Below, one piece after another: positions 1 to 64,000 of a stretch of 64,000 nt of DNA. The first letter of the stretch is position 1, and every line of letters begins with the position of its first letter. The stretch lies in assembly GCF_010501095.1 (NCBI RefSeq), contig NZ_QVMP01000008.1, forward strand, positions 1-64,000. Direction: 5' to 3'. Both the position numbers and the translations under genes were made by a program. Under the pieces are notes generated by a model. It made no database searches. It saw nothing but the letters and a program-made list of their open reading frames with translations, and had not been told where the DNA came from. The stretch is from Dysgonomonas sp. 520 (GTDB taxonomy: Bacteria > Bacteroidota > Bacteroidia > Bacteroidales > Dysgonomonadaceae).

Positions 1-1
1 T

Positions 2-85
2 GGTTTTGACGATTTAGTCATGATTATTGCTTGCGGTCTGCATAATTTTAGAATTACAAATTCATTGATTTTTAATCATATATAA
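2..85 (+). pseudogene. possible C-terminal tail of a DDE transposase, cut by window edge
   Basis: An open frame enters from the left edge and gives 27 residues before a TAA stop. It contains FDDLVMIIACGLHNFRI. The C-G-L-H-N-F-R ending resembles the C-terminal end of IS5-like DDE transposases as I recall them; this was not searched. Whether the element is intact lies outside the window. The following 330 bases are AT-rich and show no other gene. Confidence 0.35.
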
Positions 86-412
86 TTTTATTGAATATAA
101 TGTCTACTATATAAACACCGTTCGTATAATTTTTCACGTCCATTTTGTGTGAATTATTGTTAATTCTTGTATTTAATAATAATTTGCCTGCTATATCAGC
201 CATATACGAATCTTGCATTATATCCCCCACCCGACCCTACACGAATTGTATCTTATTGATTTGAGCCTTTGATGTTAACTCTTTTGTTATAAGATTTATA
301 TCTGTTTTGTCATTTTGAACGAAGTGAAAAATCTGTGTATAACAAAGTATTAGTTTAATTTCAACAACATGCTGCGCGTAATCAAAGATTACTTGCATCC
401 CTTTTGACCAAA
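86..412. other. AT-rich gene-free stretch
   Basis: No coding frame on either strand looks real here. A fragment at about 307-331 (gtcattttgaacgaagtg) resembles the arms of the palindromic repeats seen at 42.9 and 48.2 kb. Nothing else is recognised. Confidence 0.4.
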
Positions 413-790
413 GCCTCAAAAGGAATCAAAAAGGCTTTCTGTGACTCAGGCTTCTTGCCGACCCACTTTACAGCTTATAAGCTGAACAAAAAATAACTCG
501 CACCAAAAGTCTGTCAAAATCAGAGTGGTTTGGTTATGCTCAAACAGCTTTTTGTTCTAGTCGCTTATCTGCGCTGTGTGGGTACCCCGTCAATTAGCCA
601 AATGTCACGTTTACACCCGTTAGGCGAAATGGCATCTGCTTCGTAGGCGGGGACACGTTAAGCGAAACAAGGCGTAAAATTGAAAGTTGTTTGAGCGAAG
701 CGAGTTTTTTCAATTTAGCCTGTAAGCTTGTAACGGGTCGCCGAGAAGCTAAGCCTTGACTTTTTGGTTCGTTTTGTGTCAAGACAAAAT
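413..790. other. stop-riddled relic or non-coding repeat-like region
   Basis: This stretch is less AT-rich than its flanks. One plus-strand frame from 414 stays open in long pieces (for example ASKGIKKAFCDSGFLPTHF, then MLKQLFVLVAYLRCVGTPS) but has several in-frame stops. It could be a decayed gene or a conserved non-coding repeat. An inverted repeat with 9-bp arms lies at 677-685 and 708-716. Similar text is familiar to me from Bacteroidota intergenic regions, but this is unverified recollection. The minus-strand open frame at 594-812 is treated as spurious. Confidence 0.35.
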
Positions 791-890
791 GAACGAAGAC
801 AAGTCTCTGCAAGAGACGCGGCAGTGAAAAATATCGAATAAAAAAGAACCTTTTTATTATAACAAACTCAACTACTGATTGGCATTATTA
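791..890 (-). repeat. interspersed intergenic repeat, copy 1
   Basis: Read on the minus strand it starts taataatgccaatcagtag, passes through ttattcgat and ends in tgccgcgtctcttgcagaga followed by cttcg. The same ordered blocks occur at 33021-33113 on the plus strand, with partial copies at 31941-31995 and 32137-32152. The gtctct-tgc-agagac core can form a short hairpin. Confidence 0.6.
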
Positions 891-1071
891 TCTAAATGCA
901 CCACAGGTTAAATTATATTTATTCTAATAGCCTAAGATATTTATCGGGATAAGTGAAGATGCCATTTTCTTTTAGCATGGTCACAACAAAATTACTATTC
1001 TTTTCCTTAATTTCGGGTAGCCACACCATAAAGAATATTGTGAAAATATATATAAAAAACATAAAAGCAAA

Positions 1072-1107
1072 AGAAATGGCATCTGAATTTCATCAGACGC
1101 CATTTCT
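1072..1107 (-). terminator. rho-independent terminator after proC
   Basis: On the minus strand, 15-base arms (agaaatggcgtctga and its partner, one mismatch) enclose a 6-base loop and are followed by a T-rich stretch. It lies about 20 bases beyond the proC stop. Confidence 0.7.
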
Positions 1108-1126
1108 TGTTTCTCCCGGTATTTGT

Positions 1127-1912
1127 CTATTTCACGTTGCTAGCTTTCAGTCCTCTGATTACGGCAGAAGAAAAGCCTGCTTGTTCCATTTCGTTCAATC
1201 CTTTGATAGTAATGCCGCCCGGAGTGGTCACTTTATCTATTTCGGCTTCGGGATGGGATCCGTTTGCCTCCAATAGTTCAATTGCCCCTCTGAGCGTTTG
1301 CAATACAATGTCTTTCGACTGATTTGCCGATATTCCCAATTCTATGCCTCCTTCCATGGATGCACGTATGTATCGGAAGGCATAGGCTATTCCGCACGAG
1401 CTTAGGGCGGTTACGGCCGGAATCATGAATTCTTTGATAAATTCTACTTTACCCAGTTTTTCGAAGAACCCTCTTACAATCTTGTCTTCTTCGGCAGTAG
1501 TATTGTCCTGGCAGATGAATGTCATACTTTGTCGTACGGCAACGGCAGTGTTAGGTATGATGCGATAAAGCTTAGCTTCAACCGAAGTTAAGCTTTGCAA
1601 CTGCATCAGGGTTATGCCGGGAGCAAGCGAGATGATCAGCTGTTTGCTAAAATCAAATTTATCGTGATTAGCTTTCAGCACAGTTTCTACCAACCAGGGC
1701 TTAACGGCAATGATGACAACATCGGCATTGCTAATAGAACTATAATCCTTGATAGCGACATTTATATCCTTATTGAGCTTGCCAATGTTTTCAACTACTT
1801 GTTGATCTTGGTCTACAACAGTTATTTCGGAAGGTTTAAGAACACTTCCGGAAGCCAAACCGCAGGCAATAGAGCTACCCATATTACCTCCGCCAATGAT
1901 TGATATTTTCAT
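1127..1912 (-). CDS. proC: pyrroline-5-carboxylate reductase
   Basis: Catalyses the last step of proline synthesis, NAD(P)H-dependent reduction of pyrroline-5-carboxylate, in the cytoplasm. The 261-residue product has the normal length. The N-terminal Rossmann fold shows GGGNMGSS at residues 7-14. The C-terminal dimerisation domain has the family signature TTPGGITIKGLNEM near residues 231-244, preceded by ALSSCGIAYAF. Its -7 element (CAAATATA on the plus strand, 1944-1951) is 31 bases before the start, and a hairpin terminator follows, so it is probably monocistronic although the exported-protein gene upstream ends only 45 bases away. In some Bacteroides proC sits next to argD; here it is 18 kb from the arginine operon. 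Confidence 0.95.
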   Translation of the reverse strand: MKISIIGGGNMGSSIACGLASGSVLKPSEITVVDQDQQVVENIGKLNKDINVAIKDYSSISNADVVIIAVKPWLVETVLKANHDKFDFSKQLIISLAPGITLMQLQSLTSVEAKLYRIIPNTAVAVRQSMTFICQDNTTAEEDKIVRGFFEKLGKVEFIKEFMIPAVTALSSCGIAYAFRYIRASMEGGIELGISANQSKDIVLQTLRGAIELLEANGSHPEAEIDKVTTPGGITIKGLNEMEQAGFSSAVIRGLKASNVK

Positions 1913-1943
1913 GATCCTTAATTTTTTTAAATTATCCTAAAAA

Positions 1944-1951
1944 CAAATATA
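1944..1951 (-). promoter_or_regulatory. -7 element for proC
   Basis: TATATTTG on the minus strand fits the Bacteroidota TAnnTTTG consensus and lies 31 bases before the proC ATG. No clear TTTG -33 box is present at the usual spacing. Confidence 0.35.
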
Positions 1952-1957
1952 ACAAAA

Positions 1958-2635
1958 TTATTGTGAATATGCTATGTCGAGAAACCAATTTTGAATCATT
2001 TTTTTATCAAATATTCTCCCGATGACCTTATATTTAGAGTCGTTGAGGGGATTTCTTCCTACAAGAGGTTCCGACATTACTCCTATTTGTGGTTGATAGT
2101 AGTTGGAATGGACAAAGTTCATTTTATTGTTCCAATAATAGATATATCCGACATGACAATCCAATCCTACAACATAAAGTCCTTCTCCTCTGGCTTTTAT
2201 GTAGTCTACAACTTCACTCATAGGTCTTTTATGAAAACGTTTGATGTCGGATGTCATTTTCTTGATCATATATTCGGATGTTTGTTGCGCCCATTTAACA
2301 CGGGGAATGTTGAACCCCATGTCTCTGAGGGTTGTGGTAATGAAATATCCACAGGCTATTGTTCCTTTCTTCGGTATCTGTGTTGTTCCGTTAAAATTCC
2401 AAGGCGTTTGGTACCAAGCCTTAAAATAAGAGTCGGATATGCACAAAAGGTATTGTTCCGCAACCTTGATTATCGAATCTTGTTTTTCCGAATTGCCCTT
2501 ATTGTCGTTGAATGCCTTTTTCAATTCCGTTTTTCTATCGACAATGCTTTCTTTCAGTTCAGCGTATGTTTGAGCACTACATAAAATGGAGATCAATATA
2601 AAAAGAAATGAGAATAAAAAGTGTTTTTGATTCAT
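1958..2635 (-). CDS. exported papain-fold-like (NlpC/P60-like) hypothetical protein
   Basis: The 225-residue product begins with a signal peptide (hydrophobic run to about residue 20, then SAQ). The mature part has CGYFITTTLRDMG with Cys95, then GLDCHVGYIYYW with His161 and a further His176 in FVHSNY. This Cys - His - polar order is what NlpC/P60-type peptidases and amidases use, so a periplasmic peptidoglycan or amide hydrolase is possible. That is inference: no family was recognised outright. It is the last gene of a minus-strand trio of exported proteins, 14 bases after the lipoprotein gene upstream. Confidence 0.7.
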   Translation of the reverse strand: MNQKHFLFSFLFILISILCSAQTYAELKESIVDRKTELKKAFNDNKGNSEKQDSIIKVAEQYLLCISDSYFKAWYQTPWNFNGTTQIPKKGTIACGYFITTTLRDMGFNIPRVKWAQQTSEYMIKKMTSDIKRFHKRPMSEVVDYIKARGEGLYVVGLDCHVGYIYYWNNKMNFVHSNYYQPQIGVMSEPLVGRNPLNDSKYKVIGRIFDKKMIQNWFLDIAYSQ

Positions 2636-2649
2636 TTTGTCTATAACCT

Positions 2650-3513
2650 TTATTGTGTTGATCCGCCAAACAGGATGAAGAACGGATATACTATCAAAAG
2701 AGGTAGATATCGTATACTACCTATCCCTTTGCCAATTTTTCTCCACGATATTTTTTTGCGGGTAATCTCTTTTTGATAGAAAGCCGTATCTTTCAGAGGA
2801 AAACTGCTCCAACCATCCCACTCATTGGATATGTCTTTCAACTTGAACAGATTGGTCTGATATAAATTCATTTTGTACCTGTATTCTTCTTTCGAATTTG
2901 ATGTGTTGAAGACAAATTCAAACTCCATCTTCAGAGGCGAATTGTCTTTGTTGAATGTTATGACCGGATATTTCCATTCATTATATTCTACCGAATCGTA
3001 TTGCTGTGTAGTATATTGTTTGTATTGCTCCGACAGATTCAATTCGCTAAGAGTAAAATACGCTTTATCTTCGTAATAATGAGCCGGATAATTAGTAACA
3101 ATAATATCTTTATTTCCATCCATGCTACTGGTTCCGGATATATTGTAAGGAGTGCCATTCACATACATTCTTGTTTTAGCAAAATCGATATGAATTTTTG
3201 TCGTATTTTTGAATTTTACGTTCAAATACGGAGAGTGATAATTTTCTTTATACGGACTGTAAGAAAGGAACTCGGTAACGATATAAACAGAATCATTCCT
3301 CTTCCCATCTTTTCCGGGTATTTCTACTACATCGGAAAATGTTGCGATTGTTCCCCCTACACCATTATCGTATTCTTCTCTGTATGAAAACTTTTTCACA
3401 CCGGGAGTATCACTATCCAATGTGCCAAAGTAATAGTCTATTTTTGATACCATGCAAGAGGTGAAAGACGAAACCACAACAACAAGCAAAGAGTATAAGA
3501 GTATTTTTTTCAT
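2650..3513 (-). CDS. hypothetical lipoprotein with C-terminal hydrophobic segment
   Basis: The 287-residue protein starts with a lipoprotein signal peptide; the lipobox SFTSC places the lipidated Cys at residue 20. The middle is rich in beta-type, Tyr- and Asn-rich segments. A hydrophobic stretch ending the protein (about 268-282, PLLIVYPFFILFGG) could anchor or insert in a membrane, which is unusual for a lipoprotein. No family was recognised. It sits 8 bases after another lipoprotein gene and 14 bases before the NlpC/P60-like gene, so the three are probably co-transcribed. Confidence 0.75.
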   Translation of the reverse strand: MKKILLYSLLVVVVSSFTSCMVSKIDYYFGTLDSDTPGVKKFSYREEYDNGVGGTIATFSDVVEIPGKDGKRNDSVYIVTEFLSYSPYKENYHSPYLNVKFKNTTKIHIDFAKTRMYVNGTPYNISGTSSMDGNKDIIVTNYPAHYYEDKAYFTLSELNLSEQYKQYTTQQYDSVEYNEWKYPVITFNKDNSPLKMEFEFVFNTSNSKEEYRYKMNLYQTNLFKLKDISNEWDGWSSFPLKDTAFYQKEITRKKISWRKIGKGIGSIRYLPLLIVYPFFILFGGSTQ

Positions 3514-3521
3514 GTATAGCC

Positions 3522-4109
3522 TCAGTTGCCCTTAAACCATTTTTTATTGATAAAAGGACATTCCTTTTTGTTTCGTTTTGTATCAAGAGGAAAAAAACGA
3601 GCTTTTTCCATACGCAAATTTATATAAAATGACGGATAATTGACCATATTGCCGATTTTTGTATTTTCGGGAATCACATAGTCGCAAATATTTACAATAC
3701 TTTTATCAGGCAGTATCTTATAATTCCTGAAGATGGTACATATACCAACCCCCTCTTGTCGGATGGTTTGTGTAATTATTGTATCTTCCTTCACCCGATA
3801 AGTGCCCCAGAGCGGATATTTGCATATTGCCGATTTTCCACCATTTTCGAAACAGTCGATCAATTCGGGAATCATCTTACTTGTTGTGGCTATGGTGAAT
3901 AATCCATCGGGATAGAACATAAATATAGACAGCAGTGCAGTATCAACCTCATGTTGAGTGATATAGTATCCGTTTATATCAATCAGAGAACCCAATCCGG
4001 TATCGGAACCTGAATATTTATATGTAAAATCTTTAGGAGCAGAAACACACGAACAAACGTAGATAGCAACAAAACTTAAGAGTATGTAAAATTCTTTTTT
4101 CATCCGCAT
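3522..4109 (-). CDS. hypothetical lipoprotein
   Basis: The 195-residue product has a signal peptide and lipobox VCSC with Cys21. The mature part contains GLGSLIDINGYYI and MFYPDGLF, a pattern I have seen in uncharacterised Bacteroidales lipoproteins; no function is known to me. It is the first gene of the trio 4109 to 1958. The start could be Met1 or Met3 (MKKEF). The terminator of dedA lies immediately upstream, so the trio must have its own promoter in the narrow space or be reached by read-through. Confidence 0.7.
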   Translation of the reverse strand: MRMKKEFYILLSFVAIYVCSCVSAPKDFTYKYSGSDTGLGSLIDINGYYITQHEVDTALLSIFMFYPDGLFTIATTSKMIPELIDCFENGGKSAICKYPLWGTYRVKEDTIITQTIRQEGVGICTIFRNYKILPDKSIVNICDYVIPENTKIGNMVNYPSFYINLRMEKARFFPLDTKRNKKECPFINKKWFKGN

Positions 4110-4110
4110 A

Positions 4111-4146
4111 AAGATAAAAAAAACGGCATAGCGAAAGGCTATACCG
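4111..4146 (-). terminator. rho-independent terminator after dedA
   Basis: On the minus strand cggtatagc - ctttc - gctatgccg (one mismatch) is followed by eight T residues. It lies 27 bases after the dedA stop and just before the start of the next gene. Confidence 0.75.
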
Positions 4147-4172
4147 AATCGATATTTTAAAGAAAAGAATGT

Positions 4173-4853
4173 TTATGATTGGCTTCCTGCCTCCTTTTTC
4201 GATTTCAATTTTGCTTTTGCCACTTCATAAATACCGGGCATAATTGATAATACAATGATCAGTACTACAACCACTTTCAGGTTGTTTTGCACAATTGGCA
4301 TTGTACCCACAAAATATCCCAACAGGCAGAAGATAGCAACCCATGCAATGCCTCCGATTACATTGAACGAAAAGAAGTGTTTGTACGTCATTTTACTCAT
4401 TCCGGCAACAAACGGCGCAAAAGTGCGGACAATGGGAACAAAACGCGCAATAATGATTGTTTTTCCACCATGTTTTTCGTAAAAATGGTGTGTTTTTTCA
4501 AGATATTCCTGCTTAAATATTTTCGAATTAGGATTGCTGAACAGTTTTTCTCCAAAATAACGCCCGATGGTATAATTCATGGCATCGCCAATTATAGCGG
4601 CTATCATTAGTATGATCAAAAGCCAATATATATGAAGATGATTGCCCGGCATGGCAGTTATCGTACCGGCCAGAAAAAGAAGCGAATCTCCCGGAAGAAA
4701 GGGTGTTACCACCAAACCCGTTTCACAAAAAATGATGAGGAACAGAATTGCATAAACCCAAGTGTCGTATCTGTTTACCAGATAATTAAGGGCATCTTGC
4801 GTGTTGAACAACAATTCGTGTATGAAGTTCCAAGCTGTATGTAAAAAATCCAT
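4173..4853 (-). CDS. DedA family (VTT/SNARE-associated) membrane protein
   Basis: A 226-residue inner-membrane protein of the DedA family, whose members flip or recycle undecaprenyl phosphate or other polar lipids. It shows the family hallmarks: [17 protein letters not shown] in the first re-entrant region, [13 protein letters not shown], and [17 protein letters not shown] with the conserved Arg and Pro residues. Several hydrophobic segments follow, with a Lys-rich C-terminus. A TACCTTTG -7 element lies 42 bases upstream and a terminator follows, so it is probably a single-gene unit. Which lipid it handles cannot be told from sequence. Confidence 0.9.
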
Positions 4854-4895
4854 TGTTTTCTAAATTTGATCTTGAGATATTATAAAAATTGACGA

Positions 4896-4903
4896 CAAAG
4901 GTA
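4896..4903 (-). promoter_or_regulatory. -7 element for dedA
   Basis: TACCTTTG on the minus strand, 42 bases before the dedA ATG, fits TAnnTTTG. No -33 box is evident. Confidence 0.4.
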
Positions 4904-4951
4904 GATAAATTTCTGCCACTAATAAAATTAAAAAATAGTAATTCCTATTTG

Positions 4952-6181
4952 TTAAATGCGGTAGAAGGAAAAGTAATACTTCTCCACTTTCTTCGAGAGA
5001 AGTTCAATGTTGAGCATGTCCGATGCTTCCGATATATTCTTTATTGTCCCGTCGTTGTATAAGATGTCGATGCTGTCGTCCGCCTGATTATACATGTTTG
5101 ACGAAATAACGTCGTAAGAAATCAAATATCTGGCTTCGTGTTCCGGGATTCCGTATTTATCAATATACTTGTTCAACTGAATTTGTATCTCTTCGTCGGT
5201 TTTCGGGGTTGCCGACACTTCTATCTTGAATAAGTTTCTCTCTACAATAGATTTACTTAGCAAGGATAGTACCTTATCGTCATGGTTAGACCATACCTTG
5301 AGCGAACACCAAATATCATTATCGTCCAGATTAACAAAGTGTTCCAAAGCCTTGTTGCCTTTTTTGTGAAAATCGTCGAGACTGATCTCATTTTCCAGAA
5401 AATACATAAAAGCAGGCGAGGCGAAAAGTTCACGCTTTTGAGACACCAATTCTTTGGCTCTCAGCAAAGTCTTTATTATCATCTTTTCGGCAGCCACGGC
5501 TGTCTTGTGAAGATATACCTGCCAATACATCAAACGACGCGAGAGCAGGAAGTTTTCGACCGAATATATCCCTTTCGATTCCACAACCAGCTTGTCGTCA
5601 CGTATATCAAGCATTTTTATTATCCTGTCCGAGCCTATATTGCCTTCCGTAACTCCCGAATAGAAACTATCGCGACGCAGGTAGTCCAACCTGTCCACAT
5701 CCAATTGCCCGCTGACCAGTTGGTGCAGGAATTTTTTCTTATGCGTGTTCCTGAAAATAGAAATACAGGTATCTAAAGCCCCGTTCAGTTCTTCGTTCAA
5801 CTGCCTCATCATCAGCAGTGATATGTCTTCGTGGCGAATATCCCTTACCAATATGTTTTCCAATGCGTGGGAGAATGGTCCGTGTCCGCTGTCGTGAAGC
5901 AGAATACATGCCAAAGCTCCGTTGTATTCGTCTTTGGTTATTTCGTGCCCCTTTGCTTTGAGGCTTGTTAACGCCTCATTCATAAGATACATGGCCCCGA
6001 TGGAATGATGAAGCCGTGTATGTTGCGCCCCGGGATATACGAAAGCCGCCAACCCCATTTGCCGTATACGGTTGAGCCGTTGCAAAAAAGGGTGCTTTAT
6101 TATATTGTACAGAAAATCGTTCGGAATGGTAATGAACCCGAACACCGGATCATTGATAATCTTTCGTTTAATATCAGGCAC
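4952..6181 (-). CDS. HD-domain dNTP triphosphohydrolase-like protein
   Basis: A 409-residue cytoplasmic protein of the HD superfamily related to dGTPase and SAMHD1. The metal ligands are visible: His in HTRLHHS (54-60), His96-Asp97 in LLHDSGHGPFSH, and the distal Asp in DVDRLDYLRRDS. The family hydrolyses dNTPs to deoxynucleosides and triphosphate; the exact substrate is unknown. The gene starts 35 bases after the stop of a small lipoprotein gene and probably shares its promoter. It begins IINDPVFGFI and PFLQRLNRIRQ, typical of this Bacteroidota group. Confidence 0.85.
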   Translation of the reverse strand: MPDIKRKIINDPVFGFITIPNDFLYNIIKHPFLQRLNRIRQMGLAAFVYPGAQHTRLHHSIGAMYLMNEALTSLKAKGHEITKDEYNGALACILLHDSGHGPFSHALENILVRDIRHEDISLLMMRQLNEELNGALDTCISIFRNTHKKKFLHQLVSGQLDVDRLDYLRRDSFYSGVTEGNIGSDRIIKMLDIRDDKLVVESKGIYSVENFLLSRRLMYWQVYLHKTAVAAEKMIIKTLLRAKELVSQKRELFASPAFMYFLENEISLDDFHKKGNKALEHFVNLDDNDIWCSLKVWSNHDDKVLSLLSKSIVERNLFKIEVSATPKTDEEIQIQLNKYIDKYGIPEHEARYLISYDVISSNMYNQADDSIDILYNDGTIKNISEASDMLNIELLSKKVEKYYFSFYRI

Positions 6182-6216
6182 GTTGGATTATTTAGAGTTG
6201 TTTTCGTCTGAAATAA

Positions 6217-6678
6217 TTACTTCAACAGAGATGCTTGTTGTTTTGCGTATAAATCGAACTTATGCTGAACTTCGTCGTATACATTGCTCACCTTACTGTC
6301 CAAGTCTTCTGCCTGTTCTGCAGATATGGTGTCATTGTATTGAGAATAAAGTTCTTGTGATTTCGCAAATTTCTGCAATGCAACAATGTATTCTATTGCC
6401 GCTTTTTTCAACTCTTCACCTTTAGGAGGTGTTTGCATCGAATTTATTTGCTCCACTATCTGATTGGTTGCCTGATGTGTGTCTGCCGACAGCCGTTCTA
6501 TATCCGACATGTTGCTTGTCATCAGGGCATTTTTCACCGACTGGTCGTATACATTAATTATAGTTACGGCTTTGTCTACTTTTTGTTCAAGCTGATTGCT
6601 GTATTCTTCCATATTTTGTATACAGGAAGAAACCAGCACAGAGAAAGTGAGCACAAGAAAAAAACACAGTCTTTTCAT
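6217..6678 (-). CDS. small hypothetical lipoprotein, helical
   Basis: The 153-residue product has lipobox VSSC with Cys19. The mature part is predicted from composition to be mostly alpha-helical and coiled-coil forming (many Gln, Glu, Lys and regularly spaced hydrophobics). No family was recognised. A TATTTTTG -7 element lies 38 bases upstream, and the HD-domain gene follows 35 bases downstream on the same strand. Confidence 0.75.
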   Translation of the reverse strand: MKRLCFFLVLTFSVLVSSCIQNMEEYSNQLEQKVDKAVTIINVYDQSVKNALMTSNMSDIERLSADTHQATNQIVEQINSMQTPPKGEELKKAAIEYIVALQKFAKSQELYSQYNDTISAEQAEDLDSKVSNVYDEVQHKFDLYAKQQASLLK

Positions 6679-6716
6679 AATCAGAAGTCTAAGTTCGGTT
6701 TTGCGTATAATTGTTA

Positions 6717-6724
6717 CAAAAATA
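6717..6724 (-). promoter_or_regulatory. -7 element for the lipoprotein-HD gene pair
   Basis: TATTTTTG on the minus strand, 38 bases before the lipoprotein ATG. No -33 match at normal spacing. Confidence 0.4.
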
Positions 6725-6834
6725 CTCTTTTCCTGAGAATAAAGCCGTATATTGTTAAAAGATTTTTGATACGACTTTAGTTTTAATCAACTATTTTTGA
6801 ATACTAAATAAATAAATTATCCGTTATAGTTTCA

Positions 6835-6842
6835 TAACTTTG
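6835..6842 (+). promoter_or_regulatory. candidate -7 element for the porE-like gene
   Basis: TAACTTTG fits TAnnTTTG and lies about 100 bases before the TTG start at 6946. The leader contains a fragment (ttgtcctgagcaatgcgagg, 6885-6904) resembling the palindromic repeats of 42.9 and 48.2 kb. Confidence 0.35.
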
Positions 6843-6945
6843 TGACGAAAATAGGTTTATAACGATTTAAATTTAATTACAGGCTTGTTGTCCTGAGCAA
6901 TGCGAGGGGGAATCTCTATTGGAAGTTTAAAACATACAATTTAGT

Positions 6946-8934
6946 TTGAGAAATAAAAATATTCTACATAATATACTGATATTCTTTTCTTCAGTCATAC
7001 TCCTGTTTTCGTGTAAAACGGTGAAGATGAGTGAAGCCGATTTCAAGTTTTCTCAGGGTGAATACTTTGAAGCGGCGTCTATGTATCAGAAAGTATACCG
7101 GAAAGCCAAGCCTAAGGATAAAGACTTGAGGGGCGAAGCCGCTTTTAAGATGGGCGAATGTTACAGGCTGATTAATAACACTGCCCGAGCAAACGCCGCA
7201 TACACAAATGCTGCACGGTATTTGAACAACGACAGCCTCGTATCGTTGCAATATGCCCGAATACTTCACAAAAACGGAAACTATGCTCAGGCTGCAAAAG
7301 AATATACCAAATTTTTGGAGATTTTTCCCGACAACAAGTTTGCGCAGAATGGATTGGAAGGAACTAAAATTGCGCCTTTGATGAAGGCTAACCCTGTAAG
7401 ATGTACGGTAAAAGGAATGGACTTGTTCAATTCGCGCCGATCGGAATTCAGTCCGAAACTACTTCCTCCCGATTATGACAACATATACATGACATCGAGC
7501 CGAGATCAGGCTATGGGCGATGATAAAAGCGCAATCACAGGGTTGAAAAACAACGATATATTCTGGGCACGGAAAGATGAAAAAGGCGAATGGCTGAAAC
7601 CCGAACCGCTGGAAGGTGTCAATACCGAGTTTGATGAAGGTTCTGTTTCTTTCTCTGCCACCGGAAACCAGATGTATTACACTTATTGCCCCGAAGATCC
7701 GGAAAAACCTACATCTGCCCTCATATACGTATCTAACCGTTCGGGGGGTGCGTGGAGCAAAGGCACGGAACTGAAACTTAGCAGAGATACGGTGTCCGTT
7801 TTTGCTCACCCGGCAATAAATGCCACAGGAGATTTTCTCTACTTTGTATCCGATATGCCCGGAGGGTATGGAGGAAAAGATATCTGGCGTGCCTATATGA
7901 GAACTAACGAGCAAACCGAGTATATTGAAAATCTTGGACCTGAAATAAACACCGCCGGAGACGAATTGTTTCCTTACATGCGAAACGATACCGTGATGTA
8001 TTTCTCATCCGACGGGCATCCCGGTATGGGAGGTTTGGATATTTTCAAATCGGTGTATGATGCCAAAACCGAAAAATGGTCGAAACCCGAAAATATAGGA
8101 AGCCCGATAAACTCTCAATCGGACGATTTCGGTATCACCTTTGACGGTGAAAATGAAAAAGGATTTTTCAGCTCGAACAGGAACGATGCCCGTGGATATG
8201 ACCATATCTATTCGTTCGAGTTTCCTACCGTAAAAATTACCCTCGAAGGTTTTGTTGTAGACCAAGCGGATGAATTTATACAAGGAGCATCCATTTACGT
8301 GGTAGGTGATGATGGTATAAACCAGAAGTTTACAAGCAAAGATGATGGTACATACCGTCTGCAGGTAGACAAGGGTACAAACTATGTGCTTTTGGCCAGT
8401 GCCAACGGATATTTGAATACTAAGATGGACTTGTTCACAGCCAACGTGGAACGCGATACTTTGTATTATGTAGACTTTGTACTTCAGTCTATATCTGTTC
8501 CCGGAGTGTTGAACAATATTTTCTACGATTTTGATAAAGCGGCTTTGCGTGACGAATCGAAACATGAATTAGATTCACTGATCGGAATACTTAATATTAA
8601 TCCGCACATAACCATTGAGTTATCGGCGCATACCGACCGCAAAGGATCGGACGACTATAACAATAAGCTGTCGCAACGTAGGGCGCAGTCGGTAGTCGAT
8701 TATCTCATTGCCCACGGCATCGAATCCGACAGGCTTGAAGTTGCCGGTTATGGGGAAAGTCAACCGGTTGAGGTAACCAAAAACATTGTGAAGGTATACG
8801 ATTTCTTGAAGGAAGGAGATGTGCTTACACCCGAATTTATAGAGGCACTTCCTCCCGAACAGCAAGAGATAACAGATCAGCTGAACCGTCGAACGGAATT
8901 TAAGGTGCTGAGTATAAACTATAATATGGAATGA
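6946..8934 (+). CDS. porE: PorE-like OmpA lipoprotein, type IX secretion
   Basis: A 662-residue outer-membrane lipoprotein. Visible parts in order: signal peptide with lipobox LFSC (Cys23), TPR-like helices (about 30-135), a beta-propeller of PD40-type repeats (about 150-425, with YFVSDMPGGYGGKDIW near 299 and YFSSDGHPGMGGLDIF near 351), a carboxypeptidase-regulatory-like domain (about 428-505) and an OmpA peptidoglycan-binding domain (about 520-660, SAHTDRKGSDDYNNKLSQRR). This architecture and length match P. gingivalis PorE, which ties the type IX secretion machinery to peptidoglycan. The start is TTG; the next in-frame ATG would remove the signal peptide. The stop overlaps the start of the porD-like gene. 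Many paralogues share this layout, so the symbol is an inference. Confidence 0.75.
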   Translation: MRNKNILHNILIFFSSVILLFSCKTVKMSEADFKFSQGEYFEAASMYQKVYRKAKPKDKDLRGEAAFKMGECYRLINNTARANAAYTNAARYLNNDSLVSLQYARILHKNGNYAQAAKEYTKFLEIFPDNKFAQNGLEGTKIAPLMKANPVRCTVKGMDLFNSRRSEFSPKLLPPDYDNIYMTSSRDQAMGDDKSAITGLKNNDIFWARKDEKGEWLKPEPLEGVNTEFDEGSVSFSATGNQMYYTYCPEDPEKPTSALIYVSNRSGGAWSKGTELKLSRDTVSVFAHPAINATGDFLYFVSDMPGGYGGKDIWRAYMRTNEQTEYIENLGPEINTAGDELFPYMRNDTVMYFSSDGHPGMGGLDIFKSVYDAKTEKWSKPENIGSPINSQSDDFGITFDGENEKGFFSSNRNDARGYDHIYSFEFPTVKITLEGFVVDQADEFIQGASIYVVGDDGINQKFTSKDDGTYRLQVDKGTNYVLLASANGYLNTKMDLFTANVERDTLYYVDFVLQSISVPGVLNNIFYDFDKAALRDESKHELDSLIGILNINPHITIELSAHTDRKGSDDYNNKLSQRRAQSVVDYLIAHGIESDRLEVAGYGESQPVEVTKNIVKVYDFLKEGDVLTPEFIEALPPEQQEITDQLNRRTEFKVLSINYNME

Positions 8935-9839
8935 CGATGAGCCTGAAAAAGATATACTTTTTGTTGATGTTGTTATGTTGTGGCTTTTCAGCAATTTCCG
9001 CTCAGGAACTGAATGCAAAAGTTACAATCAACAGTGACAAAATACAAGGAGTTAGTGCCAACGTTTTCACTACATTGCAATCATCAATGATGCAGATGTT
9101 GAACGAAAACAGGTGGACTAATGCTTCTTTCGAACAAAAGGAACGTATTGAATGTAATTTTACCATAACAATCAATTCAGTTGCTAATAATTCTGAATTT
9201 GAGGCAGAAATATTGATAACATCCCGGCGTCCCGTTTTCAACTCATCGTATTCTACCTCGCTGTTCAATTTCAGAGATACGGAGTTTAAATTTGAATACA
9301 ATCAAGGTGAACCTCTTGAATATAACGAGAATATGGTAACTAGCAACCTTATGGGCGTTATTTCATTTTATGCTTATATTATCATTGGGTTAGATTTCGA
9401 TTCATTCGCTCTGAATGCAGGCCGTCCGTATTTTGAACAAGCCATGAACATTGCCAATGCCGCCCAATCGTTGAACACGGATGGGTGGAAAGCATTTGCC
9501 AGCGAAAAAAACAGGTATGCCTTGGCTTTGGCTCTGACAGAAGAAAGTTCGCGTGCGTTTCATCCGATGTGGTACAACTATCACCGCAAGGGATTGGACG
9601 AAATGGCGGCAAATGTGAATAGAGGACGGATACAATTGTTTGAAACGTTAACTGATCTGGATGCTATCTATCAGGCTCGCCCGTCGTCGGTTTTGCTCAT
9701 GCTGTATGGAGACGCCAAATTGTCGGAAATTGTATCGGCTTTAGTTAAAGCCACTTCGGAAGACAGAAAAACAGCCGAAGAAATATTTACAAAAATTTAT
9801 CCGACCAAAGGTAGTATAATCAGCCAATTGAAGAAATAA
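8931..9839 (+). CDS. porD: DUF4835 protein, PorD-type IX secretion component
   Basis: The 302-residue product has a signal peptide cleaved near Ala24 (AISAQELNAKV). The mature protein carries the DUF4835 pattern: VTINSDKIQG, NENRWTNASFEQKERIECNF, RRPVFNSSYSTSLFNFRD, YAYIIIGLDFDSF and ARPSSVLLMLYGDAKL. This family is annotated as PorD, a periplasmic or outer-membrane-associated part of type IX secretion whose exact role is unclear. The gene overlaps the porE-like stop by 4 bases, so the two are translationally coupled. In many relatives porD lies between coaBC and recN; here neither neighbour is present. Confidence 0.8.
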   Translation: MTMSLKKIYFLLMLLCCGFSAISAQELNAKVTINSDKIQGVSANVFTTLQSSMMQMLNENRWTNASFEQKERIECNFTITINSVANNSEFEAEILITSRRPVFNSSYSTSLFNFRDTEFKFEYNQGEPLEYNENMVTSNLMGVISFYAYIIIGLDFDSFALNAGRPYFEQAMNIANAAQSLNTDGWKAFASEKNRYALALALTEESSRAFHPMWYNYHRKGLDEMAANVNRGRIQLFETLTDLDAIYQARPSSVLLMLYGDAKLSEIVSALVKATSEDRKTAEEIFTKIYPTKGSIISQLKK

Positions 9840-9851
9840 TAAAAAAGAACA

Positions 9852-9884
9852 AAACTGTTTGATTAACTAAATTTGAAACAGTTT
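9852..9884 (+). terminator. weak hairpin after porD
   Basis: Perfect 9-base arms aaactgttt and aaacagttt with a 15-base loop lie 13 bases after the porD stop. The T-run after it is poor, so it may be a weak terminator or an mRNA 3' end stabiliser. Confidence 0.4.
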
Positions 9885-9969
9885 CTAACTCTCCTGTTAT
9901 TAAAATAAGCAATAAAATGTGTAACTTCGCAGCCTGAAATACATTTTTTTCAGAGAAAAGGTAAACAAT

Positions 9970-11283
9970 ATGGGAAATTTAGTTGCAATAGTAGGTCGTC
10001 CAAACGTAGGTAAATCTACACTGTTCAATAGATTGACAGAAAGCCGTCAGGCAATAGTGGACGAAACCGCCGGAACAACTCGCGACAGGCAATACGGAAC
10101 AACAGAATGGGGAGGACAAGAGTTTTCAATAGTAGATACAGGAGGATGGGTAGTTAACTCGGAAGATATTTTCGAGGAAGAAATAAACAAACAGGTTGCT
10201 GTTGCTATTGAGGAGGCCGACGTCATTTTGTTCGTGTTGGATGTGATGAACGGTTTAACAGACTTAGACTTGAGTGTGGCAAATATCTTGCGTCGTTCAA
10301 AAAAACCGGTGATTATTGTTTCAAACAAAGCCGACAATTTTAACTTACACCTCCAATCGGCCGAATTCTATCAGCTAGGTTTGGGCGATCCGATAAATAT
10401 ATCTGCCATAAACGGTTCGGGTACAGGAGATTTACTCGATTTGATATTGACTAAGTTTACCAAAAAAGCAGAAGAGGAAGTTCTTGAAGAAATACCTCGT
10501 ATTGCCATCGTTGGAAGACCTAATGCGGGCAAATCGTCTCTCGTAAATGCTTTAATAGGTGAAGAACGCAACATTGTGACTAACATTGCCGGCACAACTC
10601 GCGATTCGATATATACACGTTTCAATAAGTTCAACCTCGATTTCTATTTGGTGGATACCGCAGGAATCAGGAAGAAAGGAAAAGTGACGGAAGACCTTGA
10701 ATATTATTCGGTTATCCGTTCCATAAAAGCGATTGAAAACTCAGATGTGTGTATCTTGATGATTGATGCAACACAAGGTATTGAAAGTCAGGATTTGAAT
10801 ATATTTTCTTTAATACAAAAGAATAAGAAGGGATTAGTGGTTTGCGTCAACAAATGGGATTTGGTGGAAAACAAGGAACAGATAGTCATCAAAACTTTTG
10901 AAAACGCCATCCGTAACCGATTGGCTCCTTTCACCGATTTCCCTATCATATTTGCTTCAGCTCTTACCAAACAACGGATACTCAAAGTATTGGAAGAGGC
11001 AAAAGAAGTGTATAAAATAAGGAAAACGAAAATCCCGACCCATCAATTAAATAGCGTGATGTTGCCGATTATAGAGCATACACCACCACCTGCAAACAAA
11101 GGAAAGTATATAAAGATAAAATACATCACGCAGTTGCCCAATACGCAAGTGCCGTCGTTTGTCTTCTTCTGCAATCTTCCTCAGTGGATAAAGGAACCTT
11201 ATAAACGGTTTTTGGAAAACAGAATCAGGGAAAACTGGAAGTTGACCGGAACGCCTATCAATATATTTATCAGGGAAAAATAG
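9970..11283 (+). CDS. der: ribosome biogenesis GTPase Der
   Basis: Essential GTPase for 50S subunit maturation. The 437-residue product has the diagnostic tandem GTPase domains: first P-loop GRPNVGKS at 9-16 with DTGG, second P-loop GRPNAGKS near 180 with DTAG and NKWDL, followed by a C-terminal KH-like domain. Length is normal. It stands between the porE-porD pair and a convergent rarA; the 22-base gap to the rarA stop holds only a weak possible hairpin (aaagg/cctttt). Confidence 0.96.
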
Positions 11284-11305
11284 GAATAAGAAAGGTCTGT
11301 TCCTT

Positions 11306-12574
11306 TTAATACCTGTTTTTCCAAAGTTTTTTGAGGTGATCCAGAATCTTGTTTTCGGCCGGATTGTTTTGTGGTTCCCAGAAACGGCTTTTCTTTACCT
11401 CCGCAGGCATGAAATCTTGTTCTACAAAGTTGTTCTCGTAATCGTGAGCGTACTTGTAGTCTTTGCCGTAATCCAATTCCTTCATCAACTTGGTAGGGGC
11501 ATTGCGCAAATGCAACGGAACAGGCAGGTTTCCTGTCTTTTCCACTAAAGCAATAGCCTTATCAATAGACAAATATGCCGAATTACTTTTCGGAGAAGTA
11601 GCCAGATAGACAGTTGTTTCGGCTAAAATGATACGCCCTTCGGGCCAGCCTATCTTTTGCAATGCGTCGAAACAGGCATTAGCCAACAGCAGAGCATTCG
11701 GGTTTGCCAAACCTATGTCTTCGGCAGCCGATATAACAAGCCTTCGAGCTATAAATTTAGGGTCTTCACCCCCTGCAACCATTCGTGCCAACCAATATAC
11801 GGCCGCATCGGGATCGCTTCCCCTGATTGATTTTATAAATGCCGAGATAATGTCGTAGTGCATTTCTCCGCCCTTATCATAAGCTGCGGGATTTTCCTGC
11901 AAACGTTCCGTTACTATCTTATCGTTGATAACGATAGTCTCACCGGTATCGGCTGACACAATAAGATCCAGAATGTTGAGTAATTTACGAGCGTCTCCTC
12001 CCGAAAAACGCAGCAAGGCGTCCGATTCTTCAACCTTTATATTTTTATCTTTCAGTATAATATCTTGAGTGATAGCCCTGTTGAGTAGCTTGAGTAAATC
12101 TTCTTTATCCAACGATTTTAGAACATATACCTGACATCTCGACAAAAGTGGGCGAATGACCTCAAAAGATGGGTTTTCGGTTGTTGCGCCTATCAGGGTG
12201 ATAATACCTGTTTCAACAGCACCCAACAATGAATCTTGTTGCGATTTGCTGAAGCGATGAATTTCGTCGATGAATAAGATAGGGCGTGAAGTATTGAAAA
12301 AATTGTTCTTTTTGGCTGTGTCAATCACCTCACGAACATCTTTCACTCCCGAATTTATGGCACTTAGCGTATAGAAACGAGTTTCCAGAGTGTTGGCTAT
12401 AATCTGTGCAAGAGTAGTTTTCCCAACGCCCGGAGGCCCCCACAACAGAAAAGAGGCAACATTACCGGCCTCTATCATTTTGCGCAAAATGGCACCTTGT
12501 CCTACAAGATGCTTTTGCCCGATATATTCATCCAAATTTTTGGGGCGTAGACGTTCTGCTAAAGGTTGGCTCAT
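11306..12574 (-). CDS. rarA: replication-associated recombination protein RarA (MgsA)
   Basis: AAA+ ATPase that acts at stalled replication forks. The 422-residue product has Walker A GPPGVGKTT at 46-54, Walker B FIDEIHRF near 100, sensor-1 GATTENPSFE, and the MgsA C-terminal tetramerisation region (SAAEDIGLANPNALLLA). The start MSQPLAERLRPKNLDEYIGQ is the normal family start. It converges with der. Confidence 0.95.
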   Translation of the reverse strand: MSQPLAERLRPKNLDEYIGQKHLVGQGAILRKMIEAGNVASFLLWGPPGVGKTTLAQIIANTLETRFYTLSAINSGVKDVREVIDTAKKNNFFNTSRPILFIDEIHRFSKSQQDSLLGAVETGIITLIGATTENPSFEVIRPLLSRCQVYVLKSLDKEDLLKLLNRAITQDIILKDKNIKVEESDALLRFSGGDARKLLNILDLIVSADTGETIVINDKIVTERLQENPAAYDKGGEMHYDIISAFIKSIRGSDPDAAVYWLARMVAGGEDPKFIARRLVISAAEDIGLANPNALLLANACFDALQKIGWPEGRIILAETTVYLATSPKSNSAYLSIDKAIALVEKTGNLPVPLHLRNAPTKLMKELDYGKDYKYAHDYENNFVEQDFMPAEVKKSRFWEPQNNPAENKILDHLKKLWKNRY

Positions 12575-12621
12575 GTAAACTTTATCGTATTATATTATTC
12601 TGTAATGTAAATATAATAAAT

Positions 12622-15006
12622 TTAGAAAGGATATCCAATAGCAATGTGCCATGCCGTGTTTTTCTTGAATCTAAGAGGTTCAAGTACAGGCCAATGGTTA
12701 TTTCCGGGTTTGTCTGCGGGATCGTGAAGTTTCCATCCGCAATCGAGACGGACAAGCACAAAATCGAAATCGAAACGGATACCCAATCCCCACGAAGCGG
12801 CTATTTCTTTATAAAAGCTGTCGAATTTGAAATTGCCCTTTTCTTGTCCTTCATATTCTTTTACCGTCCAGATGTTTCCGGCATCAAGAAAGGCTGCGAA
12901 TTCTACTATCCAGAATGCTTTACTTCGATATTCAATATTGGCGTCGAAACGTATATCACCCGAGTGGAAGTAGAAATTATCATTTTCGTTATAATAAGCA
13001 CCCGGCCCAAGTTCTCTTATCCCCCAGCCTCTCACACTATTGGCTCCACCTGAGAAAAAGCGTTTTTGTATCGGAATCAGCTTACTGTTCCCATAAGGAT
13101 ATGCGATGCCGCCCCCGATGCGCCATGCGATGGAGTTTTTCTCATCCAGCCTATACGTACTGCTAAAATCCATATTCGCTTTCACGTATTGCGCAAATGT
13201 TGTGTTAAAGACTTTCTTCGATCCGTCTTCATTCTCTTTCACATCTGTTATGTTGGCGGCCAGAGCCAAAACATTGCCGGCTGTTTCGACCGAAGCCCTG
13301 AACGTTTTTATAACATTCTGCCTTTTGTTCAGAAAATTATGGTTGCTGTAATAATACGAATACCCTGCACTCATAATAAACTGATCTTGAAAACTATACA
13401 GGCGAGCTTCAGGCGTAAGGTCTGCCAGAAAATTAGCATCTACATAAGGCAGGTGAATATAACTCACATCAAGCAAATCGAGCGTATGTCTTATCTTATT
13501 GTCACGCCTTTGATTCCACATATATTTCAGGCTTCCCCCCGAAATGGTACGTGTAAAATAATTGGGGCGGCGCTGATAACTGAAATTGGCTGTTATCTGG
13601 GTCGATGCACGCAATCGACGCTTAATTTTTCGGGTCAGGAATGGATTTATGAAGCGAGGAAACATGAGCGATGTTTCGCCGCCTATTTCAAAATAATTAT
13701 CTTCGAAATTCGAAAAACTCGCATTTATAGCTTCGTATGCACCATGCAATTTTATATTGAACTGCTCCGAACCTTTAAATATATTCCGGTGAGTGTATCC
13801 GATACCTGCGCCAACACCAAAGTCGCCTGCCGAGTTTGTGCCCTCGGCCTCTATGGATATTCCTTGTTTCTTGTCTGGCATACAAGTAATTATACAGTCA
13901 AGATATAAAGAATCCTTTACAGAATAACTGATATTTACATTGCGAAGTATGCGCAATTGCGACATTGCGTCGTAGGTCACATTCGTCATATTTTCGCTGT
14001 ACAATCTTCCGGGCATTATATAACAGGCATTAAGAATCACATCAGGTTTTATGTATTCTTTCCTTTTGCCGTAAACGATGGTATAGCCGTTCTTTTTCAC
14101 CTCGCTTGTTGAGACATACTCACTCACGCTACCAACCTCTAAAGGGTTATAATCCACGTATATATATACATTTCTGATTGTGTATTGCTGATGCGGGCTG
14201 TCTTGTTGTTCGTTGTTGGATATACGAGTCCGAAACGGATAAATGGTCAACTCCAAACCCACATTTCTGTGCTGGGTTGTGTCGGCAATGAAACCAACGT
14301 AATCTTTATTGAACGAATAGAATCCCGAGTTGCGGAAAACACTTGAGATGCGCCCTCTTTCTTCGTCCAGAACATTTAGGTCTAACAAAGATTGAGGTTT
14401 TACGAGTGTATTCGATAACAAAAAATCGTCGAACGACATGTTTTCGTTTACATTCCGCCTTCTATTCGGAATTGAGAGAGCAGTGCCGGAGTATACATTT
14501 TCGGGAAAAACAGAATCGGGAATTAACACCGAATAGTTGTTTATTGTATGCGGTTCGCCTGCTATTATTTCATACGTAACCCTTGCTTTCTTTTTGTTGG
14601 AGAGCAGCCTGACTTCCGATTTAACCTCTGCCGACAAGTATCCTTTGTTTGCAAGAATCTGTTTAAACTCGTTTTCAGTCTTCGTTACCATTTCTCTATC
14701 GAAAATAACAGGAGGCTCGCCTCCGCTTCTCAAAATCTTATTAATCCATTTTGTGCTGTCTTTTCCCGATAAATTGTAGACAAAGAGAGGAAACTTGAAC
14801 AATTCGAATGTTTTGTAATTTGCCTTTTGAGCCACAAAAGGTTTCAGATCGGTAGGAGTAGCGTCTTTGGTGTCGCTTTTTATAGTAACGGAGGCCAGGA
14901 TATATTCTCCATCGGGTACAAACTTCGTAGATTTGCACGATGTGATGCAAATGACGCAAAACATTATGATAAATAGATAGATATACCTTCCGAAAAATTC
15001 TCCCAC
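12622..15006 (-). CDS. tamL: TamL, Omp85-family outer-membrane lipoprotein
   Basis: A 794-residue BamA/TamA-superfamily protein, the Bacteroidota lipoprotein form thought to work with TamB in moving molecules to the outer membrane. The signal peptide ends in lipobox ITSC (Cys24), followed by the characteristic KFVPDGEYIL start, POTRA-like repeats (about 30-370) and a 16-strand-type barrel. FFSGGANSVRGWG is the VRGW/F motif of the Omp85 L6 loop, and the protein ends in an aromatic residue (IAIGYPF). It is divergent from an RNA methyltransferase gene; each has its own -7 element in the shared 119-base spacer. This gene pair is common in Bacteroidota. Confidence 0.9.
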   Translation of the reverse strand: MGEFFGRYIYLFIIMFCVICITSCKSTKFVPDGEYILASVTIKSDTKDATPTDLKPFVAQKANYKTFELFKFPLFVYNLSGKDSTKWINKILRSGGEPPVIFDREMVTKTENEFKQILANKGYLSAEVKSEVRLLSNKKKARVTYEIIAGEPHTINNYSVLIPDSVFPENVYSGTALSIPNRRRNVNENMSFDDFLLSNTLVKPQSLLDLNVLDEERGRISSVFRNSGFYSFNKDYVGFIADTTQHRNVGLELTIYPFRTRISNNEQQDSPHQQYTIRNVYIYVDYNPLEVGSVSEYVSTSEVKKNGYTIVYGKRKEYIKPDVILNACYIMPGRLYSENMTNVTYDAMSQLRILRNVNISYSVKDSLYLDCIITCMPDKKQGISIEAEGTNSAGDFGVGAGIGYTHRNIFKGSEQFNIKLHGAYEAINASFSNFEDNYFEIGGETSLMFPRFINPFLTRKIKRRLRASTQITANFSYQRRPNYFTRTISGGSLKYMWNQRRDNKIRHTLDLLDVSYIHLPYVDANFLADLTPEARLYSFQDQFIMSAGYSYYYSNHNFLNKRQNVIKTFRASVETAGNVLALAANITDVKENEDGSKKVFNTTFAQYVKANMDFSSTYRLDEKNSIAWRIGGGIAYPYGNSKLIPIQKRFFSGGANSVRGWGIRELGPGAYYNENDNFYFHSGDIRFDANIEYRSKAFWIVEFAAFLDAGNIWTVKEYEGQEKGNFKFDSFYKEIAASWGLGIRFDFDFVLVRLDCGWKLHDPADKPGNNHWPVLEPLRFKKNTAWHIAIGYPF

Positions 15007-15042
15007 AGATGAACAGATTGATATTTTACTGTTTTTGAGTTA

Positions 15043-15050
15043 CAAAAGTA
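15043..15050 (-). promoter_or_regulatory. -7 element for tamL
   Basis: TACTTTTG on the minus strand, 36 bases before the tamL ATG. Confidence 0.4.
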
Positions 15051-15073
15051 AAAATTTAATTGTTTCTTTTTTG

Positions 15074-15081
15074 TAGTTTTG
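15074..15081 (+). promoter_or_regulatory. -7 element for the RNA methyltransferase gene
   Basis: TAGTTTTG, 44 bases before the ATG; it faces away from the tamL element 23 bases to the left. Confidence 0.4.
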
Positions 15082-15125
15082 TTTCAAAAGAAATAAGATT
15101 TTAACAACACTTACGTTTTTGTCCG

Positions 15126-15884
15126 ATGGCTTTATCAAAAAATAAGCTTAAATACATTCAGTCGCTAAAAGAAAAAAAAGGCAGAAAAGAACATAAAACC
15201 TTTGTTGCCGAGGGAGATAAGATGGTGTCCGAACTTCTGGGTTGTATGAAGTGTCAGATTTTGGTGGCAACCCAGTCGTTTATCCTTTCTCAAAAAAGAA
15301 ACATCGAAGTTGAAGAAACTGTAGAAGTTGATGCTAGTGAACTGAAACGCATTAGTTTTGTGAAAAATCCGCAAAATGCACTGGCTGTTTTTTATCAACC
15401 GGAGTATGATGTCGAAAACCTGTATATAGATGATCGATTGTCGCTAGCTCTCGACGAGGTTCAAGATCCCGGAAATCTGGGCACTATTGTCCGTATAGCC
15501 GATTGGTATGGAATCGAAAATATTTTTTGTTCACGAAACTCGGCCGATATTTACAATCCTAAAACCGTTCAGGCTACAATGGGTGCAATTGCTAGAGTTA
15601 AGGTGCATTATGTCGATTTGGAAGAATTTTTGAAATCGAAGCAAGACATTCCTGTTTATGGAACCTTTCTGGATGGCGAAAATATGTATCAGAAGAAGCT
15701 GACATCAAATGGCATCATAGTTATGGGAAACGAGGGCAACGGGATAAGCCCTGTGATGGAAAAACATATTACCGAAAAATTATTTATTCCCAATTATCCG
15801 GCAAACCGCATAACTTCCGAATCCTTAAATGTTTCTGTTGCCACCGCTATTATTTGCGCCGAATTCAGGAGAAAATTGTTTTAA
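15126..15884 (+). CDS. TrmH/SpoU-family RNA 2'-O-methyltransferase
   Basis: SAM-dependent RNA methyltransferase with a deep trefoil knot. The 252-residue product has an N-terminal substrate-binding domain (1-95) and the three SpoU motifs: DEVQDPGNLGTIVRIADWYG (about 104-123), VMGNEGNGIS (about 198) and IPNYPANRITSESLNVSVA (about 219-237). The target, tRNA or 23S rRNA, cannot be told from these motifs. Confidence 0.9.
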   Translation: MALSKNKLKYIQSLKEKKGRKEHKTFVAEGDKMVSELLGCMKCQILVATQSFILSQKRNIEVEETVEVDASELKRISFVKNPQNALAVFYQPEYDVENLYIDDRLSLALDEVQDPGNLGTIVRIADWYGIENIFCSRNSADIYNPKTVQATMGAIARVKVHYVDLEEFLKSKQDIPVYGTFLDGENMYQKKLTSNGIIVMGNEGNGISPVMEKHITEKLFIPNYPANRITSESLNVSVATAIICAEFRRKLF

Positions 15885-15924
15885 AAGAATTTGTCGGCAA
15901 TCTTACAAATTGTTATAATATTTA

Positions 15925-15932
15925 TATCTTTG
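15925..15932 (+). promoter_or_regulatory. -7 element for the C-S lyase gene
   Basis: TATCTTTG, 34 bases before the ATG at 15967, followed by a G-run. No consensus -33. Confidence 0.4.
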
Positions 15933-15966
15933 GGGGCAAAAAACAGACTTAAAATAATATTTTGTT

Positions 15967-17139
15967 ATGAATTCCTTCAATTTTAACGAGATTATAGATC
16001 GTAAGGGCACCAATGCGATAAAAACGGACGCATTGAAAGAACGATTTGGCAGGGACGACCTCATCCCCATGTGGGTTGCGGATATGGATTTTGCATCGCC
16101 ACCTACTGTTACTCAGGCTATTATAGAAAGGGCAAAGCATGGACTTTTCGGATACACTTTCGAGGGTGATGAATATTATAATGCTATCATAAATTGGACT
16201 AAAAATCAGCACAATTGGACAATAGAAAAGGATTGGATCAGCTTCATTCCGGGAATTGTGAAAGGAATAGCATTTGTTCTGGATTGTTTTACCAGCAAAG
16301 AAGATAAGGTTGTGATACAGCCTCCGGTTTATCATCCTTTCCGCATAATACCCGAATTGCACAGGAGGGAAGTTGTGGATAACCCTCTGAAACTTGAAGC
16401 AGGGCAATATCGTATGGATCTTGAAAACCTGAAACAAGTTATTTCGCCCGATTGTAAAGTCCTGATTTTGTGTAATCCGCACAATCCCGGAGGGCGTGTC
16501 TGGACAAAACAGGAACTCTCCGACATTGCCGAAATTTGTTACGACAACAATATTCTTGTCATATCTGACGAAATTCATGCCGATCTGGCACTCCAAAATC
16601 ACAAGCATATTCCATTTGCCAGTGTATCGGAAAAAGCAGCAATGAATAGCATTACGCTGATGGCTCCGAGCAAAACATTCAATATTGCAGGGATTGTCAG
16701 TTCTTTTTCGGTAATTCCGAATAAAGATTTGAGGGAGAAATTTCATGCCTATCTGACAAAAAGTGAACTGAATCATGGCGATTTGTTTGCTTATCTGGCA
16801 GCTCAGGTTGCTTATGAAACCGGCGAAGAGTGGTTGAAAGAAGCGAAAGAATATTTGTGGCAAAATATCTGTTATGTAGACGACTATTTAAAGAAAAACA
16901 TACCTCAGATAAAAGCGATCATACCCGAAGCATCGTTTCTTATATGGCTCGATTGCAAGGCATTGAACCTTTCGCAAGAAGATTTGGTTTCTTTATTTGT
17001 AAATGATGCCAAATTGGCGTTGAACGACGGTTCAATGTTTGGAAAAGAGGGAGAAGGATTTATGAGAATGAATATTGGAACGCCTCGTTCAGTTATCGAA
17101 AGAGCTATGGACAATCTGTTTAAAGCTGTTAATAAATAA
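15967..17139 (+). CDS. patB: PatB/MalY-type PLP-dependent C-S lyase
   Basis: Fold-type I aminotransferase-family enzyme of the MalY/PatB group, which cleaves cystathionine or other S-conjugates to pyruvate, ammonia and a thiol. The 390-residue product shows MWVADMDFASPP near the N-terminus, NPHNPGGRVW (Asn contacting PLP), SDEIHADL, and APSKTFN with the Schiff-base Lys at 236. Substrate preference (cystathionine beta-lyase or a detoxifying C-S lyase) is not resolved. It appears monocistronic. Confidence 0.88.
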   Translation: MNSFNFNEIIDRKGTNAIKTDALKERFGRDDLIPMWVADMDFASPPTVTQAIIERAKHGLFGYTFEGDEYYNAIINWTKNQHNWTIEKDWISFIPGIVKGIAFVLDCFTSKEDKVVIQPPVYHPFRIIPELHRREVVDNPLKLEAGQYRMDLENLKQVISPDCKVLILCNPHNPGGRVWTKQELSDIAEICYDNNILVISDEIHADLALQNHKHIPFASVSEKAAMNSITLMAPSKTFNIAGIVSSFSVIPNKDLREKFHAYLTKSELNHGDLFAYLAAQVAYETGEEWLKEAKEYLWQNICYVDDYLKKNIPQIKAIIPEASFLIWLDCKALNLSQEDLVSLFVNDAKLALNDGSMFGKEGEGFMRMNIGTPRSVIERAMDNLFKAVNK

Positions 17140-17147
17140 ATCAAATT

Positions 17148-17178
17148 TTTGTACTGATTGTTTTATATCGTATTTTTG
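17148..17178 (+). promoter_or_regulatory. full Bacteroidota promoter for slyD
   Basis: TTTG (17148-17151), exactly 19 bases, then TATTTTTG (17171-17178). This is the best match in the window to the TTTG-N19-21-TAnnTTTG housekeeping promoter. It lies about 90 bases before the slyD ATG, leaving a long AT-rich leader. Confidence 0.65.
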
Positions 17179-17269
17179 GTACGATAATTGAAGTACACTC
17201 ATAAAATTTGATGAATAACTTTCGTCGAGGATAATAATCACTTATAAATTAAACAAATAACAAAAAAAA

Positions 17270-17848
17270 ATGAAGATTTCAACAAATAAATATGTCTCTT
17301 TGACATACGACCTGAATGTTGGAGAAGGAGAACAACAAGAGTTGATGGAAAGAGCAACACCGGAGCACCCGCTAGAATTTATTTTCGGAACAAATTCGAT
17401 GCTCGAATCATTTGAAAAACAATTGGACGGACTGTCGGAAGGCGACACATTCGATTTCGTGCTCTCTCCTGACGAATCGTACGGAGAATATGACGACGAC
17501 CATGTGGTTGACCTGCCCCGCAATATATTTGAAGTGGACGGACAATTGGACGAAAAAGTTGTCTTCGAAGGAAATATTGTTCCTATGATGGACGCAGGTG
17601 GCAACAGACTCAATGGTGCGGTTGTGGCTGTGAAAGAAGATGTTATCACTATGGATTTTAACCATCCGTTAGCAGGGGAAAACCTTCACTTCACAGGAAA
17701 AGTGATTGGAGTAAGGGACGCTTCTGCCGAAGAAATTGCTGCATTGTTTGCACCTCAGGGTGGATGCGGTTGTGGCTGTGGCGATTGCGGAGACGAAGAA
17801 AAATCCGAAGCCGGAGGTTGCAGCTCAGGAAGCTGTGGCTGTCACTAA
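17270..17848 (+). CDS. slyD: SlyD-type FKBP peptidyl-prolyl isomerase
   Basis: Cytoplasmic prolyl isomerase and chaperone that also handles nickel. The 192-residue protein has the FKBP half-domain (YVSLTYDLNVGEG, PLEFIFGTNSMLESFEKQL), an inserted chaperone domain (about 65-125) and the FKBP closing strand (HPLAGENLHFTGKVIGV). The tail, from about 161, carries seven Cys and a final His in a Gly-rich setting (GGCGCGCGDCG), a metal-binding tail as in SlyD. A full consensus promoter lies upstream and a strong hairpin terminator downstream, so it is a single-gene unit. Confidence 0.92.
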   Translation: MKISTNKYVSLTYDLNVGEGEQQELMERATPEHPLEFIFGTNSMLESFEKQLDGLSEGDTFDFVLSPDESYGEYDDDHVVDLPRNIFEVDGQLDEKVVFEGNIVPMMDAGGNRLNGAVVAVKEDVITMDFNHPLAGENLHFTGKVIGVRDASAEEIAALFAPQGGCGCGCGDCGDEEKSEAGGCSSGSCGCH

Positions 17849-17871
17849 CAAGCTATTGGAAAAATATACGG

Positions 17872-17911
17872 AAATCCTGTCTTGATTTGATTCATGGCAG
17901 GATTTTTTCTT
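17872..17911 (+). terminator. rho-independent terminator after slyD
   Basis: Arms aaatcctg (17872-17879) and caggattt (17898-17905) are followed by a T-rich run. The stop of the minus-strand gene at 17923 lies just beyond. Confidence 0.75.
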
Positions 17912-17922
17912 TTTTCACCTTT

Positions 17923-18687
17923 TCACCAACCTGTCACTAACAATCCTTTGGCAGCTTTTAAGCTACATTTCTGGTATTTTGAGTAAGCGGATGCTGCACT
18001 AGTCCTGACTGTCTCCGGTGTGTTTCCGTTCAGATATGAATTGATTGCATCATATAACGTATACGCTTCGGGGCACATCAGGTTTGTTGTCCAAAGCAGA
18101 GGATTTGCTCCCGTCGATTTCAATACCGGCCTGAAATATTGCCTGCTGGCACACGCCAAAATTATAGCATCACGTTGTTTACCATCCTTATTTTCAAAGT
18201 TGTCGGTCAATTTGAAATCCATCAATCCGTTGTGACCTATGTAGGCTATAAGTTTAGAATTTCCCTCAATATTCACAACTTCATTGTTTATCATCAGCGT
18301 ATCTTTTCTGATTCCGGCACAAGCATTCAGAAAATCGATAGTGCAGCCCTTAATATATTTTCCGTCATAAGCATCAGCCACAAGATAGTACGGTTTTGTT
18401 TTGTGTTTGAATACGATACGTTCAAGAATCATTCCGTCGGCCTTGTATCTTTTCACTTCTTTCCATGCCGGTTTTTGTTTAAAATAGGTGCGGATTCCAT
18501 AACCGCATCCCCAATAAAGATTGTTGGCGGGATCTTGCCCATTCCCAATTTTAGAGGGAACTTTCACTATTCCCTGATTCAGGTTATCGCACAAAGCCAC
18601 TTTCACATGGATTGTCTGTGCAGATTGGGCAAAAAGTGCGACTGTGAATAACGAGTAAAGTATTGTGAAAAGTAGTTTTTTGAGCAT
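17923..18687 (-). CDS. exported hypothetical protein, caspase-like (clan CD) candidate
   Basis: The 254-residue product has a signal peptide (LFAQSAQ, cleavage near residue 20). The mature part has YLVADAYDGKYIKG, then LIAYIGHNGLMDF with His152 and DAIILACASRQYF with Cys179. A hydrophobic strand ending in His-x-Gly followed by a hydrophobic strand ending in Ala-Cys is the catalytic layout of clan CD peptidases (caspase, gingipain, CHAT). The 27-residue His-Cys spacing is short. No family was recognised, so peptidase activity is inference. The start is 24 bases after a 59-residue membrane-protein gene on the same strand. Confidence 0.7.
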   Translation of the reverse strand: MLKKLLFTILYSLFTVALFAQSAQTIHVKVALCDNLNQGIVKVPSKIGNGQDPANNLYWGCGYGIRTYFKQKPAWKEVKRYKADGMILERIVFKHKTKPYYLVADAYDGKYIKGCTIDFLNACAGIRKDTLMINNEVVNIEGNSKLIAYIGHNGLMDFKLTDNFENKDGKQRDAIILACASRQYFRPVLKSTGANPLLWTTNLMCPEAYTLYDAINSYLNGNTPETVRTSAASAYSKYQKCSLKAAKGLLVTGW

Positions 18688-18711
18688 AATTTTTTTATTC
18701 AGATCAATGCG

Positions 18712-18891
18712 TTAATACAAGTAATAGAGTGTACCCAACCCCAATCCGATGATTCCAGTAGTAACTATCATTTTCATCACAAGAGAAGATGTAGCCTTTA
18801 ACTCTTGAGATGATATCTTATAATAAAATACTGTTAACCCTATGGCTACAATGAGGTCTACAATAAGCAGTATTAAAATTATATTATTCAT
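18712..18891 (-). CDS. 59-residue two-helix membrane protein
   Basis: A short open frame from ATG (18889-18891) to TAA. It starts MNNIILILLIVDLIVAIGL, has a polar middle (YYKISSQELKATSS) and a second hydrophobic segment (MIVTTGIIGLGLGTLYYLY), giving two transmembrane helices and a short loop. It fills an otherwise empty gap between two same-strand genes, 24 bases before the caspase-like gene and 100 bases after the DUF3943 gene. Codon use looks coding. No family is recognised. Confidence 0.65.
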   Translation of the reverse strand: MNNIILILLIVDLIVAIGLTVFYYKISSQELKATSSLVMKMIVTTGIIGLGLGTLYYLY

Positions 18892-18991
18892 GACCTATAC
18901 AATTTAAGATTAATTTCATCTGCAAAATAACAAAAAATCAGGAAATAAACCAGTAATTCCTATCATTTATGCCTCTCTTTTTTATGAAACC

Positions 18992-19897
18992 CTAAAAAGA
19001 TAGGTTTACCATAAATCCCCAATTTGCTCCGTATTCATTTTTATTAAACCATGGAGTGCATGACAAAGAAGAAGAGGAACTAAGGTTTTTCTTGTTTGGG
19101 TTTCCTGCGAATATTCCAATTACTTCGTTCACCGGATCCACTATATATGCGGTCATACACCCCAAAAAACGAGACCCGCACAATCTGTATTCATTGTCTA
19201 CGATATGGCGTTTCAGCAGATAGAAGCCTTCTCCGATGAGAGTTCCTGTTATAGGGGTTATAATTAAGTCTTGTATGGAAGGCACTTCCATAAATGCTTC
19301 GATACCATATTCCCAAAACAAGGTGGATATGCCGGCCGAGTAAAGAAACGAATAGAAAAGGTTAAACCCCTGGCTTCTGGCTCCCATATAATATGCAGCT
19401 CCGCCATAAGGATGAAGAACATAATTGAAAACAAAATTATCTTTATCCCAAACAGGCCCTTTCTTCACATTTCTGACCCATCTGCGGAAAGGATTAACCT
19501 GCCTGATTTCTTTTCTGTTCCAGCTGGTAGCGTCTTCGGGCAATAGTTCCAGTACACCGAGTGTTACGACGCCTGCCCCATACAATACCCCTGTGTTTAA
19601 GGCTAATCTTTTGTAATTGGGATAGTTGGCTGTAAGAGAATAGGGCATATCATAAATATTGACCTTATGAGGGTATTGTTTAAAATCTGCCTTGTAAAGG
19701 CTTTTTGTGGAAATAGTATCAATTTTGTTCCGGTATGTTGCCTGCAAATTAGAGGTCGAGACAGTATCCGGTTCGTTTTTTCCTTCCAATTCATTCTGAG
19801 CTTCAATATTGGGAACATACAAAAGAGATAATAAGATAAAAAAGTATCTACTTACCTGCTTAGTTATGACATTATCATTTTTCATTACGGCAATCAT
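18992..19897 (-). CDS. DUF3943 outer-membrane-type protein
   Basis: The 301-residue exported protein belongs to the DUF3943 family. Visible motifs are WDKDNFVFNYVLHPYGGAAYY, split around residues 150-170, then ARSQGFNLFYSFLYSAG, FWEYGIEAFMEVPSIQDLI and ITPITGTLIGEGFY. The family is confined largely to Bacteroidota and Proteobacteria and its role is unknown; the pattern suggests a membrane-embedded or barrel-associated protein. A signal peptide is present if translation begins at Met1 or Met5 (MKNDNVITK). It is first of a possible three-gene minus-strand unit. Confidence 0.8.
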   Translation of the reverse strand: MIAVMKNDNVITKQVSRYFFILLSLLYVPNIEAQNELEGKNEPDTVSTSNLQATYRNKIDTISTKSLYKADFKQYPHKVNIYDMPYSLTANYPNYKRLALNTGVLYGAGVVTLGVLELLPEDATSWNRKEIRQVNPFRRWVRNVKKGPVWDKDNFVFNYVLHPYGGAAYYMGARSQGFNLFYSFLYSAGISTLFWEYGIEAFMEVPSIQDLIITPITGTLIGEGFYLLKRHIVDNEYRLCGSRFLGCMTAYIVDPVNEVIGIFAGNPNKKNLSSSSSLSCTPWFNKNEYGANWGFMVNLSF

Positions 19898-20140
19898 TAA
19901 AATTCAAAATATCAGTCTTTATAAATTTAATGGATATTCAAATAAATAGTTTTTGAATAGATGTTTTTTCTGAAATTTATACTAATATTATTCATGAATT
20001 TAACAATTCACAGATCGTAAGTAACTTTTTTTATTCTCTTAATGAAGTTAAGATGACCATATTAATACGAATCAGTAGATGAAAAAGATTGGCTTTATTA
20101 ATAAAAAAATAAACGTGAGAAAATAACAAATATCAAATAA

Positions 20141-20179
20141 AATGTATATTTTTGCACTCTATATGTATATTTATACAAA
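20141..20179 (+). promoter_or_regulatory. tandem ARG-box-like operator over the argR promoter
   Basis: Two 18-base boxes, 20141-20158 with core TGTATATTTTTGCA and 20162-20179 with core TGTATATTTATACA (a perfect palindrome), are separated by 3 bases, so their centres are 21 bases apart. This is the geometry of paired ARG boxes bound by ArgR hexamers in E. coli. The first box covers the -7 element TATTTTTG (20147-20154), so binding should block transcription of argR and the genes behind it. Confidence 0.6.
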
Positions 20180-20181
20180 CA

Positions 20182-20643
20182 ATGGGTAAAACATTAAGAC
20201 ATAGGGCAATAAAAGAGATAATAGCAAATCTCCCAATAAACAGTCAGGATATACTCCTTAATATGTTGATTGAAAAGGGGTTTAATGTAACTCAGGCAAC
20301 ATTGTCGCGTGATATAAAAGAACTGAAAATAGCTAAAATTCCTACATCATCGGGAGAATATGCATATCAATTACCTCACCAGTCAATAAATGACGATTCG
20401 GAGAGATCGCGTAATTTATCTTCATTTGGATTTATAAGTATCGAATTTTCGGGTTCTTTAGCTGTAATAAAGACCCGTCCAGGTTATGCAATGGGTATAG
20501 CTGGCGATATTGACGCCAGAGCTACTTCAACAATTTTGGGTACTGTTGCCGGAGATGATACAATACTAATCATTCCCCGTGAAAATATAAGTAGAGAGAA
20601 AATATTAGAATCACTGTCGGATATTATACCAACTATACAATGA
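20182..20643 (+). CDS. argR: arginine repressor ArgR
   Basis: Arginine-sensing transcription factor of the ArgR/AhrC family. With the ATG at 20182 it has 153 residues: an N-terminal winged helix (HRAIKEIIANLPINSQDILL, then VTQATLSRDIKELKIAKIP, the recognition helix) and a C-terminal hexamerisation and arginine-binding domain (GYAMGIAGDIDAR, LGTVAGDDTILII). A possible TTG start at 20152 is rejected because it lies inside the -7 promoter element. It heads the arginine operon and overlaps the next gene by 4 bases. Paired ARG-box-like palindromes over its promoter point to autoregulation. Confidence 0.93.
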   Translation: MGKTLRHRAIKEIIANLPINSQDILLNMLIEKGFNVTQATLSRDIKELKIAKIPTSSGEYAYQLPHQSINDDSERSRNLSSFGFISIEFSGSLAVIKTRPGYAMGIAGDIDARATSTILGTVAGDDTILIIPRENISREKILESLSDIIPTIQ

Positions 20644-21278
20644 TAGAAGTTAAAAGTTATTCATCAATAACTGAAATGGAAAACAAACAAGACGAAATTA
20701 CGGTAGAAGTGGCTAACGAAAGCCACGTTTCTTATGTGCAAACTATATTGGACACAATAGAAGCTGCTGCAAAAGTGCGAGGCACGGGTATAGCCAAAAG
20801 AAGCCCCGAATATATAGAGCAAAAAATGAAAGAAGGCAAAGCTATTATAGCATTGGCGGGAGATCAGTTTGCTGGTTTTTGTTATATCGAAACGTGGGGG
20901 AACAAACAGTTCGTGGCTAACTCAGGACTTATAGTTGACGACAAATATAGAGGACATGGCTTGGCTTTGCGCATTAAACAAACTGCTTTTGCCTTGAGCC
21001 GGACAATGTTTCCCGATGCAAAAATATTCGGTTTGACATCCGGTGCAGCGGTGATGAAGATCAATACCAAGTTAGGATATTACCCTGTAACGTTTGCTCA
21101 ACTAACCGATGATGAAGCATTCTGGCGTGGGTGTCAGGGATGTATAAATTATGACATACTGACACGGACCGACAGAAAATATTGCATCTGCACGGCAATG
21201 CTCTATGATCCCCGTAAACACGAGGACAGACTGGAAATAATAGATTTAATGAAAAAACTAAAAGATAAAACTCAATGA
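20640..21278 (+). CDS. GNAT acyltransferase, likely N-acylglutamate synthase
   Basis: A 212-residue GNAT-fold protein. Family features include IALAGDQFAGFCYIETW (strands 2-4), the acyl-CoA loop in VDDKYRGHGLALRIKQTA, and FGLTSGAAVMKINTKLGY. The C-terminal part contains a Cys-rich stretch (WRGCQGCINYDILTR, CICTAMLYD). It is embedded by 4-base overlaps between argR and argG. No classical argA or argJ is in the window, and Bacteroidota need an N-acetyl- or N-succinylglutamate for this pathway. I recall a GNAT protein at this place in Bacteroides being proposed as the N-acylglutamate synthase. The assignment rests on context plus fold. Confidence 0.7.
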   Translation: MIEVKSYSSITEMENKQDEITVEVANESHVSYVQTILDTIEAAAKVRGTGIAKRSPEYIEQKMKEGKAIIALAGDQFAGFCYIETWGNKQFVANSGLIVDDKYRGHGLALRIKQTAFALSRTMFPDAKIFGLTSGAAVMKINTKLGYYPVTFAQLTDDEAFWRGCQGCINYDILTRTDRKYCICTAMLYDPRKHEDRLEIIDLMKKLKDKTQ

Positions 21279-22474
21279 AAAAGAAAGTTGTTTTGGCATT
21301 CAGCGGAGGATTGGATACTTCTTTTTGTGCCATGTATCTGTCGAAAGACAAAGGGTATGATGTTTATACGGCGATTGCCAATACCGGAGGTTTTTCTCCC
21401 GAAGAGTTGAAAGTGATAGAAGAAAAAGCGTATAAACTAGGCGCAGTGAAGCATGTCACCTTGGATGTTACACAAGAATATTACGAGAAGAGCATAAAAT
21501 ATATGATTTTCGGGAATGTGATGCGTAACGGCACATATCCCATATCGGTTAGCTCGGAGCGTATTTTTCAGGCGATGGCGATTATCAATTATGCTAAAGA
21601 GATAGGTGCGGATGCAGTGGCTCATGGAAGTACCGGCGCAGGAAACGATCAGGTTCGTTTCGATCTGACATTTGATGTTCTTGCACCCGAAATAGAGATC
21701 ATAACCCCTACACGTGATATGATTCTGACTCGTGAATATGAGATCAATTATCTGAAAGAACATGGCTACGAAGCCGATTTCGCAAAGATGGAGTATTCTA
21801 TCAATAAAGGATTGTGGGGAACTAGCATCGGAGGAAAAGAAACGCTGAAATCGGATCAAACATTACCGGAAGAAGCATATCCGTCTCAATTGAAAAAAAC
21901 GGAGCCTGAAACTCTTACTATTGATTTTGAAAAAGGAGAGATTGTTGCCGTGAATGGCGCAAAATACATAGATAAGGTTGCGGCTATAAACAAGATTGAA
22001 GAAATAACTTCAGCTTTTGCCATAGGCAGGGATATGCACATCGGCGACACCATAATAGGTATAAAAGGGCGTGTAGGCTTTGAGGCTGCTGCTCCCGTCG
22101 TGATAATCAATGCTCACAAAATGTTGGAAAAACATACTCTTACCAAATGGCAACAATACTGGAAAGACCAACTGGGCAACTGGTATGGCATGTTCCTTCA
22201 CGAAGCGCAGTACTTAGAGCCTGTGATGCGTGATATTGAGGCTTTCCTCGAAAATTCTCAAGATAATGTAACAGGCAGGGTTATTGTGAAATTGATGCCT
22301 TATCATTACGTGTTGGTGGGTGTAGAAAGCGATTTCGACCTGATGAAAGCCGACTTTGGTGAATATGGTGAAGTGAACAAGGCTTGGACTTCGGACGATG
22401 CTAAAGGATTCACTAAAATCTATTCGATGACGAACAAGATTTTCCATAGTGTGCAAAAGAAAAACGGAAAATAA
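21275..22474 (+). CDS. argG: argininosuccinate synthase
   Basis: Joins citrulline and aspartate with ATP to make argininosuccinate. The 399-residue product opens with the PP-loop motif AFSGGLDTSF (residues 8-17) and has HGSTGAGNDQVRFD and the SIGGKETLKSD segment, fitting the family. It overlaps the GNAT gene by 4 bases. A 122-base gap with an inverted repeat separates it from argC. argH and the carbamoyltransferase gene are not in the window. Confidence 0.95.
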   Translation: MKKKVVLAFSGGLDTSFCAMYLSKDKGYDVYTAIANTGGFSPEELKVIEEKAYKLGAVKHVTLDVTQEYYEKSIKYMIFGNVMRNGTYPISVSSERIFQAMAIINYAKEIGADAVAHGSTGAGNDQVRFDLTFDVLAPEIEIITPTRDMILTREYEINYLKEHGYEADFAKMEYSINKGLWGTSIGGKETLKSDQTLPEEAYPSQLKKTEPETLTIDFEKGEIVAVNGAKYIDKVAAINKIEEITSAFAIGRDMHIGDTIIGIKGRVGFEAAAPVVIINAHKMLEKHTLTKWQQYWKDQLGNWYGMFLHEAQYLEPVMRDIEAFLENSQDNVTGRVIVKLMPYHYVLVGVESDFDLMKADFGEYGEVNKAWTSDDAKGFTKIYSMTNKIFHSVQKKNGK

Positions 22475-22489
22475 TTATTTCAATTTTCC

Positions 22490-22580
22490 AACACAGAGTA
22501 ACACAGAATAGAAAATCATTGAGAGATAGAATTAAAAGACATTCAATTTAAACTCTTTTATTCTCTTTCGACTCTGTGTT
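22490..22580. repeat. inverted repeat in the argG-argC gap
   Basis: Perfect 10-base arms aacacagagt (22490-22499) and actctgtgtt (22571-22580) enclose 71 bases. The left arm is followed by a second acacaga unit. The text resembles small cacagag/ctctgtg repeats scattered in Bacteroidota intergenic DNA. No T-run follows, so it does not look like a terminator. Confidence 0.45.
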
Positions 22581-22596
22581 TTAATTCAAACAAGAT

Positions 22597-23565
22597 ATGA
22601 TAAAAGCAGGAATTATAGGTGGAGCCGGATATACGGCAGGAGAATTGATACGCATACTGATAAATCACTCTCGGGTGGAATTGGTATTTGTGAATAGCAC
22701 AAGCAATGCAGGTAATAAACTGACCGATGTTCACGAAGGATTATTGGGTGATACGGAAATGATCTTTACAGATCAGTTGCCATACGATCAGATTGACGTG
22801 CTGTTTTTCTGTACAGCTCATGGCGATACAAAAAAGTTTTTGGAGGCTAACGAAGTTCCCGGTCATTTGAAAATTATTGACCTGTCCACAGATTACCGTC
22901 AAAAATCGCCGGACCACGAGTTTGTATATGGTTTACCCGAACTAAATAAAGCACAAATTCAGAAAGCGAACCGCATAGCCAACCCCGGTTGTTTCGCAAC
23001 AGCTATTCAATTGGGATTGTTGCCATTAGCTAAAGCAGGATTGATTAATTCGGAAGTACACGTTAATGCGATTACAGGTTCTACGGGTGCAGGAGTGAAA
23101 CCATCGGCTACCTCTCATTTTAGCTGGCGCGAGAATAATATTTCAGTATATAAAGCGTTCACACACCAGCATTTAGCCGAGATTCGTCAATCTCTGGTTC
23201 AACTTCAAAATGGTTTCGACCATAGCATAAACTTTATTCCTGTGCGTGGTAATTTTACACGGGGAATATTCGTTACCTCATACCTGAATTATAGCGGTTC
23301 GATAGATGATGTAAAAAAACTTTACGAGGATTTTTACGACGGGCATCCGTTTACTATTGTAACAGATAAAAATCCCGATTTGAAACAAGTGGTGAATACC
23401 AATAAATGTATAATCCATTTGGAGAAACACGGAGATAAATTGCTAATTTTGTCATGTATTGATAATTTACTGAAAGGTGCTTCGGGACAGGCTGTACAAA
23501 ACATGAATCTTATCTTTGGATTGGATGAATTGGAAGGACTGAGGTTGAAAGCTGTGGGATTTTAA
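22597..23565 (+). CDS. argC: N-acyl-gamma-glutamyl-phosphate reductase
   Basis: NADPH-dependent reduction of N-acylglutamyl phosphate to the semialdehyde in arginine synthesis. The 322-residue product has GGAGYTAGELIRIL at 7-20 (nucleotide-binding fold) and the catalytic Cys132 in NPGCFATAI, with the conserved HQHLAEI and PVRGNFTRGI segments. It is shorter than the E. coli enzyme but normal for Bacteroidota. Whether the substrate is acetylated or succinylated cannot be read from the sequence. Confidence 0.94.
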   Translation: MIKAGIIGGAGYTAGELIRILINHSRVELVFVNSTSNAGNKLTDVHEGLLGDTEMIFTDQLPYDQIDVLFFCTAHGDTKKFLEANEVPGHLKIIDLSTDYRQKSPDHEFVYGLPELNKAQIQKANRIANPGCFATAIQLGLLPLAKAGLINSEVHVNAITGSTGAGVKPSATSHFSWRENNISVYKAFTHQHLAEIRQSLVQLQNGFDHSINFIPVRGNFTRGIFVTSYLNYSGSIDDVKKLYEDFYDGHPFTIVTDKNPDLKQVVNTNKCIIHLEKHGDKLLILSCIDNLLKGASGQAVQNMNLIFGLDELEGLRLKAVGF

Positions 23566-23579
23566 AAGCTGAAAATATC

Positions 23580-24203
23580 ATGATAAAACGAATCTTTAAT
23601 AAAATATTTGGAATAAAACCAAAAGAAGAACCACCTGAGTATCTGAAATATATAGAAAATGAGGGGTCGATACTAAGGTATGGATTCAATGCAAGGTTGG
23701 ATAATCCGGTGGAAGGCCGGAAATATATGAATTTTGGCAAAGATTCAATTCTTGATTGTAATTTAGTTTTTGAGTCGGATAAGGGATATATATCCATTGG
23801 GGATAGCTGTATCATTGGTCATTCAACATTCATATCCCGAAAAGAAATAATAATAGAAGATCATGTTCTTATAAGTTGGGGATGCCTGATATCTGATAAT
23901 AATTCTCATTCGCTGGATTATAAAAATAGACGGGAAGATCATCAGAACATGTTAAAAGATGTTCTTGACCATAAAAATCCCAATTATAGTAAAAATTGGG
24001 ATACAGTTGAATCGAAACCTATACGGGTATGTTCCGATGCCTGGATTGGCATGAATTGCATCATAATGAAAGGCGTTACCATTGGCCGGGGTGCTGTGGT
24101 TGGAGCAAACAGCGTGGTGACGAAAGATGTACCTGATTTTACGGTAGTTGCCGGCAATCCTGCCAAAATAATTAAGAACTTGCCCCAAGAATACACTTAT
24201 TAA
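23580..24203 (+). CDS. hexapeptide-repeat acyltransferase in the arginine operon
   Basis: A 207-residue left-handed beta-helix acyltransferase. Hexapeptide repeats are visible in two runs: ISIGDSCIIGHSTFIS near 80-95 and DAWIGMNCIIMKGVTIGRG to VVAGNPAKII near 150-200, the typical end of maltose/galactoside O-acetyltransferases. An acceptor is not identifiable. It lies 14 bases after argC and 11 bases before argD, in frame with operon transcription. This position between core arginine genes is not the usual gene order I know, so it may be a recent insertion or a pathway-related acyl transfer enzyme. Confidence 0.8.
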   Translation: MIKRIFNKIFGIKPKEEPPEYLKYIENEGSILRYGFNARLDNPVEGRKYMNFGKDSILDCNLVFESDKGYISIGDSCIIGHSTFISRKEIIIEDHVLISWGCLISDNNSHSLDYKNRREDHQNMLKDVLDHKNPNYSKNWDTVESKPIRVCSDAWIGMNCIIMKGVTIGRGAVVGANSVVTKDVPDFTVVAGNPAKIIKNLPQEYTY

Positions 24204-24214
24204 ATAAAATTGAA

Positions 24215-25336
24215 ATGAAACTATTTGATGTATATCCATTATTCGATATAAATATTGTTGAAGGAAAAGGTTGCTATGTTTATGACGACAAGGGAAATGA
24301 GTATCTTGACCTTTATGGTGGTCATGCCGTTATCTCGGTAGGGCACACACATCCCTACTATGTGGAGAAAGTTACAGGTCAATTGAATAGACTGGCATTT
24401 TACTCAAATTCGATTGTAAATAAATTACAAGCAGAACTGGCTCAGAAACTTGGCGAGCAATGCGGATATGACGATTATTCGCTATTTCTGGTGAACTCTG
24501 GTGCTGAAGCTAATGAAAATGCCTTGAAACTCGCATCATTTCACAATGGGCGCAAGAAAGTATTATCATTCAAAAAGGCTTTTCACGGACGCACATCTGC
24601 TGCTGTTAAGGTGACCGATTCGCCTAGTTATCAGGCTCCTGTTAACGATGGTTTGGAGGTTGTTTTTGTTCCGTTCAACGATATTGAAGCGGTAAGAAGC
24701 GAGTTGCAGAAAGGGGATTTCTCCTCTGTAATTATCGAAGGAATACAAGGTGTGGGAGGAATACAAATACCTGATGACGGTTTCATGAAACAGCTTCGTC
24801 AGTTATGTACCGAAACGGGCACAATACTGATTCTTGACGAAATTCAATCGGGGTATGGACGTAGTGGAAAATTCTTCGCCCATCAATACGCAGATATAAA
24901 AGCCGATATTATAACTGTGGCTAAGGGTATCGGCAATGGATTTCCTATGTCGGCTGCATTGATCAGCCCGATTTTTAAGGCTGTGTACGGGCAATTAGGA
25001 ACTACCTTCGGTGGCAATCACTTGGCTTGTTCTGCTGCTATTGCAGTTCTTGATATCATGAAAAACGAAAATCTTGTAGATAATGCCCAAAAGGTTGGGG
25101 AGTATCTTATGACAGAACTAAAAAAACTTCCTAATATCAAAGATGTTCGGGGCAGAGGACTAATGATTGGTATCGAACTGGACGAGCCAATCAAAGAAAA
25201 GAGAAGCAAACTTCTTTTCGAGGAGAAAATTTTTACCGGTTCCACCGGAACACACGTTTTCAGGCTTCTACCTCCATTGTGCTTGACAATAGAGCAGGCT
25301 GATGTATTCCTTGAGAAATTCAAGAAAGTATTGTGA
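24215..25336 (+). CDS. argD: N-acylornithine aminotransferase
   Basis: PLP-dependent class III aminotransferase converting N-acyl-glutamate semialdehyde to N-acylornithine. The 373-residue product has the subgroup III pattern: VNSGAEANENALKLA, FKKAFHGRTSA, LDEIQSGYGRSG and the Schiff-base Lys237 in VAKGIGNGFPMSA. It lies downstream of argC and the hexapeptide transferase; its stop overlaps the GTG start of a GH25 gene. Acetyl versus succinyl specificity is not decided by sequence. Confidence 0.92.
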   Translation: MKLFDVYPLFDINIVEGKGCYVYDDKGNEYLDLYGGHAVISVGHTHPYYVEKVTGQLNRLAFYSNSIVNKLQAELAQKLGEQCGYDDYSLFLVNSGAEANENALKLASFHNGRKKVLSFKKAFHGRTSAAVKVTDSPSYQAPVNDGLEVVFVPFNDIEAVRSELQKGDFSSVIIEGIQGVGGIQIPDDGFMKQLRQLCTETGTILILDEIQSGYGRSGKFFAHQYADIKADIITVAKGIGNGFPMSAALISPIFKAVYGQLGTTFGGNHLACSAAIAVLDIMKNENLVDNAQKVGEYLMTELKKLPNIKDVRGRGLMIGIELDEPIKEKRSKLLFEEKIFTGSTGTHVFRLLPPLCLTIEQADVFLEKFKKVL

Positions 25337-26064
25337 GAAAAAAGTATATAAAATATACACTTTTAGGCATTTTTTCAATATTTATTGTCATTTTTGGCGG
25401 ATTATTTGCCTTTTATGGAGGATATTTACGACTGAATTATCCGTCATTTGCCAAGTATCCCATTCATGGATTGGATATATCTCATCATCAGGGGATTATA
25501 GACTGGCAAAAACTTGACAAAAAGTATACGCAGTTTGTCTTCATGAAAGCAACGGAAGGCGTCACACATGTGGATACGTTGTTCGAAAGAAATTACAGGG
25601 AAGCCAAAAAGCAGAATATTCCTGTGGGTGCTTATCATTTCTTTACTTTTTGCAAGCCGGGAAAAGAGCAGGCCGAAAATTTTATTAAAACCGTACCAAA
25701 AGACAGGTCTGATATGCCTCCCGCAATTGATCTTGAATATAGTGGCAATTGCAAAAGAGATAATCATCTGGAAAATTTGATAGACGAGATTTCGGAATAT
25801 ATACAAATTGTGGAAGATTATTACGAGAAAAAAGTAGTAATATACGCAACTGAGGACTTTTATAACGATTATCTGGTTACCAATTTGTTAGACAACCCGA
25901 TATGGATACGGGATATTTATCGGGAACCCCGATTGGTCAATGATCGGCCTTGGATGTTCTGGCAATATGCTAACAGAGGAAGGCTCAAAGGAATAGAAAC
26001 ATTTGTAGATATAAATGTTTTTGTCGGGACAAAAAAAGATTTTCGAGAACTCATTGATAATTAG
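25333..26064 (+). CDS. membrane-anchored GH25 lysozyme-like hydrolase
   Basis: A 243-residue muramidase-family (GH25) protein. It has an N-terminal transmembrane anchor (about 9-31) and the TIM-barrel motifs HGLDISHHQGIIDW (Asp48), FMKATEGVTHVD, VGAYHFFTF and PAIDLEYSG with the catalytic D-x-E pair. The GTG start overlaps the argD stop by 4 bases, so translation is coupled although no functional link to arginine synthesis is known. A second GH25 gene (45278-46039) has the same layout. A strong terminator ends the operon here. Confidence 0.88.
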   Translation: MRKKYIKYTLLGIFSIFIVIFGGLFAFYGGYLRLNYPSFAKYPIHGLDISHHQGIIDWQKLDKKYTQFVFMKATEGVTHVDTLFERNYREAKKQNIPVGAYHFFTFCKPGKEQAENFIKTVPKDRSDMPPAIDLEYSGNCKRDNHLENLIDEISEYIQIVEDYYEKKVVIYATEDFYNDYLVTNLLDNPIWIRDIYREPRLVNDRPWMFWQYANRGRLKGIETFVDINVFVGTKKDFRELIDN

Positions 26065-26072
26065 AATAATAT

Positions 26073-26100
26073 AACAGTAGTAAATTTACTACTGTTTTTT
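26073..26100 (+). terminator. rho-independent terminator of the arginine operon
   Basis: A perfect palindrome with 12-base arms (aacagtagtaaa / tttactactgtt) is followed by TTTT, 8 bases after the GH25 stop. Confidence 0.85.
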
Positions 26101-26139
26101 ATTCCTTAAAAAAAGGAAATAGAAGACTGTTAAAATTAA

Positions 26140-28173
<2,034 letters not shown>

Positions 28174-28174
28174 C

Positions 28175-28735
28175 ATGGGGATAAATAATTATATTAATGT
28201 AAACATTAATTATTTCATTAAAAGAAAGATAGCTGCTCTTTATAAAGCTAATCGGCGGGATCATGAGTTCCGGTCTTTTGATGAAATAGAAAGTGTACTC
28301 ATCTTATTTAATATAGAAGACTGGCTGGTTGTAGAGAAAGTTATTAATGACCTGAAAAAGAACGGTAAACGTGTTGTTGCATGGACAATAAAGCCGAAAA
28401 TAAAAACGGACGACTTGCCTATCTTTCCTCAGGAAGTGAGATTGGTTGACCAGACAAAAGAACTGTCGTGGAAACAAATGCCAAAGAGTTCCGTAGCTAA
28501 CGAATTTAATAATCAGGAATATGACACGCTGATTGATTTGACAACAAAGAAACGGTACTATCTTTCTTACCTTTTGATGCAGAATAATAGTAAGTTATGT
28601 ATTGGAATTAAAGATCTGGAACAGAGAATATACGATTTCATTATTCTAAAGGAGGATGACAAAGATTTGTTTGAAACATACGAACAAATAAAATTTTATT
28701 TAGACAATATGTTTGGAAGCACAAATAATTCGTAA
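28175..28735 (+). CDS. DUF6913-type hypothetical protein
   Basis: A 186-residue cytoplasmic protein of a Bacteroidota-specific family that I recall as DUF6913. Visible features are the basic N-terminus FIKRKIAALYKANRRD, VLILFNIEDWLVVEKVI, VVAWTIKP, and YDTLIDLTTKKRYYLSYLL. No catalytic motif is evident. The ATG at 28175, one base after the ligA stop, is preferred over an overlapping TTG at 28166. It precedes dapA. Function unknown. Confidence 0.75.
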   Translation: MGINNYINVNINYFIKRKIAALYKANRRDHEFRSFDEIESVLILFNIEDWLVVEKVINDLKKNGKRVVAWTIKPKIKTDDLPIFPQEVRLVDQTKELSWKQMPKSSVANEFNNQEYDTLIDLTTKKRYYLSYLLMQNNSKLCIGIKDLEQRIYDFIILKEDDKDLFETYEQIKFYLDNMFGSTNNS

Positions 28736-28740
28736 ATTTG
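28712..28740 (+). promoter_or_regulatory. candidate promoter for dapA
   Basis: TTTG (28712-28715), 17 bases, then TAAATTTG (28733-28740), 43 bases before the dapA ATG. The spacer is two bases shorter than consensus. It overlaps the end of the preceding gene. Confidence 0.4.
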
Positions 28741-28783
28741 TCGTCAGAATACAGTCCGATCTAACTAAATATATAATTTCTTT

Positions 28784-29677
28784 ATGCCCAGAATAAACTT
28801 AAGAGGTGTTGGTGTTGCTCTGATAACCCCGTTCAAAAGTGATGAAAGCGTTGATTATGATGCGCTTGCCAAACTTGTAGATTATCAGGTACAGAATGGC
28901 ATCGACTACTTGGTTGTACTAGGAACAACGGCCGAAACCCCAACCCTTACCGAAACTGAAAAGAAAGAAATTATAGAATTGGTGGTATCTAAAGTTGCCG
29001 GACGGATTCCTATTGTTCTTGGAGTAGGAGGAAATAACACCCGTGAGGTTGTTGATAAACTTAAAGACAACGATTTCTTTGGCATAGATGCTATCCTTTC
29101 AGTTACTCCATATTACAACAAACCATCGCAAGAAGGTATATATCAACACTATAAAGCTATTGCGGAAGCATCAAAACTTCCCATTATTTTGTATAACGTT
29201 CCGGGTAGGACGGGTGTAAATATGACTGCCGAAACAACTTTGCGCATTGCAAATGAGTTCAGAAATGTTGTTGCCATAAAAGAAGCGTCCGGCGATATAA
29301 CTCAAATGGACGAGATAATTAAGCGTAAGCCGGAAGATTTTGATGTTATATCGGGCGATGATGGGGTCACCTTTCCCCTGATTACATTGGGAGCCGTGGG
29401 GGTAATTTCTGTGATAGGAAATGCTTTCCCAAAGGAATTCAGTAGAATGACCCGCCTGGCCTTGGAGGGTGATTATCAGAGTGCTTTGACCATACATCAC
29501 AGTTTCAGCGAGTTGTTTAAACTCTTATTTGTAGATGGTAATCCGGCGGGAGTTAAATGTATGCTTCACATGATGGGGTATATAGAAAACAAACTAAGGT
29601 TGCCCTTAGTGCCAACACGCATAACTACCTACGAAATGATTCGGAATGTATTGATAGACCTCAATATAAAATGCTGA
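28784..29677 (+). CDS. dapA: 4-hydroxy-tetrahydrodipicolinate synthase
   Basis: Condenses pyruvate and aspartate semialdehyde in the diaminopimelate/lysine pathway. The 297-residue TIM-barrel protein has GTTAETPTLTETEK (Thr residues of the proton relay), TPYYNKPSQEG, YNVPGRTGVNM, and the Schiff-base Lys166 in VAIKEASGD. A terminator overlaps its stop codon. Confidence 0.95.
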   Translation: MPRINLRGVGVALITPFKSDESVDYDALAKLVDYQVQNGIDYLVVLGTTAETPTLTETEKKEIIELVVSKVAGRIPIVLGVGGNNTREVVDKLKDNDFFGIDAILSVTPYYNKPSQEGIYQHYKAIAEASKLPIILYNVPGRTGVNMTAETTLRIANEFRNVVAIKEASGDITQMDEIIKRKPEDFDVISGDDGVTFPLITLGAVGVISVIGNAFPKEFSRMTRLALEGDYQSALTIHHSFSELFKLLFVDGNPAGVKCMLHMMGYIENKLRLPLVPTRITTYEMIRNVLIDLNIKC

Positions 29678-29700
29678 AAGACCTGCTTTACAGGTCTTTT
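29677..29700. terminator. bidirectional terminator between dapA and the TPR gene
   Basis: Arms aaagacctg (29677-29685) and caggtcttt (29691-29699) with a 5-base loop. T-rich on the plus side; the TPR gene ends at 29704 on the other strand, so it may serve both. Confidence 0.7.
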
Positions 29701-29703
29701 CTT

Positions 29704-31920
29704 TTAGTTAAATTCATACCTTAATTGATCGAAAATAAGAGGAAACAAGTTTTTATCGGCACCTACCGAAAGCAGCATATCCACATCTTCGTTAAATATT
29801 TCGACAAACTTGTCCACGCTATTATCTTCCAGATTTACAGCTTGTTTATAGAAGTTTAAAGCCTGTTTATAATTGTTTTGACACAGCTCGGTATGTCCCG
29901 CATTAAGGTAATCGTGCGAATTAGGTTTTTCAGCCAAAATTCGCGTGTAATATTGCTGAGCCAAATCGAACCGTTTCATCAGAAAGGCAGTCCAGGCAAT
30001 TGGACGCCACGCTTTTATCGCATTCTTCTCGGCAAGCATTTCAACTTTGAAATAGCTGTTGAGCGCCTTGTCAAATTCTTTAAGTTCCAGATAACAATGA
30101 CCAATATTCAATTCGATGGATAAGTCGTTATTCTTCAATTTAGCCGTTTTCTGATAATATTCGATAGCTTTATCGGCTTGCTTTAACGATCTGTATATGT
30201 GAGCAATGCGCTTCAATATCCACGAATTGTCGGGAGATAATAAATCGGCATGCAAATACGCATCCAAAGCTCCGTGCAAATCATTTTGCATCTGTTTGCA
30301 ATAACCAATCCTTTGCCAGACATCAGAATTTTCGTCAATAACTGCAATTTTATTGAATATAGTGAGAGCTTCCGGGAAGAAATTCTTATCGAAACAATAA
30401 GCTGCTATTTGCTTCATATCTTCGATGTCTGAAATAAGAGGAGCAATGGATTTGGATTCGTAAAAGTTTAGTTTCAGCGTAAATATATCTTTGAAACTAT
30501 TTCTTTGCGAAAACAACTTGAAAAATCGGTACAAATCCTGTATATATTGGTTCGACACAATTTCCTGATCAAGATTCGGGTTTACGGACAATGCTTCTTT
30601 TTGCAATTGCTTCATCTCTTCCGATTCGGCTCCGAACTGTGTCACCATCATTTCTCGCTGACCAGATGGTATTTGTAACAAACTGAAACTGAACGAATAT
30701 TTATCGGAATTGCACATGTGTCCGGAATTCAGTATCGCAGTGTAAAGCATATTGTCTTTATCGTCGTTCGTATTCAGGCTTTGCAGTTCGGAATACGCAG
30801 GATCGTAGGGCAAGAACCAATTGCTGATCTCATTGAAAAACGGAAAACTTTTCAGGTTGGCAAAGGTAGAGTGAAAAACATCAGCGCCTTCCATCTGAAG
30901 GTTCGAATACTCTTGAAGTTTATTTGCCAAACCCGAATCCTCCAGCTCTTTTTTCCACTCCGGATTTTTTTCCGAAAAATCATTATCTCCTAAAATGTCT
31001 TCCATGTTCAGTTTTCTTTTTGCCATAGAACTGAACCTCATCATTTCGGGAATAATTTCTTCTGTAAGTTTTTTAGTAATTTTTTCTGTTTCCCTCGAAC
31101 GTATCAATTGCTTAATGATAGATAGCACGCTTTTCTTGAAACCTTCATCTTCGCTCATTGCCTCAAGTTGTTGTACACATTCGGGATAAAGCTGCCAACG
31201 AAAATCATAAATTTGCAGGATAACAATAAGCCCTACAATAGCCCTTTGCCTGACAACCAATATGTCGGACCGACAAGCGTGCATCAAGGCTTGAGCCTTG
31301 CGTGCGTCAAAACGATGAATCAGGCTCAAGGTAATGGCCGAAACCATCAGGCATTTTTCACGGGAAGGTAGTTCAATATCGTTAATAAAGCGTATTAATT
31401 CTTCATAATCGTCTGCTTCGCTTCTTTTTGACACCAATACTTCTTGAAACATATCGGCTCCTGTGCGTTCACGCTTAACGGCAATGTCTCGTTTTTTCGT
31501 TTGTTTTTCGATTCCACTATCCAACAGGTCGGTCAATGAAAGTTCTTCCGAATATCTGATTAACTGCTTCCGGTAATCACCGATTGTAATATTCTGCCTG
31601 AGTGAATTAATCCTGACTCTTTGATAGAAATAGTCGGGAGAATCGGCAGACAAAAGTTCGTTGGTGATGTCGTCCGTCAATTCGAATAACGAACGCAGTA
31701 TGTTGTTGTAGACCTTTTCCCGTTCGGGGTCGGCAACCCCTTCAAACTGATAGCTAAGCATGTATTTGTATGTCATCTCCAGTTCGTTGAGCTTTTCCAA
31801 TATCAGCCAGTCTTGAGTGTTGACAGACAGGTTGTGCAACAATTCGAAAACATCTTTCAGCTGTCTTTTTGACAGGAATGTATATATTTTTCTCTTTAAA
31901 GAAATAGTGTTCTCAATCAT
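29704..31920 (-). CDS. large cytoplasmic TPR protein of unknown function
   Basis: The 738-residue product has no signal peptide. The N-terminal two thirds (1-500) are helical with no recognised domain; a charged segment near 310-345 contains LNMEDILGDNDFSEKNPEWKK, shown in part. The C-terminal third (about 510-690) is a run of TPR units such as NSDVWQRIGYCKQMQNDLHGALDAY (first half) and IELNIGHCYLELKEFDKAL. Such proteins act as scaffolds. It is isolated, with a repeat-rich 310-base region upstream of its start and a shared terminator at its end. Confidence 0.8.
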   Translation of the reverse strand: MIENTISLKRKIYTFLSKRQLKDVFELLHNLSVNTQDWLILEKLNELEMTYKYMLSYQFEGVADPEREKVYNNILRSLFELTDDITNELLSADSPDYFYQRVRINSLRQNITIGDYRKQLIRYSEELSLTDLLDSGIEKQTKKRDIAVKRERTGADMFQEVLVSKRSEADDYEELIRFINDIELPSREKCLMVSAITLSLIHRFDARKAQALMHACRSDILVVRQRAIVGLIVILQIYDFRWQLYPECVQQLEAMSEDEGFKKSVLSIIKQLIRSRETEKITKKLTEEIIPEMMRFSSMAKRKLNMEDILGDNDFSEKNPEWKKELEDSGLANKLQEYSNLQMEGADVFHSTFANLKSFPFFNEISNWFLPYDPAYSELQSLNTNDDKDNMLYTAILNSGHMCNSDKYSFSFSLLQIPSGQREMMVTQFGAESEEMKQLQKEALSVNPNLDQEIVSNQYIQDLYRFFKLFSQRNSFKDIFTLKLNFYESKSIAPLISDIEDMKQIAAYCFDKNFFPEALTIFNKIAVIDENSDVWQRIGYCKQMQNDLHGALDAYLHADLLSPDNSWILKRIAHIYRSLKQADKAIEYYQKTAKLKNNDLSIELNIGHCYLELKEFDKALNSYFKVEMLAEKNAIKAWRPIAWTAFLMKRFDLAQQYYTRILAEKPNSHDYLNAGHTELCQNNYKQALNFYKQAVNLEDNSVDKFVEIFNEDVDMLLSVGADKNLFPLIFDQLRYEFN

Positions 31921-31940
31921 CTGTTTAGTATTATATTTTT

Positions 31941-31995
31941 ATTATTGATGCAAATCAGTAGTTGAAAACGTTAGTTTATATTCGATCTATTTTTG
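31941..31995 (+). repeat. interspersed intergenic repeat, copy 2 (5' part)
   Basis: Starts attattgatgcaaatcagta and ends attcgatctattttt, matching the first part of copy 4 (33021-33076) and, inverted, copy 1. The GCCGCGTCTCTT part is missing here. Confidence 0.55.
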
Positions 31996-32039
31996 AAATT
32001 GGGAATGTACGGGACAAATCGCATTTGCCTGCCAATATA

Positions 32040-32094
32040 TCGGGCGTAAATTTTACGCCCCTACTTTCGGGCAGACCAGAGGCCTGCCCCTACA
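32040..32094. repeat. G+C-rich palindrome pair
   Basis: gggcgtaaattttacgccc has 9-base arms round one base. It is followed by gggcagaccagaggcctgcccc (arms gggcag/ctgccc), then ctac. The two palindromes share the ending gcccctac. This resembles palindromic units I know from Bacteroidota intergenic DNA. Confidence 0.55.
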
Positions 32095-32136
32095 AATCAT
32101 CCTTTCCCATCCGTTTTTGTTATCGTAAATCAAAAT

Positions 32137-32152
32137 ACTGATTGGCATTATT
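32137..32152 (-). repeat. interspersed intergenic repeat, copy 3 (end only)
   Basis: The 16 bases actgattggcattatt are identical to 874-889 and are the inverse of the start of copy 2, giving an inverted-repeat frame of about 210 bases with the palindrome pair inside. Confidence 0.55.
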
Positions 32153-32230
32153 GATCAACAAACAAAATTCTTGCCAAACATTGTTTGACTGCAAAAACTG
32201 TCAGTTATCCTATAATAAAAAGATTTTCCG

Positions 32231-32944
32231 TTACTCGAAATTGAAGGTAAGAGTTATCATCCTCGATTTCCCGGATTTAATGGCATCGCTGTATTTCTGT
32301 AGTTCCTTATCCGTCAGGTCTGTCCTGTTTTTTTCAACCAGATTCACCAATCCGAAAGAGAATTTCAGTTCGGGACATAATTTAAACATGGGTAGGTAGA
32401 AATCACAGCCAATACCAAATTCCAGCCCGAAGTCCATAGGCTTTAGTTTTATAGCCATGTTGCTTTTCGAACCCAGTTCGGTAGCACCATAAATACCGGC
32501 AAGGGCATAAGGGCGGATATTGTTGTTTCTTTCGGAACTGAATTTCATAAGCACAGGCAATGTCAGGTAATTGCTGCGTATGGTTGTCTTATATTCTTCG
32601 CCCGAATCTTGTTCCCTGAAAACATAGTCCTTCCCTCCGAAATGGAGGCTTGGCACTATCCTTAGGTTCATATATTGGTTTATATATCTGTCGGCAATAA
32701 TACCAACGCTGAATCCGGGATTGTATGACGGGATTTCGGCAAACCATACTTCACCGTTCGATGAAGCTCCCGTGTGAGACATGATCAAATCTTGACCATG
32801 TATACCAATCGTAAATCCGAAATGGATTAGCTTTTGGTCTGCAAAAGGCTGGTTCTTTACTTTAGGGCGTTGCGCATACCCTTGTAAGCAAAAAAAGCAT
32901 ATTATAATTGTTAGTAATATTTTATATCGGGATGATTGTAGCAT
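32231..32944 (-). CDS. porT: PorT family outer-membrane protein, type IX secretion
   Basis: A 237-residue beta-barrel protein with signal peptide (LQGYAQ, about residue 25). The pattern LIHFGFTIGIHGQDLIM, PGFSVGIIADRYINQYMNLRIVPS, shown in parts, LTLPVLMKFSSERNNNIRPY and GLEFGIGCDFYLP is that of PorT/SprT, needed for type IX secretion in Porphyromonas and Flavobacterium. It stands alone here: repeat DNA lies on both sides. Together with the porE- and porD-like genes it argues that the organism has this pathway. General PorT-like barrels without secretion roles also exist, so the role is inferred. Confidence 0.75.
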   Translation of the reverse strand: MLQSSRYKILLTIIICFFCLQGYAQRPKVKNQPFADQKLIHFGFTIGIHGQDLIMSHTGASSNGEVWFAEIPSYNPGFSVGIIADRYINQYMNLRIVPSLHFGGKDYVFREQDSGEEYKTTIRSNYLTLPVLMKFSSERNNNIRPYALAGIYGATELGSKSNMAIKLKPMDFGLEFGIGCDFYLPMFKLCPELKFSFGLVNLVEKNRTDLTDKELQKYSDAIKSGKSRMITLTFNFE

Positions 32945-33020
32945 TCCTCTTGCTTTGATTATAAAATTAACGCAAAATATTTTGTGTTATTGTATCACGA
33001 GACAAACTTAGACAAAAATA

Positions 33021-33113
33021 TTAATAATGCGAATCAAGTATTTGAAAAACGTTCTTCTTTATTCGATCTATTTTTTCTTCTGCCGCGTCTCTTACAGAGA
33101 AATGCCTTCGCTG
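33021..33113 (+). repeat. interspersed intergenic repeat, copy 4 (longest)
   Basis: Ordered blocks: ttaataatgcgaatca, gtatttgaaaaacgttcttc, ttattcgatctatttttt, tgccgcgtctcttacagaga and cttcg. Copy 1 has the same blocks on the other strand and copy 2 the first three. It fills the gap between the porT start and the ndh stop. Confidence 0.6.
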
Positions 33114-33119
33114 TTTTTT

Positions 33120-34433
33120 TTATTCCTTTTCATCCAGATGTTTATATATCGAACTGTCCTTAGGACGGATAAACAGTCGTAACGACACATCATAATTAAG
33201 ATAGCTCCAAACCCAATCGAGGAAAACAGAGACTCTGTTCTTCATGCCAACAATAGAAAGCAAGTGCACCAATAGCCACAGCCACCAAGCCAATCGTCCT
33301 TTAAATTTGAATTTTCCTAAATCTGCAACTGCAGCATTACGCCCAATGGTTGCCAATGAACCTTTATCTTTATATTCAAATTGCCGCCATTCGTTACTGC
33401 CTTTGGCTTCATAATTCAGATTTTTTGCCAAACGTTTTGCCATTTGCATAGCCACTTGAGCCACTTGTGGATGCCCATTTGGATATTTATCCGTTTTCAG
33501 TATGGCTGTGTCTCCAATACAAAAAATGTTGCTATATCCTTTAACCCTGTTGTAGTTGTCAACAATAAGCCGTCCCTTGAAATAAGAATCGTCATTCAAT
33601 CCTGCCAGACTATTGGCACGGATTCCTCCCACCCAGAAAACATTTCGGGAACGTATCTTTTCGCCCGTATTCAACTCTACGTATGGATATACATAATCTT
33701 TCACCGGAATATTCTGATGCAATATTACACCTCGTTTCGACAGGGTATCTGCTGCCGCTTGCGAGGCTTCGGGCGACATTCCGAACAGCAATCGGGGTGA
33801 AGCATCTACCAAGTGTATTTCCATCTTAGAGAAATCCATTTCGGGATAATCTTTCGGCAAAATAGATTTTTTCATATCTGCCAATGCTCCGGCTAATTCT
33901 ACACCCGTAGCACCGCCGCCAACAATAACAAAAGTTAATATTTCTTTCAGTTGCGTTTCATCTTTTGCACTCAACGATTCTTCAAAACTCAACAATATCC
34001 GATTTCGTGCCAAAAGAGATTCGGATACAGATTTCAGAGCAAATGTACTGTCTTTCAACTTATCATTGCCAAAATAATTTGTGTCGCAACCTGTGGCAAT
34101 AATCAAATAGTCATAGTCTAAATAACCGATATTTGTTTCAACTCTTTTTTCTTCAGGTTTCACTTGTTCGGCAACGCACATCCTGAAATGAAAATCGTTT
34201 TTTTTCTGAAAAGTCTTTCTGTGTGGATAAGATATTGAGCTTGGTTCCAATCCTCCCGATGCCACTTGATAGAAAAGAGGCTGAAATTGATAAAAATTTA
34301 CCTTATCTATCAGAACTACTTGATAGTGTTCGGGAGATATATTCTTTGTTATTTGCAGTCCCGCAAATCCTCCGCCTATAATAACAACCCGCTTCTTTGA
34401 TCCCGGATCGGGTATGTTTGCTATTCTTTCCAT
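33120..34433 (-). CDS. ndh: type II NADH dehydrogenase (NAD(P)/FAD-dependent)
   Basis: Membrane-associated flavoprotein that passes electrons from NADH to quinone without pumping protons. The 437-residue product has two dinucleotide-binding motifs: GGGFAGLQI near 20-28 (FAD) and IVGGGATGVELAGALAD near 170-187 (NADH), plus the FAD-contacting FCIGDTAIL. The C-terminal part (WWLWLLVHLLSIVGM) is hydrophobic/amphipathic and would attach it to the inner membrane. A strong terminator of the upstream ompA-like gene separates the two. Confidence 0.88.
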   Translation of the reverse strand: MERIANIPDPGSKKRVVIIGGGFAGLQITKNISPEHYQVVLIDKVNFYQFQPLFYQVASGGLEPSSISYPHRKTFQKKNDFHFRMCVAEQVKPEEKRVETNIGYLDYDYLIIATGCDTNYFGNDKLKDSTFALKSVSESLLARNRILLSFEESLSAKDETQLKEILTFVIVGGGATGVELAGALADMKKSILPKDYPEMDFSKMEIHLVDASPRLLFGMSPEASQAAADTLSKRGVILHQNIPVKDYVYPYVELNTGEKIRSRNVFWVGGIRANSLAGLNDDSYFKGRLIVDNYNRVKGYSNIFCIGDTAILKTDKYPNGHPQVAQVAMQMAKRLAKNLNYEAKGSNEWRQFEYKDKGSLATIGRNAAVADLGKFKFKGRLAWWLWLLVHLLSIVGMKNRVSVFLDWVWSYLNYDVSLRLFIRPKDSSIYKHLDEKE

Positions 34434-34450
34434 CTCACTTTATTTTGATA

Positions 34451-34486
34451 AAAAAAAGTCGCTCCCTATTACCGGAAGCGACTTTT
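34451..34486 (-). terminator. rho-independent terminator after the OmpA-family gene
   Basis: Minus strand: aaaagtcgct and agcgactttt form a 10-base stem around 13 bases, followed by seven T residues. It lies 24 bases after the stop at 34510. Confidence 0.85.
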
Positions 34487-34509
34487 GAAATTTTATTTTA
34501 GATACTAAC

Positions 34510-35637
34510 TTATCTAGCAGTAAATATTACAACACGGTTCCATTCATCTTTTGCAAATGGTTGTTCTTTATCTCCGCTTGCACGTACTGTAATACGATCC
34601 GGAGAGATGTTGTATGTTTTAGTAAGGATATCGGCAACGGCTTGAGCACGTTGTTCTGATAATCTTTGGTTAACAGCAGCCGTACCTGTACTCTTATCAG
34701 CATAACCTGTTACAGTAACTTGTACTTTTTGGTTCTCTTGAAGATATTTAGCCGCATTGTATACGTTGATATCTTGGTTGTGTTCCAATTTAGCACTTCC
34801 TAACTTAAACACTACTACTGCATTCATCAACACTTCTGTATCTTCTTTCACTACTTCAGTTATGATTTTTGTAGGCTCAGGTTTGTTAGCTAATTGAGTT
34901 TTGTAGCTTTCAATCAACCTGTCTTTTTCATTCAACTGAGATAGTTGTTGATTGATTTTGCTGTTCAACGAGTTGATTACAGTTGGGTCTACTACGTCAA
35001 CTTTTTCAAAACCGCTTTTACCTAATCTGTATGCAAGACCTACCATCACATTCACCGGAATGTCGTAGCTGTCGCCACCTTCTTGTCCATTGAAGTTATC
35101 TCTAAGCAAGTTTGCATTAGTTTCAAGGTTAAAGCTCAACTTGTTAGTGAAACGGAAGTCCACAGCCAAACCGGCACGAGGTACTATCATATTTGTTTCA
35201 GGAACACCTGCTTTTTCTTTCTTAAATCCATGAGCATATCCAACTCCTAAGATACCAATCAAATTGAAACCTCTATCCGGATTGTATGGTAAGAATAAGT
35301 TTGTCAAGCTCAATAATCCGTCCACACTTCCTTGAACATATTCGTTCTTGTAATATGTGTCTGTTGCTTTTACCCAACTTCTGGCTTGCCATCCGGTAGC
35401 GTTGATACGAGCTCCTGCAATTGGCGAAAAGAATTTACCAACAGATACTGATGCTGCAGGATTTAAAAGATCACCAAATTTAGCATCTCTTGTGTTTTCG
35501 CTAAACATATAAGATCCACCTATTTGTCCTTGGATAAACCAGTTATTCCAAAATCCGTTTTCCTTAATTGCTTTCTCTTGAGAGAAAACTGATACTGCTG
35601 TAAACATTATCGCAGCAGATAAAATAATTTTTTTCAT
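34510..35637 (-). CDS. OmpA-family major outer-membrane protein
   Basis: A 375-residue protein with signal peptide (to about Ser19). An N-terminal 8-strand-type barrel (20-215, GFWNNWFIQGQIGGSYMF) is joined by a coiled-coil linker (about 222-255, NSLNSKINQQLSQLNEKD) to an OmpA peptidoglycan-binding domain (about 280-375, VTGYADKSTGTAAVNQRLSEQR). It resembles the P. gingivalis Omp40/41 pair. It follows the glutathione peroxidase gene by 42 bases and has a strong terminator. Confidence 0.88.
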   Translation of the reverse strand: MKKIILSAAIMFTAVSVFSQEKAIKENGFWNNWFIQGQIGGSYMFSENTRDAKFGDLLNPAASVSVGKFFSPIAGARINATGWQARSWVKATDTYYKNEYVQGSVDGLLSLTNLFLPYNPDRGFNLIGILGVGYAHGFKKEKAGVPETNMIVPRAGLAVDFRFTNKLSFNLETNANLLRDNFNGQEGGDSYDIPVNVMVGLAYRLGKSGFEKVDVVDPTVINSLNSKINQQLSQLNEKDRLIESYKTQLANKPEPTKIITEVVKEDTEVLMNAVVVFKLGSAKLEHNQDINVYNAAKYLQENQKVQVTVTGYADKSTGTAAVNQRLSEQRAQAVADILTKTYNISPDRITVRASGDKEQPFAKDEWNRVVIFTAR

Positions 35638-35679
35638 CTTAATTTATTGTTTAAAAAATTTATTATTAATTCAAAATTG

Positions 35680-36222
35680 CTATTTCTCAATCCAGTTTAT
35701 AATTTTATCTGAAAGCGGACTTTCTTTCGAAGGAGCCATATCCACTAAACTTCCACTTTCATCAATCATATATTTTTGAAAATTCCATAAAACTTTAGAA
35801 TCTAATTTACCATTTTCTTTTTTTTCAGTTAACCATTTATATATAGGCGCTATATTTTTCCCGGTAACTGATATTTTAGACATAATGGGGAATGTTACAC
35901 CATAATTTCGTTGGCAAAAATCTTTTATTTCGGCATTTGTTCCCGGTTCTTGTCCCTTGAAATCGTTTGATGGAAATCCGATAACCACAAAATTTTCGTC
36001 TTTATACATTTGATACAATTTTTCCAATTGTTCATACTGAGGTGTAAAGCCGCATTTTGATGCAACATTCACAATGAGTACTTTTTTCCCTTTCAAAGAA
36101 GACATATCAAATTCTTCCCCATCAATATTCTTAACCTTATAACTATATATATCCTTTCCCTGAGCCATGATTGCACTTATTGAAAAAAAGAGAACAAATA
36201 ATATTATATAAAAAGATTTCAT
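35680..36222 (-). CDS. exported glutathione-peroxidase family protein
   Basis: A 180-residue thiol peroxidase of the GPx family. A signal peptide (LFFSISAIMAQG) suggests a periplasmic role. The catalytic set is visible: Cys57 in ASKCGFTPQY, Gln in DFKGQEPG, and Trp-Asn in WNFQKYM. It uses Cys, not selenocysteine, and so is probably thioredoxin-dependent. The ATG at 36222 is chosen over a TTG at 36249 because it places the signal peptide at the N-terminus. Confidence 0.88.
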   Translation of the reverse strand: MKSFYIILFVLFFSISAIMAQGKDIYSYKVKNIDGEEFDMSSLKGKKVLIVNVASKCGFTPQYEQLEKLYQMYKDENFVVIGFPSNDFKGQEPGTNAEIKDFCQRNYGVTFPIMSKISVTGKNIAPIYKWLTEKKENGKLDSKVLWNFQKYMIDESGSLVDMAPSKESPLSDKIINWIEK

Positions 36223-36560
36223 TACAATTTTCGTTAATTTCCTTATCAATTGCTCTTTTTATAACATATAAGTTCGGGGATTGTTTATTAAGTTCTATAA
36301 AAATGTTAGAATCTAGTGTATTTTTGTAATAGTGTTTGTTTCGAAGCGTAAAAGTAGAGTGAATTTTATTTAAACACAATACGTACAAAGTATTATTTTT
36401 ATATATTTATGTAAAAAAAAGAAAATTTAAACTTTATTGTTTTTTATCATCAATTCATTATATGCATTTGTTTACGTATTGCAAAAACAAATAAAGAGAT
36501 TTGATTAGTTTTGAAATATGAGATATATTATCTTTGTAAATCAAAATCAAGGAGAAAAAA
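36223..36560. other. AT-rich divergent intergenic region
   Basis: About 340 bases between the peroxidase gene and tsaD, rich in A and T tracts. A TATCTTTG -7 element for tsaD is present at its right end. No believable gene or structured RNA was seen. Confidence 0.5.
36529..36536 (+). promoter_or_regulatory. -7 element for tsaD
   Basis: TATCTTTG, 24 bases before the ATG. A TTTG box 15 bases upstream is too close for the usual spacing. Confidence 0.4.
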
Positions 36561-37580
36561 ATGATTACAATTATAGGTATTGAATCTTCGTGCGACGATA
36601 CTGCCGCAGCCGTTATCAGAGACGGGGTTCTACTCTCAAATATTATCTCAAGTCAAAAAGTGCACGAGAATTTTGGCGGTGTTGTTCCCGAACTTGCATC
36701 GAGGGCACATCAGCAAAATATAATTCCGGTAGTGCACGAAGCGTTGAAATCGGCAGGTGTTGACAAAGAAGAACTAAGCGCAATCGCATTCACGCGTGGA
36801 CCCGGATTGATGGGTTCTCTTCTTGTTGCTACTTCCTTTGCCAAAGGACTTTCTACATCGCTCAATATTCCGATGGTGGATGTAAACCATCTGCAAGCGC
36901 ACGTATTAGCGCATTTTATAAAGGATGCGGACAATCCTGAAAAGGAGTTGCCATCTTTTCCTTTTCTGTGCCTTCTGGTTTCGGGAGGAAACTCGCAGAT
37001 AATTCTTGTAAAGTCATACAAGGATATGCAAATCATTGGGCAAACTATTGATGATGCGGCCGGAGAGGCTTTTGATAAATGCGCCAAGGTGATGGGCTTG
37101 GGGTATCCCGGTGGACCTATCGTAGACCGGTTGGCTAAATCAGGAAATCCGGATAAGTTCAAATTCAACAAACCACAAATAAAAGGATATGATTATAGTT
37201 TCAGCGGGTTGAAAACCTCATTTCTTTATTTGCTCAGGGACGAATTGAAAAACGACCCCGACTTTATTGAAAAAAATAAAGAAGACCTATGTGCATCTCT
37301 TCAAAAGACAATCATTGATGTTTTGATGGCTAAATTGTTGAAAGCATCCAAAGATTTAAATATCAAGGAAGTGGCTGTTGCCGGAGGTGTTTCAGCTAAT
37401 TCCGGATTGCGTTCGGCTTTCGAAGATTTTCAGAAAAGATACGGTTGGAAAATTCACATTCCAAAATTTGGATATACTACCGACAATGCGGCAATGGTTG
37501 CCATTTCGGGGTATTATAAATATTTGGATGGCGAATTCTGCGGGATGGATGCCGCTCCGTTTTCGAGGGTAACTGTTTAA
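36561..37580 (+). CDS. tsaD: tRNA N6-adenosine threonylcarbamoyltransferase TsaD
   Basis: Transfers threonylcarbamoyl to A37 of ANN-decoding tRNAs. The 339-residue ASKHA-fold protein has GIESSCDDTAAA near the start, the metal-binding HLQAHVLAH (His-x3-His), LVSGGNSQI, AAGEAFDKCAKVMGLGYPG, shown in part, and AGGVSANSGLR. Length and motifs are normal. It converges with a lipoprotein gene 24 bases away. Confidence 0.96.
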   Translation: MITIIGIESSCDDTAAAVIRDGVLLSNIISSQKVHENFGGVVPELASRAHQQNIIPVVHEALKSAGVDKEELSAIAFTRGPGLMGSLLVATSFAKGLSTSLNIPMVDVNHLQAHVLAHFIKDADNPEKELPSFPFLCLLVSGGNSQIILVKSYKDMQIIGQTIDDAAGEAFDKCAKVMGLGYPGGPIVDRLAKSGNPDKFKFNKPQIKGYDYSFSGLKTSFLYLLRDELKNDPDFIEKNKEDLCASLQKTIIDVLMAKLLKASKDLNIKEVAVAGGVSANSGLRSAFEDFQKRYGWKIHIPKFGYTTDNAAMVAISGYYKYLDGEFCGMDAAPFSRVTV

Positions 37581-37604
37581 GTTGTCACGCCCCAATAAAC
37601 TCAA

Positions 37605-38633
37605 TTATATTCTCACTATCCGCCCGTCCGGTTCAATGTTATAACTAGCTTTCCTTGAAGATGCTACCTGACCGTTTTTTATAGAGGAAAAGGTCAGTTC
37701 TATCTGCAAATCTTCCGTTATCAGGAATGTAGTCTCGTCGCCCGAATATTCGCTGTCATCTCCGTCGTCATACGATGCCGTGTCGATGGTCATTCCCGAT
37801 ATTATCCTGTTGTTGTGTATCACCAACAAGTCGGTGTACGCATAATCGCCACATTCGGTGTTGACCAGCACATAATATTTATTATCCTCCGTTTTTTTCA
37901 AGGTAATGTAGTTGATTCCATCATGGCAACTGTAATTTTCCATCCCGTCTACTTTGTTGCACGTATACAGAAAATAATCCAAATCCATCAGGTTTTCGGA
38001 CGTAATAGGATATTCTACATCAGATCTGTGTTCAAAACAATCTCCGTCCAACGCATTTTCAGGAATGACTATAAACACACCGTCGCCTCTTATTTTATAG
38101 CTTTTATAGTCGAAAAACTGGCGGTTTTCGTCTTGCTCCACGGTTGTTACCAGTATGCGGTAATTTTTGTCGATCACGAAAGAAACGTTGGTTCTTTTAC
38201 TTTTCGATTCGATACGTTCGGCTTCGATCATCAGGTCGGAAACAATGCTATCCTTACATATAGTGAGCATCATGTAGCGATGAGCATACCCTCCGCATTT
38301 CATCGGAACAACAATCACGCTGATGGTATCTTGCTTGGGAAATGGAATGTAGGTCAGAGTATCTTTTCCGCAAGCATATTTGTCCAGCCCCTTGATGCCG
38401 GAAGCAGATAAGGTGTCTTGTCGTAATTTTGAAAAGTTGATGTTTTTAGAAAATGGTAACAAGATATCGCTATCGGCCAATTTAATCTCCTCTATAATAG
38501 TATCATCTATTACATTGAAAGCAGCCTCGGCAGGAACAACGATCTTAATATCCTTTTCCCCGCTGCTATCTTTTCTATTGCTACACCCCCAAAAGAGGAG
38601 AATTGGGAAAACAATCCCAAAAAACAATCTCAT
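37605..38633 (-). CDS. hypothetical lipoprotein with an internal duplication
   Basis: With the start at Met (38631-38633) the product has 342 residues and lipobox LFWGC (Cys17). Two halves align: about 86-190 (ISVIVVPMKCGGYAHRYMML then IVSDLMIEAE and VSFVIDKNYRILVTTVE) and about 233-342 (KYYVLVNTECGDYAYTDLL then IISGMTIDTA and TTFLITEDLQIELTF). Each has a Cys-Gly-x-Tyr-Ala turn and ends in a DG-x-I/V strand. No known family. It is a single gene between convergent tsaD and divergent rfbB. Confidence 0.8.
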   Translation of the reverse strand: MRLFFGIVFPILLFWGCSNRKDSSGEKDIKIVVPAEAAFNVIDDTIIEEIKLADSDILLPFSKNINFSKLRQDTLSASGIKGLDKYACGKDTLTYIPFPKQDTISVIVVPMKCGGYAHRYMMLTICKDSIVSDLMIEAERIESKSKRTNVSFVIDKNYRILVTTVEQDENRQFFDYKSYKIRGDGVFIVIPENALDGDCFEHRSDVEYPITSENLMDLDYFLYTCNKVDGMENYSCHDGINYITLKKTEDNKYYVLVNTECGDYAYTDLLVIHNNRIISGMTIDTASYDDGDDSEYSGDETTFLITEDLQIELTFSSIKNGQVASSRKASYNIEPDGRIVRI

Positions 38634-38730
38634 AGTCTTAAAAACTATCAAATAATCTTAATCAAATATATACAGGTGCAAAAGTATACATTTATTTATT
38701 TCATAATATCTAAAGCACAGATTTATTTTT

Positions 38731-38738
38731 TACATTTG
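38731..38738 (+). promoter_or_regulatory. -7 element for rfbB
   Basis: TACATTTG, 34 bases before the rfbB ATG. Confidence 0.4.
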
Positions 38739-38772
38739 CATGAAATAATTTATAAACAACATTAATCATAGT

Positions 38773-39909
38773 ATGTCATACCTTGTTACCGGTGGAGCCG
38801 GTTTTATTGGTTCCAATTTTGTAAAACATTTTCTTTCGGCTCACACAGACAAGCAAATCATAGTTCTTGATGCTCTTACCTATGCGGGAAATCTGGGAAC
38901 ATTGACCAACGATCTGAAAAATCCGAAACTCACGTTCATCAAAGGAGATATCAGAGACAGGGAAGTAACCAACAAAATATTTACGGATTATGATATTGAC
39001 TATGTGATCAATTTTGCTGCGGAAAGCCATGTTGACAGAAGTATCGAAGATCCCCAACTGTTTTTACAGGTAAATATATTGGGTACTCAAAACCTACTTG
39101 ACACGGCAAAACAATTCTGGACAGAAGGTAAAGACGAAAACAACTACCCGATATGGAGAAAAGGCGTGAAGTTTTTGCAGGTATCCACAGACGAAGTATA
39201 CGGCTCGTTGGGCGATGACGGTTTTTTCACCGAGACTACCCCACTCGACCCTCGCTCGCCTTACAGTGCGTCGAAGGCTAGTGCCGATATGATTGTCCGT
39301 GCATACGCCGAAACATATAAAATGCCTGTCAACATAACCCGTTGTTCGAATAACTATGGGCCTTATCATTTCCCCGAAAAATTAATACCTCTGATTATCA
39401 GGAATATTCTGGAAGGAAAATCGCTTCCTGTATATGGAGACGGCAGCAATGTTCGCGATTGGCTTTATGTGGAAGATCATTGCAAGGCCATTGATGTTGT
39501 ATTGCATAAAGGCAAAGTTGGTGAAGTTTATAATGTGGGTGGACATAACGAGAAAAAGAATATAGATATCGTTAAACTGGTGATTTCTACCATCCACGAT
39601 ATAATGGATAAACAACCCGAATACCGTTCAGCTTTGAAGAAAAAAGAAGTTCTATCGGACGGAAGTATTGATATTTCATGGATAAATAACGACCTGATAA
39701 CTTTTGTTCGTGACCGTCAGGGGCATGATCACCGATATGCCATCGACCCTACTAAAATATCAGAAGAGTTGGGTTGGTTGCCGCAAATCATGTTTGACGA
39801 AGGTATCGTGAAAACTATCTATTGGTATCTTGACAATCAGGATTGGGTGGAAGAAGTTACTTCCGGCGACTACATGAAGTATTATCAGGAGATGTACGAA
39901 AATAGATAG
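38773..39909 (+). CDS. rfbB: dTDP-glucose 4,6-dehydratase
   Basis: Second step of dTDP-L-rhamnose and related deoxysugar synthesis. The 378-residue SDR-type enzyme has GGAGFIGSNF at 7-16, STDEVYGSLG, and the catalytic YSASK with Tyr164 and Lys168. rfbA and rfbC are 8-9 kb away on the other strand; rfbD (the final reductase) is not in the window. It heads a plus-strand run with a small membrane protein, murB and murA. Confidence 0.95.
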   Translation: MSYLVTGGAGFIGSNFVKHFLSAHTDKQIIVLDALTYAGNLGTLTNDLKNPKLTFIKGDIRDREVTNKIFTDYDIDYVINFAAESHVDRSIEDPQLFLQVNILGTQNLLDTAKQFWTEGKDENNYPIWRKGVKFLQVSTDEVYGSLGDDGFFTETTPLDPRSPYSASKASADMIVRAYAETYKMPVNITRCSNNYGPYHFPEKLIPLIIRNILEGKSLPVYGDGSNVRDWLYVEDHCKAIDVVLHKGKVGEVYNVGGHNEKKNIDIVKLVISTIHDIMDKQPEYRSALKKKEVLSDGSIDISWINNDLITFVRDRQGHDHRYAIDPTKISEELGWLPQIMFDEGIVKTIYWYLDNQDWVEEVTSGDYMKYYQEMYENR

Positions 39910-39916
39910 TAAAAAA

Positions 39917-40495
39917 ATGGAACGACTCAAGTCTGTTTTAGCTGACAAAATCATTGATATATCATCGGATGGTGGCTACGATGTAAAAGGACGGATGGAT
40001 AAAATTCAACGGTTCCGTGAATTTGCAATCGCATGCCAATCTCTTATGGTTAGATATCCTGCCATAGAAGACGAACTGATAGAAATGGTAAATGTAGACG
40101 ATTTTGATACCAAAAGGGCGTCGTCTCGTGTAGATGCTGTTATCAGGCTGAGCGAAACTCCCACCCCGTCAACTCTTGGCGATGATGTGGAGCAATTGGA
40201 GATAATCAACGGGCAATTTGAAGAAGAAAAGACAGATAATAATTATCCCGATAAAATAATATTTCCGGACAAAACCGAAATAGAAACAGCGAGGGGCGAT
40301 AATTCCCCCATTAACAAGGAAAATATAAAACGGATTATCCAAGTTTGTGTAATTACCCTGGTTGTAGTTGCATTGATTTTTCTCATTGTATTTGTTATAA
40401 AAAACATAGTTGCAATACTTTACACCATCGGTGGTATTGCTGTTATCGCTCTTCTTATATGGATTATATTGAAATTCAGAAAAAATAAGGAGTAG
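39917..40495 (+). CDS. hypothetical membrane protein with two C-terminal helices
   Basis: The 192-residue product has a long soluble N-terminal part (1-135; helical region MERLKSVLADKIID and an acidic stretch around 95-125) and two transmembrane helices at about 139-161 and 166-187, ending in a basic tail. No family was recognised. It lies 7 bases after rfbB and 26 bases before murB. Confidence 0.7.
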   Translation: MERLKSVLADKIIDISSDGGYDVKGRMDKIQRFREFAIACQSLMVRYPAIEDELIEMVNVDDFDTKRASSRVDAVIRLSETPTPSTLGDDVEQLEIINGQFEEEKTDNNYPDKIIFPDKTEIETARGDNSPINKENIKRIIQVCVITLVVVALIFLIVFVIKNIVAILYTIGGIAVIALLIWIILKFRKNKE

Positions 40496-40521
40496 CATAG
40501 TATTCATTTTAAAACGTAAAT

Positions 40522-41532
40522 ATGGACGACCATCAGAAAAGCATCCAGTTGAAAAATTACAATGCATTTAGAACAGAAGCTCTTGCAAAAATATTCTGCG
40601 CACCAAATAATGTGGCAGAATTGAGAGAGTGTTTAGAAAAGTATCCAAACGAGAAGAAACTTATCATAGGCGGAGGCTGCAACCTTTTTTTCACAAAAGA
40701 TTTTGACGGCCTTGTCATTAAGCCTAATATCAAAGGGATTCGTGACGTTTCGGATGACGACGACGATGATGATATTGTTTTTTTGGAGGTGATGGCTTCC
40801 GAAGATTGGGACGAATTTGTTGAATATTGCGTAAATAAAGGTTTTTCAGGTCTTGAAAATTTATCATACATACCCGGAACGGTCGGAGCTTCTCCCGTGC
40901 AAAATATAGGTGCATACGGGGCTGAAGTGAAAGACTGTATACGTGAAGTGGTGGCTATTGATATAAATACAGGCGAGGCAGTGTCATTTTCCAATGCGGA
41001 ATGCCAGTTTGGATATCGTGACAGCATTTTCAAGAAAACAAACCGGTACATAATCGTTTCTATTGTGTTTCAACTGAAAAAATCGTTCAGTTATAAACCA
41101 AAATATGCTGATCTGAACAAAGAATTGGAAGATGTTGAAGAACCAACAATACAAGACGTAAGGGAGGCGGTAATACAGATCAGGAAACGAAAACTACCCG
41201 ATCATAAAGAACTGCCCAATTGTGGCAGCTTTTTCAAAAATCCATCCATCGATCCGGAAAAAGCAGATACCTTGTTGGGTATATATCCCGACCTGCCTGT
41301 CTATCCACAACCGAATGGTTTGGTGAAAACTTCTGCCGCATTTCTGATCGACAGAGCCGGATATAAAGGCAAACGGATAGGCAATATCGGAACATATCCC
41401 AATCAGCCGCTTATCATTGTTAATTATGGGACAACCGACGGAAATGAAATTGTAGGCTTCATGGAAGAAATACAAGAAGTGGTGGAAGAAGATTTTGGTA
41501 TAAAACTTGAACCGGAAGTAAAAATATTATAA
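40522..41532 (+). CDS. murB: UDP-N-acetylenolpyruvoylglucosamine reductase
   Basis: FAD enzyme that reduces the MurA product to UDP-MurNAc. The 336-residue protein has IIGGGCNLFFT (FAD loop), YIPGTVGASPVQNIGAYG, FGYRDSIF, the catalytic Ser in NCGSFFKNP and the C-terminal Glu in EPEVKIL. An Asp-run (about residues 73-79) forms an acidic insertion. It is followed by murA after 25 bases, so both steps from UDP-GlcNAc to UDP-MurNAc are encoded together. Confidence 0.94.
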   Translation: MDDHQKSIQLKNYNAFRTEALAKIFCAPNNVAELRECLEKYPNEKKLIIGGGCNLFFTKDFDGLVIKPNIKGIRDVSDDDDDDDIVFLEVMASEDWDEFVEYCVNKGFSGLENLSYIPGTVGASPVQNIGAYGAEVKDCIREVVAIDINTGEAVSFSNAECQFGYRDSIFKKTNRYIIVSIVFQLKKSFSYKPKYADLNKELEDVEEPTIQDVREAVIQIRKRKLPDHKELPNCGSFFKNPSIDPEKADTLLGIYPDLPVYPQPNGLVKTSAAFLIDRAGYKGKRIGNIGTYPNQPLIIVNYGTTDGNEIVGFMEEIQEVVEEDFGIKLEPEVKIL

Positions 41533-41557
41533 AAACACAGTTACAACTAAAAAAAAT

Positions 41558-42862
41558 ATGGCATCTTTTATAATTGAAGGTGGTTGTCGCCTAAAAGGAG
41601 AAATAGTACCGCAAGGAGCTAAGAATGAGGCTCTACAAGTGATATGCGCAGTGTTGCTTACACCCGAAGAAGTTATTATTGAAAATATACCTGATATTCT
41701 GGACGTAAACAACCTTATTGCCTTATTGAGCGATATGGGCGTAGAAACCAAACGGTTATCGGAAGATACATGGTCATTCAAAGCTGAAAATGTGAATATC
41801 GACTATCTTCAAAGTCCTGATTTCTTGAAGAAAAGCGCATCATTGCGAGGTTCGGTAATGATTATCGGTCCTTTGGTTGCCAGATTTGGCTATGCCTTAC
41901 TGCCAAAACCGGGAGGCGATAAAATTGGTCGTCGTCGCCTAGACACACACTTTATTGGAATCCAGAAACTTGGGGCAAATTTTGACTACGATGTCAACAA
42001 TCAGATATACAATATATCGGCAGATAAGCTGAAAGGCACATACATGCTGTTGGACGAAGCCTCTGTGACAGGGACAGCCAACATTCTGATGGCCGCTGTA
42101 TTAGCCGAAGGAGAAACCACCATATACAATGCCGCTTGTGAACCCTATATTCAGCAATTGAGCAAAATGTTGAACCAGATGGGTGCAAAAATATCGGGTG
42201 TTGGCTCCAACTTATTACGCATCGAGGGAGTAGACTCTTTATCAGGAACAAAGCATCGTATTCTTCCCGATATGATTGAAATAGGTAGTTTTATCGGTAT
42301 GGCGGCAATGACCAGTTCGGAGCTGACTATCAAAGATGTAGCTTACGACGAACTGGGTATAATTCCCGATACGTTCCGTCGTTTAGGGATAACCATCGAG
42401 CGCAGAGGCGATGATATTTACATTCCCGCACAAAAAGAATATGAGATAGATACCTTTATTGATGGATCAATCCTTACAATTGCAGACGCTCCGTGGCCGG
42501 GTCTGACACCCGACCTTATCAGTGTTTTGTTGGTTGTGGCAACTCAAGCCAAAGGTAGCGTACTGATACACCAGAAAATGTTTGAAAGCCGTTTGTTCTT
42601 TGTCGATAAACTGATTGACATGGGTGCGCAGATTATATTGTGCGATCCTCACCGTGCAACAGTTATCGGGAATGGGAAACGTTCGATGAGAGCAACAACA
42701 ATGACTTCTCCCGACATACGTGCGGGTATAGCCTTGCTCATTGCTGCTATGTGTGCCGATGGAAAAAGCACAATCCTGAACATAGAACAAATTGACAGGG
42801 GATACCAAAATATTGATACCCGTCTGAATCAATTGGGTGCAAATATCATGAGATTGGATTAA
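41558..42862 (+). CDS. murA: UDP-GlcNAc 1-carboxyvinyltransferase, Asp-type
   Basis: First committed step of peptidoglycan synthesis. The 434-residue product has the two-domain EPT fold with Lys22-Asn23 (AKNEAL) and RRRLDTHFIGIQKLGA. In the mobile loop where E. coli has PGGCTIG with Cys115, this protein has PGGDKIG with Asp121. Asp at this place is known from fosfomycin-insensitive MurA enzymes (for example Mycobacterium and Chlamydia). The gene follows murB and ends before a palindromic repeat that may act as terminator. Confidence 0.94.
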   Translation: MASFIIEGGCRLKGEIVPQGAKNEALQVICAVLLTPEEVIIENIPDILDVNNLIALLSDMGVETKRLSEDTWSFKAENVNIDYLQSPDFLKKSASLRGSVMIIGPLVARFGYALLPKPGGDKIGRRRLDTHFIGIQKLGANFDYDVNNQIYNISADKLKGTYMLLDEASVTGTANILMAAVLAEGETTIYNAACEPYIQQLSKMLNQMGAKISGVGSNLLRIEGVDSLSGTKHRILPDMIEIGSFIGMAAMTSSELTIKDVAYDELGIIPDTFRRLGITIERRGDDIYIPAQKEYEIDTFIDGSILTIADAPWPGLTPDLISVLLVVATQAKGSVLIHQKMFESRLFFVDKLIDMGAQIILCDPHRATVIGNGKRSMRATTMTSPDIRAGIALLIAAMCADGKSTILNIEQIDRGYQNIDTRLNQLGANIMRLD

Positions 42863-42929
42863 AATCGAATAAAGACTATTGTTCGATTCTCTAAATACAA
42901 GGGGCTGTCCAAAAAATCAAAGTGTTACA

Positions 42930-43016
42930 CATCTTTGTCATTCTGAGTGCAACGAAGAATCTGGACTTTCTAAAAACAGATCCTTCACTCCGTTCAGGAT
43001 GACAAAAAGACACTGA
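42930..43016. repeat. palindromic intergenic repeat between murA and the sugar locus
   Basis: Left arm gtcattctgagtgcaacgaa then gaatct; right arm agatccttc then actccgttcaggatgac: an imperfect inverted repeat of about 75 bases. It lies between convergent genes and could serve as a terminator in both directions. A related copy lies at about 48160-48225. Confidence 0.6.
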
Positions 43017-43075
43017 GATTTACTTTTTGACACCCCTCCTTGTAAATATGACTTAATACGTTGATTGTGTTTATT

Positions 43076-44245
43076 TTAAAGATTCTCTACTTGCAGAAGC
43101 TTATCCACCTCCTTTATCCAATTGTCATAATTGAAGCGAGCCAGATTTTCGGGCGCAAGTGAATTGTAATAATCCTTAAGTTGCGGATTGTCAAGAACTT
43201 TTTTCATGCCTTGATATACCCCATCGATACTGTTTTCGAGCAATAATCCATATTTACCTTTGGCTATTACATCTTCCGGACCTCCGCAATCCGTAGTCAG
43301 AACAGGCGTGCCCAGCGATATGGCTTCAAGCAATACGAGTGAAAAACTTTCCCTTGAAGATCCACACAAAAGCCAATCGGCACGTTTCATATACGGAAAA
43401 GGATTCAGAACCCGCCCATACATTTTCATTATGTCCGACAATCCTTCATCCTTAATCAGTTGATTTATATACTCATATTCAGGTCCGTCGCCTAAAATCA
43501 TTACACGAAAATCGTACCCCTCGTCAATCAGTTTTCGGGTCATTTTCACAGTTCTGTCTACTGTTTTTTCCGGAGATATGCGTGTAACCAGAATGAATAC
43601 CATACCATTAAAATCAGGTAAACCAGGCACTTGCAATTCCGATTTTTCGGCTATGCCATCAAGGTTCAAAGCATTGTACAGAACCTTTACGTCTGTTTTA
43701 AAAATGTTACGCCCATAAATCTCAAAATATTTATCCCGGCACGAATCCGACACACATACAACTTCATCGAAGCGGTTGTATGATAATTCCAATTTCCGCA
43801 AATGTCGTTTATTCACCTGCACGGCTAACCAAACTTTCAGCGACTTATACTTATATTCGTGTATAAATGGTTGATTATGTACCCATTGTATTTTAGGCAT
43901 ATTCATTCTGCTGAATACAATTGAATATTGCGTGTCTTTGAAACAAACAATCTGGTCGTACTCCGATCCGTCCATTTTCAGGACAAGTTTTGCATATAAA
44001 CGGGGAAAAAGAATCATAAAATGCCTGAAAAAAGCATGTTTAAAGCCTTTCTGCATCTTAGGATATATATATTTGATTTGTATTTTGGACGAAACACCCG
44101 ATAACAATACATTACGTTCCGAAGGATTTGGAAGCAAAAGTGTTACCTCGCATTTTTTTTCTGCTAAATGATTCAAAACATTCACCAGAAGCACTTCTGT
44201 GCCTCCCATGTAAAAGCAATCATTAAATATCAGTATCTTTCTCAT
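43076..44245 (-). CDS. GT4-type glycosyltransferase
   Basis: A 389-residue GT-B fold glycosyltransferase. The N-terminal part begins ILIFNDCFYMGGTEVLLVNVL (first half typical of this family), and the C-terminal donor-binding domain has ILVTRISPEKTVDRTV and the E-x7-E motif in SRESFSLVLLEAISLG. The sugar is unknown. It directly follows the S41 peptidase gene and is the last gene of the minus-strand block 48010 to 43076. Confidence 0.85.
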   Translation of the reverse strand: MRKILIFNDCFYMGGTEVLLVNVLNHLAEKKCEVTLLLPNPSERNVLLSGVSSKIQIKYIYPKMQKGFKHAFFRHFMILFPRLYAKLVLKMDGSEYDQIVCFKDTQYSIVFSRMNMPKIQWVHNQPFIHEYKYKSLKVWLAVQVNKRHLRKLELSYNRFDEVVCVSDSCRDKYFEIYGRNIFKTDVKVLYNALNLDGIAEKSELQVPGLPDFNGMVFILVTRISPEKTVDRTVKMTRKLIDEGYDFRVMILGDGPEYEYINQLIKDEGLSDIMKMYGRVLNPFPYMKRADWLLCGSSRESFSLVLLEAISLGTPVLTTDCGGPEDVIAKGKYGLLLENSIDGVYQGMKKVLDNPQLKDYYNSLAPENLARFNYDNWIKEVDKLLQVENL

Positions 44246-45265
44246 TTACAATGCGTCTCCCGTACTTCTCAAATATTCCCTCGCCTTTTCAATCATAGAG
44301 TCTTTTCCTGCCAATCTTTCCAACTCGTTCATTTCGACGTACAAATCGGGTTCGATGCCAAACTCAAGGTGTTTCATCTCTCTGTTTAACATCGGACAAG
44401 CCGAAAAACGGACATTCCATCCATTGGGTAATTCTGACGAAAAAGGTAACCCGCTTCCTCCGCCTGTGCGGTCGCCCATAATAATTGCATTGGGCGCATA
44501 CTTCATTGCATTCACAAAATCGTTGGTGGCACTGTAACTGCCCCTGTTGGCCAATACCACAACATTTTTCTGATAACGTAAACCATCATACGGCTCAATG
44601 TATTTTTTGAAAGGCTTCGAAAAATCGTTATGCCCTTTTCCTGTTTTATGCATTATATAGCCCACATGTGTTTTTTCGTTGACAAAACGTGCCACAATTT
44701 TATCAACATTGGTCAACTGGCCACCACCATTACTTCTCACGTCAATTATTATGCCAGAACACAACGAAAGCCTGTCTATAACCTGACTAAGGTTACCGTC
44801 CCCGATTCCATCCGAAAAACTTTCATAATAAATGTAGCCTACATTGTCATCCAATATCTTATATTTCAATCCACTGGCTATCATATAATTTGTTCCGAGA
44901 TAGTTGTCATACAACAAATTTGAATCGAAATTGCGGGGAAAATCTTCATACCATCCCCAAAACCGACCCAAATCGTGACTAGCCGACAGGTTTACATGAC
45001 CGTCTTTCAGTTCGGTAAGCATTTCTGCCATCATCGAAAAAAAGGCATCCTGACTCATCGTTTCATCTATTCTTATAGAATATTTGTCGTAAATAGCATT
45101 CCAATCAATATCCTTATATTCGAAAAAACAATAACGTTCGTCCAATATTTGCCACAACGCATCAAAATTTCCTCTTTTAGTATTATCGTATTCTTGCTCA
45201 TCGAAGCACGAAAAAAACAGAGGTATGCAACAAATCAGTATGAGTAATCTATATTTCATAGACAA
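44246..45265 (-). CDS. S41-family peptidase, lipoprotein
   Basis: A 339-residue C-terminal-processing-peptidase-like lipoprotein with lipobox FFSC (Cys20). It has the S41 N-terminal helical region (FDALWQILDERYCFFEYKDI), GIIIDVRSNGGGQL, and the nucleophile Ser region NRGSYSATNDFVNAMK followed by IMGDRTGGGSGLP. No PDZ domain is obvious between them. It would act at the outer or inner membrane on protein substrates. It is set between a GH25 gene (12 bases) and a glycosyltransferase gene (no gap). Confidence 0.85.
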   Translation of the reverse strand: MSMKYRLLILICCIPLFFSCFDEQEYDNTKRGNFDALWQILDERYCFFEYKDIDWNAIYDKYSIRIDETMSQDAFFSMMAEMLTELKDGHVNLSASHDLGRFWGWYEDFPRNFDSNLLYDNYLGTNYMIASGLKYKILDDNVGYIYYESFSDGIGDGNLSQVIDRLSLCSGIIIDVRSNGGGQLTNVDKIVARFVNEKTHVGYIMHKTGKGHNDFSKPFKKYIEPYDGLRYQKNVVVLANRGSYSATNDFVNAMKYAPNAIIMGDRTGGGSGLPFSSELPNGWNVRFSACPMLNREMKHLEFGIEPDLYVEMNELERLAGKDSMIEKAREYLRSTGDAL

Positions 45266-45277
45266 AGTGATGTTTGA

Positions 45278-46039
45278 TTATGGAAGTGTATATTTCTTAA
45301 GTTCTTCGAAACTGTACCTGAAATAGTTAAGGTCTATATTTTCCTTTATTTTCAGAATCTTTCCTGTATGCGAAAACTGCCAGATTATCCAGTTTTTTAT
45401 TTCTTTATCCGAAGGTTCGTTGTGCAAATCGCATATCCAGATGGGATTTGCAGGGAACAAATCTTTTACATATTTTTTGTAACAATCCTTATTCGTATAA
45501 ATTATGGGACGCATACCATAATGTTCATACAAGGTTTTTTCCAATATCTTCAGTTCTTTTTTCACCAAAGACATATACGCCGTGTCATTCGAATTGACAT
45601 TGGATGGCGAGTGTTCAACATCAATCGCAGGAATCAAATCTCCCGATTGGCACTTTGCCGTTTTAATAAAATGTTGAGCCTGTTTATATCCCGATACCCC
45701 AAACGTATAGAAGTGATACGAGCCTATTTTTATATTATTCTCTTTCGCCAGTTTGTAATTGTAAGGATAATTCCTATCCAAGTGGCCTATTCCTTCTGTC
45801 GATTTGATGTATGCAAAAGCTATATTCTCATTTTTCGCTGCCCCCCAGTCTATTATGGGATTGTGATGCGACAAATCTATTCCCTTTACAAAATATTTAT
45901 TGGAATAATCCGTGTTGTTGAATGAGTTGAACTTTTGTTGATATTTCTTCAGAAAGAAAAAAGCCAAGGCAATCAAAATGAAAGAAATAGCTGCTACAAC
46001 AGCTATCTTTTTGATTCTTTTCAATTGCTTTTTTTGCAT
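45278..46039 (-). CDS. membrane-anchored GH25 lysozyme-like hydrolase (second copy)
   Basis: A 253-residue protein with a transmembrane anchor (about 11-29) and a GH25 barrel: VKGIDLSHHNPIIDWG, YIKSTEGIGHLDRNYP, IGSYHFYTFGVSG and PAIDVEHSPSN with the D-x-E pair. It resembles the arginine-operon copy in layout and motifs. It sits 8 bases after rfbC and 12 bases before the S41 gene, inside a sugar-nucleotide operon. Confidence 0.87.
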   Translation of the reverse strand: MQKKQLKRIKKIAVVAAISFILIALAFFFLKKYQQKFNSFNNTDYSNKYFVKGIDLSHHNPIIDWGAAKNENIAFAYIKSTEGIGHLDRNYPYNYKLAKENNIKIGSYHFYTFGVSGYKQAQHFIKTAKCQSGDLIPAIDVEHSPSNVNSNDTAYMSLVKKELKILEKTLYEHYGMRPIIYTNKDCYKKYVKDLFPANPIWICDLHNEPSDKEIKNWIIWQFSHTGKILKIKENIDLNYFRYSFEELKKYTLP

Positions 46040-46047
46040 ATCTTCTA

Positions 46048-46596
46048 CTAATCAAACAAAACTGCCTCGGATAAAAGCCGCCCTGTCCGGTCTTTTTCCG
46101 ACAACAACAATTCTTCTGCATCAATTCCCCAATCAATATTAATCTCCGGATCGTTCCATATTATTGAGGCTTCATGTTGCGGAGCATACACATTATCAAC
46201 CTTGTACGTGAATATCGCATCCTGGCTGAGAACTACAAAACCATGAGCAAAGCCCCGGGGAACAAATAGTTGCTTTTTGTTGTCTTCGGTCAATTCCACA
46301 GCAACATATTGCCCGAAGGTTGGGGACGATTTTCGAATATCAACGGCAACATCCAACACACTGCCCTTTATTGCCCTCACAAGTTTTGCCTGTGCAAATT
46401 CTCCTGTCTGATAGTGCAAGCCTCTCAACACACCTCGTGTCGATTTAGATTCATTGTCTTGAATAAAGTCTGTTTTCCCCACATATTTTTCAAATTCTTC
46501 CAATCGGAACGATTCCATGAAATAGCCACGATCGTCATTAAAAACACGAGGTTCAATAACCCAAACTCCTTTGATTTTCTGTTCTGTAAATTTCAT
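46048..46596 (-). CDS. rfbC: dTDP-4-dehydrorhamnose 3,5-epimerase
   Basis: Third step of dTDP-L-rhamnose synthesis. From the ATG at 46594-46596 the cupin-fold product has 182 residues: VFNDDRGYFMESFR, LRGLHYQTGEFAQAKLVR (catalytic His), AVDIRKSSPTFGQYVAVEL, FVPRGFAHGFVVLS. An open frame continues upstream but overlaps the DUF3806-like gene and has no similarity to the family, so it is discarded. Confidence 0.94.
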   Translation of the reverse strand: MKFTEQKIKGVWVIEPRVFNDDRGYFMESFRLEEFEKYVGKTDFIQDNESKSTRGVLRGLHYQTGEFAQAKLVRAIKGSVLDVAVDIRKSSPTFGQYVAVELTEDNKKQLFVPRGFAHGFVVLSQDAIFTYKVDNVYAPQHEASIIWNDPEINIDWGIDAEELLLSEKDRTGRLLSEAVLFD

Positions 46597-46604
46597 TATA
46601 TTAC

Positions 46605-47144
46605 TTATTTGCTCTTTTTCCATTCTTCCATATTCTTCTTCACAATCAAAACGATTGCATCCAAAGAGTCTTCCCTGTTTTGCTCCACAGCCTTCCATGC
46701 CGAACTAAACGGAAACAACTGAAAACTATGTTCTCCCGTAGAAACACATGCATAATCGGTTCCATATTCGTCGCTGATTACATTCCATATTGTCTGAAAT
46801 TCTTTATTCAGAAATTTTCCGAAAGCAGCACCTATGGCATTGACAAATTGCTCTTCGTCGAAGAACTTAAAATCGTATTTTTTATTGTTCCACCTGTAAA
46901 GCAATTCATCCAAATCTTTAGCAGAATAGTTCTCCAGGTTTTTATCATCCGGCAATGTGCGCAATAGATCATCGGCATCGCCTAAACAATAATTGATGAA
47001 CTCTTTATCTGCTTCATTCAGATTTATATAATCTTGTTTGACATAATCGACCGTTGTCTTTTTATAATTTACTACCCGTCCTTCCGCTTCAAAAGTTCCG
47101 TCTTCGTAGTCCTTATCGTCCAACTCGTTATATTTCTTAGCCAT
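46605..47144 (-). CDS. DUF3806-like protein inside the rhamnose genes
   Basis: A 179-residue cytoplasmic protein. The C-terminal half has NAIGAAFGKFLNKEF, VISDEYGTDYACVS and FQLFPFSSAWKAVE, like the DUF3806 domain. The N-terminal half is acidic and Asp-rich (NELDDKDYEDGTF). Function unknown. The ATG at 47144 is 2 bases after the rfbA stop and the gene ends 8 bases before rfbC, so it is co-transcribed with both. Confidence 0.7.
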   Translation of the reverse strand: MAKKYNELDDKDYEDGTFEAEGRVVNYKKTTVDYVKQDYINLNEADKEFINYCLGDADDLLRTLPDDKNLENYSAKDLDELLYRWNNKKYDFKFFDEEQFVNAIGAAFGKFLNKEFQTIWNVISDEYGTDYACVSTGEHSFQLFPFSSAWKAVEQNREDSLDAIVLIVKKNMEEWKKSK

Positions 47145-47146
47145 AA

Positions 47147-48010
47147 TCAAATCAATAAACTTAAAATATATTTTCCGTAAGCTGTTTTGTCTAATTTATC
47201 TCCTAAGAGTTTAAGCTGTTTATCATCAATCCATCCGTTGCGCCATGCAATTTCCTCTATACAAGCAATATAAAAGCCTTGCCTGTTCTGAATTGTTTCA
47301 ACAAAATTGCCCGCCTCAAGCAAGCTGTCGCAATTTCCCGTATCCAACCACGCAAAACCTCGTCCAAACAATTCTACCTTCAAACTGTTTTCGCTCAGGT
47401 ATACTTTATTCAAGTCGGTTATTTCGTATTCGCCACGGGCAGAAGGCTTTAGGCTTTTTGCTTTTTCAACCACAGAGCTATCATAAAAATACAAACCCGG
47501 AACAGCATAATTGGATTTCGGTTTTTCGGGTTTTTCTTCCAATGAAATAACCTTGCCATTGTTGTCGAACTCCACAACTCCATACGCCCGGGGATCTTTC
47601 ACATAATATCCGAAAATACATGCGCCTTTTTCTATTTCGGCAGCACGTTTCAGCATGGCAGAAAATCCTTGTCCGTAGAACATATTATCGCCCAAAATGA
47701 GGCAACCGGCTTCACCATTCAAAAAATCGGCTCCCAACACAAAGGCTTGAGCCAAGCCGTTAGGTGTTTCCTGTACAACATAGTCGAACTTCATACCCAT
47801 ATCTTCGCCCGTACCCAGCAATTCACGGAACATGGGCAGATCGCGAGGTGTTGAGATGATCAGAATTTCCCTGATTCCTGCCAACATCAACGTTGATAAC
47901 GGATAATATATCATCGGTTTATCATAAACCGGCATTATTTGTTTCGATATAGCTTTCGATAGTGGGTATAAACGTGTTGCACTACCTCCGGCAAGAATAA
48001 TTCCTTTCAT
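47147..48010 (-). CDS. rfbA: glucose-1-phosphate thymidylyltransferase
   Basis: First step of dTDP-deoxysugar synthesis. The 287-residue product has the nucleotide-binding signature [19 protein letters not shown] (Ala replacing the usual Gly), [41 protein letters not shown] and [15 protein letters not shown]. The length is normal. It heads the minus-strand block and has a -7 element 27 bases upstream. Confidence 0.95.
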
Positions 48011-48037
48011 CTTGTGTTGTTTAAAATTGTTCTAAAA

Positions 48038-48045
48038 CAAAGATA
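48038..48045 (-). promoter_or_regulatory. -7 element for the rfbA block
   Basis: TATCTTTG on the minus strand, 27 bases before the rfbA ATG. Confidence 0.45.
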
Positions 48046-48154
48046 ATATTTTGTATCAAAAAATAAGAAAAGAAAAAGGCTGAACTATAAATTCAACCTT
48101 TAGAATATTATCACATACCAAATTTGTCTTTGAGTCGCCTTCGCTCCTCGAACG

Positions 48155-48225
48155 TTGTTTCTGAACGAAGTGAAGAATTCGGATATTTTCTGTAACAGAT
48201 CCTTCGTTTTACTCAGGATGACAAA
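48155..48225. repeat. palindromic intergenic repeat between two polysaccharide blocks
   Basis: gtttctgaacgaagtgaaga and cagatccttcg then actcaggatgacaaaac form a degenerate version of the inverted repeat at 42930-43016. It lies after the GT14 gene and before the rfbA promoter. Confidence 0.55.
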
Positions 48226-48264
48226 ACAATTTATACTGTATTCCAAATAGTTAGCATTTGTTTT

Positions 48265-49128
48265 CTAAACACTCAACGGGTTACAACTTTCGTCTCGCAG
48301 ATTGTCAAGACTATTCAGAAAAGAAGAGTCTGTTTCCAAATCAACTTTTCTCACAAACCAAGAATCCGAGTTTTTTATCTTCTCCAAATCACTCATTGTT
48401 AACACCTTGGGGCTTTTACCTTCGTCCGACCAATCTATATATCGGTGTATGTTGTTTATTAAACTGTCTTTTAAGGGAGAATTTACCAAAATAGATTGAA
48501 AATAAAGTTCATCGGGGCAGCCTGTGTGTTGATTAAACTTCACAAAATCGGGATTTTCGGACGTATATTTCAAAGAATATTTCACGGCATCCAGAGTCAA
48601 ACACATCCAACACGAACCGTAATAAGGCGTGAGCGGATATTTGCGTTTGAACTTCAATCTATTCAATATTTTTTTCACAAAACGCTTATTTCTGATATCC
48701 GATTCGGGCAAGAAATACCAGTATTCGTAGCGCTGCCTTATCATTCTATCCCAAGAACTATCTTTCAATAAATGAAAGTCCAAATAGCTTTTTTCGATAT
48801 TGGTAGATAGCTGATTAACAATATAATCCATTGATTTTACAGGATAATCCTGACCACTGATAAACAGAATATGAGAATATTTTATATTGGTATTTAATAT
48901 CTCTTCGTAAGAATTTAGTATTTGTTGCACCTGAGAAAATCTGCCCCAGACAACCTCTACCCTATTCTTCATGAAAGTAACATCTGCGATTATGTCCGAA
49001 AAGTTTGAAATATCAACTCTCGCATCCACATTTATATATACGTCAATTTGAGGATGTTGCAGACATGCAACCAATCTTTTCACTAAGTTTGGTTCACGAT
49101 GAGCGTGGATTAATACAGCAACTTTCAT
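48265..49128 (-). CDS. GT14-type (core-2/I-branching-like) glycosyltransferase
   Basis: A 287-residue protein of the bacterial branch of the beta-1,6-N-acetylglucosaminyltransferase family. Motifs: VLIHAHREPNLVKRLV, VEVVWGRFSQVQ, FISGQDYPVKS, YYGSCWMCLTLDAVKY and CPDELYFQSIL. The donor could be UDP-GlcNAc or UDP-xylose; this is unresolved. It is the last gene of the block that starts at 57395 and is followed by a palindromic repeat. Confidence 0.85.
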   Translation of the reverse strand: MKVAVLIHAHREPNLVKRLVACLQHPQIDVYINVDARVDISNFSDIIADVTFMKNRVEVVWGRFSQVQQILNSYEEILNTNIKYSHILFISGQDYPVKSMDYIVNQLSTNIEKSYLDFHLLKDSSWDRMIRQRYEYWYFLPESDIRNKRFVKKILNRLKFKRKYPLTPYYGSCWMCLTLDAVKYSLKYTSENPDFVKFNQHTGCPDELYFQSILVNSPLKDSLINNIHRYIDWSDEGKSPKVLTMSDLEKIKNSDSWFVRKVDLETDSSFLNSLDNLRDESCNPLSV

Positions 49129-49136
49129 GTTTTTTC

Positions 49137-50198
49137 TTAAGAGTACTTCTTAACAATTTCCAATACCTGCTTTGCCGATTTTTCCCAAGAGTAGTTTTTT
49201 ATTTGTTCCAATCCTTTGATTTTAAGCGTCTCCCGCAAATTTTCATCATTTGCCATTTGGTTCATTTTTGCGGTCATATCGTCGATGTCAAGAGGGTTGG
49301 CATAAAGGACTGCATCACCGCTTATTTCTCGTAAGGCGGGAATATCGGAAGCTATGACCGGACAACCGAAAGTCATAGACTCCAACGGAGGAAGCCCGAA
49401 ACCCTCATACAGACTCGGATAGATGGAAAACAGGGCATTTTGATACATTTTCACCAATTCTTCGTCCGAAATATATCCGGGAAGAACAACATTTTCGCTT
49501 ATTAGCTTCTGCAAATCGGGTGTATTGAATGCCTTAAACTGCATTCCAATGATATAAAGTTTTATAGATTTATCTTCAATCCGGTTAAACGCCTCCACCA
49601 ATCGAATAAAATTCTTACGCGGGTCCATAGACGAAACGGTGAGAATATATTTTTCAATATTCTCCGGACGCTTATATTTCATTATATCTTCTGCCGATGG
49701 CACATCATGAAAAGGAACATTGCTATGAACCACATGTATTTTTTCGGCATCAATCTTCAAGGAATCAACAATTTCCTCTTTCGAAAATTCACTGACAGTA
49801 AGAACGGCATGTGCTTTTTTCCCTATCCGTGGAATCATGAAATGATAGTACCGGTTATAATTTTTTGAGAACCATTGCGGAAACCGCTCATGAGAAACAT
49901 CATGTATTGTAATTATCTGATTATCATAATTGAGAGGCCCACAACCCGAAAAGCTGATTAGCAATGGATTACCAATCTTTTTCAAGTATCTGGGCAGGCT
50001 TATTTGTTCCCACAAATGTGTATCAAGCGAACCACATTCGACAGTTCGGAACGAAAACTTATAATCAGGATTTATTTCTTTTGGCCGGGCTACGAAAAAA
50101 TCCACACCCATTTCGTGCAGCTTGTTGCATATCTCGAAAGCATACCGTTGAATACCTGTTATTTTTTGAGTCAGAAATCTACCATTAACTACAAACAT
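49137..50198 (-). CDS. GT4-type glycosyltransferase (mannosyltransferase-like)
   Basis: A 353-residue GT-B glycosyltransferase. It begins with NGRFLTQKITGIQRYAFEI, typical of a capsule/O-antigen subgroup, and has LTVSSMDPRKNFIRLVEAF and the donor motif YPSLYEGFGLPPLESMTFG (E-G-F-G-L-P-x-x-E). Family members often add mannose or rhamnose; the sugar here is not known. Gaps to its neighbours are 7-8 bases. Confidence 0.87.
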   Translation of the reverse strand: MFVVNGRFLTQKITGIQRYAFEICNKLHEMGVDFFVARPKEINPDYKFSFRTVECGSLDTHLWEQISLPRYLKKIGNPLLISFSGCGPLNYDNQIITIHDVSHERFPQWFSKNYNRYYHFMIPRIGKKAHAVLTVSEFSKEEIVDSLKIDAEKIHVVHSNVPFHDVPSAEDIMKYKRPENIEKYILTVSSMDPRKNFIRLVEAFNRIEDKSIKLYIIGMQFKAFNTPDLQKLISENVVLPGYISDEELVKMYQNALFSIYPSLYEGFGLPPLESMTFGCPVIASDIPALREISGDAVLYANPLDIDDMTAKMNQMANDENLRETLKIKGLEQIKNYSWEKSAKQVLEIVKKYS

Positions 50199-50205
50199 CC
50201 GGTTC

Positions 50206-51054
50206 TTAATCTTTCTGGTTATCTAAAGTCTTATAATATTTTTTGCTGTACCAAGTTCTTTTCAGAAAAAAACGACTGAGGTTTATCCAGAATTTTATCT
50301 TGAATAACTCCCATTTTTTGCATTTTACAGATGCGTCTTCAAAATAGTCGGATTGTGAAATTATATTGAAGTATCGCTTCTTTTGCAACATTCCATTTTT
50401 CAGGTGTTCTACGTGGTGTGTTACCATTTTCGATTTAGGAAAAGCATAAAACCGCCTCTCTTTGTTATGCACATAAGGGTACTTCAACACATAGCTGGGC
50501 ACATGTACGGGCATATTTTCCTCTATCGAGATTGATTTGTCCTGATGATCGCGCATATAGTTGGACACATAACACTCCGGAAAACGTCCAAAATCGAACA
50601 AGTCGGGATTTTTTTTGATGTAATCGGACTTGATAATCGCAAAATCCGTTGCCACCGATATATATTTATCGTACCAATCGGCGCTAGCCCATACGATATC
50701 CGAATCAGTCAATATCTTAGTATATTTCGATATAAGGCTGTCTCCATAGAGCCATGTGTCAGCCTCTAACACCAAGGTGAAATCACAATTTGCCGGAATA
50801 AATTTCGCTCCCTCTTTCAATAGCTGCGAGTTACCTTTCAGATGCCCTTCGTTGGCTTCCAACACAACCAACTTATTGATATACGGATATAAAGATTCGT
50901 CAACAACATACCCTTTCGATTTTCCGTTGCTGACAACTATCACGAAATACTCATTTTCGGTCCAAGTATCGGCAATGATTTTCAGGTTGTATTTCAAATC
51001 TTCAATCCTGTCGTAAACTCTTATAAGAACTGCTATTTTTATTTTGCTATCCAA
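50206..51054 (-). CDS. GT-A-like glycosyltransferase
   Basis: A 282-residue protein with a GT-A start (IAVLIRVYDRIEDLKYNL) and FTLVLEADTWLYGDSL, where Glu-Ala-Asp sits at the position of the metal-binding D-x-D. The C-terminus is basic and aromatic. The family was not firmly identified. Its start overlaps the hddA stop by 16 bases, and the next gene follows after 7 bases. Confidence 0.72.
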   Translation of the reverse strand: MDSKIKIAVLIRVYDRIEDLKYNLKIIADTWTENEYFVIVVSNGKSKGYVVDESLYPYINKLVVLEANEGHLKGNSQLLKEGAKFIPANCDFTLVLEADTWLYGDSLISKYTKILTDSDIVWASADWYDKYISVATDFAIIKSDYIKKNPDLFDFGRFPECYVSNYMRDHQDKSISIEENMPVHVPSYVLKYPYVHNKERRFYAFPKSKMVTHHVEHLKNGMLQKKRYFNIISQSDYFEDASVKCKKWELFKIKFWINLSRFFLKRTWYSKKYYKTLDNQKD

Positions 51055-52073
51055 GTTTCAAGTCCTTTTTTTGTGTATGTATACGGCTGAACATGTCCGC
51101 CCCCGCCCAGTTTGTTTAAAGCCTGAGTTACGGAATAACGGGTATTCAAAGGGCAATAGAAGAAAACGAAACCTCCACCTCCGGCTCCGGATATTTTACC
51201 TCCGATGGCTCCGGCTTTGATTGCCGTTTCATATATTTCTTCGAAAAACGGCGTGGAAATACCATCGGCCATAGCTTTTTTATACGCCCAACCCTCGTGT
51301 AAAATATATCCTATATCGTCGAGCTTGCCTTTCAATATTGCCTCTTTTATTTCGGTAGCCTGCTGTTTTATACGGTGCATGGCCTCGATAGACTGATTTT
51401 TCTTATTGGTCACATTTTTTTGTTGTTCAATAATAATGTCTCCCGAATTGCGGCTCGAATTTGTGTAATATAATAATATGTTGTTAGACAACTCATTTAT
51501 AAGTTCATTTCTTATTCTCAGGGGGTTGACAATAACTTTGTCGTCTCCAAAAAACTCCATGAAGTTGAACCCGCCGAAAGTTGCGGCATATTGGTCTTGC
51601 TTGCCTCCGGCCTGTTTCAGGTCAACACGCTCAATTGTGTATGCAAGATATGCAATGTCGTATTCGCCAAGGGGAAGCCTCAGCCATTCGGTATATGCTC
51701 CGAGCATTGCAACCGCAAAGGTGGATGATGTGCCCAATCCCGAACCGAAAGGCACTTCAAGATTGCATGTCAAGGTGAAAGACAGAGGTTTATGTACATA
51801 ATCTTTTACTATCCTGTTATATATACCTTTCATCAGATCGGCTTTGCCTCCGTCGATAGGGAGATATTCGAGCGAATCGTATTCGTAGTATTCGTTATGT
51901 GCCGGAATAGTAAACACAATTTTACCATCGTTGCGAGGCTCAATGCTGGCATGAGCATAGAGACTTATTGTTGCATTTAAAATACAGCCTCCATATATGT
52001 CGGAATATGGAGAAACATCCGATCCTCCTCCTGCCAATCCTAACCTGAAAGGTGCTCTGCTTCTTATTATCAT
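51039..52073 (-). CDS. hddA: D-glycero-alpha-D-manno-heptose 7-phosphate kinase
   Basis: GHMP kinase that phosphorylates C1 of the alpha-heptose 7-phosphate in the GDP-heptose route. The 344-residue product starts IIRSRAPFRLGLAGGGSDV, has the ATP-binding PFGSGLGTSSTFAVAML and motif 3 KISGAGGGGFVFFYCP. It lies with gmhA, gmhB and hddC, which together make GDP-D-glycero-alpha-D-manno-heptose. Confidence 0.9.
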   Translation of the reverse strand: MIIRSRAPFRLGLAGGGSDVSPYSDIYGGCILNATISLYAHASIEPRNDGKIVFTIPAHNEYYEYDSLEYLPIDGGKADLMKGIYNRIVKDYVHKPLSFTLTCNLEVPFGSGLGTSSTFAVAMLGAYTEWLRLPLGEYDIAYLAYTIERVDLKQAGGKQDQYAATFGGFNFMEFFGDDKVIVNPLRIRNELINELSNNILLYYTNSSRNSGDIIIEQQKNVTNKKNQSIEAMHRIKQQATEIKEAILKGKLDDIGYILHEGWAYKKAMADGISTPFFEEIYETAIKAGAIGGKISGAGGGGFVFFYCPLNTRYSVTQALNKLGGGGHVQPYTYTKKGLETWIAK

Positions 52074-52091
52074 TGTCTAAAGATATACATA

Positions 52092-52685
52092 TTACTTCTT
52101 GCCGAACATTTTTTCCTCTATCACTTCGCAAATAATATGCCCTATTGTGATGTGCGATTCCTGAATCCGTGGCGTATCCGACGATGGAACATTAATGGTG
52201 ATATCTGCCAATTGCTTCAGTTTTCCACCCGATTCACCCGTAAAGGCTATTGTTTTAAGTCCCAACTCTTTACTTTTTTCAAATGCTTTCACTATATTCT
52301 CCGAATTGCCCGATGTGGATAATCCGACCAAAACATCTCCTGCCCTACCTATTCCGCTAATCAAACGGGAGTAGACCATGTTGAACGAATAATCATTTGC
52401 TACGGCTGTCAGAAACGATGTATTACAATGAAGGGCATCCGCCGAAAGTGGTTGCCTGTCGAAATAGAAACGTCCGGACAGCTCTGCGGCCAAATGCTGA
52501 GCATCGGCTGCACTCCCTCCATTGCCGCAAAAATAGACGGAACCGCCATTTCGCAAACATTCAAGTATGGTATCAATGGAACTTTCAATCTTTTTCTGTA
52601 ACTCAACATCCTCAATGATAAGTTGTTTCACAGCAATCGATTCCTTTAACCTTCGAGATATTATATTCATTTCATTACTTGGCAT
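52092..52685 (-). CDS. gmhA: phosphoheptose isomerase
   Basis: Converts sedoheptulose 7-phosphate to D-glycero-D-manno-heptose 7-phosphate. The 197-residue SIS-domain protein has FCGNGGSAADAQHLAAEL, GLSTSGNSENIVKAFE and the active-site His in ESHITIGHIICEVIE. It overlaps gmhB by 11 bases and precedes hddA by 18. Confidence 0.93.
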   Translation of the reverse strand: MPSNEMNIISRRLKESIAVKQLIIEDVELQKKIESSIDTILECLRNGGSVYFCGNGGSAADAQHLAAELSGRFYFDRQPLSADALHCNTSFLTAVANDYSFNMVYSRLISGIGRAGDVLVGLSTSGNSENIVKAFEKSKELGLKTIAFTGESGGKLKQLADITINVPSSDTPRIQESHITIGHIICEVIEEKMFGKK

Positions 52686-53223
52686 TTGTTATTATTGCAA
52701 ACTTATATAGATTATCGCAATATAAGTCAACTTCTTCATATATTTTATCATTCCGGGAGTATTTATCTCCCACCAAAACGGTATACATACCCAATTTCTG
52801 ACCGAATTCCATATCAGACTTGCTGTTACCTACCATCACAGACTGCCTGAAATCGACAAACGGATAATCAGCCTGAGCCTTGAAAGCCATGCCAGTGTTG
52901 GGTTTACGGTTAATTGACTCCGGCTTTAAGTCTGTGCAATAATATATTGATGATATATTTCCACCAACGGAGGCTATACTTTCCAACATTGCGTTGTGTA
53001 TATCGGCAAGGTCGTTTTCAGTCATTTTTCCTCTGCCAACACCTCGTTGATTTGTTATGATAAAGATATATTCAAATTTTTCGGATAAAATTGCGATAGC
53101 TTCCTGCGCTTTTTCTTCGAATATCCACTCCGAAATATTTTTCACATAATCGTTTTTGCGCTCAACATTTATTACGCCGTCTCTATCGAGAAACAAATAT
53201 TTATATTTTTCGAATTGCGTCAT
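52675..53223 (-). CDS. gmhB: heptose 1,7-bisphosphate phosphatase, zinc loop missing
   Basis: HAD-IIIA phosphatase removing the 7-phosphate of heptose bisphosphate. The 182-residue product has FLDRDGVINVE (Asp13 and Asp15), ITNQRGVGRGKMT and a Lys in NRKPNTGM. The E. coli zinc-binding loop (Cys-x-His ... Cys-x-Cys) is reduced to YYCTDLKPESINRKP with one Cys, and motif IV reads VGNSKSDME, Asn in place of the first Asp. It overlaps hddC by 4 and gmhA by 11 bases. The other heptose genes beside it support the call. Confidence 0.85.
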   Translation of the reverse strand: MTQFEKYKYLFLDRDGVINVERKNDYVKNISEWIFEEKAQEAIAILSEKFEYIFIITNQRGVGRGKMTENDLADIHNAMLESIASVGGNISSIYYCTDLKPESINRKPNTGMAFKAQADYPFVDFRQSVMVGNSKSDMEFGQKLGMYTVLVGDKYSRNDKIYEEVDLYCDNLYKFAIITNAK

Positions 53224-53927
53224 AAATCAAATTTCAAGAAATCGCTGTTTGCTTTCTCATAATCTTCCGGAATACCGATGTCTATGAAGTATGAGTCTTG
53301 TATCAATCCGTATATTTTTGTATCGCCGATATGACTTTCCAGAATATCTTTCTCGAAAGAAAATCTACGGGGTAAGGGATATTTCGTTAAAACAGACTTG
53401 TTTATCAAATAAATACCTCCATTTATTAAACCTTTCTCACAGAATTGCTTTTCATTAAAAGCCCTGATCCTGTTGTGCCGATCTAATTCAACGGTTCCGT
53501 AGCGGTCAAAGTTTATCATAGGTTTTAATGCCACTGATATTTCCGCTTTTTCCCGCAAATGAAAGTCTAAGAGTGAGTTTGTATCGACATCGAAAAAAGT
53601 ATCACCATTCAGAACAAAAACGTTTTCCGACTCTGTTTTCTGAAAAGCGTATCCGATTGCCCCACCTGTGCCTAGAGGTTCGTCTTCCACTACGTAAGAT
53701 ATCTTTACACCAAATTCATTTGTTGTAAGCCATTCTGCAACAATTTCCCACTTATATCCTAAAGATAAAACGATATGAGTAAAACCCTGCGCTTCCAGAT
53801 ATTTTATCACATAATACAGAAAAGGCTTCCCTGCAACCTCTGCCATACATTTCGGAACGTCTTTCACTACATTTTGTAGTCTCGTCCCAAATCCTCCTGC
53901 CAATACGATACATTCTTTCAGACTCAT
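53220..53927 (-). CDS. hddC: D-glycero-alpha-D-manno-heptose 1-phosphate guanylyltransferase
   Basis: Nucleotidyltransferase that makes GDP-heptose. The 235-residue product has LAGGFGTRLQNVVKDVPKCM, VLNGDTFFDVD, and a C-terminal IDIGIPEDYEKA. The family also includes glucose- and mannose-1-phosphate enzymes; assignment to heptose rests on hddA, gmhA and gmhB next to it. It overlaps the Wzy-like gene by 4 bases. Confidence 0.87.
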   Translation of the reverse strand: MSLKECIVLAGGFGTRLQNVVKDVPKCMAEVAGKPFLYYVIKYLEAQGFTHIVLSLGYKWEIVAEWLTTNEFGVKISYVVEDEPLGTGGAIGYAFQKTESENVFVLNGDTFFDVDTNSLLDFHLREKAEISVALKPMINFDRYGTVELDRHNRIRAFNEKQFCEKGLINGGIYLINKSVLTKYPLPRRFSFEKDILESHIGDTKIYGLIQDSYFIDIGIPEDYEKANSDFLKFDL

Positions 53928-55243
53928 TTTTTTTCTAAGATAGGGCCTTTTCTTTCAGTCTCAACTAATTCTTCTTTTCGTTCTTTTTGCCTGTAATATT
54001 CCTCTTTGCGTTGCATGGCAATTACTTTCTGTCTTTCGGGTATAACAATATAGTATTTGTGATACATTACATAAAAAAAGATAATAAATGTCACGGTGTT
54101 TATATCCGCTAAACCTTTAACATTCAAAAACAAATTATAGAGAAAGAGCACTGTAACCGTGTAATTAAGTGACTTATATTGAGTGAAAGTAGTTTTCATC
54201 ACAACATATTGAAAATAGAAATAGGCCAATGTCCCGGGAATTCCGATGTATAGTAGAAGCCTTGAAAATCCGATATCCGTTCCCCTGAACAACATGTGTC
54301 CATCTCCAAATATCCATCCTTGTACAGTTTGAGGAAAAGCCCACATATTAGAGAGTCCATCGGACGAATCTGTTCGCAACTCTCCCGATTCTTTGTAGTT
54401 AGTGAATGCCTCAAACGCCCAATCGTAGAAATCACGATAATAGAGATAACAAAGCGTCTGACCGATTCCTAATATAACTATAATGATAACAAAAAAGAGT
54501 ATCAATTGCTCGGTAGAAATCTTCACCTGTTTTCCTTTAACAAAAAGAAGTATTAACAATACAAGACTAGCTCCTCCTCCGATCATCGTGGTACGGGCAG
54601 ACAGCAGTCCGACATAGAAAATAAAAGCATAACAGATGGCCAAAAATATTCGTCCTAATTGGTTCGTTTTTTTTGTCATCAGAATAAATATGAGCAAAAT
54701 GAGGCCAAACCCATATATGATACCCGCACCAAAAAACGCGATTCCATATCCCAGCAATCTTTCTCCTTTTGTTTCCAGACGTTTAAACTTGGTCAATTCA
54801 TCCATAAGCATCAAGTCTTCGAAGAAACTATTTACGACCGGAATTCTATCCATCAGTATGGAGATGATACCTTGAGCTATGATAGCTGCAACAATATAGA
54901 TTACAATCGTTTGAATGCTTCCGTTGGGATGTAGCTTATTGAATATCATGATAATCAGATAGGCCGAAAAATAGTACCCAAATATTGTTTTTACAGAGTC
55001 CCACCAAAACGGATCGTAATATAAATTATTTATCAGAAATGTGAGCAGACACATAAAAGTTATGGGCAGATAAGCTGCAAAAATCTTTTTGGTTTCCGGC
55101 ACAGGAGCCCTTTCATAAACAAATAATCCCAAGCCTATAACTCCGGATGCAAAAATGAAAGAAGAGCCAAAGACTGACAATCCTTGAGGAAATATGTGAT
55201 AAAAAACTAATGCGAAAAAAAGTAATCGAAAGATATATTTCAT
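53924..55243 (-). CDS. O-antigen/capsule polymerase (Wzy-like) membrane protein
   Basis: A 439-residue polytopic protein with about ten to twelve hydrophobic helices and a large loop near 270-340, the layout of Wzy polymerases and O-antigen ligases. FYVGLLSARTTMIGGGASL is like the Arg-containing segment of Wzy/WaaL proteins. The C-terminal tail (from about 405) is strongly charged (RKEEYYRQKERKEEL). Polymerase versus ligase is not settled by sequence. No Wzx flippase gene is in the window. Confidence 0.75.
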   Translation of the reverse strand: MKYIFRLLFFALVFYHIFPQGLSVFGSSFIFASGVIGLGLFVYERAPVPETKKIFAAYLPITFMCLLTFLINNLYYDPFWWDSVKTIFGYYFSAYLIIMIFNKLHPNGSIQTIVIYIVAAIIAQGIISILMDRIPVVNSFFEDLMLMDELTKFKRLETKGERLLGYGIAFFGAGIIYGFGLILLIFILMTKKTNQLGRIFLAICYAFIFYVGLLSARTTMIGGGASLVLLILLFVKGKQVKISTEQLILFFVIIIVILGIGQTLCYLYYRDFYDWAFEAFTNYKESGELRTDSSDGLSNMWAFPQTVQGWIFGDGHMLFRGTDIGFSRLLLYIGIPGTLAYFYFQYVVMKTTFTQYKSLNYTVTVLFLYNLFLNVKGLADINTVTFIIFFYVMYHKYYIVIPERQKVIAMQRKEEYYRQKERKEELVETERKGPILEKK

Positions 55244-55254
55244 TATAGTTTTAT

Positions 55255-56319
55255 CTATCTAAATATTAACTTATAAATAAATGACTTTTTATATTCCATC
55301 CTGAATATGCACTTTACGTATAGAATTATATAGTCTTGCGTTTTATAATTCTCTTTACGGTATAAAGTTGATGAAAAGCATTTTTTCAAAACTTTCAACC
55401 CCAACCGAGAATTGGCACAACATCTAAGCCAGTGCAAAGATAACATATTTTGAAGATATGTATGTGAACAAAATGGCTTACGTTTATTTAAATCTATTAA
55501 ATCGAGCATAAACGACTCGCATTTTTCCAGATATTCGAAGCTCGATTCTTTGGGCACACTTTCTGCCACAGATGCATAAATATCCAAAAATTCGGGATCT
55601 TTTCTTAAGCCCAAATGATTGCAATGTATAATGAAAACCTTTTTTTTATTTTCTAGCTGTTCTTGTTCATGTTTTGTTGAAATCTGCGAACCATGCACCC
55701 TGTAATGCAAAAGCGATTCGTTTATGTTTGCTATTTTGGTCAGATAAACAGCCTTAGACCATAGGGCATAATCTTCAACATGCAGATAATCTTCCTCAAA
55801 TCTCAAATTGAACCGGGAAAACATTGATTTGCGAATCATAACCGCAGGATGGCAAACGCACGACTTAAACAGGGTGAATGCCTGTATATCCTCAAATTTT
55901 GATGGATTGACATGCGGGTATAGCTTTTTCTTGCCTGTTCGAAAAGTCGAAAAATTTGTACTTACTATGTCGTAATCAGCGTTTTGCTCCAGAAAAGAAA
56001 CTTCTTTTTCAATACGTTCGGGCAGCGAAATATCGTCAGCATCCATCCGGGCAATGTAGATTCCCGAACATAGGTCGATACCCTTGTTTAGCGTTTCTAT
56101 CAGCTTCAGATTGGTATCGTTGTTGAATATTTTCACACGACTATCTTTTGCCGCTATTTTTTCTAATACCCCAAGTGTATTATCTTTCGAGCAATCGTTA
56201 ATCGCTATCACTTCTAAGTTTCTATACGTCTGATTTAATATAGACAGAAGTGCTTCTTCCACAAACGCTTCCGCATTATAGCAAGGCATCAACACCGATA
56301 CTAATGGCTTATTTTGCAT
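55255..56319 (-). CDS. GT2-family glycosyltransferase
   Basis: A 354-residue GT-A enzyme. Residues 1-230 are the GT2 domain: VSVLMPCYNAEAFVEEALLS, INDCSKDNT and the metal-binding ARMDADDISLPERIE, with EDYALWSKA further on. The C-terminal 120 residues are variable and basic. The sugar is unknown. Its ATG shares one base with the upstream stop. Confidence 0.87.
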   Translation of the reverse strand: MQNKPLVSVLMPCYNAEAFVEEALLSILNQTYRNLEVIAINDCSKDNTLGVLEKIAAKDSRVKIFNNDTNLKLIETLNKGIDLCSGIYIARMDADDISLPERIEKEVSFLEQNADYDIVSTNFSTFRTGKKKLYPHVNPSKFEDIQAFTLFKSCVCHPAVMIRKSMFSRFNLRFEEDYLHVEDYALWSKAVYLTKIANINESLLHYRVHGSQISTKHEQEQLENKKKVFIIHCNHLGLRKDPEFLDIYASVAESVPKESSFEYLEKCESFMLDLIDLNKRKPFCSHTYLQNMLSLHWLRCCANSRLGLKVLKKCFSSTLYRKENYKTQDYIILYVKCIFRMEYKKSFIYKLIFR

Positions 56320-57395
56320 TATTTTAGCTTATTATTTCTGTTGTATACGCTTTCATAAATAGTTTTGTACCCCGACATCATTTTGTCGATAGTAAAATGT
56401 TCAAGATAGGTTTTCCTTGCATTCTCCGAAGTTTGAGCGTATACATCGTCGGAACTTAATATATAATTGATTTTATCGACAAATTCTTCCACTTTATTTT
56501 CCAAAGCAAAACCATTTGTCCCGTCAAATATTTCGGTCAAACCTCCCACCGACGAAACAACCGTGGGGCGGGAATACGACAAGGCTTCGATTACCGAAAT
56601 CGGCATACCCTCGTAGTTGGTAGGAAGAATGAATACGTCAGAATACGTAAGGCATTGATGTGCAGCACCACACTCGCCCAAGCAAAACACATTATCGGGC
56701 AGGTTATCTACGGGTTCTTTATTTCCTATCCAAACAAACGCATGCTGAGGCATTTGTTTCGCAATTTCGATGAACAAGGGGAAGTTTTTTTGGGGCGATA
56801 TGCGCGATATACACATTATCACTTTAGCATATTCTCTTTTTATCCGTTCCAGTTCCGGCCCGAACTTGGGGGCGTTCGCTTTTTCACCACTATGGTCTAT
56901 CACACCGTTATACACCAAAGACAGATTGTGGGTGATGCCTTCTTCTTTCAGGCACTCTATGTCGTACTTGCTCACCCCGATAACACTTGCCGACCTTTTT
57001 TGCAGGCATCTTTCGAAGACGAGATATTTACGGAACGCCTTTCTTACGGAATCTATCCCGTGTATTGTGTATACTATTTTTTTCTTACTGAATGCCAAAC
57101 GGCCTAAAACACCCATCTTAGAGGAATGTAGATGTACAATGTCAGGACGGTATTTCAGCCTGTAATATATGAGTTTAAAGAAGACAAGCACGTCTCTCAA
57201 CGAAATACTCTTTCGATGTTTATCCAGCTTGATACGCTTGATGTTTGAATCGAGATGCTGCCACGACTCACCTTCACCGCCGGAGAGCACAAATAATGTA
57301 TTAGACTCATCCTTAGCCATTTCCTCCAACAAGTTCGCAACAACTGATTGGGCGCCTCCATATTCGGAAACAGTAATAACTTGAAATACTTTCAT
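56319..57395 (-). CDS. GT4-type glycosyltransferase
   Basis: A 358-residue GT-B glycosyltransferase: FQVITVSEYGGAQSVVANL and HLHSSKMGVLGRLAF in the acceptor half; ISRISPQKNFPLFIEIA and the E-x7-E motif in PTNYEGMPISVIEALS in the donor half. It is the first gene of the minus-strand polysaccharide block and has a -7 element 27 bases upstream, divergent from the initiating transferase gene. Confidence 0.87.
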   Translation of the reverse strand: MKVFQVITVSEYGGAQSVVANLLEEMAKDESNTLFVLSGGEGESWQHLDSNIKRIKLDKHRKSISLRDVLVFFKLIYYRLKYRPDIVHLHSSKMGVLGRLAFSKKKIVYTIHGIDSVRKAFRKYLVFERCLQKRSASVIGVSKYDIECLKEEGITHNLSLVYNGVIDHSGEKANAPKFGPELERIKREYAKVIMCISRISPQKNFPLFIEIAKQMPQHAFVWIGNKEPVDNLPDNVFCLGECGAAHQCLTYSDVFILPTNYEGMPISVIEALSYSRPTVVSSVGGLTEIFDGTNGFALENKVEEFVDKINYILSSDDVYAQTSENARKTYLEHFTIDKMMSGYKTIYESVYNRNNKLK

Positions 57396-57422
57396 TTATC
57401 GAAATGCACAATGGTAAACATG

Positions 57423-57430
57423 CAAAGATA
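57423..57430 (-). promoter_or_regulatory. -7 element for the polysaccharide block
   Basis: TATCTTTG on the minus strand, 27 bases before the ATG at 57395. No consensus -33. Confidence 0.45.
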
Positions 57431-57539
57431 ATACTTTTGTGTCAAATAAGGCTACAGACCTTTTCATTACTTTCGTAAAGATAATGGCAAAAGACAATTT
57501 TGTTGGATGTATTATTGTTTTTTTTGTACAAAAAAATAC

Positions 57540-57547
57540 TACTTTTG
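57540..57547 (+). promoter_or_regulatory. -7 element for the initiating transferase gene
   Basis: TACTTTTG, about 70 bases before the ATG at 57618; TTG at 57515-57517 gives a 22-base spacing. Confidence 0.4.
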
Positions 57548-57617
57548 CATACAGACTTTTTTGTTACTATCTTACATGTTCATAACAGAAGTGAATTAAT
57601 TAATAATTTTAGACTTA

Positions 57618-58985
57618 ATGTCCGGTTTTTTTTCAAGAAACAGATTTAGTTATTCTTTCATATTTGTTGATATATGCATAGTATATCTGTCAATTTTTGC
57701 AGCATATTTCTTATTTAGAGATACGTTAGAAAATTTTCAAAACAATTATTATGCATTCCTCACTATTTCTCCGTATATAGGTATAGCATACATTGTTTTG
57801 TGTCATGTATTTGAGTTGGATAAACCCAAAGAATTCTCATTTTTTGGTGTCATGTACTCTGTGTCATTAACTATTATATGCCTGTTTTTCATTACAATGT
57901 CAATAATGGTTATTGCTCAGGTTTTTGCCTATCCCAGAAAGATATTATTGGCCAGTACCATTTTTCAGGTAATATTGTTGATCCCGTGGCATTACTATCT
58001 GAATAGGAGGTATTTCAAAAAGAATATAAAAAAGACTTCAATCATTATCGGCTATGGACGAACCTACGACATTGCATACAAACTGCTTGCTACTAAGGGG
58101 CTTTCGTCTAACATACAGCATATTTGCAAGCCGGAACATCCCAGATTGAAAGAATATATATTGAAATATGATGTTACGTTCATTGCCGAGGATGTGAACG
58201 CACAGGAAAAGATGAAAATCATAGAATTTTGTCTGGCCAATCATAAGAATGTGTTGCATGTGCCCACCTATCCCGACATTTACCTTTTCAATTCGCGTTT
58301 CACGCAACTCGACGATGCTCCCATATTCAAGGTCAAATCGATGAGTATATCGGAAGGAAATCTTTTCACAAAGAGAATTATTGACCTGTTGTTAAGCCTG
58401 ATTGCTCTGACTGTATTCTGCATCCCTATGATTATCATTGCCATAGCATTGAAAGTTGGAGGCGGATCTGTTTTTTACAAACAAGAACGTATAACGAAAG
58501 ATAACAGGATTTTTAAGATCATAAAATTCCGGACAATGGTCGAAAATGCAGAAGAGTTGTCCGGACCTGTTTTGGCTCAGGATATTGATCCGAGAATCAC
58601 GAAATTAGGTGCCATCTTAAGGGCGACACGGATGGATGAATTACCTCAAATATTTAACATCCTGAAAGGCGATATGAGCATTGTAGGCCCTCGTCCCGAA
58701 CGACCCTATTTTGTGGAAAAGTTTACAAAAGAAATCCCTCAATACGATCTTCGCCATTCGGTGAAAGCCGGATTAACAGGCTTGGCGCAAGTGCATGGAA
58801 GGTATAACACAACTGTAAGGGAAAAATTGAAATACGACCTGATGTATATAAACGGTTATTCTTTAGCCGAAGACATTAAACTTATCTTGCAGACACTGAA
58901 CATCTTGCTAAAGAAGGACAGTACGCAGGGCATAAAAGAGCAGACCGACATAAACGAGGAAATAGACGCATTGATGGAAGATTGA
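57618..58985 (+). CDS. polyprenyl-phosphate sugar-1-phosphate transferase (WcaJ/WbaP type)
   Basis: Starts glycan synthesis by placing a sugar-1-phosphate on undecaprenyl phosphate. The 455-residue product has four or five N-terminal helices (about 10-125), a central Rossmann-like part, a re-entrant hydrophobic helix (KRIIDLLLSLIALTVF) and the catalytic bacterial-sugar-transferase domain (IIKFRTMVENAEE, ATRMDELPQIFNILKGDMS, GPRPERPYFVEKF, VKAGLTGLAQVHGRYN). It faces away from the glycosyltransferase block and begins a closely spaced plus-strand run to kdsC. The donor sugar is unknown. Confidence 0.92.
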   Translation: MSGFFSRNRFSYSFIFVDICIVYLSIFAAYFLFRDTLENFQNNYYAFLTISPYIGIAYIVLCHVFELDKPKEFSFFGVMYSVSLTIICLFFITMSIMVIAQVFAYPRKILLASTIFQVILLIPWHYYLNRRYFKKNIKKTSIIIGYGRTYDIAYKLLATKGLSSNIQHICKPEHPRLKEYILKYDVTFIAEDVNAQEKMKIIEFCLANHKNVLHVPTYPDIYLFNSRFTQLDDAPIFKVKSMSISEGNLFTKRIIDLLLSLIALTVFCIPMIIIAIALKVGGGSVFYKQERITKDNRIFKIIKFRTMVENAEELSGPVLAQDIDPRITKLGAILRATRMDELPQIFNILKGDMSIVGPRPERPYFVEKFTKEIPQYDLRHSVKAGLTGLAQVHGRYNTTVREKLKYDLMYINGYSLAEDIKLILQTLNILLKKDSTQGIKEQTDINEEIDALMED

Positions 58986-59012
58986 TCCATGTAAAATATA
59001 GAGAACCAGAGA

Positions 59013-59537
59013 ATGACAAATTTTTCAGATTTAGTAAAAAAACGCCGGAGTATACGAAAATTCACCGACGAAAAAATACAGCCTGAGCATGTGGAGTTGA
59101 TACTGAAAGCCGGACTAATGTCGCCCACATCAAAAAATTCACACTCATGGCATTTTATTGCAGTTGAAGATAAGGAAAAGCTGGAAGCCTTGTCGAAATG
59201 CAAGAATACAGGAAAATTAATAGCCGGAAGCACCCTGTCCATCATTGTGGCAGGCGACCCTCTAACCAGCGATGTATGGGTTGAAGATTGTTCCATTGCC
59301 GCCATTATGATGCAATTGCAAGCCGAAGACCTGAATATTGGTAGTTGCTGGGTACAGGTCAGAGGCAGGGAAACCGACAATGGAGGTTCGTCTGAAGAGT
59401 ATGTGAAAGACCTTTTCGACTTGCCTATGCAGTTACAGATATTGGCTATTATAGCTTTTGGGCATAAAGAAAAAGAAAAATCGCCACAAGACGAGAGCAA
59501 ACTTTTGTGGGAAAACGTACACATCGAAAAATTCTAG
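59013..59537 (+). CDS. nitroreductase-family protein
   Basis: A 174-residue FMN-dependent oxidoreductase of the nitroreductase fold. RRSIRKFTDEKIQ (FMN phosphate site), AGLMSPTSKNSHSWHFIAV and IAAIMMQLQAEDLNIGSCWV are characteristic. Physiological substrate unknown. It lies 27 bases after the initiating transferase gene and 3 bases before a small membrane-protein gene. Confidence 0.88.
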   Translation: MTNFSDLVKKRRSIRKFTDEKIQPEHVELILKAGLMSPTSKNSHSWHFIAVEDKEKLEALSKCKNTGKLIAGSTLSIIVAGDPLTSDVWVEDCSIAAIMMQLQAEDLNIGSCWVQVRGRETDNGGSSEEYVKDLFDLPMQLQILAIIAFGHKEKEKSPQDESKLLWENVHIEKF

Positions 59538-59540
59538 CAA

Positions 59541-59867
59541 ATGGCAAAAACTAGCACAGGCGACAGGCTCGCCTACGGTCTGACGATACTTATTTTTGGT
59601 GTTTTGTTTCTTTTAGACAAGACAGGAGTTTTGTCGCATATCCCGTATGCCGACAGGTTGGTACATGTTGGCAGCCTGTTTTTAATTGCCGGAATTGTAT
59701 TTCTTTCCACAAGAGCAGAAAGAGTTACCGGGATAGTTCTTACGTCGGTGGGGGTTATCTTAAGTGCTGATTTGTTTTTTGGTTGGATGAAGAATTATTC
59801 TACACTCATCGTCCCCATACTTTTGATAGTGGCAGGATTGATTCTGGTGTTAACGGCAAAAAAATGA
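59541..59867 (+). CDS. small four-helix membrane protein
   Basis: A 108-residue protein with four hydrophobic segments (about 12-27, 41-57, 64-80, 87-104). It resembles the N-terminal LiaF/DUF5668-type membrane units (YGLTILIFGVLFLLDKTGVL). No function assigned. Its stop overlaps the start of the next gene. Confidence 0.7.
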   Translation: MAKTSTGDRLAYGLTILIFGVLFLLDKTGVLSHIPYADRLVHVGSLFLIAGIVFLSTRAERVTGIVLTSVGVILSADLFFGWMKNYSTLIVPILLIVAGLILVLTAKK

Positions 59868-60634
59868 TGAGGGTTGTACTGATAGGTGCGGGAAATCTGG
59901 CAACGCAATTGGCTTTGGCTCTATCTGACAAGTCGGTTGAGATAGTTCAGGTATACAGCAGGACTGTTGAATCTGCCAAAACTTTGGCAGATATGATTAA
60001 CTGCCCATATACAACAAGCCTGGATGCAGTTGTCGCAGATGCCGATTTTTATATTTTTTCCGTAAAAGACTCTGTATTAGAAGAATTGATAGGCATGATG
60101 CCTGCAACAAACGGTATTTGGCTACACACGGCGGGTAGTATGCCGATGGGTATTTTTGAAGGTTTCACTAAAAATTACGGGGTGCTCTACCCTTTTCAGA
60201 CTTTTAGCAAATCGAAAAAAGTCGATTTTTCGGTAATTCCTATATTTATTGAGGCAAATTCGTCTGAAAATATTGCTAAAATAGAAGGTTTTTGCAGAAT
60301 TATATCCGATTTTGTACACATTCTGTCATCAGAAAAACGACAATATTTACATTTGACGGGTGTTTTTGCATGCAACTTTGTCAATCATTTGTATCATATA
60401 TCGGAGGCCATTCTCGCAAAAGAGGATATTCCTTTTGCATCCATTTTGCCCCTGATAGAAGAAACGGCAAACAAGGTAAAAGACCTGAGTCCGTCGGAAG
60501 CTCAGACGGGCCCTGCTCTCAGGATGGATAAAAATGTAATAGATAAGCATTTAGATCTGATAAAAGACCCAAGTTGGAAAGAAATATACAGCCTGATGAG
60601 CGAAGATATTTACAGAATGAATAAAAAGAATTAA
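59864..60634 (+). CDS. Rossmann-fold DUF2520 protein
   Basis: A 256-residue protein from the ATGATG at 59864. It has an NAD(P)-binding start VVLIGAGNLATQLALAL and the DUF2520 C-terminal part (YPFQTFSKSKKVDF, HLTGVFACNFVNHLYHI, QTGPALRMDKNVI), like 6-phosphogluconate-dehydrogenase and ProC folds. Substrate unknown. It is usually found beside a KdsC-type phosphatase gene in Bacteroidota, as here (6 bases). Confidence 0.85.
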   Translation: MMRVVLIGAGNLATQLALALSDKSVEIVQVYSRTVESAKTLADMINCPYTTSLDAVVADADFYIFSVKDSVLEELIGMMPATNGIWLHTAGSMPMGIFEGFTKNYGVLYPFQTFSKSKKVDFSVIPIFIEANSSENIAKIEGFCRIISDFVHILSSEKRQYLHLTGVFACNFVNHLYHISEAILAKEDIPFASILPLIEETANKVKDLSPSEAQTGPALRMDKNVIDKHLDLIKDPSWKEIYSLMSEDIYRMNKKN

Positions 60635-60640
60635 AGATAT

Positions 60641-61162
60641 ATGAGTTCAATAAACTACGATCTTAAAAAGATAAAAGCCTTTGTTTTTGATGTGGATGGC
60701 GTCCTGTCGTCCGATCAAATTCCGCTTTCGCCGGAAGGCGAGCCTATGCGGATGGTCAATATAAAGGATGGATATGCTTTGAATTTGGCAGTTAAGAGTG
60801 GTTATGGGGTTGCCATTATTACGGGTGGTAATACCTTTGCCGTGAGAAAACGCTTCGAGGGTTTGGGCATAAAGCACATTTATATGAAGTCTTCTATCAA
60901 AATGAAAGATTTTGAAGACTTTATTCAAAAAACGGGATATAAAGCGGAGGAAATCATCTATGTTGGCGACGATATTCCCGACTATCACGTTATGTTAGAG
61001 GTTGGTTTGCCTGTTGCCCCTGCCGATGCCGCACCCGAAATAAAAGCCATAGCCAAATATATTTCGCACAAAAAAGGAGGCGAAGGAGTTGGACGGGATG
61101 TTATTGAGCAAGTGATGAAAGTTCAGGGCACATGGATGACCGGCGAAGCATTTGGCTGGTAA
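60641..61162 (+). CDS. kdsC: KdsC-type HAD phosphatase
   Basis: A 173-residue HAD-III (C0) phosphatase like KDO 8-phosphate phosphatase. It has [43 protein letters not shown] and [13 protein letters not shown], and ends with a Gly-rich [15 protein letters not shown]. It would supply KDO for lipid A-core; KdsA and KdsB are not in the window. It converges with a HAD gene only 1 base away. Confidence 0.85.
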
Positions 61163-61163
61163 A

Positions 61164-61898
61164 TCATCTTATAGCCAAGTCTTTACAATATTCACCCCAA
61201 TTTTTATACAAGGCTTCCATAGACGGCAATACGATATTTGCACCTGCATCCGACAACACTTTGGGGTCCATAGGCCCCGTATTGATAGCGAAAGTAAATA
61301 TACCCGCCGCATTGGCAGCCTGCGCACCCATCGGGGCATTTTCAACTACAACAGCCTGATTCGGTTTCAAGCCGCCTGCCCTTTCCAATCCCATCAGGTA
61401 GGGTTCCGGATCCGGTTTTCCTTTCTTCACATCAAATGCTGTCACCATCACATCTTTAGTGAAAACTCCCGGAAAATTTTGCTCCAATTTACCCAGCAAT
61501 GACGCTTGACCAGAACCTGTTACCAGGACACATTTCAAGCCACACGCTTGCACAGCTTTCAGCATATCGTATGCGAAAGGGATGGTATCGCCTTCGTTAT
61601 ATTTAGTGAAAAGTTCCGTTTTCCGCTTATATATTTCCTTTATTTCCTCTTCGGTCGCTTTTCGTCCGAAACAACGCTCAGTGAGTATATTGATGGTATT
61701 TCCACCCGTGCGCCCCTCGTGCAGGTAAAACTCTTCGGGTGTGGATTCGTAACCATATTCGGTCATGGTTTCGTGCCACGAACGGGCATGATATTTCATC
61801 GAATCATACAATACCCCGTCCATATCGAAAAGTACGGCTTTAATATCAAAATTTTCGTAGTTGTGTTGTTCTAAATATTTTTGAAAAATTGTCATCAC
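61164..61898 (-). CDS. HAD-IA phosphatase, beta-phosphoglucomutase-like
   Basis: A 244-residue protein with AVLFDMDGVLYDSMKYH (nucleophile Asp and acid/base Asp), a helical cap (about 45-110), LVTGSGQASLLGKLE, KKGKPDPEPYLMGLERAG and VVVENAPMGAQAANAAG. Members act on sugar phosphates. The substrate is unknown. A -7 element lies 20 bases upstream. Confidence 0.85.
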   Translation of the reverse strand: MMTIFQKYLEQHNYENFDIKAVLFDMDGVLYDSMKYHARSWHETMTEYGYESTPEEFYLHEGRTGGNTINILTERCFGRKATEEEIKEIYKRKTELFTKYNEGDTIPFAYDMLKAVQACGLKCVLVTGSGQASLLGKLEQNFPGVFTKDVMVTAFDVKKGKPDPEPYLMGLERAGGLKPNQAVVVENAPMGAQAANAAGIFTFAINTGPMDPKVLSDAGANIVLPSMEALYKNWGEYCKDLAIR

Positions 61899-61918
61899 CT
61901 TATTATGTTATAGTCGTG

Positions 61919-61926
61919 CAAAGGTA
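61919..61926 (-). promoter_or_regulatory. -7 element for the HAD-IA gene
   Basis: TACCTTTG on the minus strand, 20 bases before the ATG at 61898. Confidence 0.4.
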
Positions 61927-62089
61927 ATAATATCTGCGTAAATAAATAACAGATAATATTTAATGATATATATTGCGGTTTAACTTGCTTTAAATCTAAC
62001 ATTTACACAATACATAAAAGAGATTTAAAACCTTAACATCTGTAAACATTGTTTCAATTTCTTTATCTATGAGAGAAGTAAATTAAATG

Positions 62090-62097
62090 TACTTTTG
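62090..62097 (+). promoter_or_regulatory. -7 element for the TPR gene
   Basis: TACTTTTG, 25 bases before the ATG at 62123. Confidence 0.4.
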
Positions 62098-62122
62098 CTT
62101 CGTCATTTAAACAATATTCTGA

Positions 62123-62944
62123 ATGAAGAAAATTTTATCAATCTGTTTATTAATAGTTTTCGTACAGGTTTCGTATGCACAGACTTATGAAGAACTGATA
62201 AATTTGTCTGCCGATTATCTGGAAAAAAACGATTATGTAGGCGCAGAACAGGTTCTCAAAGAAGCTATGAGAAAAGAACCCGGAAATCCGGGCAATACAC
62301 TTCTTCTCACAAATCTGGGAACTGTGCAGAGAGAATTGGGCAAATATGACGAAGCATTGATTTCATATTCGGCAGCATTGACAAAGATTCCCAAGGCTAT
62401 TTTTCTGCTTCATAACAGGGCGGCATTGTATTGTCAGTTGAACGATTTTGAGAATGCAATGAAAGATTACAATTCCATACTTCTTTACGATGACAAAGAT
62501 ATTGAAGCCTACTACCGGCGTGGATTATTGTATCTGAATATGAATAATATGCCTGCCGCCAGAGAAGATTTCCTGAAAATAAAAGATATTGACGAAGAAT
62601 ATATTTCGAGCGAACTTGGTTTGGCTATGATATATAAGTATCAGAACAATTGGAAAAAAGCCGAAGAGGCATACAGCGACCTGATCTACAAATATAAAAG
62701 AAATGGCTCCTTATATCTGAACCGTGCCGAATGTTACGCGAACATGAACAAAAACAAACTTGCCATCGAAGATTTGAGTAAAGCTGAAAGCTATGGTCTG
62801 AACGATCCTGCGTTGTACGTACTGAGAGGGCAAATAAGGTTGGAGCAATACGACAAGATGTCGGCGAAGATTGATTTCCAGAAAGCAAAGGAACTTGGCG
62901 CAAACTCAGAAACAATCAGTGCTTTACTAAAAAAATGTGAGTAA
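62123..62944 (+). CDS. exported TPR protein
   Basis: The 273-residue product has a signal peptide (to about Ala19, VSYAQ) and then consecutive TPR units through the whole protein, for example NLGTVQRELGKYDEALISYS, FLLHNRAALYCQLNDFENAM and YYRRGLLYLNMNNMPAAR. It would work as a periplasmic or envelope scaffold. Partner unknown; it stands alone before the convergent pyrI. Confidence 0.8.
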   Translation: MKKILSICLLIVFVQVSYAQTYEELINLSADYLEKNDYVGAEQVLKEAMRKEPGNPGNTLLLTNLGTVQRELGKYDEALISYSAALTKIPKAIFLLHNRAALYCQLNDFENAMKDYNSILLYDDKDIEAYYRRGLLYLNMNNMPAAREDFLKIKDIDEEYISSELGLAMIYKYQNNWKKAEEAYSDLIYKYKRNGSLYLNRAECYANMNKNKLAIEDLSKAESYGLNDPALYVLRGQIRLEQYDKMSAKIDFQKAKELGANSETISALLKKCE

Positions 62945-62967
62945 GAATAAACTTACCCACACAAGAG

Positions 62968-63432
62968 TCATAATAGTGTTATATCTTCTTTTTCTATCTT
63001 AAGATTGCAATAACGACAGCTTAAGACCACATTTTCCCTGTCTACCAACTCGAAATGAGTTGACATCGGCTCGTTGTTTGTAATACATTTGGGATTGTTG
63101 CATTTCACTATGCCCACAATGGTTTGAGGCAATGTGACTGTTTTCTTTTCCGTTACATCATAGTTTTTTATGATATTCAATACTACTTTGGGAGCCACCA
63201 AGGCGATTTTATTTATCTGATCTTCTTCAAAATACTTATTGTCTATCTTGATTATTCCTTTCGTCCCCATTTTTTTACTTTCGAGGTTGTTCCCGATAGT
63301 TATAGGAGTATCCAGCCTATCCAAATTGAGGAGAGAAACTACCTTAAACACCTGATCTGATGGTATATGATCTATTACCGTACCGTTGCATAAGGCTGCA
63401 ACCAAAAGTTTGCCATTTTTTCCACTTTTCAT
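62968..63432 (-). CDS. pyrI: aspartate carbamoyltransferase regulatory chain
   Basis: Allosteric subunit of ATCase. The 154-residue product has LLVAALCNGTVIDHIPSDQV (nucleotide-binding domain), IKIDNKYF, ALVAPKVVLNIIKNYDV and the zinc site with four Cys (CNNPKC and CRYC). It follows pyrB by 12 bases. Confidence 0.95.
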   Translation of the reverse strand: MKSGKNGKLLVAALCNGTVIDHIPSDQVFKVVSLLNLDRLDTPITIGNNLESKKMGTKGIIKIDNKYFEEDQINKIALVAPKVVLNIIKNYDVTEKKTVTLPQTIVGIVKCNNPKCITNNEPMSTHFELVDRENVVLSCRYCNLKIEKEDITLL

Positions 63433-63444
63433 AAAACGTAGTAC

Positions 63445-64000
63445 TTAATCAACATTAATATTAAGGCTGTCGCAAATAATTGCCTGACGGGCAAACATGC
63501 CGTTTTTGGCTTGTTCAAAATAATATGCTTTGGGGTTTGCATCCACATCTTGCTGTATTTCATTTACACGAGGAAGCGGATGTAAAATCCTCAGGTTCTT
63601 TTTAGAATCTTCCAACATATCATTTTTCAGGATATAAACATTCTTCACTTTTTCATATTCCATCAAATCCGTGAACCTTTCGCGCTGAACACGGGTCATG
63701 TATAAAATATCGGACTGATTGATAACTTCTTGCGAAAAATCGGTATGCTCATGATATTCGATTCCATGTTCGTCGCAAAAGGTTTTGTATGTGTCCGGCA
63801 ACTTGAGTTCTTCGGGTGCAACAAAATGAAATGTAGGATTGAAATGCGACATCCCAATAATCAGGGAGTGTACCGTCCGTCCGTATTTTAGGTCACCGAC
63901 CAAGGTAATTGTCAAATTTTCAAGACCTTTCTGAGTTTTATGAATGGAATATATGTCCAACATTGTTTGGGTTGGGTGCTGATTGGCTCCATCTCCCGCA
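63445..64000 (-). CDS. pyrB: aspartate carbamoyltransferase catalytic chain, C-terminal part
   Basis: The frame is open to the right edge of the window, so only the last 184 residues are seen. It enters with [19 protein letters not shown], then [25 protein letters not shown] and [15 protein letters not shown], the ATCase aspartate-binding domain. It catalyses the first committed step of pyrimidine synthesis and is paired with pyrI. Confidence 0.95.

Follow-up and report, generated by a model that had tools for sequence, protein, structure and literature searches.

The window analysed here is a stretch of 64,000 nucleotides of Dysgonomonas sp. 520. It holds a forward-strand series of genes that opens with argR and continues through a GNAT-family acetyltransferase gene, argG, argC, a hexapeptide-repeat acyltransferase gene and an argD-type aminotransferase gene, with two ARG-box-like sites immediately before argR (Table 1). 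The GNAT gene overlaps argG as well as argR, and the gap ahead of argC showed no box. The end of argD is overlapped by a gene for a GH25 lysozyme-like protein, apparently the final gene of the arginine operon, whose predicted end is marked by a terminator-like stem.

Table 1 Features of the argR operon and its upstream region in the window
Feature	Position	Strand	Basis
ARG-box-like site 1 (box 1); core TGTATATTTTTGCA at 20143-20156; right half doubles as the -7 element	20141..20158	+	Sequence
Predicted TAnnTTTG-type -7 promoter element (TATTTTTG), within box 1	20147..20154	+	Sequence; match in 30/30 family argR regions (best 30 of 54)
ARG-box-like site 2 (box 2); core TGTATATTTATACA at 20164-20177, ending 4 nt before ATG; probably within the transcribed leader	20162..20179	+	Sequence
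argR, arginine repressor, 153 aa, GDDT effector motif	20182..20643	+	PF01316, PF02863, TIGR01529, 1f9n
GNAT-family acetyltransferase, second operon gene, overlaps argR	20640..21278	+	PF00583, 21.6 bits (cut-off 20.7); ORF
argG, argininosuccinate synthase	21275..22474	+	TIGR00032, 275.2 bits, above cut-off
argC, after a 122-bp gap	22597..23565	+	TIGR01850, 303.6 bits, above cut-off
Hexapeptide-repeat acyltransferase	23580..24203	+	PF00132
argD-type aminotransferase	24215..25336	+	PF00202, 340 bits; TIGR00707 is the best match, below its cut-off
Glycosyl hydrolase family 25 (GH25) protein, overlaps argD; probable last gene	25333..26064	+	PF01183
Terminator-like 10-bp stem with T run, probable operon end	26073..26096	+	Sequence

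The product of argR matches both domains of the arginine repressor, i.e. the N-terminal winged helix (PF01316, 76.3 bits, cut-off 27, E = 1.5e-21) and the C-terminal oligomerisation and arginine-binding domain (PF02863, 73.8 bits, cut-off 25, E = 1e-20), and it scores above the cut-off of TIGR01529 (135.1 bits against 130.45). Its best solved relative is 1f9n (E = 3.9e-28), which we take to be AhrC of B. subtilis. The two proteins are near-identical in the recognition stretch, TQAT(L/V)SRDIKEL, and share the Gly-Asp-Asp (GDD) turn, which in the window protein lies in GTVAGDDT. AhrC also activates catabolic genes. As set out in a comparative study (PMC7248756), the Asp pair of this turn contacts L-arginine in the B. 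subtilis and E. coli proteins, and the turn is the sole stretch of more than two residues common to the four ArgRs compared there.

A preliminary description had placed two palindromic boxes, 21 bp apart, at 20141-20179, and they are indeed present there. The cores start 21 bp from each other, and 3 bp separate the two 18-bp boxes. Box 2 is a perfect TGTATA-TT-TATACA palindrome; box 1 is an imperfect one, with TTGCA as its right half. When the pair was searched for with up to two mismatches, the 64 kb matched at this place alone, once per strand, while shuffles of the window predicted 0.03 matches and none of 100 shuffles contained two. Single boxes alone say little, because a reversed control matches as often: TGTATAWWTATACA has one exact copy in the 3.91-Mb genome, and with up to one mismatch it occurs at 15 places genome-wide (this one included) against 17 for the control. 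None of the other 14 places resembled an arg operon when judged by eye. By a 12-point score, further single-box matches in the window lie at 14157, 23783, 33480 and 55573, the last within a glycosyltransferase-like ORF; another single-box match, at 5256 of L133, falls at the end of an unrelated ORF.

In E. coli, the ARG-box half-site is TGAAT and the core TGNATWWWWATNCA, and the argR operator itself has a gap of 2 bp. The canonical E. coli site (PMC6640053) consists of two 18-bp semi-palindromes with 3 bp between them, to which hexameric arginine-bound ArgR binds. The likeness to this geometry that had been proposed for the window holds, with two 18-bp imperfect palindromes, a 3-bp gap and a centre-to-centre distance of 21 bp; the site also overlaps a predicted promoter element. 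It differs from those of E. coli in the third half-site base, which is mostly T, in its predicted promoter, which is of the Bacteroidota -7 type, and in that one such pair was found in the genome.

We then compared argR upstream regions within the family Dysgonomonadaceae. Among 101 genomes searched, 54 had an ArgR match, and the best 30 of these 54, the window included, made up the family set. This alignment, which had been named as a check on the boxes, came out in their favour: all of the best 30 have a box 2 adjoining the start codon together with a box-1-like site carrying the -7 element. The distance between the boxes is 21 bp in 21 regions, 22 bp in six and 20 bp in one, so that 28/30 fall within 20-22 bp; the outliers are L025 (31 bp, with a weaker match at 21) and L023 (32 bp). 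In the same 30 regions 1-4 nt separate the end of box 2 from the start codon, so that no single frame is kept, and conservation of box 2 as coding sequence was rejected on this ground. A stricter search for the pair (at most one mismatch) matched in 22/101 family genomes, and its reversed control in none. In 21 of these 22 the pair stands at argR, which begins 22-28 bp from the centre of the site, and in the remaining genome, G056, there is no ArgR at the site. The strict pair is absent from 33 of the 54 ArgR-bearing genomes (21/54 match) because some have the 22-bp spacing and many have an ArgR of the relocated kind described below.

The third base of the half-site varies in the family (T 0.64, A 0.19, C 0.16). 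It had been suggested that a TGTATA-rich motif takes the place of TGAAT in Bacteroidota; this does not stand, since with T, A or C at the third base TGTAT is not a phylum motif, and the motif is better written TGNATAWWTATNCA, a form that includes the classic TGAAT.

The -7 element of Bacteroidota has the consensus TAnnTTTG. Box 1 contains TATTTTTG, a predicted match to it. The claim that the first box covers the -7 element agrees with the sequence, the right half of the box coinciding with this predicted element. Were RNA polymerase to use this match, transcription would begin at about 20158-20161 and take in box 2. A scan for sigma-70 promoters gave no excess (26 against 22.6). With its right half explained by the promoter alone, box 1 might be nothing but a -7 element with an AT-rich flank, and box 2 the only operator; by the 12-point score, box 1 at the proper spacing never beats box 2. 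However, the left half of box 1 lies outside the -7 element, and the TG that completes it stands 5' of the -7 match in 30/30 family argR regions (best 30 of 54) but in only 14 of 83 control -7 matches, which were taken from the window and sixteen other loci (argR was counted per region and controls per match, and control regions ending in a box-like string were dropped). The 20-22 bp phase kept in 28 of the best 30 speaks against this explanation too, as do five loci of Tannerellaceae/Parabacteroides type (L054, L063, L066, L069 and L082, from Parabacteroides, Tannerella and relatives) in which a second box lies 42-43 bp upstream of the first, about twice 21. We consider it improbable that box 2 acts alone; as judged from the sequence comparisons, box 1 is more than a promoter element. 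By eye, some relatives have a third, weaker box that covers the -33 region, about 20 bp further upstream than box 1; none was seen in the window's own sequence. Prolixibacter (L074) has four successive matches at 20-21 bp.

To follow the box through other Bacteroidota, a profile was trained on family box 2 alone and applied with a threshold of 8 bits to 45 of 80 named loci (Dysgonomonas-named loci, L052, rows that were too short, other phyla and L126, a Bacteroidota locus without box at -13 bits, were left out). The profile reached the threshold before argR in 34/45 loci, compared with 10/335 upstream regions of other genes at the same loci, and 39/45 loci had p values of 0.05 or below against dinucleotide shuffles. 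The 10 control matches lie before argG (one), argC (two), argD (one), carA (one), carB (three) and argR read from another start (two), the genes being identified by comparing their first residues with genes of the window genome. Because these loci surround argR, the 335 control regions contain a disproportionate share of arg genes. Elsewhere in Bacteroidota, then, the regions before carA, carB, argC, argD and argG can carry boxes. At L088, L097, L107 and L084, argR is divergent from carB or carA, with boxes in the shared intergenic region.

A survey of the order, Bacteroidales, found ArgR in 114/295 genomes. The pair with up to two mismatches matched at 68 sites in 60/295 genomes, and the reversed control in three; at 47/68 sites argR follows at a distance of 2-359 bp. 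In genomes that have ArgR, 11 of 58 pairs stand elsewhere than at argR. One of these is at GNAT-argG in G231, a genome with argR on another contig, where the pair lies about 180 bp upstream of GNAT-argG, before the next gene. Three stand before genes for pyrB-like aspartate carbamoyltransferases (L218, L220 and L224, from G181, G284 and G372, all of one family) and one before an aspartokinase-like gene; no arginine link was seen for the other six. Genomes of the order that lack ArgR contain 10 pairs in nine genomes, none of which adjoins an arg gene as judged from first residues.

What becomes of the boxes when ArgR is lost was followed in 20 of the 47 family genomes with no ArgR match. GNAT with adjoining argG was present in 19/20, and none of these 19 had a box in the 150 bp that precede the first ATG of the GNAT frame; on extension to 350 bp, 2/19 reached 8 bits. 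Twelve genomes lacking ArgR added from elsewhere in the order gave no GNAT match. The loss of the box together with argR is partly trivial, because loss of argR takes its own upstream DNA with it.

A further case is that of ArgR-like proteins in a new position. Outside the best 30 there are 24 family ArgR genes, and the loci of 20 were examined. In two of them (L248 and L249, from the family's genera g13 and g11) ArgR is linked to GNAT and boxes are present. The other 18 (L250-L267, genera g6-g10) have no boxes before the ArgR-like gene, which in 18/18 is preceded by a DUF2027/Smr gene and a LEA2-like lipoprotein gene, and in at least 6/18, the stretches being short, is followed by a uridine kinase gene; the full neighbourhood can be seen at L263:9-2451. 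In a tree of 52 rows these 18 proteins group as a single, fully supported clade. By eye, the first Asp of the GDD turn is replaced in 16/18 (His in eight, Asn in seven, Ser in one), L267 has its second Asp changed and L253 keeps both, so that the turn is changed in 17/18. GNAT-argG itself is present in 18/20 genomes with a relocated ArgR (17 with the ArgR locus seen, plus G050), and no box lies within 350 bp of it in any of these 18. Across 119 distinct Bacteroidota ArgRs, a box is present for 87/97 genes linked to GNAT or argG and for 2/22 unlinked ones; for the remaining 10/97 linked genes, nothing in 110 bp reaches 8 bits. This count includes the 30 training loci, and non-Bacteroidota loci, L126, duplicates and rows with less than 70 nt upstream were dropped. 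The relocated clade offers an experiment of nature, with operator and arginine pocket decaying side by side. That the relocated ArgR of g6-g10 has changed its signal and targets, its old operators having eroded, and that the window genome keeps the ancestral state, has in our view about an even chance of being right.

Taken together, conservation, position, spacing, specificity for argR and arg/car genes, and loss of the boxes where ArgR is lost or altered strongly support the proposal that an ArgR operator lies over the argR promoter. We put the probability that the site is an ArgR operator of paired-ARG-box build serving autorepression at roughly 90%. The gene neighbourhood alone does not name the binder, and a regulator other than ArgR could in principle occupy the boxes, but the core and the ARG-box geometry agree with ArgR, and the boxes track argR and arg/car genes and are missing where ArgR has been lost or altered, which makes another binder very unlikely. 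An RNA leader hairpin near the start codon, to which the probable leader position of box 2 and its perfect palindrome in the window would lend themselves, was rejected and has next to no probability left, since its stem would be 5 bp, bases 3 and 12 of box 2 are unpaired in 15/30 family sequences (C/A in eight, T/T in six, C/T in one; best 30 of 54) and the G231 pair stands far upstream of its gene.

For the ArgR operator, the behaviour of the family predicts arginine-dependent binding and repression. One arginine-bound ArgR, assumed from the family to be a hexamer, would lie along one face of the DNA and cover both 18-bp boxes. Since box 1 sits on the predicted -7 element and box 2 probably falls within the first bases to be transcribed, ArgR binding would block RNA polymerase. 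Plentiful arginine would then repress argR-GNAT-argG-argC-acyltransferase-argD, and also the GH25 gene if it is co-transcribed, the start of the transcript and the extent of the operon being predictions.

The kind of operator is already known, and the switch is real but ordinary. Among the few papers that a literature search on ArgR or the arginine repressor in Bacteroides and Bacteroidetes brought up, none appears to deal with an ArgR operator of Bacteroidota. The RegPrecise 3.0 paper (PMC3840689) gives 35 transcription factor regulogs for the Bacteroidaceae collection and treats ArgR as one family; if that collection includes a Bacteroidaceae ArgR regulog, the motif is already recorded there. 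The site carries the paired ARG-box operator, its 21-bp geometry unchanged, over to Bacteroidota promoters, and TGNATAWWTATNCA can serve as a motif in searches for arginine control across Bacteroidales. The more interesting lead is the relocated ArgR clade, in which box and arginine pocket decayed jointly.

For the window's own genome, the preliminary description had proposed a scan for further copies before argH, carAB and the carbamoyltransferase gene. The upstream regions of carA and argF', like those of proB and argB, contain no box, and argH was not located with the family model used. With a pair count of one, boxes before other arginine genes, as a multi-operon ArgR regulon would have, were not apparent from the sequence of this genome. 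The genes argF', proA, proB, carB and carA lie together on one contig (L132:5210-13272).
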